Shown: positions 1 to 40,034 of the stretch, one piece after another | Numbering within the stretch: the first letter of the stretch is position 1 | Layout: the number at the start of each line of letters is the position of its first letter | Source of the DNA: Anaerolineales bacterium | GTDB taxonomy: Bacteria; Chloroflexota; Anaerolineae; Anaerolineales; Villigracilaceae | Length of the DNA stretch: 40,034 bases | Reading direction: 5' to 3' | Assembly (NCBI GenBank): GCA_011389535.1 | Contig: JAABUE010000009.1 | Location: forward strand, 1 to 40,034 | Notes under the pieces: generated by a model | What the model was told of the DNA's origin: nothing | Databases searched by the model: none | The model's input: only the letters and a program-made list of their open reading frames with translations | Program-made: the position numbers and the translations under genes

Positions 1-293
1 TTGGCTTGCGGCTGACTGATCTCAAACTGTAATCCAAGCATCTCTTGGATGGGATACGTCTTCTGGTATATCAAAATGAACAACAGCTTGTCTTCCTCGG
101 TACGCAATTTCTCTTTCGGGCCAGCCCCGGCTCGCCGTTGCCGAAGCGTGCCCCTTTTGGTAAGCTCTGGCGGATGTAACCCAGCTAGCTTTTCCTTGAA
201 CACTGGCAAGATTCGCTCGAATTCTTCCACTTTGAGCCCACTCGCCGCTAGAAATTGTTTTGGTTTTTCTTTCAATTGGTCGTATGTGATCAT
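1..293 (-). CDS. Partial transposase N-terminus (DDE-type IS, HTH N-terminal region), runs off the window edge
   Basis: Reverse-strand reading from ATG at 293: MITYDQLKEKPKQFLAASGLKVEEFERILPVFKEKL...RRAGAGPKEKLRTEEDKLLFILIYQKTYPIQEMLGLQFEIS, typical of N-termini of IS5-like/DDE_Tnp_4 transposases. Not in the ORF track because it has no stop inside the window. Confidence 0.75.
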   Translation of the reverse strand, partial: MITYDQLKEKPKQFLAASGLKVEEFERILPVFKEKLAGLHPPELTKRGTLRQRRAGAGPKEKLRTEEDKLLFILIYQKTYPIQEMLGLQFEISQPQA

Positions 294-317
294 ACCGCTA
301 TTTTACTATTACCGATA

Positions 318-746
318 ATGTCTATTAGCTACTTCAAACATTTTTTTAATGGGCTAGATATATTTTTTTCTACTCCCCATATCAAAAATATATTTGCCGA
401 CCACACATTATTCAGCACTTTCAATTATTCGATCTGGTTTTTGGTCCTCATCCATCTTGTGCGCATTAAGATCATTGATTTGGATTTCACGCAACTAATC
501 AGTGTAATAGGTTTGATATTACCTGTTCTTTTGGCTGTTCCTGTCGTTATTGAAGTTAGGTACTTCTTACCGGCGCATATCCTGGCCTACGGAGTGATTG
601 CCTTCGGTTTTGACTATAAAGGCATACTAAAGTCATTTTTATATACAAAATGGGAAATTGCTCACTACTTTGTGCTTTATCTGCTCTGGCTCATCGTTTG
701 CTTTACTTTGTCAAGTTCAACAATTGAGAGTCTGGTTATCCCATAA
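318..746 (+). pseudogene. C-terminal remnant of a polytopic membrane protein, probably truncated by the adjacent IS
   Basis: Hydrophobic ORF (MSISYFKHFF...HYFVLYLLWLIVCFTLSSSTIE) starting directly beside the transposase with no clear N-terminus. Confidence 0.4.
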
Positions 747-797
747 ATCTTGATATCCCAACATGCCAAGTACCTGCGGCACTTAAACTGACTTCTA

Positions 798-1757
798 ATG
801 CAAAACAACAAAGAAAACACCAAAAAGATTATTTCTATTGTTGTTCCGGTCTATTTCAACGAACCAAATTTACCTGATACCATCCCCCAATTGTTAGCAT
901 TGACAAAAAGTTTGCCTGGATATGATTTGGAATTAATATTTGTTGAAGACGGTTCCAAGGATCGATCTTTGGAAATCCTATTGGATGCCAGGAAACAGTC
1001 TCCTCGCCAAATCAAGGTGGTAAAACTGACCCGCAATTTTGGCACGATGGCCGCGCTTCAGGCCGGGCTTACGGTTGCTTCCGGGGACTGTGTGGGGGTG
1101 ATCGCCGCCGATTTGCAGGATCCGCCGGAGCTGTTCCTGGAAATGACTCGCCATTGGGAAAGGGGTGTCAAGGCAATCTTCGCCGTCCGCTCGGACCGTG
1201 AGGAAGCGTTGGTACAAAAGTTTTTTTCCAACCTGTATTATGCCCTGGTTAATCGCTTTGCGGTCCCGGGTTATCCCCCCGGCGGCTTTGACTTTTTCCT
1301 GGTCGACCGGCAGGTGGTTGAAGAAGTGAACAAGATCCACGAAAAGAATACCAATCTGATGACCCTGATCTTCTGGCTGGGGTACCAGGCAGTATTCATC
1401 CCATATGTGCGCAGGAAGCGCGTCAAGGGCGAGTCGCGCTGGACCTTTGCCAAAAAAGTGAAACTATTTGTGGATACGTTCGCTTCCTTTTCCTATTTCC
1501 CCATCCGCTTGTTTTCGTTCCTGGGGATCATCTATGCGGTGCTTTCATTCACATATGGCCTGGTTATCTTATTTTCATGGCTCACGTTTGGGATCGAGGT
1601 CCAGGGATGGGTGCCGATGATGCTGGTGCTGACCTTCACCGCTGGGCTGCAAATGACCCTGTTGGGCATCCTGGGGGAGTATCTCTGGCGCACCCTGGAT
1701 GAGGCCAGGGGCAGACCCTTCTATGTAATCGATACGATTTATTCAAATGAAAAGTAA
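798..1757 (+). CDS. Glycosyltransferase family 2 (DPM1/GtrB/ArnC-like) with C-terminal TM helices
   Basis: SIVVPVYFNEPNLPDTIPQL, EDGSKDRS, LTRNFGTMAALQAGL, AADLQDPPE motifs; two hydrophobic helices at C-terminus. Confidence 0.9.
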   Translation: MQNNKENTKKIISIVVPVYFNEPNLPDTIPQLLALTKSLPGYDLELIFVEDGSKDRSLEILLDARKQSPRQIKVVKLTRNFGTMAALQAGLTVASGDCVGVIAADLQDPPELFLEMTRHWERGVKAIFAVRSDREEALVQKFFSNLYYALVNRFAVPGYPPGGFDFFLVDRQVVEEVNKIHEKNTNLMTLIFWLGYQAVFIPYVRRKRVKGESRWTFAKKVKLFVDTFASFSYFPIRLFSFLGIIYAVLSFTYGLVILFSWLTFGIEVQGWVPMMLVLTFTAGLQMTLLGILGEYLWRTLDEARGRPFYVIDTIYSNEK

Positions 1758-1782
1758 CCGGCAAACGGCCATCTAAAGGAAA

Positions 1783-2709
1783 ATGATGCAATATTCTAAG
1801 CACGAAAATGCGATCGTTGAAAGCGAGAACATAGGGTCTGGGACTCGAGTTTGGGCTTTTGTGCACGTCCTGCCTGGCGCCAGAATCGGGGCAGACTGTA
1901 ACCTGTGCGACCATGTTTTCATCGAGAACGATGTGGTAGTTGGGGACAGGGTGACGATCAAATCAGGGGTGCAGCTCTGGGACGGAGTTCGAATCGAGGA
2001 CGATGTCTTTATCGGCCCGAACGCCACCTTCACCAATGATCCGTTCCCACGCAGTAAACGTCATCCTGACAACTATGCCGCCACCCTTGTTCAAAAAGGG
2101 GCCTCGATCGGCGCCAATGCGACCATCCTGCCCGGCGTGACGATCGGCAAGAATGCGATGGTGGGTGCCGGATCGGTCGTGACCAAAGACATACCGCCGA
2201 ACGCGATCGTGGCTGGTAACCCGGCGCGGATTGTCAATTATGTAGTTCAAAACCAACGGCCAAGCCTTCCGGTTTTGCAGCCGCCAGAAAAGCCAGGAGA
2301 ATTGCCGGTCGCAAAAGTGAAATTAACAGACTTACCGGAAGTTTTTGACCTGCGAGGCAAGTTAACCTTCGCTGAATCCCCCGGGTCGTTGCCTTTTGCC
2401 CCAAAGCGATTTTTTTTGGTTTATGAGGTACCCGGTAAAGACGTGCGCGGAGAACATGCCCATCGTGAACTCCACCAATTCCTTATTTGCATTAAGGGCA
2501 GTTGTGCGGTCGTGGTGGATGACGGCCAAAACCGTTGTGAAGTCGCCTTGGACCGGCCAACGCTTGGTTTACACGTTCCGCCCATGGTGTGGGCCACCCA
2601 ATACAAGTTTTCATCGGATGCGGTCCTGCTGGTGCTGGCTTCGGATATTTATAAGGCTGATGACTATATCCGTAATTATGATGAATACCTTGAAATGGTT
2701 TCGAAATGA
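1783..2709 (+). CDS. WxcM-like bifunctional protein: left-handed beta-helix acyltransferase fused to FdtA/QdtA-type sugar 3,4-ketoisomerase (cupin)
   Basis: N-terminal hexapeptide repeats ([52 protein letters not shown]); C-terminal [46 protein letters not shown]. Confidence 0.9.
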
Positions 2710-3830
2710 TAACCAAACGTGAAATCCCATTTCTGGACATGAAGCCCCATTACCTGGAGATTAAGGATGAGCTCGACGAGGCTTATCAACGCACTATGGA
2801 GTCGGGTTGGTATATCCTGGGTGGGGAGCTGGACGCCTTTGAGCAGGAGTTCGCCACTTATGTGGGCAGCAAGCACTGCATCGGGGTTGGAAATGGGCTG
2901 GAAGCCCTGCAGTTGATCCTGATGGGATACGGGATCGGCGCCGGGGATGAAGTCATCGTGCCGGCCAACACCTATATCGCTTCCTGGCTGGCTGTCTCAT
3001 ACTCAAGCGCGAGGCCTGTTCCGGTTGAACCGGACCCCGGAACCTATAACATGGATCCTCGCTTGATCGAAAAGGCGATCACACCGCGCACCAAAGCCAT
3101 TATGCCCGTCCATCTCTACGGTCAGCCGGCGGAGATGGATATCATCTGGCAGACTGCTGAGGAACATCGCCTGACCATCATCGAGGATGCCGCCCAGACC
3201 CACGGCGGCTGGTACAGGGACCGTATGGCGGGAAATCTCGGCGACGCAGCCGGTTTCAGCTTTTATCCCAGCAAAAACCTGGGAGCGTTCGGGGACGCCG
3301 GCGCTGTGACCACGAATGATGACGAGCTGGCGGACAAAATTCGCGTATTACGGAACTATGGCTCCAGACAGAAATATTACAATGAGGTAAAGGGGCATAA
3401 TTCCCGCCTCGATCCACTGCAGGCGGCCTTCTTGCGTGTGAAGCTGAAACATCTCGAAGATTGGAACAAGCGCCGCGATCGGATCGCAAAACACTATCTG
3501 GACAACTTGCGCCACATCCGGGACCTTGGCCTGCCTCATGTTCCGTCAGTCGTTGTTCCGGTCTGGCATCTGTTCGTTATCTCCCACCCCGAACGTGACC
3601 GTTTACAGGCTTATCTCAAAGACCATGGCATCGGAACGTTGATCCATTACCCTGTGCCGCCCCATCTTTCGGAAGCTTACCAGGAGTTAGAGTATGAGGT
3701 TGGTGATTTTCCGATCAGCGAAAAAATGGCGAATACTTTTCTAAGTATTCCAATCGGCCCGCATTTGAGCATGGACGATGCCGACTATGTCATTGATACG
3801 ATCCAAGAATTTTGCCGAAGAGAAGCTTAA
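2706..3830 (+). CDS. DegT/DnrJ/EryC1/StrS aminotransferase (FdtB/QdtB-like)
   Basis: [20 protein letters not shown]..., [39 protein letters not shown]; start overlaps the preceding stop. Confidence 0.93.
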
Positions 3831-4532
3831 TTGAACCCTATCCTCGCTACCATCCTGACCTTTGTCATCTCAATATCCTTCCTGCGCCTGATGGACTTCT
3901 TTGCCCATCGCGGCTGGATCGAATCCCGTTTGAGCCGTAAGCTGATCCACATTGGCACCGGGCCTGTCTTTGTGCTGTGCTGGTTGTTTTTCCCTGATGT
4001 GCCTGAATCACGCTGGCTGGCGGCGCTGGTCCCGTTTGCGATCACAGCCCAGTTTGCGCTGGTGGGACTGGGGATCATGAAAGACGAGGCTTCGGTCAAG
4101 GCGATGTCGCGCACTGGCGACCGCCGTGAGATCCTGCGCGGACCGTTGTTCTACGGCATCATGTTCGTTGCCCTGACGGTCATCTTCTGGAAAGAATCGC
4201 CGGTCGGTATAATCGCCTTGATGGTCATGTGCGGCGGCGATGGCATCGCAGATCTGGTTGGAAGGCATATCAGTTCGAGAAAAATACCCTACAGTCCCGA
4301 AAAATCGGTAGCCGGGTCGTTGGCAGTTTTCTTCGGCGGCTGGCTGCTCTCGGCCTTCATACTGGCGGTTTATACGGGCGCAGGCGTATTTGCTGGCCCC
4401 TTCACATCTTATCTGCTCCCGCTGACGATCATCGCATTTGTAAGCGCTTTGGTCGAGTCTCTTCCCCATAAGGATGTAGACAATATCACTGTCACGGTAA
4501 CCGCAGTCGTCCTCGGTTACTTCCTCTTTTAA
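3831..4532 (+). CDS. Dolichol kinase/VTE5-like integral membrane CTP-dependent kinase family
   Basis: SRKLIHIGTGPVFVLCWLFFP, GGDGIADLVGRHISSRKIPYSPEKSVAGSLAVF; TTG start immediately after previous stop. Confidence 0.75.
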   Translation: MNPILATILTFVISISFLRLMDFFAHRGWIESRLSRKLIHIGTGPVFVLCWLFFPDVPESRWLAALVPFAITAQFALVGLGIMKDEASVKAMSRTGDRREILRGPLFYGIMFVALTVIFWKESPVGIIALMVMCGGDGIADLVGRHISSRKIPYSPEKSVAGSLAVFFGGWLLSAFILAVYTGAGVFAGPFTSYLLPLTIIAFVSALVESLPHKDVDNITVTVTAVVLGYFLF

Positions 4533-4837
4533 CTATCCCAAAGCATGGGCTGGGATTCGATCCGTGCCCAGCCTTCTCCCTTTTCCACACGTTCCGTGTT
4601 TAGGTCGGTGAAATAAGTATCGAGAACCGCGGCACGCTCCTGCGCCAGGGGCGGCCTGCAATAGTCTTCTTCTTCCCAGATAGCCCAGCCTGGCTGATCG
4701 ATACGGGCATTCTCAAGGCTATATTGCAACGCCGAACCAAAGGGGCGCATCTGCTGTATCTCGCCGGTATCCAGGCGGGAGCGCAGTTCTGCGAGCAAAT
4801 CTTCGTGGAATCTGGCTTTGACCAGGTAATAGGCCAT
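4529..4837 (-). CDS. Conserved hypothetical protein (102 aa)
   Basis: Intact ORF, compact convergent arrangement; MAYYLVKARFHEDLLAELRSRLDTGEI. Confidence 0.6.
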   Translation of the reverse strand: MAYYLVKARFHEDLLAELRSRLDTGEIQQMRPFGSALQYSLENARIDQPGWAIWEEEDYCRPPLAQERAAVLDTYFTDLNTERVEKGEGWARIESQPMLWDS

Positions 4838-4857
4838 GCTTTCTCCTTATTCTAAAT

Positions 4858-5607
4858 TCAATTCTCTGGTTTGGATTCTTCCTGTTCTTCCAGGATCATT
4901 ACTTTATAAGCTTCGGCGTATTGAAATTCCTTTTCCTTACCTTCTCGTTCGGCCCACTTGCGCATCCAGTCGTCCACTTCGTGCGTGTCCACCTGGCTGA
5001 TGTGCTGTTTTAGCGCGTTGATTTTGGTATCCAGGGTTTCGCCGATATCCACCCAGGTATCGGGTTTTTCCGCACCGTGGATGTAGACGCGTTTTACGTT
5101 ATGCGGTTCGTACCCCTCTTCCAAAAGGTCGGCAAATAGCAGTCGTGACCCGGAGGACGGGAAAGCTGCATACAATGCCAGTTGAGCGGCGGCGCGGTGA
5201 TCGGGGTGGTTGATGTAGCCGTTGCCGTAGAAGACCGCCTGGGGATCGCTGGTGACGATCACTTCCGGTTTGTAACGGCGGATGAGCCGGGTGATTTCCT
5301 TGCGCAGGGGTACGGTTGGCTCAAGTTCGCCATCGGGCTGGCCCAGGAAGATGGTCTCTTTTATGCCGAGGATGGCGTTGGCAGCGCGTTGTTCCTGTTC
5401 ACGGATGGAGGCAAGAGACGGCTTGTAATCGGCGGCATGCATGGGGTCGTTCGAACCGGCGGAGCCGTCGGTAATAATAACGGTAATGATCTCACATCCG
5501 GTTGCCGCCCATTTTGCCAGGGTCCCGGCAACTGTAAAGTCCTGGTCGTCTGGATGGGCGTGGATGGACATCGCGATTTTTGGGAGAAATTCTTTGTCGT
5601 TGCTCAT
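4858..5607 (-). CDS. PIG-L family deacetylase (LmbE-like)
   Basis: AMSIHAHPDDQDFTVAGTLAKWAATGCEIITVIITDGSAGS, INHPDHRAAAQLALYAAFP. Confidence 0.92.
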   Translation of the reverse strand: MSNDKEFLPKIAMSIHAHPDDQDFTVAGTLAKWAATGCEIITVIITDGSAGSNDPMHAADYKPSLASIREQEQRAANAILGIKETIFLGQPDGELEPTVPLRKEITRLIRRYKPEVIVTSDPQAVFYGNGYINHPDHRAAAQLALYAAFPSSGSRLLFADLLEEGYEPHNVKRVYIHGAEKPDTWVDIGETLDTKINALKQHISQVDTHEVDDWMRKWAEREGKEKEFQYAEAYKVMILEEQEESKPEN

Positions 5608-5666
5608 AGGCTTTATTTTATCAAACCTGCCCGTCTGAGGTGGAATCTTCCTGAATAATAGAAAAT

Positions 5667-5686
5667 GCGGAGCATAGGGGCTCCGC
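5667..5686 (-). terminator. Rho-independent terminator-like hairpin downstream of the HD-GYP gene
   Basis: GCGGAGC-N6-GCTCCGC followed on the minus strand by ATTTTCTATT. Confidence 0.55.
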
Positions 5687-5791
5687 TTTCCGTGCAGTTC
5701 TGTCTTACCAGTCAGTCGAGCTGTAATCCGATATCGAATGCACCTTCGACTGCACCATCACCGTCTACTTGCCGTAAGAAGACCTTGCCAC

Positions 5792-7867
5792 TCAGGCTGG
5801 TTTGGCTCCACTGTAGGAGATCAATTCGAGAAAAACATCGACGACACCTGGATCGAAATGGCGTCCGGATTGCTCCTTGATGAACGCAAGTGTTTTGTCC
5901 TTGGTCCAGGCAGGCCGGTAGGGACGGTCACTGGTGAGAGCATCCCAAACGTCCACAACGGCAAAGATACGTGCTGCGAGCGGGATCTGCTCGCCCTTCA
6001 AGCCGCGCGGGTAGCCGCTACCATCCCACTTCTCGTGATGGCAATATGGGATATCCAGTGCAGGTCGCAAATAAGCGATGGACGACAACATCTCGAAGGC
6101 ATGGGCTGGGTGCTGGCGCATGATCGCCAACTCTTCTTCACTGAGTTTGCCGCGTTTGAGCAGGATCTGATCGGGGACGCCCAGTTTGCCGATGTCGTGC
6201 AACAGCGCGCCACGTCGGATTTGGACCTGTTTCTGCTGGCTGATCCCCATCTTTTCCGCTATTTTCAAAGTTAATTCAGTCACCCGTTGGGTATGGTCCT
6301 CGGTCTCCTTGTCACGTAGATCCATCGCATGGGACCAGCCTACGATGGTGGCATCATAGGCAGCCATGAGTTCCAGGTTCGATTTTTGCATGCCTTCGAA
6401 CAACTGTGCGTTGTCGATAGCGATAGCGGCCTGTCCGCAGAGCGTCTCCAAATAGCTCACCCACTCCAGGTCGGGGTCTAGGGAAGAGCGGTGGAAGATT
6501 TCAAGCACACCCTTGAGCATACCCTTCGCAACCAGTGGAACGCCAAAGTAATCTCTGAATTCCTCGTGCTTGAGCAGATCAGCGCGTCCGAATTGCTCCC
6601 GGGCCTCGAGCAGATTTGGAATGTGGAGCGTCTTTCGTTCCAATCCGACCTGCCCTGTGTGCCCCTCCCCCAGGCGTATGCGCGACTGACGAATGCTCAA
6701 GGCACGGAAACCCTTCCCGGTGAGATATTCCAGTGTTAGATTGGATTCGTTCAACAACAGGATCGAAGCCGCATCCACATCCAACTGAGAAAGTACCTCA
6801 CTCAGCAGGATATCTAGTGACAGGCGCATGTCCAGGCTGGAACTGATAGCGCGATCGATCTCGCTCAAGGCGCTCATTCGTTGTAACTGAAGTTTGACCT
6901 GCTTATCGGCCTGCTTGCGTTCAGAGATATCCGACATGGCGCCGACCATGCGAATTGCTTCGCCGCTGGCATCCCGTTCGATGTAGCCCCGGTCGCTGAT
7001 GTAGGCGTAGGAATCATCCCGGCGTCGGAAGCGATATTCTTCCGACCAGATGGATTCGTTTCCGGCGATGAGAGAGTCCATTTTCGAGACGATGCGTTCA
7101 CGATCATCCGGGTGGATGTGCTCATCCCACCACTTTTCCTCGGGACCGACCTCCTCGGGTAAATACCCAAAAACAACTTGCGCATTTTCAGTCCATAAAA
7201 GTTTGTGGGTTTTCGCGTTCCACTCCCAGATCACGTCATTGGTAGCCTTGGTTGCCAGCCGGAAACGATTTTCGCTCACACGCAATGTCTCTTCCGCTTG
7301 CTTGCGTTCCGTGATGTCGCGGAAATTAAAGACCAGTCCGTCGATACCTGCAATTTTGGAAAAATTGCTGACATTGCTTTCGATCCAGCGCCAGGACCCA
7401 TCTTTGTGGCGCATTCTGTATTCGGTCGTGATCGTACTTCCCGGCGTTTGCTGGAGCTCGTTCAACATAGGCAGCAAGTTGGGCAGGTCATCGGGATGAG
7501 TGATCTGAATGGGATCGCTCTGGAGGATTTCACCCTCTGAATAACCCAAGATGCGGCTGGTAGCCGGGCTGGTGTATTCGATGCGCCCGCTGGAGCCATA
7601 AATCACCACGCCATCCGAAGCGTGCTCGGTAAGCGCGCGGAATCGTTGTTCGTTCTCCGCGCATGCTGTCTCGGCTCCCTTGCGGTCATAGAGTACTTCT
7701 GAAAATTTGAAGATCACCCCAATGTTTCGAGCTTCTTGTGTTTGTTTCCGCCCCGTGTTGTTATGGTTTTTCTTTTGCGATTCTGGGCCCATGTTGTTCC
7801 TCGATAAGTCGATTTGCCTGCTTGCAGCCAAACGACTGTGCCTATCAAATATACTCGTAGAATTCAA
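5792..7867 (-). CDS. PAS-PAS-GAF-HD-GYP putative c-di-GMP phosphodiesterase/sensor
   Basis: PAS/PAC repeats (GVVIYGSSGRIEYTSPATSRILGYSEGEIL; HIHPDDRERIV...), GAF (EIDRAISSSLDMRLSLDILLSEVLSQLDVDAASILL), HDIGKLGVPD, HHEKWDGSGYPRGLKGEQIPLAARIFAVVDVWDALTSDRPYR. Confidence 0.92.
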   Translation of the reverse strand: MNSTSIFDRHSRLAASRQIDLSRNNMGPESQKKNHNNTGRKQTQEARNIGVIFKFSEVLYDRKGAETACAENEQRFRALTEHASDGVVIYGSSGRIEYTSPATSRILGYSEGEILQSDPIQITHPDDLPNLLPMLNELQQTPGSTITTEYRMRHKDGSWRWIESNVSNFSKIAGIDGLVFNFRDITERKQAEETLRVSENRFRLATKATNDVIWEWNAKTHKLLWTENAQVVFGYLPEEVGPEEKWWDEHIHPDDRERIVSKMDSLIAGNESIWSEEYRFRRRDDSYAYISDRGYIERDASGEAIRMVGAMSDISERKQADKQVKLQLQRMSALSEIDRAISSSLDMRLSLDILLSEVLSQLDVDAASILLLNESNLTLEYLTGKGFRALSIRQSRIRLGEGHTGQVGLERKTLHIPNLLEAREQFGRADLLKHEEFRDYFGVPLVAKGMLKGVLEIFHRSSLDPDLEWVSYLETLCGQAAIAIDNAQLFEGMQKSNLELMAAYDATIVGWSHAMDLRDKETEDHTQRVTELTLKIAEKMGISQQKQVQIRRGALLHDIGKLGVPDQILLKRGKLSEEELAIMRQHPAHAFEMLSSIAYLRPALDIPYCHHEKWDGSGYPRGLKGEQIPLAARIFAVVDVWDALTSDRPYRPAWTKDKTLAFIKEQSGRHFDPGVVDVFLELISYSGAKPA

Positions 7868-8128
7868 GAATGAACTTACAAAAGCCTGTCAATTCGATTG
7901 CATTCGTAGAGTGCCAGAGGCTGGCCTAAAAAGATACCCTTGTTTTCGGTCTACTTTCAGCCATTTCGTGAGTTACCGAATCTTGAATAGTTATTCTGGC
8001 ACACTCCGCCAGGTTGATAGAAAATGCTATACTTATAACAAGACGTTAATCGTATAAATTGGGTAGTAATTGTAACCTTTTTGCGGTGGTTGCATCTAAC
8101 TTGTGAACGGATTTTTATAGGAGGAAAC

Positions 8129-9523
8129 ATGTACACTCAGCAATTTTTTGTCGAAGGCCTGGGTTGCGCTTCTTACCTGGTCGGCTGCGAGGCGGAAGGA
8201 GTCGCCGCTGTCATCGACCCGGAGCGCAGCGTACAGAAATATCTGGAAGCAGCCAATGCGCGCGGATTGAAGATCACCCATATCATCGAAACTCATTTGC
8301 ATGCGGACCACGTTTCAGGCAACACCGACCTTGCCCGGCGTACTGGCGCCAACATTTATATTCACGAAGCCAGCGAGGCAGAGTTCAACCATAAACCGCT
8401 GCATGAAGGCGACGTTATCGCGCTGGGCAACATCCGCTTGAAGGTGGTTCACACCCCGGGTCATACGCCCGAAAGCATTACCCTGCTGATCTCCGACACC
8501 ACCCGGGCTGACGAGCCCTGGCTGGCGCTGACCGGGGATACACTTTTCGTCGGCGATATCGGCCGTCCCGACCTGGTTGGGGCGGAGGCAGCGAGCGGCC
8601 TGGCTATTGACATGCACACCAGCCTGTTCGCGAAGCTGCTGACGCTCGATGATAGCCTGCTGGTTTACCCCGGTCATGGGGCGGGGTCCCTGTGCGGCAA
8701 GTCTATCGGCGCGATGCGCAGCACGACGCTCGGTTTTGAGCGCAGATTCAACCCGGCGCTGGCTACGCGCGAACTGGAAGAGTTCGTCACGTTCGCAACC
8801 AGCGACCTGCCGGAGCAGCCCAGAAACCATAGCCGGATCAAGTCGATGAACCGGTCTGGCGTCAGGCCGCTGGGCGATGTGGTATCCAAACCGCTCAGCA
8901 TCCGTGAAGCTGTCCCATATTTCCAACGGGGCGCCGGCCTGCTGGACACGCGGCCCAAGGAAGACTTTGTACAGGCGCACGTGCCAGGCTCGGTGCATTT
9001 GGAAGCCGACGACCAGTTGAGCAACCGCATCGGCTTTATCATTCCGCCGGATGTGCCTGTCATTTTGCTGCTCTCCGATCCGGCGGATTATGAAGGCGTG
9101 TTTCTCAGCCTCGCACGCGTGGGGTACGACAACGTGATCGGTTATCTGGCGGAGGGACTGGATATCTGGGAAAAGATGGGCCTGCCCCTCACCGCCGGCG
9201 ATATCCAGGATATCCAGCCCGCCGAACTGAACGACCTGCTCGCCAACGCCAACGGCAACAGTCCGATGGTGGTGGACGTGCGCGAACCGTGGGAGTACCG
9301 CCAGGGACACGTCCCGGGCGCAGTTCTCATGCCGCTCGGGCAGCTCTCCATGCGCCTGAGTGAGCTAGATCTGGAGAAGCCCGTCGCTCTTATCTGCGCC
9401 ACCGGCAACCGCAGTCAGTCAGCTTCGGCGCTGCTCGGGCAAAAGGGCTTCAAGACTGTCTACAACGTGGTCGGCGGGACGAGCGAGTGGATGCGCAGCG
9501 GGTTTGAGCTGGAAAGAAACTAG
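8129..9523 (+). CDS. MBL-fold persulfide dioxygenase-like protein with two rhodanese domains (CstB-like architecture)
   Basis: ETHLHADHVSGN, HTPGHTPESI, GDTLFVGDIGRPDL, YPGHGAGSLCG; rhodanese domains LLDTRPKEDFVQAHVPGSVHL and VVDVREPWEYRQGHVPGAVLMPLGQL...ICATGNRSQSA. ATG at 8129 preceded by GGAGGAAAC. Confidence 0.93.
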   Translation: MYTQQFFVEGLGCASYLVGCEAEGVAAVIDPERSVQKYLEAANARGLKITHIIETHLHADHVSGNTDLARRTGANIYIHEASEAEFNHKPLHEGDVIALGNIRLKVVHTPGHTPESITLLISDTTRADEPWLALTGDTLFVGDIGRPDLVGAEAASGLAIDMHTSLFAKLLTLDDSLLVYPGHGAGSLCGKSIGAMRSTTLGFERRFNPALATRELEEFVTFATSDLPEQPRNHSRIKSMNRSGVRPLGDVVSKPLSIREAVPYFQRGAGLLDTRPKEDFVQAHVPGSVHLEADDQLSNRIGFIIPPDVPVILLLSDPADYEGVFLSLARVGYDNVIGYLAEGLDIWEKMGLPLTAGDIQDIQPAELNDLLANANGNSPMVVDVREPWEYRQGHVPGAVLMPLGQLSMRLSELDLEKPVALICATGNRSQSASALLGQKGFKTVYNVVGGTSEWMRSGFELERN

Positions 9524-9670
9524 AGCCTACTCGAAAAGTAAGCTTTAGGCGGCGGGAGGAATTTTCGGATAGAAACTTAGTGCCGCAACCATAATTAAAC
9601 TGTATAGCTGCATCGGATTTTATCCTTTGCAAAACAGCAATTTGCACTACAACTTTAGATTGTTGCGGTA

Positions 9671-10123
9671 CTAGACAGTTCGATCTGAATTCGCGTCGGT
9701 GGCTTCCAACCGATCTGCTCGGCGCCACAGAAGCAGGATCAATCCCCCCAGCAATCCCAAAAACATATCTTTCAAGGTATCTTCCAGGCCGCGGATCATA
9801 TTCGTGTGGAAGAAGAAATCCGAAACATACTCGACAAATTCCCACAGGACCGTGGTCGTGCCCGTACAGGTCAGCGTGAGGAGGATTTGGACCGGCAAAG
9901 GGATGCTTCCAATAATTTTTTGGGAGTGCGCGATTGCAGAGCGGTAGAAATATGCGATCGCAACGCCTCCCAGGAAATGGGTTGGAATATCCAAGGGAGG
10001 GTAAAACAGATATCCGCCGAATGCCTTCGCAACCAGGTAAAAAACAAAAACGCTGAGAGGCGCCCAGGCTGACTCCCGCATAGTTATGAGAACCCAGTTG
10101 AGCAATTCTTGTCTATTGGTCAT
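9671..10123 (-). CDS. Small integral membrane protein (DUF2238/YjdF-like)
   Basis: Four to five hydrophobic segments; PLDIPTHFLGGVAIAYFYR, TTTVLWEFVEYVSDFFF, DTLKDMFLGLLGGL. Confidence 0.65.
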   Translation of the reverse strand: MTNRQELLNWVLITMRESAWAPLSVFVFYLVAKAFGGYLFYPPLDIPTHFLGGVAIAYFYRSAIAHSQKIIGSIPLPVQILLTLTCTGTTTVLWEFVEYVSDFFFHTNMIRGLEDTLKDMFLGLLGGLILLLWRRADRLEATDANSDRTV

Positions 10124-10305
10124 GAGGAAAGAAACTTGTCTATGACAGAGAAATTAGAAACCATTTTCATCGAACCCGCCGTTGATTTTACCACTGTCAA
10201 ACGGTTGGATAAGGGCTTGCAATTCTCGAAATCGCCTGTATAGTAATTATAGGAGAGTCTTTTGGTTTTTCTTATCAGTGTGGAAGGGTTCTTCGGGAGT
10301 TTTCG

Positions 10306-11556
10306 ATGTCCAAACTTTTAGGTGCGCTCCTTCTGGGAGGGTATAGCTTTCTGATCCTGCCCGCGATCGTTCTTATTGCAGCCTCCTTTTTTGACCGCTC
10401 CCCAACCCCCGGGCAGCCTTCCCGCAGCAGGTTGCTGGCGTTCCTGAGCTTGACTGCCATGGTGCTGGCTTTGCTAGGATTGCTGATCTGGTTCAACCCG
10501 TATGGCAGGGAGATCAGCAGTTCACTGCCTGCCTTCGGTGTGTTGGTTGTGTTGGTCGCCCTGCTTGTTTATCTCCTGTACCACTCACGCGCGCTGGCCG
10601 GATTGTGGTCAAAGGAGAAAGCCCTTGTCATCCTTTTTGCTCTGGCCTACCTGGGGCTTTTCATTTTTTTGGGGCTGGCGGACCTTTTTGCCTTTATCGC
10701 AACACTTGTGCTAGCGCTAACGTTCGCACTGATTTTGTACCTGCCTCGGGCAGGCTTCCCCACACTGGGAATCCTCAGCATGCTGACCCTGGTGGCGCTC
10801 ATCTTCACCACCGGTGGATGGATATACATCCCTGGTGCCGATCTGCCGGCCTGGTCTCGGACAGCGTTCTCGATCCTGACAGCGGTTACCCTGCTTACAT
10901 CTATCCTGCTGCCGGCGGGTTTATTGTATGCCAGCCTGCGGGTTTCGTCGTCTGTGAAGAAGCCACATCTGCTGTGGAGTCTGCTATTGAGCGCCATCTT
11001 GCTGGCAGGCTCAGCTTATCAATTGCTCTGGGAAGGGATTTGGTCGGCCGCGCATGCACGCGCGTTCGAAGACCACCTGCCTTTTGCGCATTTTATGCTC
11101 AGCCTGATTGCCGGGGTGTTGCTAGCGCTCATGCTGCACGGCTACAGAAAGTGGGTCGGGCCGCTCTATACTATTCTGGTGACCACTATCGTGGTCCTGG
11201 CGTTTGCCTGGGGCTGGAACCTATCCGCCTTCGAGATGACCGAGCGCCGCGCCGCAACTGTTGACCAGGCCATCGTCAACTATCACCGGGATCATGGCGT
11301 CTATCCGGCCAGCCTGGCGGACCTCAGCCTGCGCTACCTGTTCTTACTGTCCCCGCCGGTGGTGGTGCGTACGGGTGGCTGGTGTTATCAATCCACTGGG
11401 GACTCTTATCGCCTGGGCTACATCAGCGGCGATTTCACTTATTTCGAAAGGGAATTCAAAGTCGAAACCTTCGCCCAAAAAGGCGAACTGCCCGCTGGAA
11501 ACTGGGCTTGCGATGAGCTGCGAACGAGGTTCGAGTCGATGGAATTTATTTTTTGA
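10306..11556 (+). CDS. Polytopic membrane protein with C-terminal soluble domain, function unknown
   Basis: 416-aa ORF with about 10 hydrophobic segments, then TVDQAIVNYHRDHGVYPASLADLSLRYLF resembling a type II secretion G-like/pilin-like C-terminal region. Confidence 0.7.
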   Translation: MSKLLGALLLGGYSFLILPAIVLIAASFFDRSPTPGQPSRSRLLAFLSLTAMVLALLGLLIWFNPYGREISSSLPAFGVLVVLVALLVYLLYHSRALAGLWSKEKALVILFALAYLGLFIFLGLADLFAFIATLVLALTFALILYLPRAGFPTLGILSMLTLVALIFTTGGWIYIPGADLPAWSRTAFSILTAVTLLTSILLPAGLLYASLRVSSSVKKPHLLWSLLLSAILLAGSAYQLLWEGIWSAAHARAFEDHLPFAHFMLSLIAGVLLALMLHGYRKWVGPLYTILVTTIVVLAFAWGWNLSAFEMTERRAATVDQAIVNYHRDHGVYPASLADLSLRYLFLLSPPVVVRTGGWCYQSTGDSYRLGYISGDFTYFEREFKVETFAQKGELPAGNWACDELRTRFESMEFIF

Positions 11557-11571
11557 ATCCTGCCCGGCAAC

Positions 11572-11595
11572 AGACTCAATCACGGAGTCTTTTTC
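11572..11595 (+). terminator. Terminator-like hairpin after the membrane protein gene
   Basis: AGACTC-N7-GAGTCT followed by TTTTTC. Confidence 0.45.
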
Positions 11596-11623
11596 TCAGT
11601 GTCTCCGTACAAGCCGTCTATTT

Positions 11624-12682
11624 CTACTTCTCTACACTCAACACCCCTCCTACCGCGTTCAGCTTCAATGTCCAGGTGCTGCCGGGCTGGAACTGCTGGA
11701 ACTCGCCCAGGTCGCCGGGACTGTAGGTGATTTCGCCCTCCTCACTACTAAAATAGACCGTGTAATCAGCTTTTCCATCCCCGAGGCGCTGGCTGCTGCT
11801 AATGCTGGGTTGTTCATAGAATGGATTTAGGTTGTGCCCGTCCAGGGTGTAAGTTTGGATAACGGTCCATTCGTCTACAGTGTAGTCGCAGTATTGCTCT
11901 GACTCCGTGTGGCATTCTTCCACCACTTCGGCGGAGCCGTCGCCGCGGTCGATGGTCCTTTCTTCGCAGACTTCCCGGCTGTCTTCGTAACAGGAGATGT
12001 TATAGGCGCCCGAAGGCGGGCCGCCGCGCTCATCGTTATAGTTCACCGCACGAATCTCTTGCACGGGCATGGAGGTCTGCCAGTACACGTCTCGCACGGT
12101 GGCCTGTACGGACTGTGACGGGAAGACGAACAACATCAAGATCGCCACACAACACAGCGCCAGCGCCGCGCCGATCCCACCTAACAGTAGCCAGTTGGGT
12201 TTCTTTTTAGCGGCCTTTGCGGCGGCGTCTGCTACCCCTGTGGAGGCTGGCATAGCAGGCGCAGCTCTGGCAGGACGAGGCAGAGAAGCGCCGCATTCCA
12301 CACAATTTATGTTCGTCCCCGGGTTCACTGTCCCGCAGTTGGTGCAGGTGACGGGTTCCAGCTTTGCCGTCGACATGTCGATCTCGCGCCCGGTCTGGCG
12401 TGCGACCCCCTCCGTCAGGTCCGCGCCACACTGCGAGCAATTCTCCGCTGTGGACGGGTTGCGCGTGCCGCAGAATCCGCAGTGGATGTCTGCGCCGCGG
12501 CCTCTCAATTCGCTGGCCTTTTCCTCGGAAACGAACTTCTTTTCAGCCGGCGCTTCGAACTGCACATCTTCGGGCTGTGGCGCGCCGCAGTTCACGCAGG
12601 TCTTTTCAAAGCCCTTGTTGCGCGTGTTGCAATTTGGGCAGGTCCATTCCAGTTCGATAAATCCTTTGCTTCTGCGGGCCAT
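11624..12682 (-). CDS. Membrane-anchored protein with three zinc-ribbon/RanBP2-like fingers and an extracytoplasmic C-terminal domain
   Basis: WTCPNCNTRNKGFEKTCVNCG, IHCGFCGTRNPSTAENCSQCG, VTCTNCGTVNPGTNINCVECG; TM segment WLLLGGIGAALALCCVAILMLFVFP. Confidence 0.85.
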   Translation of the reverse strand: MARRSKGFIELEWTCPNCNTRNKGFEKTCVNCGAPQPEDVQFEAPAEKKFVSEEKASELRGRGADIHCGFCGTRNPSTAENCSQCGADLTEGVARQTGREIDMSTAKLEPVTCTNCGTVNPGTNINCVECGASLPRPARAAPAMPASTGVADAAAKAAKKKPNWLLLGGIGAALALCCVAILMLFVFPSQSVQATVRDVYWQTSMPVQEIRAVNYNDERGGPPSGAYNISCYEDSREVCEERTIDRGDGSAEVVEECHTESEQYCDYTVDEWTVIQTYTLDGHNLNPFYEQPSISSSQRLGDGKADYTVYFSSEEGEITYSPGDLGEFQQFQPGSTWTLKLNAVGGVLSVEK

Positions 12683-12730
12683 CGTGCCTCCTCAATGAAT
12701 GCTGGGGGAATTTTATCAAAATTTCATTGG

Positions 12731-12865
12731 CGCTGAGCGGAGTGCAACGCAGTCGCATCGTCCCCGAAGGGGGAAACGCGTGTGTATTCAAAAAATGCCC
12801 TTCGACTGCGCCGCCCGGTTACGGTACAACTTGAAGACGACTCGACCAACGGCGGCTCCGCTCAG
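12731..12865. repeat. Degenerate long inverted repeat (CTGAGCGGAG ... CTCCGCTCAG)
   Basis: CTGAGCGGAG at 12733-12742 and its exact reverse complement at 12856-12865, in the gap between two genes. Confidence 0.5.
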
Positions 12866-12873
12866 GGACAAAC

Positions 12874-13881
12874 TTAAAACCCATGCCACCTGCGGACTTC
12901 CTCCAGACGGGAGTCGACCTCCGGCTCCCCGCGCGGACTGGGATCACCCGCATCGAATTCCTGCGTCTTGCCTGCCAGCGCTGAAAAGACCGCTCCAGCT
13001 CCGTTGGCGACGTTGACCGGCTGGTAACCGCCCTCCAGTACAAAGACGATCTTCCCGCCGCAATGCTCGGCAGCTAGCTCCACCAGCCGTTTCGAAATTT
13101 GGAAAAATCCTGCCGACGAAAGTCCCAGGGCTGTAATAGGATCATTCCAGTGCGCATCGAACCCGGCCGAGACCAGGATCATCTCCGGTCTGAATGCTTC
13201 TACCATCGGTTGGATGATCTCATCCGTGATCCGTGCGAAGGCCTGATCCCCCGCATAAGCGGGCAGAGGTACATTGACAATCCGTTTCCTGGCGTGGGGC
13301 GCATCCTCGAACCAGCCTGTGCCAGGATAAATGCCCCATTGATGCGTAGAGAGATAGGCCAGGCGCTCATCATTCAGAAAAGCCGCCTGCGTGCCGTTGC
13401 CGTGATGGGCATCGTAATCCACCACCAGAACGCGCTCCATTCCCTGCGCCAGCGCATCCCTTGCGGCTACCGCTACGTTGTTGAACAGGCAAAAGCCCAT
13501 TGCCTTATCGGGTTCGGCGTGGTGCCCCGGCGGCCGGACGATAGCGAAGGCATTATCAATTTCTCCATTAAGCACAGCTCGCGCGCATACCAGCGTCGCG
13601 CCAGCGGCTAGCAGGGCATCGTCATAGGATGTCGGGGCGACGTAGGTTGGGGCGTAGTCAATAATGCCGGGTGCCTGCTCACGACAGACGCGCTCCAGCC
13701 CGCTGATCAGGCGTGGGAGGTGCACGCGTGCAATGTCTTCCTGTTTGGCGGGAACGGATTCGAGACGGGTTGCAGAAAAAGAATCAAGCTTGGGAGTGAG
13801 TTCGTCCAGACGACCCGGGCGTTCAGGATGATCAGGATATTCATGTCCAGGGGAAGGGACAAACGTGTAAGCGGTGGTCAT
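12874..13881 (-). CDS. Histone deacetylase / acetoin-utilization (AcuC-like) family protein
   Basis: HPERPGRLDELTPKLD, VRPPGHHAEPDKAMGFCLFNNVAVAARDA, VLVVDYDAHHGNGTQAAFL, SAGFDAHWNDPI. Confidence 0.93.
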   Translation of the reverse strand: MTTAYTFVPSPGHEYPDHPERPGRLDELTPKLDSFSATRLESVPAKQEDIARVHLPRLISGLERVCREQAPGIIDYAPTYVAPTSYDDALLAAGATLVCARAVLNGEIDNAFAIVRPPGHHAEPDKAMGFCLFNNVAVAARDALAQGMERVLVVDYDAHHGNGTQAAFLNDERLAYLSTHQWGIYPGTGWFEDAPHARKRIVNVPLPAYAGDQAFARITDEIIQPMVEAFRPEMILVSAGFDAHWNDPITALGLSSAGFFQISKRLVELAAEHCGGKIVFVLEGGYQPVNVANGAGAVFSALAGKTQEFDAGDPSPRGEPEVDSRLEEVRRWHGF

Positions 13882-13905
13882 GGGGATATTATACATTCAA
13901 CAAAA

Positions 13906-13935
13906 GGTGACAGTCACTTTGAAGCGACTGTCACC
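13906..13935. repeat. Palindrome GGTGACAGTC...GACTGTCACC
   Basis: GGTGACAGTCACTTTGAAGCGACTGTCACC: 10-bp perfect outer arms. Confidence 0.8.
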
Positions 13936-13950
13936 AAGAGGCCACCTTAA

Positions 13951-13982
13951 AGACCAACAGGCACCGAAGTGCCTGCTGGTCT
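13951..13982. repeat. Palindrome AGACCAACAGGCAC...GTGCCTGCTGGTCT
   Basis: 14-bp arms with one mismatch around CGAA. Confidence 0.8.
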
Positions 13983-14178
13983 TGAGGGGGGAGGGACACC
14001 ACCGTCTGTTCAACATGGGGGGGGCATGCTGTTCAGATTGTTCGGTGGGTGACACCTAAATACCAATAAAAGGGAGGGCAGGTGTCGTTAGCAATAATAT
14101 ACACCTAAACAACCCGGATAACATTAAATTAAGATTAGAAATAAGGGCAAAATTGTCTAATTTGATCCCCCGAAACTC

Positions 14179-14655
14179 CTACTCAGTCCTGTGTCCTTTC
14201 GAGCCGAAGATTTTCAACCACTCATCCACTTCGGCTGGTGAGACTTTGCGGTCCTGGGCGGGTTTGCTGTTCTCTACGCGCGGCGTCTGTTGCAGCAGAC
14301 GGGCAAACCCCTCGGACGAGAGCACTTCAGCGCGGGCTTCACGCGCATTGGCCTGCACCTGCCTGTCGGAGCTGACCACGGTCCAGTTTTTGGCGGCGCG
14401 CCCCAGCCTTTTGAGCCGCCGGGCGATGGCGGCGTCGGCGGTCGTCCCGGCGCGGACGAAGGTCGCTTTAACGGTGCCCATGCCACGGGTCCCGGCCTGA
14501 CCCGCAGGAGCGCCGTCGAAATAGACTTCCACCTGCCTGCGGTGTAACCTGGAAAATTCCCGCAAGAGATCCACCAGTTCCAATTCGTCGTCGAATGAAT
14601 CCAGGCGCAGTCCAACTTTTGGGATCAGGTTATGTCCGTCTATTAGATAGGGCAT
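14179..14655 (-). CDS. NYN-domain (YacP-like) putative RNase
   Basis: MPYLIDGHNLIPKVGLRLDSFDDELELVDLL...VEVYFDGAP...VVSSDRQVQANAREARAEVLSSEGFARLL; internal ATG at 14655 chosen over the upstream ORF start. Confidence 0.85.
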   Translation of the reverse strand: MPYLIDGHNLIPKVGLRLDSFDDELELVDLLREFSRLHRRQVEVYFDGAPAGQAGTRGMGTVKATFVRAGTTADAAIARRLKRLGRAAKNWTVVSSDRQVQANAREARAEVLSSEGFARLLQQTPRVENSKPAQDRKVSPAEVDEWLKIFGSKGHRTE

Positions 14656-14684
14656 GTCTGAATTATAACGTACAGAAGCCGCGC

Positions 14685-14713
14685 TTGACTCGAATGGCTG
14701 CTTGTGATATAAA
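14685..14713 (+). promoter_or_regulatory. Sigma70-like promoter upstream of SAM riboswitch 1
   Basis: TTGACT - 17 nt - TATAAA. Confidence 0.65.
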
Positions 14714-14737
14714 CCCGCCCTAACAACTGAAAATTCG

Positions 14738-14900
14738 CTCTTATCCAGAGAGGCTGAGGGACCGGCCCTGTGAAGCCTCGGCAACCGGTTAGCGATTAAG
14801 CTGTCAGCAATCAGCGTTTAGCCTTTGGCTAAATGCTGATCGCCAAAAGCTGAGAGCTAAAACGGTGCCAACTCCGGCAGATGATTCTGGAAGATAAGAT
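14738..14900 (+). ncRNA. SAM-I (S-box) riboswitch with enlarged P3 loop
   Basis: Conserved core CTCTTATCCAGAGAGGCTGAGGGACCGGCCCTGTGAAGCCTCGGCAACC ... GGTGCCAACTCCGGCAG...CTGGAAGATAAGA; P1 tcttatc/gataaga. Confidence 0.96.
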
Positions 14901-14911
14901 GAAGCGCGCAG

Positions 14912-14941
14912 CCTCTTCTTACCTCCCAGAAGAGGTTTTTG
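14912..14941 (+). terminator. Rho-independent terminator of SAM riboswitch 1
   Basis: CCTCTTC-N10-GAAGAGG followed by TTTTTGTTTT. Confidence 0.85.
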
Positions 14942-14988
14942 TTTTCCTCTTCCGGGTAATGGGCGGAAATTAACCAAAGGAGGCTTCC

Positions 14989-16278
14989 ATGACCCATCAC
15001 AACAACCCTGAGCGAAAGTTAGGATTCAGCACCCGCCAACTGCATGCGGGATATATCCCCGAAGCGACAACCGGTTCGCGGGCGGTGCCGATTTACCAGA
15101 CCACAGCCTACAACCTGCAGAGCACCGAGCGCGCTGCCCGCCTGTTTGCGCTCGAGGAAACGGGAAATATCTACACCCGCATCAGCAACCCGACCAGCAA
15201 CGTACTCGAGCAGCGCATGGCAAATCTGGAAGGGGGCGTGGGGGCGCTGGAAGTCAGCTCGGGTCATGCCGCGCAGACGACGGCCATCTTTGCGATCTGC
15301 CAGGCAGGCGACCATATCGTCTCGGCGGCTACGCTGTACGGTGGGACGGTCAGCCAGTTCAAATTCACGTTTCCGCGCCTGGGCATCGACGTGACTTTCG
15401 TAGACCCGGCTGACCCGGAGAATTTTCGCCGCGCCGTAAAAGAAAACACTAAGATCATCTACGGTGAGACGCTGGGCAATCCCTTGGTGAACGTTTTTCC
15501 GTTGGAAGCAGCGGCCAAAGTTGCGCAGGAATATCACATCCCGTTGATGATCGATAACACCCTGGCAACTCCATATCTGTGCCGGCCGTTCGAGTGGGGT
15601 GCGAACATCATCACGCATTCGACCACCAAGTACATCGGCGGGCATGGCACCAGCATGGGCGGCGTAATCGTGGACGGCGGCAACTTCGACTGGCAGCACG
15701 AACAATTCCCGAACTTCACCGAACCCGATCCTTCCTACCACGGCGTTTCCTACGCGGATGATTTCGGGCCGCTGGCGTTCATTTCCAAGGCCAGGGCCGG
15801 GATTTTGCGAGATATCGGCGCATGCCAATCGCCGTTCAACTCGTGGCTGCTGATCCAGGGGCTGGAAACATTGAGCCTGCGCATGGAGCAGCATGTATCC
15901 AACGCGCAGGCGGTTGCTGAGTTCCTCGAGGACCATCCTAAGGTTAACTGGGTCAAGTATCCAGGGCTGGCAAGCCATCCCGATCACGGACTGGCGCAGA
16001 AGTACCTGCCCAAAGGACCCGGCGCGATGGTCGGATTCGGCGTTCAGGGCGGGCGGGAGGCGGGCGCAAAGTTCATCAACAGTTTAAAACTTTTCAGCCA
16101 CGTTGCCAACCTGGGGGATGCCAAGTCCCTGGCCATCCACCCGGCCAGCACCACCCACAGCCAGCTTTCCGCGGATGAACAGGTAACTGCCGGGGTCAGT
16201 CCTGATTTCGTCCGTTTAAGCGTTGGCATCGAAGACATCGACGATATCCTGTGGGATCTGGACCAAGCCCTGCGTTAG
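14989..16278 (+). CDS. metY: O-acetylhomoserine aminocarboxypropyltransferase/cysteine synthase family
   Basis: [76 protein letters not shown]; downstream of an S-box. Confidence 0.93.
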
Positions 16279-16287
16279 GAGTTCTTT

Positions 16288-17229
16288 ATGCCAGTCAGAA
16301 TTCCAACCACTCTACCTGCCCGGGTCATCCTGGAGCGCGAAAACATCTTCGTCATGGGCCACGAGCGCGCCGAGCACCAGGATATCCGCCCGCTGCGTGT
16401 GGCCATCCTGAACTTGATGCCCACCAAGATCGAAACCGAAACGCAGTTGTTACGCTTGCTGGGCAATTCCGCTCTGCAGGTGGAAATCAGCCTGTTACAA
16501 ACGGCCACTTACCAACCAAAGAATACGGCTTCCGATCACCTGATCGCCCATTATCAGACCTGGGAGCAGGTACGCGAGCAGAAATTCGACGGCCTGGTCA
16601 TCACCGGCGCGCCGGTGGAGCACCTGCCTTTCGAGGAAGTGGAATACTGGGATGAACTGCGCGCCATCATGGATTGGGCTGCAAGCAACGTCTTTTCCAC
16701 CCTGTACATTTGCTGGGGCGCGCAGGCGGGTCTTTATCACCGCTACGGTATCCCGAAATATCCGCTTCCCCAAAAGATGTTTGGGGTATTCGAGCACAAC
16801 GTCCTTGTCCGCAATGAGAAGCTGCTGCGCGGTTTCGATGATACTTTCCTTGCGCCGCACTCGCGGCATACCGAAGTCCGGGTGGAGGATATTGAAAAGA
16901 TAGATGACTTGAAGCTGCTGGCCGTTTCGGAAGATGCGGGCGTGTACCTGGCCGCCTCTCGCGATGGACGGCATGTGTACGTCACCGGTCACTCGGAGTA
17001 TGATCCCCTGACGTTAAAAGGCGAGTATGACCGGGATCTTAAACAGGGACTTCCCATTCCGGTTCCCGGGAACTACTTCCCGGACGATGACCCGTCCCGC
17101 CCGCCGCTGGTGCGCTGGCGCGGACATGCCAACCTGTTATTTGCGAACTGGTTGAACTACCACGTGTATCAGGTCACGCCATACGATCTGAAGAATATCC
17201 CCCATCATGGAACCTATGCGGATTTTTAA
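16288..17229 (+). CDS. metA: Homoserine O-acyltransferase MetA (predicted acetyl-CoA type)
   Basis: [86 protein letters not shown]. Confidence 0.94.
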
Positions 17230-17261
17230 GGCTTGGGACATTCAAGCATAGGTGAGGAATG

Positions 17262-17300
17262 TGTCATTGCGAAACCTGCTACTCGGGTCTCGCAATGACA
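17262..17300. repeat. Palindrome TGTCATTGCGA...TCGCAATGACA
   Basis: Perfect 11-bp arms, 17-nt loop, just downstream of metA. Confidence 0.85.
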
Positions 17301-17310
17301 TATGAAAAAT

Positions 17311-17715
17311 TTACGCCAACGCAACTTCTTTCGTTGTGATATCGAACATAGGCGGGTGCTCGAAGTGTTTTTTCACGGCGCATAGTTCTGCCGACTTGAC
17401 CAGCGAAGGGCGGTATTTTTCCGGGAAGGAAGCCGGCACCTGGATCTCAAGATCGACTTTGCCCACCATACCGGTCAGCGGGTTGCTGTGCATGCGCTGC
17501 ACGATGCGAATGCCATCGGTAGAGAGTCCGCGCTGGCGGCAAAAGCCCAGTACATAAATACCCGCGCAAGTGCCCATCGAGGACAGGAACACGGCAAACG
17601 GAGTGGGCGCCGACCCATCACCGCCGCCGGTTGGGGGTTGGTCGGTTGGGATCGTGTAAGGGCCAAAGTGAGCGTCTACGCGGGCGCCACCGGGGAAGTC
17701 AATGATCATTTCCAT
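17311..17715 (-). CDS. OsmC family protein
   Basis: PTPFAVFLSSMGTCAGIYVLGFCRQRGL ... LCAVKKHFEHPPMFDI. Confidence 0.85.
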   Translation of the reverse strand: MEMIIDFPGGARVDAHFGPYTIPTDQPPTGGGDGSAPTPFAVFLSSMGTCAGIYVLGFCRQRGLSTDGIRIVQRMHSNPLTGMVGKVDLEIQVPASFPEKYRPSLVKSAELCAVKKHFEHPPMFDITTKEVALA

Positions 17716-17815
17716 GTAAAAATCTCCTATAGTGGTTATCCCCTATTTGATGTATAAATCCATAAAAAGTTGCAAGAGTAGATTTATAATAACTAACTAA
17801 GATAAGGAGCTTTGA

Positions 17816-18184
17816 ATGGCAAATAAAAAATCTGACAATTTATCTGTCCGCCCCAGTGGCGGCATGTTGCGTGACCTGGTGTTACGCGTAAAACTCATCG
17901 TCCGCCTGATGGGCGACAGGCGGGTCAACCCGTTTCTCAAGCTAATACCCATAGCGGCCCTGGCCTACCTGGTTTATCCCTTCGATCTGATCGCCCTCGT
18001 CCCTGGCGTGAGTGCGCTCGACGATGTGGCGATTGTTTCTATGGGCGCCTATATGTTTATCGAATTTTGTCCACCAGAAGTGGTGGAGGAACATATGAAG
18101 AGACTGACCAGCAACATGGACTCGGTTGAAGGCCTGGATGATATTGTAGATGCAGAAGCCGTGGAGATGGATGACGAAAATTAG
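17816..18184 (+). CDS. DUF1232 (YkvA-like) membrane protein
   Basis: RVNPFLKLIPIAALAYLVYPFDLIALVPGVSALDDVAIVSMGAYMFIEF. Confidence 0.8.
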   Translation: MANKKSDNLSVRPSGGMLRDLVLRVKLIVRLMGDRRVNPFLKLIPIAALAYLVYPFDLIALVPGVSALDDVAIVSMGAYMFIEFCPPEVVEEHMKRLTSNMDSVEGLDDIVDAEAVEMDDEN

Positions 18185-18187
18185 GAT

Positions 18188-19432
18188 ATGAAAATGAAGA
18201 GGGTTTTGATCGTACTTTTAACAGTGTTCCTGGTCGCCTGCCAATCTACATCCACTCCGGCTCCACCCACTCTTGCGCCTGCCACCGTTAATCCGGAAAC
18301 GGACGCGCCTCCGACGGAGTCTGCCACAATGCTGCCCCCCAGCGAAACTTCCACCGTTCCGCCCACGCCGACCAACGTGGCAACTTTCCCCAACCCGGAC
18401 GCTTATACCTGGGAAACGGTCGTTTCCGGCCTTGAGCGCCCCGTAGACCTGCAACACGCGGGTGACGGTTCAGGCAGGTTGTTAATCATCGAAAAACCCG
18501 GGCGTATCCGTGTTTTCCAGGATGGACAGTTGCTCGAGACGCCCTTTATGGATATCGTTGAACGCGTTGGCAGCAGCGGCAACGAACAAGGCTTGCTCGG
18601 GATGGCTTTTCATCCGAACTATGCGGAAAATGGATTTTTCTTTGTTAATTATACGGACTTGAACGGTGATACCGTCATTGCACGCTATCAGTGTACAACA
18701 GATCCCAATGCTGCCGACCCTGACAGCGAAGTCGTTTTGCTGAACGTGAGCCAGCCCTTCCGCAACCACAATGGCGGCGTGCTGGCTTTCGGGCCGGATG
18801 GTTATCTATACGCCGGGCTGGGGGATGGCGGCTCAGCGGGCGATCCACAAGGAAACGCTCAGTCACTGGATACGCTGCTGGGCAAGATCCTGCGCCTGGA
18901 CGTGGATTCGGGTGATCCCTATGCCATCCCACCGGATAACCCTTTCGGGGATGAAATCTGGGCCTACGGTTTGCGCAATCCCTGGCGCTTCTCTTTTGAC
19001 AGAGCCAACGGTGATTTGTTCATCGGTGACGTCGGTCAGGGGAGCCGGGAGGAGATCGATTATGTCGCTGCGGGTACACCCGGTGGGATGAATTTCGGTT
19101 GGGATTATTTCGAAGGCACCCAACCATTCGAAGGTACTCCACCGCAGGATGCGCAGCTCGTCCCGCCTGTGGCTGAATACAGCCATGGCGAAGGCTGCTC
19201 TGTAACCGGTGGCTATGTGTATCGCGGATCGATGCCTGAATGGAACGGGATCTACCTGTACGGCGATTATTGCTCGACCACCGTCTGGGGCCTGATCCGT
19301 TCCGACGGAGGCTGGCAGAACCAGGTCCTGTTTGGCGCGCCGGGGAGTATCACCTCCTTCGGTCAGGACGAAGCCGGCGAAGTCTACCTCATCACAGACG
19401 GCGGTCAGGTCTTGCGTCTCACACCCGTTTAA
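18188..19432 (+). CDS. PQQ-dependent sugar (glucose/sorbosone) dehydrogenase-like lipoprotein
   Basis: Lipobox LVACQ; GLERPVDLQHAGDGSGRLLIIEKPGRIRVF, LLGMAFHPNYAENGFFFVNYTD, HNGGVLAFGPDGYLYAGLGDGG, YGLRNPWRFSFDRANGDLFIGDVGQGSREEID. Confidence 0.92.
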   Translation: MKMKRVLIVLLTVFLVACQSTSTPAPPTLAPATVNPETDAPPTESATMLPPSETSTVPPTPTNVATFPNPDAYTWETVVSGLERPVDLQHAGDGSGRLLIIEKPGRIRVFQDGQLLETPFMDIVERVGSSGNEQGLLGMAFHPNYAENGFFFVNYTDLNGDTVIARYQCTTDPNAADPDSEVVLLNVSQPFRNHNGGVLAFGPDGYLYAGLGDGGSAGDPQGNAQSLDTLLGKILRLDVDSGDPYAIPPDNPFGDEIWAYGLRNPWRFSFDRANGDLFIGDVGQGSREEIDYVAAGTPGGMNFGWDYFEGTQPFEGTPPQDAQLVPPVAEYSHGEGCSVTGGYVYRGSMPEWNGIYLYGDYCSTTVWGLIRSDGGWQNQVLFGAPGSITSFGQDEAGEVYLITDGGQVLRLTPV

Positions 19433-19473
19433 ACTTTTAGAACTTACGAAGTTCGTGAAAAGATACTGAAAAT

Positions 19474-19506
19474 AAGGGCAGCGGTTTTGCAGCTGCCCTT
19501 ATTTTT
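19474..19506 (+). terminator. Rho-independent terminator
   Basis: AAGGGCAGC-N9-GCTGCCCTT followed by ATTTTTG. Confidence 0.85.
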
Positions 19507-19663
19507 GGGAATCTTTTATTCAACTGCGCAAAACATGACTTTAAAGTGGATAAATGCGAGACAGGTCATCCTAATTAGGCAATTTGTCATACAAATTTGG
19601 GAAGGCTGTCACTGGCTTGCACCTGCAGGTTTGCATACAATAGAAAAGTAGCAGGAGGCTGAT

Positions 19664-19885
19664 ATGGCGATACGAAGTTGGCAAGTAAAAATGCTGAAGT
19701 ATTGCGAGCACGTCGGACACGAGATTGCGCTGGAAAATGAAGTGGTCTATCCAGCCGAGCATCTCCCTGAACAACCACCGCGCATCCTAGCCAGCCGTTG
19801 CTCAAACGCGGTGCAATGCAATACCATGTTCGATAAGCCTGTCTGTGTGTGGTGCGGTACCAACCCTGCCCACGAACCTGCATAA
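19664..19885 (+). CDS. Small Cys-containing protein (73 aa), function unknown
   Basis: MAIRSWQVKMLKYCEHVGHEIALENEVVYPAEHLPEQ...CSNAVQCNTMFDKPVCVWCGTNP; preceded by AGGAGG. Confidence 0.6.
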   Translation: MAIRSWQVKMLKYCEHVGHEIALENEVVYPAEHLPEQPPRILASRCSNAVQCNTMFDKPVCVWCGTNPAHEPA

Positions 19886-19955
19886 ATAGACCACCATCGC
19901 AACCACAACGAAGCTTACAACATTCTCTCTCCTCCTCTGAGTTGGTCTAAGGCAG

Positions 19956-19975
19956 CCCCGCGAACCCTCGCGGGG
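19956..19975. terminator. GC-rich hairpin between convergent genes
   Basis: CCCCGCGA-ACCC-TCGCGGGG; no strong T tract. Confidence 0.4.
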
Positions 19976-19987
19976 TTCGCCGTTAAA

Positions 19988-20728
19988 TTAAGGCCCGGAA
20001 TTAACGAACGTTTTGTGATGCAAGAATTGCGCCACTTCTTGATCTATCGGCGACGCAAACAAGTCTACCGGCTTCCCCACCTGACGCAAGCGGTTTCCAC
20101 TAATAACGGCCATTCGCTCTGCCACTTGGGCTGCTTCGGGCAGGTCATGTGTTACAAAAACTGTTGTGGTGTCGGTTTCTGACAACAGCGCTCCCAGGTC
20201 GTCTAGCAGACCTGTCCGCGTGGGTGGATCGAGCGCCGAGAATGGTTCATCCAGGAGAAGTAACTGCGGTTCCAGCACTAACGCCCGCGCCAAGCTGACG
20301 CGTTGCGCCTCACCACCAGATAACTGGCCTGCCCGCCGTTTCGACAGGTGGGCCACGCCCATACGCTCCAGCCAGAGTGGTACACGCTGACGAATTTCAT
20401 CTTTTTCAACCCCCCGAAAACGCAGACCGGAAGCAACATTATCGAACACGGATGTGTCGAACAGCAGTGGATCTTGCATCACCAACGCGATCCTGCGCCG
20501 GTAATCCGTATCGGACTCAAAGCGGGTCGCTTGGCCATTAAACAGAATTTCGCCTTGCTCCGGTTTAAGCAGGCGCGCCAGTGTCAGCAGCAGGGTGCTT
20601 TTCCCGGCTCCGTTGGGCCCGACAATGGCCAGTACTTCCCCCCTATCAATGGCCAGGTAGTCAAGTTGCAGGGCGGGATGGCGCCCGCGTTTGACCAGCA
20701 GATCACGGATTTCGACGAGCTGTTTCAT
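19988..20728 (-). CDS. tupC: Tungstate ABC transporter ATP-binding protein
   Basis: VGPNGAGKSTLLLTLARLLKP, LSGGEAQRVSLARALVLEPQLLLLDEPFSALDP; start MKQLVEIRDLLV at 20728 overlapping the permease stop; the longer ORF start at 21169 would overlap the permease gene. Confidence 0.9.
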   Translation of the reverse strand: MKQLVEIRDLLVKRGRHPALQLDYLAIDRGEVLAIVGPNGAGKSTLLLTLARLLKPEQGEILFNGQATRFESDTDYRRRIALVMQDPLLFDTSVFDNVASGLRFRGVEKDEIRQRVPLWLERMGVAHLSKRRAGQLSGGEAQRVSLARALVLEPQLLLLDEPFSALDPPTRTGLLDDLGALLSETDTTTVFVTHDLPEAAQVAERMAVISGNRLRQVGKPVDLFASPIDQEVAQFLHHKTFVNSGP

Positions 20729-21378
20729 CGGCGTGCGCCCCGTTGCTGGATCCAGGTCAACGCCCAGTTGACCAGGAAGGTGATCGTCAATAACAGAAGC
20801 CCAAGGGCAATGGCGATGTCGAAGTTGCCTTTGCCGGTCTCGAGAACGATAGCGGTTGTCAGCACGCGCGTCTGGTAGCGGATGTTGCCCCCCACCATCA
20901 TGGATGCGCCCACTTCCGAGATGACCGAGCCGAAGCCGGCCATCAATGCGGCCAGCAGTGGCAGCCGGGATTCGCGCCACAATGAAAAGATCATTTGTCC
21001 GCGCGAGGCGCCCAGGCCGTAGAGTTGCAGGCGTAAACGTGGGTCTAGTGACTGCAGCGCAGCTGCGGTGAGGCCAGTGACCACGGGGAAAGAAATGACT
21101 ACCTGGGCAATGATAATAGCTGTTGGGGTATAGATCAGCCGTAAATCCCCCAGCGGACCGGAACGCCAAAGCATCATGGCTACAAACAGGCCAACAACCA
21201 CGGGCGGCAGTCCCATGCCGGTGTTGACCATGCTTAGCAGAAAGGAGCGCCCGGGGAATTTTCCTAACGCCAGCAGGGTGCCAAACGGCAGGCCGATTAA
21301 CAGGCTCAGCCCGGTCGCCAGGGCCGAGATTTGCAGGGACAGGAGGGTAATTTGGAAGACTTCAGCGTCTAAAATCAT
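20725..21378 (-). CDS. tupB: Tungstate ABC transporter permease
   Basis: GMGLPPVVVGLFVAMMLWRSGPLGDLRLIYTPTAIIIAQVVISFPVVTGLTAAAL, GFGSVISEVGASMMVGGNIRYQTRVLTTAIVLETGKG. Confidence 0.9.
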   Translation of the reverse strand: MILDAEVFQITLLSLQISALATGLSLLIGLPFGTLLALGKFPGRSFLLSMVNTGMGLPPVVVGLFVAMMLWRSGPLGDLRLIYTPTAIIIAQVVISFPVVTGLTAAALQSLDPRLRLQLYGLGASRGQMIFSLWRESRLPLLAALMAGFGSVISEVGASMMVGGNIRYQTRVLTTAIVLETGKGNFDIAIALGLLLLTITFLVNWALTWIQQRGARR

Positions 21379-21452
21379 AGTTATGGTGTTCGACGGGGGT
21401 CTCATGCGTGCCTGTTGCACGGTGCAGGCAGACCCCCGTCCAGCGGCGTACG

Positions 21453-22337
21453 TTAATCTAATCCAAGGTCAGCGTCGGTCTTATCCGCATCGGGGAAGAA
21501 CAGCGGCTGTCCGAATTTATCCACACCAAACTCACCTATGGTAGCCTGCGTGGCAGGATCGGTCATGAACTTGGCGAAGGCAATCGCGCCATCGTAGTTC
21601 GCTTTTTCCCATTTCTCGGGATTTACGGTGATGACGTGGTACACATTCAGCAGGGCAGCGTCACCCTCGAAAAGGATTTCCAGGTCGAGATTTTCTTTGC
21701 TGGCCAGGTAGGTGGCGCGATCGGTCAGGGTGTAGGCCTGCTTTTCAGAGGCGATCGTCAGCGTAGCGCCCATGCCCTGGCCAGAGTCGATGTACCAGGC
21801 CTGCCCGTTCGGGTCGACGGCAGTTTTGCCCCACAGGCTGATTTCCATTTTGTGGGTACCCGAGTCGTCGCCGCGGGTGCTAAAGTTGGCGCCAGCGTCG
21901 GCAATCTTCTGGAAGGCTTCCACCGTGGTGGATGTGTCTTTGATGCCAGCAGGATCGTCCGCCGGGCCAACGATAACGAAGTCGTTGTGCATCACCAGGA
22001 AGCGGTCCTTACCCCAGCCGGCCTCCATCAGCGCCTTTTCAGAGGCTGGCGCGTGGACCAGCAACACATCAGCATTGCCCTCTTCAGCCATCGCCAGCGC
22101 TGCGCCGGTGCCGACTGCCACGGTCTGGACGGTATAGCCGGTCTGTTCCTGGAACACAGGCACGAGCACGTCGAGCAGGCCGGAGTCTTGCGTGGAGGTG
22201 GTGGTCGCCAGGATGAGGGTCGGGTTGGCAGGGGCTTCGGCCATGACCTGGGCCTCGGGTGCGGGAGCGCCACCACAAGCCGTTAGCGCAAGCGCGAGGA
22301 CAGTGAAAAGTAGAAATGTGAGTTGAGTGGTTTTCAT
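21453..22337 (-). CDS. tupA: Tungstate ABC transporter substrate-binding lipoprotein
   Basis: Lipobox LTACGG; LILATTTSTQDSGLLDVLVPVFQEQTGYTVQTVAVGTGAALAMAEEGNADVLLVHAP. Confidence 0.93.
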   Translation of the reverse strand: MKTTQLTFLLFTVLALALTACGGAPAPEAQVMAEAPANPTLILATTTSTQDSGLLDVLVPVFQEQTGYTVQTVAVGTGAALAMAEEGNADVLLVHAPASEKALMEAGWGKDRFLVMHNDFVIVGPADDPAGIKDTSTTVEAFQKIADAGANFSTRGDDSGTHKMEISLWGKTAVDPNGQAWYIDSGQGMGATLTIASEKQAYTLTDRATYLASKENLDLEILFEGDAALLNVYHVITVNPEKWEKANYDGAIAFAKFMTDPATQATIGEFGVDKFGQPLFFPDADKTDADLGLD

Positions 22338-22380
22338 GAAGTCTCTCCGGTGAGATGAATCGATGGGCTGGACTGCGCAG

Positions 22381-22590
22381 TTAATCCACAGCGACCATCA
22401 CATTGGAGGCTTTGATAACTGCGAAAGCTTCCTTGCCTTCCTCCAGTCCCAGATTTTCGACAGAGCTGTTGGTAATGATCGAAACGACCTGGGCGCCGCC
22501 GGGCAGTTCCAGCGCAACTTCTGAATTGACTGCCCCCTTGACGACTTTGAGAACTTTGCCTTTCAATACATTTCGTGCGCTGAGTCTCAT
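22381..22590 (-). CDS. Molbindin (single Mop/TOBE domain)
   Basis: MRLSARNVLKGKVLKVVKGAVNSEVALELPGGAQVVSIITNSSVENLGLEEGKEAFAVIKASNVMVAV. Confidence 0.93.
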   Translation of the reverse strand: MRLSARNVLKGKVLKVVKGAVNSEVALELPGGAQVVSIITNSSVENLGLEEGKEAFAVIKASNVMVAVD

Positions 22591-22600
22591 CTTTATCTCC

Positions 22601-23575
22601 TTAGATTGGGATTTGTTCGCCGCTGTGGGATGTGTTATAGCCAGTCAGTACGTTCAGGTCGCGGCGGAATGCAACGGTTTGGATGTGTTCCAGCAGCGGA
22701 GACAGGGCATTTTCCTGTTCGCGCGGCAGGACCAGGTCGTAACGTTCTTCGAAGAGCGGGATGAAATCGAGATTGTATTGTAGAGCGGAGGCTTGCAGTC
22801 CTAACGCAGCATCGGCTTCCCTGCTGGCAATGGCTCGGGCACATTCGGTGTGCGTGTTAACGATGTGCTCGTATCCGTCGATTGTTTCGGATGGTATTCC
22901 CAGCTGTTCGAGTTCATTATCCAGCCAGAGACGGGTCCCCGAGCCGGGGTTGCGGTTGATAAAACGGAGGCCGGCCCGGGCCAGGTCCGCTATGCCCCGA
23001 ACTCCGATTGGGTTGCCCGGCGCGAGCACCAGTCCCTGGGTGCGATAGGCGAGAGTCACCAGGTCCATCGCGCGGTCGGGGAAAAGGTGGCGGACGAAAG
23101 GCGCGTTGTACTCGCCGGTCTTATCGAGAAGGTGCGCGCCGGAAATCTGGCACAAGCCCTGGCGCAGGTTGACGAGCCCGTCCAGGCTGCCAACCGGCAG
23201 TGTTAACAGGGTGAGATGATCGGCGATCTGCGCGCTGATCTTTTCGAGGGCCAGGTCGTGGCTGCCGGAAAAGACGATCGCCGGTTTATCGCCTTCGGGC
23301 AGGATCATTTCCTGCAACAGGAAAGCGCCTGCTTTAGCGCGATAAAACTTTTCCGTGACCTTGCCGGTGATACGGACTTCGCTCAGCTCGATCAGCTTTG
23401 CGCTTTCGAGCGCCAGGATATGATGGCGTACCCAGGCCGGTGACTGGCCGAGAGTGCGGGCAAGTTGTGTAAGGCTGGCGGGGGAGGCCATTAACAGGCG
23501 CAGGATCTGTAACCGTCTTGCATCCGACAGGAGTTTGATCTGTTCAAAGGCGTGGAGGGTTTCGACATTATTCAT
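22601..23575 (-). CDS. ArsR-type HTH fused to PBP-like (PF12727-type) ligand-binding domain; putative tungstate/molybdate regulator
   Basis: N-term LLSDARRLQILRLLMASPASLTQLARTLGQSPAWVRHHILALESAKLIEL; C-term GSLDGLVNLRQGLCQISGAHLLD...RFINRNPGSGTRLWLDNELEQLGI...ADAALGLQASALQYNLDFIPLFEERYDLVLPR. Confidence 0.85.
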   Translation of the reverse strand: MNNVETLHAFEQIKLLSDARRLQILRLLMASPASLTQLARTLGQSPAWVRHHILALESAKLIELSEVRITGKVTEKFYRAKAGAFLLQEMILPEGDKPAIVFSGSHDLALEKISAQIADHLTLLTLPVGSLDGLVNLRQGLCQISGAHLLDKTGEYNAPFVRHLFPDRAMDLVTLAYRTQGLVLAPGNPIGVRGIADLARAGLRFINRNPGSGTRLWLDNELEQLGIPSETIDGYEHIVNTHTECARAIASREADAALGLQASALQYNLDFIPLFEERYDLVLPREQENALSPLLEHIQTVAFRRDLNVLTGYNTSHSGEQIPI

Positions 23576-23596
23576 ATATTTTCGTTGCCTACTCTG

Positions 23597-23612
23597 TTAA
23601 GGGAAAACTTAA
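23597..23612. promoter_or_regulatory. Candidate operator palindrome upstream of the tup regulator
   Basis: TTAAG-GGAAAA-CTTAA. Confidence 0.3.
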
Positions 23613-23662
23613 TTGTAATGAGTCTAGCACATTTCTCTCCCCTGCGTCAAGTGAAACGAAAA

Positions 23663-23691
23663 TTGACAATCCTTGTCCAGTATGATAAACT
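23663..23691 (+). promoter_or_regulatory. Sigma70-like promoter of SAM riboswitch 2
   Basis: TTGACA - 17 nt - TAAACT. Confidence 0.7.
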
Positions 23692-23714
23692 CCCGGGACA
23701 ATTCGATACTTCTG

Positions 23715-23890
23715 TGCTCATCCAGAGAGGCTGAGGGACCGGCCCTGTGAAGCCTCGGCAACCGATGTTAGTTCGCCAGTTTATTAGTTCGGTCGTTGGA
23801 TAGTTATCAACTACAGAACTAAGCAACTACATAACTATTGAACTAATCCAGGTGCCAACTCCGGCAGACGATATGTCTGGAAGATGAGAG
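23715..23890 (+). ncRNA. SAM-I (S-box) riboswitch with enlarged P3 loop
   Basis: CTCATCCAGAGAGGCTGAGGGACCGGCCCTGTGAAGCCTCGGCAACC ... GGTGCCAACTCCGGCAG...CTGGAAGATGAG; P1 CTCATC/GATGAG. Confidence 0.96.
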
Positions 23891-23909
23891 ATGGCTATAT
23901 ATTTCATGT

Positions 23910-23936
23910 CGCCTCTCATTTTCGAGAGGCGATTTT
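23910..23936 (+). terminator. Rho-independent terminator of SAM riboswitch 2
   Basis: CGCCTCTC-ATTTTC-GAGAGGCG then ATTTTGTTG; P1 3' strand ATGAGAG (23884-23890) is exactly complementary to CTCTCAT (23913-23919), a textbook antiterminator. Confidence 0.9.
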
Positions 23937-23952
23937 GTTGTCAGGCAATCCG

Positions 23953-23993
23953 TTGGTCGAGTAGGCGGCGCTCGTCCGCCGTATCGAGACCAA
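23953..23993. repeat. TCGAG-type REP palindrome, copy 1
   Basis: TTGGTCGAGTAGGCGGCGCTCGTCCGCCGTATCGAGACCAA. Confidence 0.85.
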
Positions 23994-24017
23994 CAGTTAA
24001 TAGTTTATCTGAAATTT

Positions 24018-24063
24018 GTGGTCTCGATACGTGCGCGACGATAGTCGCGCACTACTCGACCAC
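24018..24063. repeat. TCGAG-type REP palindrome, copy 2 (opposite orientation)
   Basis: GTGGTCTCGATACGTGCGCGACGATAGTCGCGCACTACTCGACCAC. Confidence 0.85.
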
Positions 24064-24067
24064 CGAG

Positions 24068-24520
24068 ATGCTTATAGAAATGAGTGAAGTACTGATGAAT
24101 TGCCCCGAATGTGGCGCGCCTGAGATTGCATGCAAAACGCGCTTCGATGAGTTTCTCGTGCTCGAGTTTACCGACGCAGGTTATGGCGCTGTCCATCATC
24201 TCACGGTTGCAGCCTACATGCTGCAGCACTCCGGCAAATTGACCCGTGATGGCTGGCTGCACGAGCGCGAGCTGTTGCGAGAATTCCTGGTTGAAAAGAA
24301 GCCACCCGCTTATATCAGGAAACAAAACAAGGATCTGGTGGACAGCGGCAGGCGCACGTTTAAGATTAAATCGAGGGATGGGGTGTCCGTTATCAACAAA
24401 ACGATTTGGACGAAGACGATTTTGGACGTTCGCGTGGAGAACACGCAAATTTATTGTGAAGATGTGAATGCGTGGGCGAAGTCGGTGCTGGAAGATGCTG
24501 AAAGTGTGAAATTAGAATAA
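24068..24520 (+). CDS. DUF5946-like protein
   Basis: CPECGAPEIACKTRFDEFLVLEFTDAGYGAVHHLTVAAYMLQHSGKLTRDGW; located between SAM riboswitch 2 and metH. Confidence 0.7.
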   Translation: MLIEMSEVLMNCPECGAPEIACKTRFDEFLVLEFTDAGYGAVHHLTVAAYMLQHSGKLTRDGWLHERELLREFLVEKKPPAYIRKQNKDLVDSGRRTFKIKSRDGVSVINKTIWTKTILDVRVENTQIYCEDVNAWAKSVLEDAESVKLE

Positions 24521-24566
24521 ACCGCCAAGACCGCAAAGAAAACCCAAAGATTTTCCCTTGGCGGTT
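24520..24566. repeat. Inverted repeat AACCGCCAAG...CTTGGCGGTT
   Basis: Perfect 10-bp arms directly after the DUF5946 stop codon. Confidence 0.8.
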
Positions 24567-24640
24567 CGAAAGAGAAAAATCCGTGAAATCTGTGGCCGAG
24601 AAAGTTTGTCTGAGTGAAATCATTTCGTGAAGGAAACAAC

Positions 24641-27600
24641 ATGAATAATCGTAAATACACCAACCGCACCTACCTCGACGCCCTCGAAAAGAAGGTTCTC
24701 GTCTTCGACGGCGCGATGGGCACGAGTTTACAAAACCAGGACCTGACCGCCGAACACTTCGGCGGCGAAGGTTACAACGGCTGCAACGACTACCTGGTCA
24801 TCTCATACCCAGAAGCCGTGGAAAAAGTCCACCGCTCGTTCCTCGAAGTTGGCGTGGACGTGATCGAGACGAACTCCTTCCGTTCCAACCGCATTACCAT
24901 GGCCGAATACGGCCTGGGTGACCGCGTCATCGAGATCAACGAAGCCGCTGCCTTTCTCGCTCGCCGCCTCGCCGACGAGTTCTCCAGTCTCCAGTCTCCA
25001 AAGTTCGTGGCAGGCTCGATAGGCCCGAGCGGCAAACTCCCTTCTGCCAACGACCCCGAGCTCTCCAACGTGGGGTTCGATGAATTGGCCGACGTATTCC
25101 GGGAGCAGGCCGTTGGTCTGATCAGCGGCGGGGTCGACCTGCTGCTGATCGAGACCTCGCAGGATATTCTCGAGGTCAAGGCCGCCATTACCGGTATCCA
25201 CCAGGCCTTTGACGAGACCAGCTACTACTTGCCGATCCAGGCCCAGGTCACGCTCGACACGACCGGCCGCATGCTGCTCGGCACCGACGTCAATGCGGCC
25301 CTGACCATTCTCGAAGGAATCGGCATCGATGTCATCGGCCTGAACTGCTCCACCGGCCCCGAGCACATGCGAGAGCCCATCCGCGTGCTCGGCGAAAACG
25401 CGACCCTGCCTGTCTCCTGTATCCCCAATGCCGGTCTGCCGCTCAATGTGGACGGACAGGCCGTCTACCCGCTCGAGCCCGAACCGTTCGCGAATGACAT
25501 GTACGAATTCGTCACCAAGCACAACATTTCGGTTGTGGGCGGATGCTGTGGGACGACGCCCGAGCACCTGAAACTTCTGGTGGACAAATTAAACGGACAC
25601 CCGCACCCGGCCCGCCCGCTTCAATCCGAACCCAAATTTGCCTCCGCCATGTCGGCCATCGCCATGCGACAGGACCCCCCGCCAACCTTGATCGGCGAGC
25701 GCTGCAATGCGCAAGGCTCGCGCAAATTCAAGCGGCTGTTGCTTGAAGAAGATTACGACCCCATCCTGGAGATCGCCCGCGAACAGGTGGAATTCGGCGC
25801 GCATGCCCTCGACATCTCCACCGCTGTCACCGAGCGCCCCGACGAGGTCGAGCTGATGCGCAAGGTGGTCAAAAAGCTCGAAATGGGCGTGGACGTCCCG
25901 CTGGTGATCGACACCACCGAGCTGGACGTGCTCGAGGTCGCGCTCAAGACTGCTCCCGGCCGCTGCCTGATCAACTCCACGCATCTCGAATCCGGGCCTG
26001 AGAAGGCCAAAAAGATCTTTGCGCTGGCCAAACAGCACAACGCCGCCGTCATCGTACTGACCATCGACGAGAACGGCATGGCCAAGACCGCTGAGAAGAA
26101 ACTCGAAGTTGCCAAACGCATCTACGATATCGCCGTCAATGAGCACGGACTCAAGCCCGAAGACCTGGTCTACGACACCTTGACCTTCACCCTCGCCACC
26201 GGTGACCCGGAATTTGCCGAGTCCGCGATTGCAACCATTGAAGGCATCCGGCTGATCAAGCAGAACCTGCCCGGTGTGCTGGCATCCTTAGGTGTATCGA
26301 ATTTGTCGTTCGGGTTGTCCGCTCATTCCCGTCCGGTGCTTAACTCGGTCATGCTATACCATTGTGTCAAGGCTGGCCTCGATATGGCGATCATCAACCC
26401 GGCCCATGTCACGCCCTACGCCGATATCCCCGCCGAAGAAAAAGAACTGGCCGAAGACCTGATCTTCAACCGCCGCCCGGATGCCCTGCAGCGCTATATC
26501 GAGCACTACGAAAATGCCACACCCACCGAGCAGGCCGCAGTCTCTAATCCCACCGAAGGCATGAGCCCCGAACAGCGCTTGCACTGGCGCATTGTCCACC
26601 GGCATAAAGAAGGCGTGGAAGCGGATATTGATGAGATCATCAATCGCTCCCTCACCCCTGGCCCCTCTCCCGCAGGGAGAGGGGAACAACTCCCTTCCCC
26701 CCTCGGGGGAAGGGACGGGGATGAGGGCGAGAAACCTCGCAAATACAACCCTCGCCTTCCTGAAGAACTAAAAGCTCGCATTCGTGAGTTACGCCAAAAC
26801 GCCACCGACCCTGAACAACTGATCTGGAATCTATTGCGTAACCGTGCTGTTCACGATGCAAAATTCCGGCGTCAGCATCCGGTTGCAGGCTATATCTTGG
26901 ATTTCTACTGTCATGAAGCCAAACTTGTGCTTGAGTTAGATGGCAGTCAGCATCTAAAAGATGAGCAGGCGAAATACGATGAAGAAAAAACCAAAACCCT
27001 GCAAGAAAAAGGTATTAAAGTAATTCGCTTCTGGAATAGCGATATTACGAATAAGACCGAAGAAGTGCTGAATGTGATTTGGAACGAGTTGGAAGAACGA
27101 CTCGCTCCCTCACCCCTAACCCCTCTCCCGCAGGGAGAGGGGAATAACTCCCTTCCCCCGAGGGGGGAAGGGATGGGGATGAGGGCGAACTCTCGTCATG
27201 AAGTAGCTGTTAATATTCTCAACAACACCCTCCTCCCCGCCATGAAAGAAGTGGGCGACAAGTTCGGCGCTGGCGAGTTGATCCTGCCTTTCGTGCTGCA
27301 ATCTGCCGAGGTGATGAAGAAATCCGTTGCCCACCTCGAAAACTACCTCGAAAAAGTCGAAGGTGTCAGCAAGGGACTGGTTGTCATCGCCACTGTCTAC
27401 GGCGACGTGCATGACATCGGCAAGAACCTGGTCAAGACCATCCTGGCCAATAATGGTTACGATGTGATCGATCTCGGCAAGCAGGTCCCGGCGGAGACGA
27501 TCATTTCCAGGGCTGCCGAGGTTAATGCCACCGCGATCGGCCTGTCGGCGCTGCTGGTCTCAACATCGAAGCAGATGCCGTTGATCGTCAACGAGTTGCA

Positions 27601-28684
27601 GCGGCGCGGGCACAAGATTCCCGTGCTGGTCGGCGGCGCAGCCATCAACCGTCGCTTTGGCCGCCGCATCCTGTTCACCGAAGATGGTGAAGCTTACGAC
27701 CCCGGCGTCTTCTACTGCAAGGATGCCTTCGAAGGCCTGGAGACGATGGATCAGCTCATCGTCCCTGAGAAGCGCGAGGAACTGCTTGCCCGTACCCGCC
27801 GCGATGCGGATATGGAAATGGGCCGCGCCTCCCAAAAACGGGCAGAAGATTCACCTAAAGAGCGCAGCACGATCATCCCGGCTCCCATTAGAGCGCCTGT
27901 CAAATTCGGCCAGCAGGTTGTCAAAGAGATGCCGTTGGAAATTGTTTTTCAGCACCTGAGCCGCAACGAACTCTACCGCCTGTCGTGGGGCGCGAAGAAC
28001 GCGCACGGCGAAGAGTGGAAAAAGCTGCAAAAAGAATTCGACGCCCGCCTGGACAAGATGAAGCGTGAAGCCCTGAAAACCGGCTGGCTCAAACCGCAGG
28101 CCGTCTATGGTTACTACCCCTGCCAGGCGGATGGCAACGATCTGCTCATCTATGAACCTGCCACACTAAATGGAACGGGCAACCCGCAAATCCTGACTCG
28201 CTTCTCCTTCCCCCGCCAGCCATACGGCGATTACCTGGCCCTCTCGGACTATTTCGCCAGCGTCGACTCCGGTCAGATGGACGTGGTCGCCCTCCAGGTC
28301 GTCACCGTCGGGCTGGAAGCCACCGAGCGTTTCGATGCCATGCAGGCCAAAGGCGATTACTCCGAAGCTTACTTCACCCACGGGCTGGCCGTTCAGACCG
28401 CCGAAGCGACCGCCGAATACCTGCACCACCACATCCGCCGCGAGCTTGGTATTGGCGAGGAACAGGGAAAACGTTACTCGTGGGGCTATCCCGCCATCCC
28501 TGAACTCGAAGATCACCGCAAAGTCTTTGACCTGTTGCCTGCGGTCGAGACAAAACTGGGCATGACCCTTTCGCCAGCCTACCAGTTGATCCCCGAGCAA
28601 TCCACCGCGGCTATCATCGTCCATCACAAGGACGCCAAATATTACAGCGTTGGCGAGTCCCGTGTGGAACAGTTGATGAAATAG
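24641..28684 (+). CDS. metH: Cobalamin-dependent methionine synthase carrying an in-frame DUF559 endonuclease-domain insertion
   Basis: HMT domain ([31 protein letters not shown]), pterin domain ([21 protein letters not shown]), cap/B12 domain ([26 protein letters not shown]), C-terminal activation domain; ATG at 24641 with AAGGAAA upstream. Confidence 0.95.
   Translation: [1347 protein letters not shown]
26645..26730. repeat. 86-nt multi-hairpin direct repeat, left copy, inside metH
   Basis: CGCTCCCTCACCCCTGGCCCCTCTCCCGCAGGGAGAGGGGAACAACTCCCTTCCCCCCTCGGGGGAAGGGACGGGGATGAGGGCGA. Confidence 0.95.
27103..27188. repeat. 86-nt multi-hairpin direct repeat, right copy, inside metH
   Basis: CGCTCCCTCACCCCTAACCCCTCTCCCGCAGGGAGAGGGGAATAACTCCCTTCCCCCGAGGGGGGAAGGGATGGGGATGAGGGCGA; 79/86 identical to the left copy by eye. 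Confidence 0.95.
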
Positions 28685-28693
28685 AATGATGGT

Positions 28694-28720
28694 GTAGAGC
28701 GAGATATTATCTCGCTCTAC
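28694..28720. repeat. 27-nt palindrome upstream of the RAYT gene
   Basis: GTAGAGCGAGATA-T-TATCTCGCTCTAC, 13-bp perfect arms. Confidence 0.95.
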
Positions 28721-28728
28721 GAACTGAC

Positions 28729-29373
28729 ATGAAAAATCTTGATTACCGCGAATACTATCGGCGAAATCTGCCTCACTTTCAACCGAGAGGGGCGACTTTC
28801 CTTGTAAATTTTCGTTTGGCAGGGTCTTTACCGGCTGCGGTGATTGAGCAATTGAAGGCCGAAACTCTAAAGCTTGAACAAAGACTTTTAAAAATATCAA
28901 ACAATGATGACAGGCTTAAATTGCGTGATCTTGAGCATCGCAAACTTTTTGACATATGGGACGATGCTCTACATTCCACAAAACATGGTCCGTTTTACTT
29001 GCAAGAAGATTTTGTAGCAGAAATTGTTGCCAATTCAATTCGTTATCACGATGGTGAATGGTTTGATGTGGAAGCGTTTTGCCTTATGCCGAATCACGTC
29101 CACCTTGTCTTGACTCCCTATAAAAAAACGGAAGCTACAGATTATAGCCTTACCCAAATTATGCATAACATAAAGCGAAATTCTGCTAAACAGGCCAACC
29201 AAGTACTGGGTCGGACAGGAGCATTCTGGCAGCACGAGAATTACGATCACTTTGTCCGCGATGCAGCTGAACTGGAGCGCATCATCAAGTATGTGCTCAA
29301 TAACCCAGTTAAAGCAGGTATTGTAGATGATTGGACCAAGTGGAAATGGTCTTATTGCAAATATGATTTGTAA
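28729..29373 (+). CDS. REP-associated tyrosine transposase (RAYT, Y1_Tnp/HUH family)
   Basis: DVEAFCLMPNHVHLVLTP (HUH), ITQ/TQIMHNIKRNSAKQANQVLGRTGAFWQHENYDHFVRDAAELERIIKYVLNNPVKAGIV. Confidence 0.92.
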   Translation: MKNLDYREYYRRNLPHFQPRGATFLVNFRLAGSLPAAVIEQLKAETLKLEQRLLKISNNDDRLKLRDLEHRKLFDIWDDALHSTKHGPFYLQEDFVAEIVANSIRYHDGEWFDVEAFCLMPNHVHLVLTPYKKTEATDYSLTQIMHNIKRNSAKQANQVLGRTGAFWQHENYDHFVRDAAELERIIKYVLNNPVKAGIVDDWTKWKWSYCKYDL

Positions 29374-29396
29374 AACGAGATAGTATTTCGTTCTAC
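29370..29396. repeat. 27-nt palindrome overlapping the RAYT stop codon
   Basis: GTAAAACGAGATA-G-TATTTCGTTCTAC; 22/27 identical to the upstream copy. Confidence 0.92.
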
Positions 29397-29407
29397 GTGG
29401 AAATATC

Positions 29408-29911
29408 ATGCCCTACAAATTCTGCCCCCAATGCGCTACGCCTTTAGTCTCCGCCGAAGTGGACGGCTGCTCACGTCTGAAATGCCCTACCTGCAATTTC
29501 GTTATCTGGGATAACCCCATCCCGGTGGTGGCGGCCATCGTTGAGCACGGAGGCAAAGTCATTTTGACACGCAGCAAGGGCTGGCCCGAGAAATGGCTCG
29601 GCATCGTGGCCGGATTCCTCGAGAACGGAGAAACCCCTGAAAACGGCGCCCTGCGTGAAGTCAAGGAAGAGCTCGGGCTAGACGCCGAGATCGTCAGTTT
29701 CCTCGGGCATTACCCCTTCGAATTGCGCAACCAGATCATTTTCGCATATCACGTCCGTGCTGAGGGCGAGATCACACTTGGCGAAGAATTGGAATCCATC
29801 AAAGTGTTGCCTCCTGAAGAAATCCGTCCATGGGATGTGGGCACCGGTCCGGCGTTGAAAGACTGGTTAGCAGGTAGAACAAAGGCAAAAACAGGCATGG
29901 AGGAGCAGTAG
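29408..29911 (+). CDS. NUDIX hydrolase with N-terminal zinc ribbon
   Basis: FCPQCATPL...LKCPTCNF; GFLENGETPENGALREVKEELGLDAEI Nudix box. Confidence 0.93.
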   Translation: MPYKFCPQCATPLVSAEVDGCSRLKCPTCNFVIWDNPIPVVAAIVEHGGKVILTRSKGWPEKWLGIVAGFLENGETPENGALREVKEELGLDAEIVSFLGHYPFELRNQIIFAYHVRAEGEITLGEELESIKVLPPEEIRPWDVGTGPALKDWLAGRTKAKTGMEEQ

Positions 29912-29920
29912 AATCATCCT

Positions 29921-31723
29921 ATGTTCCGTTTGAAAGATTGGCCATTCCGGGTTTTTCTTCTTGTAATTGCCGTCCTCGGTATCCTGCTCGTGCGTCACTA
30001 TGGCGAATCGTGGGACGAGCTCAAGTTCTACAAGTACGCGGATTTGTCAGTCCAGGCCTATAGCACCTGGCCCACTACAGGCGAAGTCCCGGAGTTCGGC
30101 AACACCTACGACAACTACGGTCCTGCCTATGTGATGCTTGTCAGCCTGGGTGCGGGTGCGCTTCAAACGATTATCCCCTGGGGCATCTCCGATTTGCGCC
30201 ACCTGCTCTATTTTTTTACCTTCCTGATAGGCATCTGGGCCTTTTACGCGCTTGCCAAACGCTGGCTAAGCCAGACCGCCGCTTTCGGAGCAACCGTCCT
30301 CTTCACGGCCCAACCGCTCTTTTGGGGTCACGCCTTTATCAGCCCCAAAGACATCCCGTTCCTGACCTTTTTCCTGCTCTCTCTTTTATGTGGATTGAGA
30401 CTCTTTGACCACCCCCGGCCGCTTTCGTTAAACGGACTTCCTTCCCGCTCCAAGCGGACTCTCCTCGTTCTGACCGCGCTCTGGCTTGCTTCGGTTTTCG
30501 TGCTATTCCTCGGTGTGGGTTTGATCCACTCGTGGATCGACAGCGCCGTCCGCGCAGCCGCCGCGGGTGAGCCGAACCTGGTCTCACGTATCGCGTCGGA
30601 TATCGATAAGGTCGAGCCCGAAGTGTATACACAGCGCTACTTCACCTTCTTCATCCAAGTTCGCCTCCTTTCTTTTACCTTGTTTTCTTGTCTACTTGTC
30701 TACCTGTATTACCGCATCGCCCCAACCACATTCCAAGCTCTAATCTCCATCCTCCCCGCCGGGATATTCCTGGGCCTCGCAACCTCCATCCGCATCCTCG
30801 GCCCGCTGGCAGGATTGCTTGCCGCGCTCTACGCATTCCGCAAAAACGGCACGAAAGCTGTTCCCATCCTCCTCATCTACGCAGGCATTGCTCTTGCCGC
30901 TATGTACGCTACCTGGCCTTATCTTTGGCCGGACCCAGCCGGTCGTTTTGTCGAGAGCCTGCAAGTGATGTCACAATATCCCTGGCCAGGACAGGTGCTT
31001 TTCAATGGCGTACAATACGAATCTACTGACATCCCGCGCTCGTACCTGCCTATGCTGTTGGGCATCCAGTTGACGGAGCCGGTCTGGGTGCTGTTCTTTG
31101 CCGGTTTGACGGTGGCAATCGCCGGTTTTGTGAAGAGGCGGGAATATGTCGATTTGCTGGTCTTAACTCTTGTCTGGTTTGCCCTGCCGCTGGCAGGTTT
31201 CATCCTCTCTCGCACGCCGTTGTACGATAATTTCCGCCAGATTTTCTTCATCCTGCCTCCGGTCTTTTTGATGGCAGCCATTGTCTTCGACAAGATCAAA
31301 TGGGTTGCACTTCAGACCGCGCTCATCGCGCTGGTCGTCCTGCCAGGCGTGATTGGCATTATACGCCTGCATCCGTACGAATACATTTACTACAATTCCT
31401 TTATCGGTGGCGAATCGGGTGCGTTCCGGCGCTTCGAACTGGATTACTGGGGCACGTCCTATCGCGAGGCCGCGGACTGGCTGAACGAAACCGCGCCGCC
31501 AGACGCCAATATCTGGGTGGACGGCCCGGCGCACCTGCTGGATATGTACCTGCGCGAGGATTTGAACCTGTACTCTACCTATGAGGCCGAACGCGCGGAA
31601 AAGTATGATTATGGAGTGTCTACTACTCGCTATGATCTGGATCGAATATCCTATCCGGATGCAAAAATCGTGCATGAGATCGAAAGAAGTGACGCCCTTT
31701 TAACGGTCATCAAACAGCCTTAA
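29921..31723 (+). CDS. Polytopic glycosyltransferase (GT39/ArnT-PMT-like) membrane protein
   Basis: GESWDELKFYKYADLS, many TM segments, SPKDIPFLTFFLLSL, C-terminal DYWGTSYREAADWLNETAPPDANIWVDGPAHLLD. Confidence 0.8.
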   Translation: MFRLKDWPFRVFLLVIAVLGILLVRHYGESWDELKFYKYADLSVQAYSTWPTTGEVPEFGNTYDNYGPAYVMLVSLGAGALQTIIPWGISDLRHLLYFFTFLIGIWAFYALAKRWLSQTAAFGATVLFTAQPLFWGHAFISPKDIPFLTFFLLSLLCGLRLFDHPRPLSLNGLPSRSKRTLLVLTALWLASVFVLFLGVGLIHSWIDSAVRAAAAGEPNLVSRIASDIDKVEPEVYTQRYFTFFIQVRLLSFTLFSCLLVYLYYRIAPTTFQALISILPAGIFLGLATSIRILGPLAGLLAALYAFRKNGTKAVPILLIYAGIALAAMYATWPYLWPDPAGRFVESLQVMSQYPWPGQVLFNGVQYESTDIPRSYLPMLLGIQLTEPVWVLFFAGLTVAIAGFVKRREYVDLLVLTLVWFALPLAGFILSRTPLYDNFRQIFFILPPVFLMAAIVFDKIKWVALQTALIALVVLPGVIGIIRLHPYEYIYYNSFIGGESGAFRRFELDYWGTSYREAADWLNETAPPDANIWVDGPAHLLDMYLREDLNLYSTYEAERAEKYDYGVSTTRYDLDRISYPDAKIVHEIERSDALLTVIKQP

Positions 31724-31729
31724 CAACGA

Positions 31730-31800
31730 GGGTTGCGTAGGCGGCGGGTCTTGATATATTCCTTCAAAATTACTCGACCGACGCCGCCCTATCGAAACCC
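31730..31800. repeat. TCGAG-type REP palindrome, copy 3
   Basis: GGGTTGCGTAGGCGGCG...ACTCGACCGACGCCGCCCTATCGAAACCC. Confidence 0.75.
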
Positions 31801-31812
31801 GGGAGAACTTTC

Positions 31813-33711
31813 ATGAGTACCTCAAAATTCTTGGATTTATTGGATAGTGGGCCCACATTGCTGGCTGACGGCGCGATGGGGACCATGCTGCACGGGCGTG
31901 GTGTTGGCTTCGACAAATGCTTCGATGAGCTGAATATCACTTCCCCCGCTGTTGTTGCGCAAGTGCATCGCGAATATATCGAAGCGGGCGCGCAGATTAT
32001 CCTGACCAATACGTTTGGCGCAAACCGTTATAAACTGCGCAAGCATGGCCTGGAAAAAAGTTTGACTCAGATCAACAGTGCCGGCGTGGAACTTATGCGC
32101 CGCGTGGTGGCGGCTTCCTTCAAGGATGTTTTTGTCGCGGGCGATATTGGCCCGCTGGGAGTACGCATCGCACCCTATGGACGTGTTTCGCGGGAGGAAG
32201 CGCGCGCTGCTTTTGGCGAACAGGTTTCTGCCCTGGCGGAAGCGGGCGCGGACCTGATCGTGATCGAGACCATGACCGACCTGTATGAGGTCCGGGAAGC
32301 AGTGCGGGCGGTGCGCGAAGTTTGCGCGTTGCCGGTGGTCGCTTCGGTCACGTTTACGCGCGACGACCGTACGCTGCTGGGCGATGACCCGGCCAAGGTG
32401 GCGCGTGTTTTGGCTGAAGAAGGCGCAGACGTAATCGGCGTCAACTGTTCGGGCGGACCTTCCCAGCTACTGCGCATCCTGCGCCAGATGCGGCAGGCTG
32501 TGCCAGTGCGGAGTGTGGCTGAGTCACTCTCTGAGGGGGGCAGCCGCCAGCATTTCTGGGTCAAACCGAATGCGGGTTGGCCGGAGCAGGTTGGGGGGCG
32601 CATTATGTATCCCGCCGAGGCAGATTACTTTGGCGATTACGCCCTGGCTTTTTGCGAGGCCGGGGCCAGCATCGTCGGTGGTTGCTGCGGTACAACCCCA
32701 GCCCACATCGCCGCGATGCGCGCCGCTCTGGACGCAAACCCGGAGGGCTGCAACACCTCATCTTTTGAGTTTATCGCGCCTCCCGAAACGGAGGAAGGCG
32801 AACTGACAACCGAGAAGCCCTCTCCCCTGGCCCAACGTATGACAAACGGGCAGTTTTCCATCGCCGTGGAAATGAGCCCGCCGCGCGGCCTTTCGACCCA
32901 CAAGCTGATTGCCGGCGCTTCGCTCCTGGCCGAAGCCGGCGCGGACGTGATCAACGTGGCCGACAGCCCCATGGCGCGCATGCGCATGTCCGCCTGGGCC
33001 GTGTGCGATGTGGTCAGGCGCCAGGTGGGCGTGGATACCACCCTGCACTTCCCCACCCGCGGGCGCAACCTGCTGCGCGTGCAGGGCGACTTGCTGGCCG
33101 CGCACGCGCTTGGCATCCGCAACGTGTTCGTTGTGATGGGAGATCCGACTTCGATCGGCGACTATCCCGAAGCAATGGACAACTACGATCTGGTTCCTTC
33201 CGGCCTGATCAAGCTCATCAAACAGGGTTTCAACGCCGGTGTGGACCATTCCGGCACCAGCATCGGCCAGCCGACCAATTTTTACGTCGGCGCGGCGCTC
33301 AACCTGTGCCCGCCTGACCCTGAACGTGAGATCAAGAACCTGCACCGCAAAGTCCTCAGCGGCACGGATTTCTTCCTGACCCAACCCATCTACCGCTCAG
33401 AGGATGGACCGCGGTTATTGGAACAGTACGAAGCCAGACATGGAGCGTTGAACAAGCCGATTTTGGCCGGGCTTTTGCCGCTGGTCAGCACGCGCCACGC
33501 CAATTTCCTGCACCATGAAGTGCCGGGGATTTTCATACCAGACGAGATGCTGGTGCGGATCGAGGCTGCCGGGGAGGAAGGCGCGCGCGTCGGGGTGGAA
33601 CTGGCGGTAGAACTGGTTGAGGGGCTCAAAAAGTGGGCCAGCGGCGTTTACATCATGCCTCAGTTCCATCGCTATGACATGGTCGCGGAGATCGTAGAAG
33701 CGGTAAAATAG
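31813..33711 (+). CDS. Bifunctional homocysteine S-methyltransferase / 5,10-methylenetetrahydrofolate reductase (YitJ-like)
   Basis: N-term [31 protein letters not shown]; C-term [38 protein letters not shown]...VFVVMGDP...[11 protein letters not shown]. Confidence 0.93.
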   Translation: [632 protein letters not shown]

Positions 33712-33714
33712 GAT

Positions 33715-33793
33715 TATGTCTGGCAAGTCCGACAGGTTCACATGTCTGACTGGTCAGATCTCGACATGTAAGACTTGTGAGACAAACAGACAT
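33715..33793. repeat. Period-9 GTC/GAC iterated-word palindrome overlapping the coaX start
   Basis: GTC (one GTT) at 33718, 33727, 33736, 33744, 33753; GAC at 33763, 33772, 33781, 33789; outer arms ATGTCTG/CAGACAT. Confidence 0.8.
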
Positions 33794-34556
33794 GCTTTTG
33801 ACCATTGACATCGGCAACACCAACCTGACCCTCGGCCTTTACAACGGCGCTGAACTCGGCCGTCACTGGCGGCTGGCCACCGACCACGCCCGCATGCCGG
33901 ATGAATACGGCTTGCAGTTCCTCGGCCTGCTCCAAAACGCCGGGCGGACGGTCGCCGAAGTGACTGGCATTGTGCTGGCTTCGGTTGTCCCGCAGTTGAC
34001 CGGGCGGGTGGTACAGGCCTGCCAGGAATACCTCAAACAGGAACCGCTGGTGGTCGATACCGGTGTCAAGACCGGTATCCGCATCCGCTACGAAGATCCA
34101 AGGGCCGTCGGCGCGGACCGCGTGGCTGATGCTGTAGCTGTTGTCAGTCTGTATGGCGGCCCGGCCTGCGTGATCGATTTCGGCACCGCCACTACCTTCA
34201 ATGCTGTCACCAGGGAAGGCGATTATCTGGGAGGCGCGATCACTGCCGGGGTCAACCTGGCGGCTGAAGCGCTTTACACACGCGCCGCCAAACTCCCGCG
34301 TATGGACTTGCAGCGCCCGCCCTCCGTTATTGGGCGCAACACAGTTCATGCCATGCAGTCGGGGTTGCTGTACGGGTACGTGAGCATGGTCGAGGGGATG
34401 GTGACTCGCTTCCGGTCCGAGTTAGGAAGCGATATGAAGGTCGTTGCCACCGGCGGCCTGGCCGAAGTCATCGCCAAAGAGACTGACGTGATCGACATCA
34501 TCTCCCCCTGGCTCACCCTGGAAGGCTTGCGCATTATCTGGGAACTCAATCAATAG
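33792..34556 (+). CDS. coaX: Type III pantothenate kinase
   Basis: MLLTIDIGNTNLTLGLYNG, DYLGGAITAGVNLAAEALYTRAAKLPRMDL, ATGGLAEVIAKET. Confidence 0.95.
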   Translation: MLLTIDIGNTNLTLGLYNGAELGRHWRLATDHARMPDEYGLQFLGLLQNAGRTVAEVTGIVLASVVPQLTGRVVQACQEYLKQEPLVVDTGVKTGIRIRYEDPRAVGADRVADAVAVVSLYGGPACVIDFGTATTFNAVTREGDYLGGAITAGVNLAAEALYTRAAKLPRMDLQRPPSVIGRNTVHAMQSGLLYGYVSMVEGMVTRFRSELGSDMKVVATGGLAEVIAKETDVIDIISPWLTLEGLRIIWELNQ

Positions 34557-34558
34557 CC

Positions 34559-34628
34559 GATGGTCGAGTGGCGGCAGGTTTCGATATGCCGTTTCACAGC
34601 ACTCAACCGCCGCCGTATCGAGACCATC
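34559..34628. repeat. TCGAG-type REP palindrome, copy 4
   Basis: GATGGTCGAGTGGCGGCAGGTTTCGATATGCCG...ACTCAACCGCCGCCGTATCGAGACCATC. Confidence 0.85.
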
Positions 34629-34646
34629 ATACTTTTCATAAACCAA

Positions 34647-35642
34647 ATGAAACAACTTATTATTCTTTTGACTTTAGTGATATCCATATTGTTAACAGCT
34701 TGTAGCGGGACAACAATCGTGGCTGCCCCCATAGTGACTGCTGAGATCGACTTGTCACCAACATTGACCAAAACTCCAGGGGCCACTTCAACTCCCATCT
34801 CTACACCTACCGTCACCCCCACGAATACCATTACATCTACCCCAACGCCTACCTGGGTGGCACAGGGCCCTGATGCGGTTGTTGTGCCAATTTTGCTTTA
34901 TCACCGCCTCGGTACTTCTCCCACCAACAACCCTTATTACATTCCTCCTGAGAAATTCGAAGAACAGATGAAATTACTCCACGATTGGGAGTACACGGTT
35001 ATCCCGGTCGAGCTGCTGGTCAAGGCCATCACTGAAGGCGCTGACCTGCCTCCTCGCCCGGTCATCATCACCTTCGATGATGGCGACATCAGCGTTTACA
35101 CCACCGCCTTCCCCATCATGCAGAAATATGGACTGACCGGTGTGACCTATATCGTGGGCAATTATATGGGGACCGAAGGTTACATGTCCCCCGACCAGCT
35201 CAAAGAGCTTGTCGCCGCCGGCTGGGAAATGGGCAGCCATAGCCGCAGCCACCGCAACTTGACCAAGCTGGAGTCAGCCGTGCAACGGATGGAGATCGTA
35301 CAAGCGCGCAAAGTCTTGCAAGAAGCAACAGGTGACCAGGTGCTAAGCTTTGCCTACCCCTTTGGCATCATGAATTCCGGGGTTGGCAGTTACGTTCATT
35401 TTGCCGGCTACGTTGCTGCCATGGGACTGGGCTTCACTCCTGACCAGGGTAAAAACAATCTCTTCTGGCTGCAACGCCGCGACATCAAAGGTGAATACGA
35501 TATCAAACGATTCGCCAGTTACCTGCCCTGGCAGGGGGATCCTGGCTTTATGCCCACGGATACGCCTACTCCCACACCAACCGCCTCGCGCACGCCCATC
35601 CCCACATACACGCTGTTTTCCACCAGCACAACACAACCGTAG
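34647..35642 (+). CDS. Polysaccharide deacetylase (NodB-like) lipoprotein
   Basis: Lipobox LLTACSG; Thr/Pro-rich linkers; PVIITFDDGDISVYTTAFPIMQKYGLTGVTYIVGNY, EMGSHSRSHRNLTKL. Confidence 0.92.
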   Translation: MKQLIILLTLVISILLTACSGTTIVAAPIVTAEIDLSPTLTKTPGATSTPISTPTVTPTNTITSTPTPTWVAQGPDAVVVPILLYHRLGTSPTNNPYYIPPEKFEEQMKLLHDWEYTVIPVELLVKAITEGADLPPRPVIITFDDGDISVYTTAFPIMQKYGLTGVTYIVGNYMGTEGYMSPDQLKELVAAGWEMGSHSRSHRNLTKLESAVQRMEIVQARKVLQEATGDQVLSFAYPFGIMNSGVGSYVHFAGYVAAMGLGFTPDQGKNNLFWLQRRDIKGEYDIKRFASYLPWQGDPGFMPTDTPTPTPTASRTPIPTYTLFSTSTTQP

Positions 35643-35650
35643 GGAACTCT

Positions 35651-36073
35651 TTGATAGGCCGGCCAGTCCCTAAAATAGAGAAGGCTGCGATATATAAACT
35701 ATTTATCCTCGCTCCCATTGTTTTGTCCTTGCTGAGCTGTGGAGAGCTGGGGACACCTACACCAACCGATAGCGGGATTACCGGCCAGGCCCTGGTTGGA
35801 CCTGTTTGCCCGGTCGTGATCGAGGAAAAGGACTGTTCTGACCAGCCCTACCAGGCCACTATAACGGTCAACAGCCTCGAAGGTAGAGAGATCGTCCGGT
35901 TTAAAACCGATGAGCAGGGCAATTTCAACATCCCGCTCCCTCCGGGAGAATATATCCTGCATCCCGAAACCCCGCCCGATAAACCGCTTCCCTTTGCTGA
36001 AGAGCAACGTTTTACTGTATTGCCGGGCGAATACACCCGCCTGACTGTGCTGTTTGACAGCGGCATCCGTTAG
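35651..36073 (+). CDS. Carboxypeptidase-regulatory-like lipoprotein, hypothetical
   Basis: LLSCGEL lipobox; ATITVNSLEGREIVRFKTDEQGNFNIPLPPGEYILHPE. Confidence 0.65.
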   Translation: MIGRPVPKIEKAAIYKLFILAPIVLSLLSCGELGTPTPTDSGITGQALVGPVCPVVIEEKDCSDQPYQATITVNSLEGREIVRFKTDEQGNFNIPLPPGEYILHPETPPDKPLPFAEEQRFTVLPGEYTRLTVLFDSGIR

Positions 36074-36147
36074 TCGAATTCTGGCGAATGTCCGTTTTGA
36101 GAGCGTAGCTCGATAAATCAATCCTTTGCAGGAGTAGCTGGATCGAA

Positions 36148-36753
36148 TTGAGCGACTTTTCCAATTTTCTCGACATTCAGACCAAAACAGCCTGGGGACG
36201 GACCCTGGCCGAATTCGCTTCCTTCTGCAACCCCCGGCCTGCTTCCGTTCTATTAGATGTGGGCTGCGGCCCTGGCCTGCTCCCGGCGCTTTTCGCTGAC
36301 CGCGGGTGCAAGGTCTTCGGCGTGGACTTTGATTTGGGACTGCTTACCTCTCGCCTGGTTCCGTCTCTCGCTCAAGCTGATGCGTTTGCGCTTCCCTTCG
36401 AACCTTCAACTTTCAACCTGGTTACGGCTACAAACCTGCTCTTTCTGCTCGATGATCCTGTCCGGGCATTGCTAGAATGGAAACGCGTCCTTGAACCTGG
36501 CGGTGAGCTTTGCCTGCTCAATCCCTCTGAAAAATTGAGTATCCCTGCCGCCAGGCTGCTGGCCGATGAGCGTGAGCTTGACGGTACCGCTCGCGAGTCT
36601 CTCCTGAATTGGGCCCACAATGCCGAGACACATTTCCGCTGGACGGAAAGCGAGACAGCCGAGCTGCTATCCCGGACAGGCTTTAGAATGGAAGAATCTA
36701 CTTTGCGGGTCGGTCCCGGCTTCGCTCGTTTCGCTCGCGCCCGTTTTTATTGA
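36148..36753 (+). CDS. Class I SAM-dependent methyltransferase
   Basis: VLLDVGCGPGLLPALFADRGCKVFGVDFDLGLL...FNLVTATNLLFLLDDPVRALLEWKRVLEPGGELCLLNP; TTG start. Confidence 0.85.
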   Translation: MSDFSNFLDIQTKTAWGRTLAEFASFCNPRPASVLLDVGCGPGLLPALFADRGCKVFGVDFDLGLLTSRLVPSLAQADAFALPFEPSTFNLVTATNLLFLLDDPVRALLEWKRVLEPGGELCLLNPSEKLSIPAARLLADERELDGTARESLLNWAHNAETHFRWTESETAELLSRTGFRMEESTLRVGPGFARFARARFY

Positions 36754-36786
36754 CACGCCTACCCTTTGGGGTATAATACCCCGCGC

Positions 36787-36859
36787 GGCCCCGTAGCTCA
36801 ACTGGCAGAGCAGGCGACTCTTAATCGTCTGGTTCTCGGTTCGAATCCGAGCGGGGTCA
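36787..36859 (+). tRNA. tRNA-Lys (anticodon CTT)
   Basis: GGCCCCGTAGCTCAACTGGCAGAGCAGGCGACTCTTAATCGTCTGGTTCTCGGTTCGAATCCGAGCGGGGTCA; cloverleaf pairs; CCA not encoded. Confidence 0.95.
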
Positions 36860-36868
36860 CCTGACAAT

Positions 36869-36893
36869 GAGACGGATGAATGCCGTCTCTTTT
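36869..36893 (+). terminator. Rho-independent terminator after tRNA-Lys
   Basis: GAGACGG-ATGAATG-CCGTCTC-TTTT. Confidence 0.8.
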
Positions 36894-36917
36894 GCATTAT
36901 GGGGGAATGCTCTATTC

Positions 36918-36946
36918 TTGACATCCTTGCCTTCTTGATATAATAT
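36918..36946 (+). promoter_or_regulatory. Promoter of the Fur-family regulator gene
   Basis: TTGACA with a TATAAT/TAATAT -10 region 15-17 nt downstream. Confidence 0.55.
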
Positions 36947-36977
36947 GTTATTGATATTTTTTGCAATAAGGAACTCA

Positions 36978-37412
36978 ATGACCTGCGGCACCCAATACAT
37001 CCCCCAGTTGCGTTCGCGTGGCTTTCGTATGACCCCCCAACGAATGGCAATCTTGCACATCCTGCACCATACGGACGGGCATATATCCCCGACCGAAGTC
37101 TATGAACGCGCCAGCCAGGATATCCCCGGTTTGACAGAAGCAACCGTATATCGCACGCTGGAATTCCTGGCTCAAAACAGCCTGGTGCGTTCCGCCCATA
37201 TGAGCAGCGGGCACCTGGTCTACGAGATTGCCAAGCATGACCACCACCACCTGGTCTGCCGCAACTGCGGTGCGGAATTGCAGATCGACCACGCTCCTCT
37301 GGAAGGAGTCTATGCGGAGTTGGAATCTTCCAGCGGTTTTCGCTTCATTGATAGCCACATGACCTTCTTCGGAGTGTGCCCGGAGTGTCAAAACTTTAAT
37401 TCAGGAGGCTGA
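36978..37412 (+). CDS. Fur-family metalloregulator
   Basis: LRSRGFRMTPQRMAILHILHHTDGHISPTEVYERASQDIPGLTEATVYRTLEFL...HDHHHLVCRNCG...FGVCPECQ. Confidence 0.92.
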   Translation: MTCGTQYIPQLRSRGFRMTPQRMAILHILHHTDGHISPTEVYERASQDIPGLTEATVYRTLEFLAQNSLVRSAHMSSGHLVYEIAKHDHHHLVCRNCGAELQIDHAPLEGVYAELESSSGFRFIDSHMTFFGVCPECQNFNSGG

Positions 37413-37414
37413 TC

Positions 37415-38353
37415 ATGTTGTATTCCCCTGCCCCCCTTCACATCCCTGACGGATTTCTCAGCCTGGTCATTGCCCTGGTTTTCTGGGGCATCACCATATT
37501 CACGGTCGGGATCGCGATATCCAGGACCAACAAATCTCTTGGAGAGAAGCAAGTTCCCTTGATGGGTATCATGGCGGCCTTCATCTTTGCCGCGCAGATG
37601 CTCAACTTCCCGGTGGCAGGCGGCACGTCCGGTCACTTTTTGGGCGGCGCGCTGGCAGCCATGGTGCTGGGACCATGGGCCGGGATCCTTGTCATGACTG
37701 CGGTGATTGCCTTACAAGCATTGCTCTTTCAGGATGGCGGCCTGCTGGTGATGGGCGCCAATATCTTCAACATGGGACTGCTGACCGCTATGATCGGGTT
37801 TGGCCTGTACCGCAGCGTGCTGGGACGGGGCAAAGGCGTGCGCCTGACTGTCGTGGGGGTGGCAGCCTGGCTGGCAGTGGTAGCCTCTGCGCTCCTGGCT
37901 GCATTGCAACTATGGCTCAGCGGCACCTCGCGCCTTGAGATCGTCGTCCCGGCCATGCTGGGAGTGCACGCGCTGATTGGACTGGGCGAAGCTGTGATCA
38001 CTGTGGCAGCGCTCGCCTTCATTGAGCGAACTCGCCCTGACCTGCTTGATAAGAAAGCTGTCGCTGCTAAAGGCGGCCGCGGATGGGTTTATGCCGGGGT
38101 TCTAATTTCCCTGCTGGCTGTGCTTCTTTCCCCGCTGGCCTCGGCGGACCCTGACGGTTTGGAACGCGTAGCTACAGACATGGGTTTTCTCCAGTCGGGA
38201 CAGCCTACGCCTTATCAAATCCTGCCGGATTATACAGTTCCCTTCCTGGGTGAGACGGCGCTTTCAACGGTGGTGGCTGGTGTGGTCGGTGCGTTGGTCC
38301 TGCTGGGGCTGATGATCGTTATCGGGCAGACTTTGCGGCGTAAGACAAGCTAG
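37415..38353 (+). CDS. cbiM: ECF transporter S component CbiM/NikM with fused PDGLE (CbiN/NikN-like) domain
   Basis: LHIPDGFLSLVIAL, FPVAGGTSGHFLGGALAAMVLGPWAGILVMTAVIALQALLFQDGGLLVMGANIFNMG; C-term DPDGLERVATDMGF. Confidence 0.92.
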   Translation: MLYSPAPLHIPDGFLSLVIALVFWGITIFTVGIAISRTNKSLGEKQVPLMGIMAAFIFAAQMLNFPVAGGTSGHFLGGALAAMVLGPWAGILVMTAVIALQALLFQDGGLLVMGANIFNMGLLTAMIGFGLYRSVLGRGKGVRLTVVGVAAWLAVVASALLAALQLWLSGTSRLEIVVPAMLGVHALIGLGEAVITVAALAFIERTRPDLLDKKAVAAKGGRGWVYAGVLISLLAVLLSPLASADPDGLERVATDMGFLQSGQPTPYQILPDYTVPFLGETALSTVVAGVVGALVLLGLMIVIGQTLRRKTS

Positions 38354-38370
38354 CTTCACCTAATCTGGTA

Positions 38371-38402
38371 AGAGGGACGGGTCGATATCCCGCCTCTTTT
38401 TA
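38371..38402 (+). terminator. Hairpin plus T tract between cbiM and cbiQ
   Basis: AGAGGGACGGG-TCGATAT-CCCGCCTCTTTTTAT. Confidence 0.65.
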
Positions 38403-38448
38403 TCCGCAGTAAAAATTCGCCGGTTAATTCCTATGGTATTAATACCTT

Positions 38449-39240
38449 ATGCACGCTGACGCCTTCGATCGTTTTCACCAAGCCGAAAGCCGCCTGCACA
38501 ACCTCGACCCGCGCGTCAAGGTTGTGGTGACGGTGCTGTTCATCCTTTCCAATGCGCTGCTGCCAGACGGGGCCTGGTCGGCCTTTGGCCTGTGCTGGAT
38601 TGCCCTACTGGGGGCTAACCATCTATCTAACCTGGGTATAGATTTTTCATTCCGGCGCTCGTTCATCGCACTGCCCTTTGCGCTGGCGGCAGTCTCGGCG
38701 ATTTTTTCACCGTTGGGTACCCCGTTGGCAGAATGGACCCTCGGACCCCTGGTACTCATCCCCACCGATTACGGCCTGGTCAAGTTTGGCAGCATCCTGC
38801 TGCGCTCGTGGTTATCGGTGCAGGCTGCCATTCTATTGGTCGCTACCACCCGCTTTCCCGATATGATCCACGCCTTCGAGCATTTGCGCGTACCTGCGGT
38901 GCTGACCACTATCGTTGCGTTCCTATATCGTTATTTATTCGTGCTGACGGACGAAGTTATGCGGCTGCTCCGGGCACGGGAATCGCGTAGTGCAACGGTA
39001 GCAGGTCAAAGGTCCGGCCGGAACGTTGTCTGGCGCGCCCGCGTTACTGGCAACATGGCTGGTCAGCTTTTCTTGCGCAGCTACGAACGCTCCGACCGCA
39101 TCTACAACGCCATGCTGGCGCGCGGGTATTCCGGTCAAATGCGCACGCTCAACCCGCATGTGATGAAGAGCAGTGACTGGTCCTTTGCTGCGCTGTCCAT
39201 CGCGATCATTTTACTTTTACAACTTACAGGAAGGTTCTGA
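38449..39240 (+). CDS. cbiQ: ECF transporter T component
   Basis: ESRLHNLDPRVKVVVTVLFILSNALLP, FLRSYERSDRIYNAMLARGYSGQM. Confidence 0.92.
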   Translation: MHADAFDRFHQAESRLHNLDPRVKVVVTVLFILSNALLPDGAWSAFGLCWIALLGANHLSNLGIDFSFRRSFIALPFALAAVSAIFSPLGTPLAEWTLGPLVLIPTDYGLVKFGSILLRSWLSVQAAILLVATTRFPDMIHAFEHLRVPAVLTTIVAFLYRYLFVLTDEVMRLLRARESRSATVAGQRSGRNVVWRARVTGNMAGQLFLRSYERSDRIYNAMLARGYSGQMRTLNPHVMKSSDWSFAALSIAIILLLQLTGRF

Positions 39241-40004
39241 TGCCTGTTACCCACAAATCCACCCCGATTTTTACCCCCATCTTTCAAGGCTGCGACGGCG
39301 ACGTCTTGTCGGTTGAAGATCTGCATTTCCATTACCCCGATGGCCATATTGCCTTGCAGGGCGTCTCGCTTAAGCTGTGTGAGGGCGATAAAGTTGCGCT
39401 GGTAGGGCCGAATGGCGCCGGGAAGAGCACGTTGATGTTGCATCTGAACGGGATATTGACAGGAGAGGGCGACATGAACATCGCAGGATTGCGCGTCGAA
39501 CCGGACAATTTGCCTGCCATCCGCGCAATGGTGGGACTCGTGTTTCAAAACCCCGATGACCAACTCTTCTCCCCGACGGTGTTCGAAGACGTGGCCTTTG
39601 GTCCGCTCCATATGGGTCTGCCCGAAGATGAAGTACGCGCCCGGGTGGACGAAGCGCTGGAGATGGTAAGCATGTGCGACTACCGCGACCGACTCTCGCA
39701 CCACCTGAGCATGGGCGAGAAGAAACGCATTGCCATCGCGACGGTGCTCTCGATGCGCCCGCAGATCCTGGTGCTGGATGAACCCTCCGCGGGGCTGGAT
39801 CCGCGTGCCCGGCGCGGGCTGATCAACCTGCTGCGGAGCCTGCCCATCACCATGCTGGTCTCGTCGCATGACCTGTTGATGGTGCGCGAGCTCTTCCCAC
39901 GCATGGTCATCATGGATGAGGGCCAGATCGTAGCCGATGGGCTCACTGTCGATCTGATGGACGACGAAGCCCTGCTCGAAGCGCATGGCCTGGAAAAGCC
40001 GTGA
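39240..40004 (+). CDS. cbiO: ECF transporter A component (ATPase)
   Basis: VGPNGAGKSTLMLHLNGILTGEG, VFQNPDDQLFSPTVFEDVAFGPLHMGL, LSMGEKKRIAIATVLSMRPQILVLDEPSAGLDP. Confidence 0.95.
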   Translation: MPVTHKSTPIFTPIFQGCDGDVLSVEDLHFHYPDGHIALQGVSLKLCEGDKVALVGPNGAGKSTLMLHLNGILTGEGDMNIAGLRVEPDNLPAIRAMVGLVFQNPDDQLFSPTVFEDVAFGPLHMGLPEDEVRARVDEALEMVSMCDYRDRLSHHLSMGEKKRIAIATVLSMRPQILVLDEPSAGLDPRARRGLINLLRSLPITMLVSSHDLLMVRELFPRMVIMDEGQIVADGLTVDLMDDEALLEAHGLEKP

Positions 40005-40034
40005 TACCATCATGTCACTTTGAGCGGAGCGAAG

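Follow-up and report, generated by a model that had tools for sequence, protein, structure and literature searches.

The cobalamin-dependent methionine synthase gene (metH) in the window, namely the 40,034-nt stretch of DNA analysed here, which forms part of contig C200 of a 2.6-Mb draft genome, was found to carry an in-frame insert in which a complete DUF559 nuclease splits the cobalamin cap domain of MetH. We consider it probable that this insert is a homing-type nuclease cassette that is tied to coding palindromes, lies in frame, and does not splice. The features concerned are, in window coordinates:

24638 to 28684, forward strand: host gene metH, a single open frame with the insert included.
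26645 to 27193, forward strand: in-frame insert of 183 codons (549 nt) between cap-domain helices 1 and 2, where the loops of relatives comprise 4-6 codons.
26644 to 26730, forward strand: left copy of the 87-nt palindromic repeat, translated as RSLTPGPSPAGRGEQLPSPLGGRDGDEGE, a predicted disordered linker (pLDDT < 50).
26662 to 26684, unstranded: inner palindrome 1 of the left repeat, CCCCTCTCCC-GGGAGAGGGG.
26691 to 26715, unstranded: inner palindrome 2 of the left repeat, TCCCTTCCCCCC-GGGGGAAGGGA.
26747 to 27094, forward strand: DUF559 nuclease domain, in which every residue invariant in the embedded subfamily is conserved.
27102 to 27188, forward strand: right copy of the 87-nt palindromic repeat, in direct orientation and another reading frame, at a spacing of 458 nt.
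27120 to 27142, unstranded: inner palindrome 1 of the right repeat.
27149 to 27173, unstranded: inner palindrome 2 of the right repeat.

A sequence-only reading of this DNA had described an uninterrupted metH frame with a 549-nt insert at these coordinates, all of which held: the product passed the equivalog model TIGR02082 (1078 bits vs the cut-off of 1010.85) in two stretches, one on either side of the insert, and retained both the Zn-site (GLNCS/GGCCG) and the cobalamin motif GDVHDIGK. The junctions, after DEIIN and before RHEVAV, were confirmed by comparison with relatives. As the same reading had proposed, the nuclease domain is complete, and a profile search of the whole protein assigned MetH residues 711-818 to DUF559 (PF04480) with an E-value of 5.7e-34; with the insert alone as query the E-value was 2.5e-35. 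The PF04480 score of 121 bits exceeded the curated cut-off of 20.6. The absence of an ATG ahead of the nuclease was also borne out and extends to GTG and TTG, none of the three occurring in frame within the insert upstream of the domain; the first in-frame start-type codon is a TTG at 26834, inside the DUF559 domain and 30 nt ahead of its FRRQ motif. Production of the putative nuclease solely as part of MetH is thereby supported at the sequence level. The sequence-only reading had missed, however, the direct 87-nt repeats that flank the ~117-residue DUF559 domain on its left and right. These are 92% identical to each other, each with two palindromes; at a spacing of 458 nt, which is not divisible by 3, they fall in different reading frames, so that their likeness resides at the DNA level.

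An intein-like lifestyle without splicing had likewise been suggested, and our searches supported it in that the insert contains neither a Hint domain nor an intron. The only Pfam matches of the insert were DUF559 and MTES_1575, and TIGR01443 was absent from the NCBIfam matches of MetH, which led us to reject identity with an intein; a group I or group II intron was rejected as well, since Rfam returned no intron family at E<=1. It could still be argued that a degenerate intein or intron is removed at the protein or RNA level via an unrecognised element, given that DUF559 is the endonuclease of true inteins (L267 and L272) in related genomes, but the inserts in MetH, ValS and HrpA are multiples of 3, free of stops and flanked by flexible linkers, and we regard this explanation as very unlikely. 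The two inteins, found in two genomes of the class (L267, 513-3581, reverse strand; L272, 1438-4296, reverse strand), reside in a CcrM-like DNA methyltransferase and match TIGR01443; in them a DUF559 domain, more distant than the embedded subfamily, replaces the LAGLIDADG or HNH endonuclease. The occurrence of DUF559 at the endonuclease position of inteins speaks independently for a role of the family in homing.

The AlphaFold model of the DUF559 domain (mean pLDDT 89) was compared with solved structures by Foldseek, and the nearest folds were those of 3hrl, a DUF559 protein, and 3r3p, the homing endonuclease I-Bth0305I (Foldseek E=6.6e-5, TM 0.65/0.76; profile E=0.002). The domain thus shares the fold of the catalytic domain of an EDxHD homing endonuclease. 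Residues E24, D53, E64, H70 and D79 were invariant in the embedded subfamily, of which the profile alignment to 3r3p spans positions 41-113 only. The homing-type nuclease of the sequence-only reading is accordingly upheld with respect to its fold, and the cutting of a target is what we infer. PDB sequence matches at E>0.3 were discarded as chance, and PADLOC gave only weak DpdF and homing-endonuclease matches. In a model of the MetH fragment, helices 59-69 and 249-275 of the cap bordered the insert, which together with the short loops of relatives supports the earlier assignment to a tolerant inter-helix loop. The nuclease was predicted to form its own folding unit (pLDDT ~67-88 per block); the two stretches that derive from the repeats stayed below a pLDDT of 50, and the overall pTM of 0.35 means that the relative placement of the domains is not predicted. 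The model is consistent with the repeat-derived stretches being flexible linkers.

The MetH loop was compared across 60 related genomes and further fetched loci. It was empty (e.g. ...DEIINRGDFPTKHETAV...), occupied by a short repeat-like insert, or occupied by a repeat-DUF559-repeat unit, in every case in frame. These empty sites, which run counter to the expectation that an ancestral domain would be present in all related MetH proteins, led us to reject the reading as an ancestral domain; together with patchy occupancy and incongruence between cassette and host, they favour the insertion that had been postulated. A repeat-like insert alone was seen in L025 and L027, the latter being exactly 87 nt with the arms of the repeat; some of the repeat-only alleles of MetH and ValS are short and degenerate, and may not all be true repeat copies. 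The incompleteness of the source draft (65%) could be taken to indicate an assembly chimera or a frameshift artefact, yet over 20 further non-identical cassettes show the same architecture in frame at the identical loop; they stem from numerous independent assemblies, among them a 1.16-Mb contig, which renders such an artefact extremely unlikely. Nearly all carriers are metagenome assemblies.

On the host MetH tree, occupancy changed 10 times, with at least 8 of the changes forced by well-supported branches. Furthermore, although the hosts L081 and L123 are sisters (support 100/99), a sister relationship of their nucleases was rejected (AU p=0.00026); conversely, L076 and L081 have neighbouring nucleases, yet a sister grouping of their hosts was rejected (p=1e-75). 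The nuclease trees were built from ~115 columns. These occupancy changes and the conflict between cassette and host imply that the cassette either travels between metH alleles or undergoes loss and renewed gain. Some of the incongruence could stem from lateral transfer of entire metH segments. Pairwise identities of the metH flanks in L076 vs L081/L123 were suggestive of co-conversion, with tree tests rejecting neither grouping, and no clear target-site duplication was seen at the MetH loop insertions.

A profile (A1) was built from the embedded nucleases and searched against GTDB species genomes and 396 genomes of the class, and its best matches lay almost all within long ORFs. After de-duplication, 24 rows were in MetH, 4 in ValS, 7 in HrpA (at two sites), 4 in HsdM-type proteins and 36 in others, the last including the inteins L267 and L272 and two or three cases (L082, L084, probably L192) that resemble stand-alone nucleases beside a long open frame. 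Among the hosts that profiles confirmed are ValS, HrpA, YgiQ, PIG-L, a UvrD-like helicase, HsdM and MmeI, and several DNA methyltransferases are also among the hosts of the repeat-DUF559 architecture; hosts passed curated equivalog models across the insert. In total, ~70 distinct cassettes were recognized, spanning Chloroflexota, Pseudomonadota and Bacteroidota-group bacteria, so the phenomenon, which the sequence-only reading had described for MetH, extends to many genes and several phyla. In ValS, four alleles were occupied, others in the same genus were empty, and one (L228) was repeat-like. HrpA site 1 was occupied in L142, L163, L139 and L141, of which the first two were empty and the last two repeat-only at site 2, the latter being occupied in L155, L159 and L170. 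The cassettes of MetH, ValS and HrpA thus behave as homing elements do, being site-specific and patchy and spreading against the host phylogeny. The nuclease tree clustered by host site; in addition, the nuclease of the UvrD-like helicase (L088) was sister to a MetH nuclease (L018; support 100/98), and the HrpA site-2 nucleases were nested within those of site 1, which indicates that the element switches sites and genes.

The nuclease is under purifying selection, with dN/dS values of ~0.10 for MetH cassettes and ~0.13 for HrpA cassettes (pairs with dS below 1.5, few of them from HrpA). Such selection, together with the weak similarity to the PADLOC DpdF model, would also fit a domesticated domain: MetH, ValS and HrpA would have recruited DUF559 to serve the host, for instance in DNA repair or phage defence, and it would have passed down vertically with frequent losses. 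Against this speak hosts that are unrelated and have only a tolerant loop in common, close relatives without the domain, the conflict between cassette and host trees, and flanks made of repeats resembling transposable elements; domestication is thus unlikely.

The palindromic repeat was not confined to metH. Its pattern gave 24 matches in this genome (G000), vs 0 for the reversed-pattern control, corresponding to ~16 sites, many of which are in frame within genes. Solo copies lie in frame in MurE, MutM, isopentenyl phosphate kinase, an F420-dependent oxidoreductase, a fatty-acyl-AMP ligase and other ORFs, and the first four of these proteins passed curated models despite the internal repeat; loci of this kind are on contigs C8 (L276), C24 (L278), C3 (L274), C13 (L277) and C73 (L280). 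The 87-nt repeat therefore resembles the Rickettsia palindromic elements in occurring in frame in unrelated genes. Matches of the repeat to miRNA families in Rfam were far under their cut-offs and were dismissed as chance hairpins. Across the loci, the density of the palindrome motif was 34-fold higher in cassette flanks than in the remainder of those loci (7.75 vs 0.226 per kb); a weaker but similar association was seen at stand-alone DUF559 genes (3.69 vs 0.128 per kb). Repeats were present on both sides of 51 of the 75 embedded cassettes, and the flanks resembled each other, in either orientation, in 57 of the 75.

Alternatively, the repeats themselves might be what is mobile, driven by some transposase, for example a RAYT, with DUF559 as a passenger or an occasional two-repeat composite whose nuclease is kept for another role. 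Solo repeats are indeed more numerous than cassettes, several genes contain them in frame, and a gene for a RAYT-type Y1 transposase (28729-29373, forward strand) is located directly 3' of metH. However, the nuclease subfamily is mostly repeat-flanked across phyla, its members cluster by host site yet conflict with the host tree, and it has the fold of a homing endonuclease. Moreover, a search of 28500-29500 around the Y1 gene found no copies of the 87-nt repeat, the only repeat structure being a separate perfect hairpin with 13-nt arms (GTAGAGCGAGATA-T-TATCTCGCTCTAC, 28694-28720) ahead of that gene, which may be the Y1 gene's own REP or the metH terminator. The downstream transposase was therefore rejected as the mover of the 87-nt repeat, there being no sign of the flanking repeats that a RAYT would process. 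Taken together, we find it rather doubtful that the repeat alone is the mobile unit.

Our comparisons showed that the same tolerant loops are occupied in frame again and again, that the cassette is gained or lost and has moved from one allele, gene or phylum to another, that the nuclease is under selection, and that it is linked to the coding palindromes. In the mechanism that we favour, the mobile cassette would be a Vsr-fold DUF559 homing-type endonuclease bracketed by coding-compatible copies of the palindromic repeat; it would sit in frame in permissive surface loops of conserved proteins and never be removed, its translated repeats serving as flexible Pro/Gly/Glu linkers so that host and nuclease could fold side by side. 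The host-fused nuclease would cut cassette-less alleles, its target being the empty host site, the solo repeat, or both; an allele that bears the cassette would then recombine with the cut one so that the cassette is copied in, and the dispersed repeats would supply an ectopic route to new genes. Insertion in a conserved loop would ensure that the cassette is expressed and can reinvade once transferred, and its imprecise removal would harm the host gene. The clustering of cassettes by host site speaks for specificity towards that site, and the solo repeats and rare host switches argue for the repeat-mediated ectopic route. We rejected a simple excision in which the direct repeats recombine with each other, because the 458-nt spacing would shift the frame of the window allele; among MetH cassettes with alignable repeats the spacing was not a multiple of 3 in 9 of 12, and such recombination thus cannot, in most cases, interconvert cassettes with in-frame solo-repeat alleles. 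The nuclease hitchhiking in MetH that was suggested earlier is retained as an acquired insert, the unit being repeat-DUF559-repeat and not the nuclease alone.

Inteins with homing endonucleases are likewise in frame, patchy and site-specific in conserved genes, carry the nuclease within the host ORF, conflict with the host tree, and in the same class may contain DUF559 itself; in contrast, the cassette has no Hint splicing domain, appears to stay in the mature protein, is flanked by DNA palindromes, and occupies peripheral loops. Among EDxHD or Vsr-like homing endonucleases, to which a DUF559 gene has been assigned (PMC9403480), I-Bth0305I (PDB 3R3P) is the closest solved fold besides a DUF559 protein; PMC3943268 (citing Taylor et al., 2011) places it among group I intron homing endonucleases with DNA-binding extensions, whereas the cassette would correspond to the catalytic core only, within an enzyme. 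The Rickettsia palindromic elements (~150 bp), described with no associated nuclease in the review PMC10969869, lie in frame in many unrelated genes like the solo repeats found here; the present case differs in that repeats bracket a nuclease cassette and in that it concerns other phyla. REPIN/RAYT systems also combine many-copy short palindromic repeats with a DNA-processing enzyme, but there the enzyme, RAYT, is a Y1 transposase and the REPs lie mainly outside genes (PMC3116915), whereas here the enzyme is a DUF559 nuclease and the repeats are intragenic and translated. In the open-access literature, no paper was found on DUF559 cassettes in frame within other genes.

Intragenic mobile nucleases have been thought to require intron or intein splicing in order to spare the host. 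Here, an apparently unspliced nuclease is tolerated in essential or near-essential enzymes, its own flanking repeats serving as putative protein linkers, and the cassettes mark where MetH, ValS and HrpA naturally permit insertions. In-frame palindromic repeats in bacterial genes were first reported in Rickettsia, and we know of no explanation for them so far; the cassette offers a concrete candidate for the engine behind them. We put at about even the chances that endonuclease and coding palindromes constitute a separate class of mobile element, which would reside permanently, as translated internal domains, in MetH, ValS, HrpA and other housekeeping enzymes of several phyla, would spread through homing-like recombination, and would provide the machinery that underlies in-frame solo palindromes of bacterial genes.

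Several further observations concern the surroundings of these elements. Stand-alone DUF559 loci in the same family of genomes (L055-L072 and others) are apparently flanked by a different palindromic repeat, translated approximately as PPPNSKxxxLGEE / GRxGWG, suggesting from these flanks that DUF559 may generally be tied to repeat elements. A homocysteine S-methyltransferase/methylenetetrahydrofolate reductase-like protein is encoded near metH (31813-33711, forward strand), an ordinary methionine-cycle neighbourhood. The same MetH loop carries AATTACC heptamer repeats (SPITNYQLPTT) in L022 and L102 (genomes G017 and G036) and a TTDYTDYTDFTEEKSAESVKSVV-type repeat in L110 (genome G060), and these other repeat families point to the loop as a general landing site.
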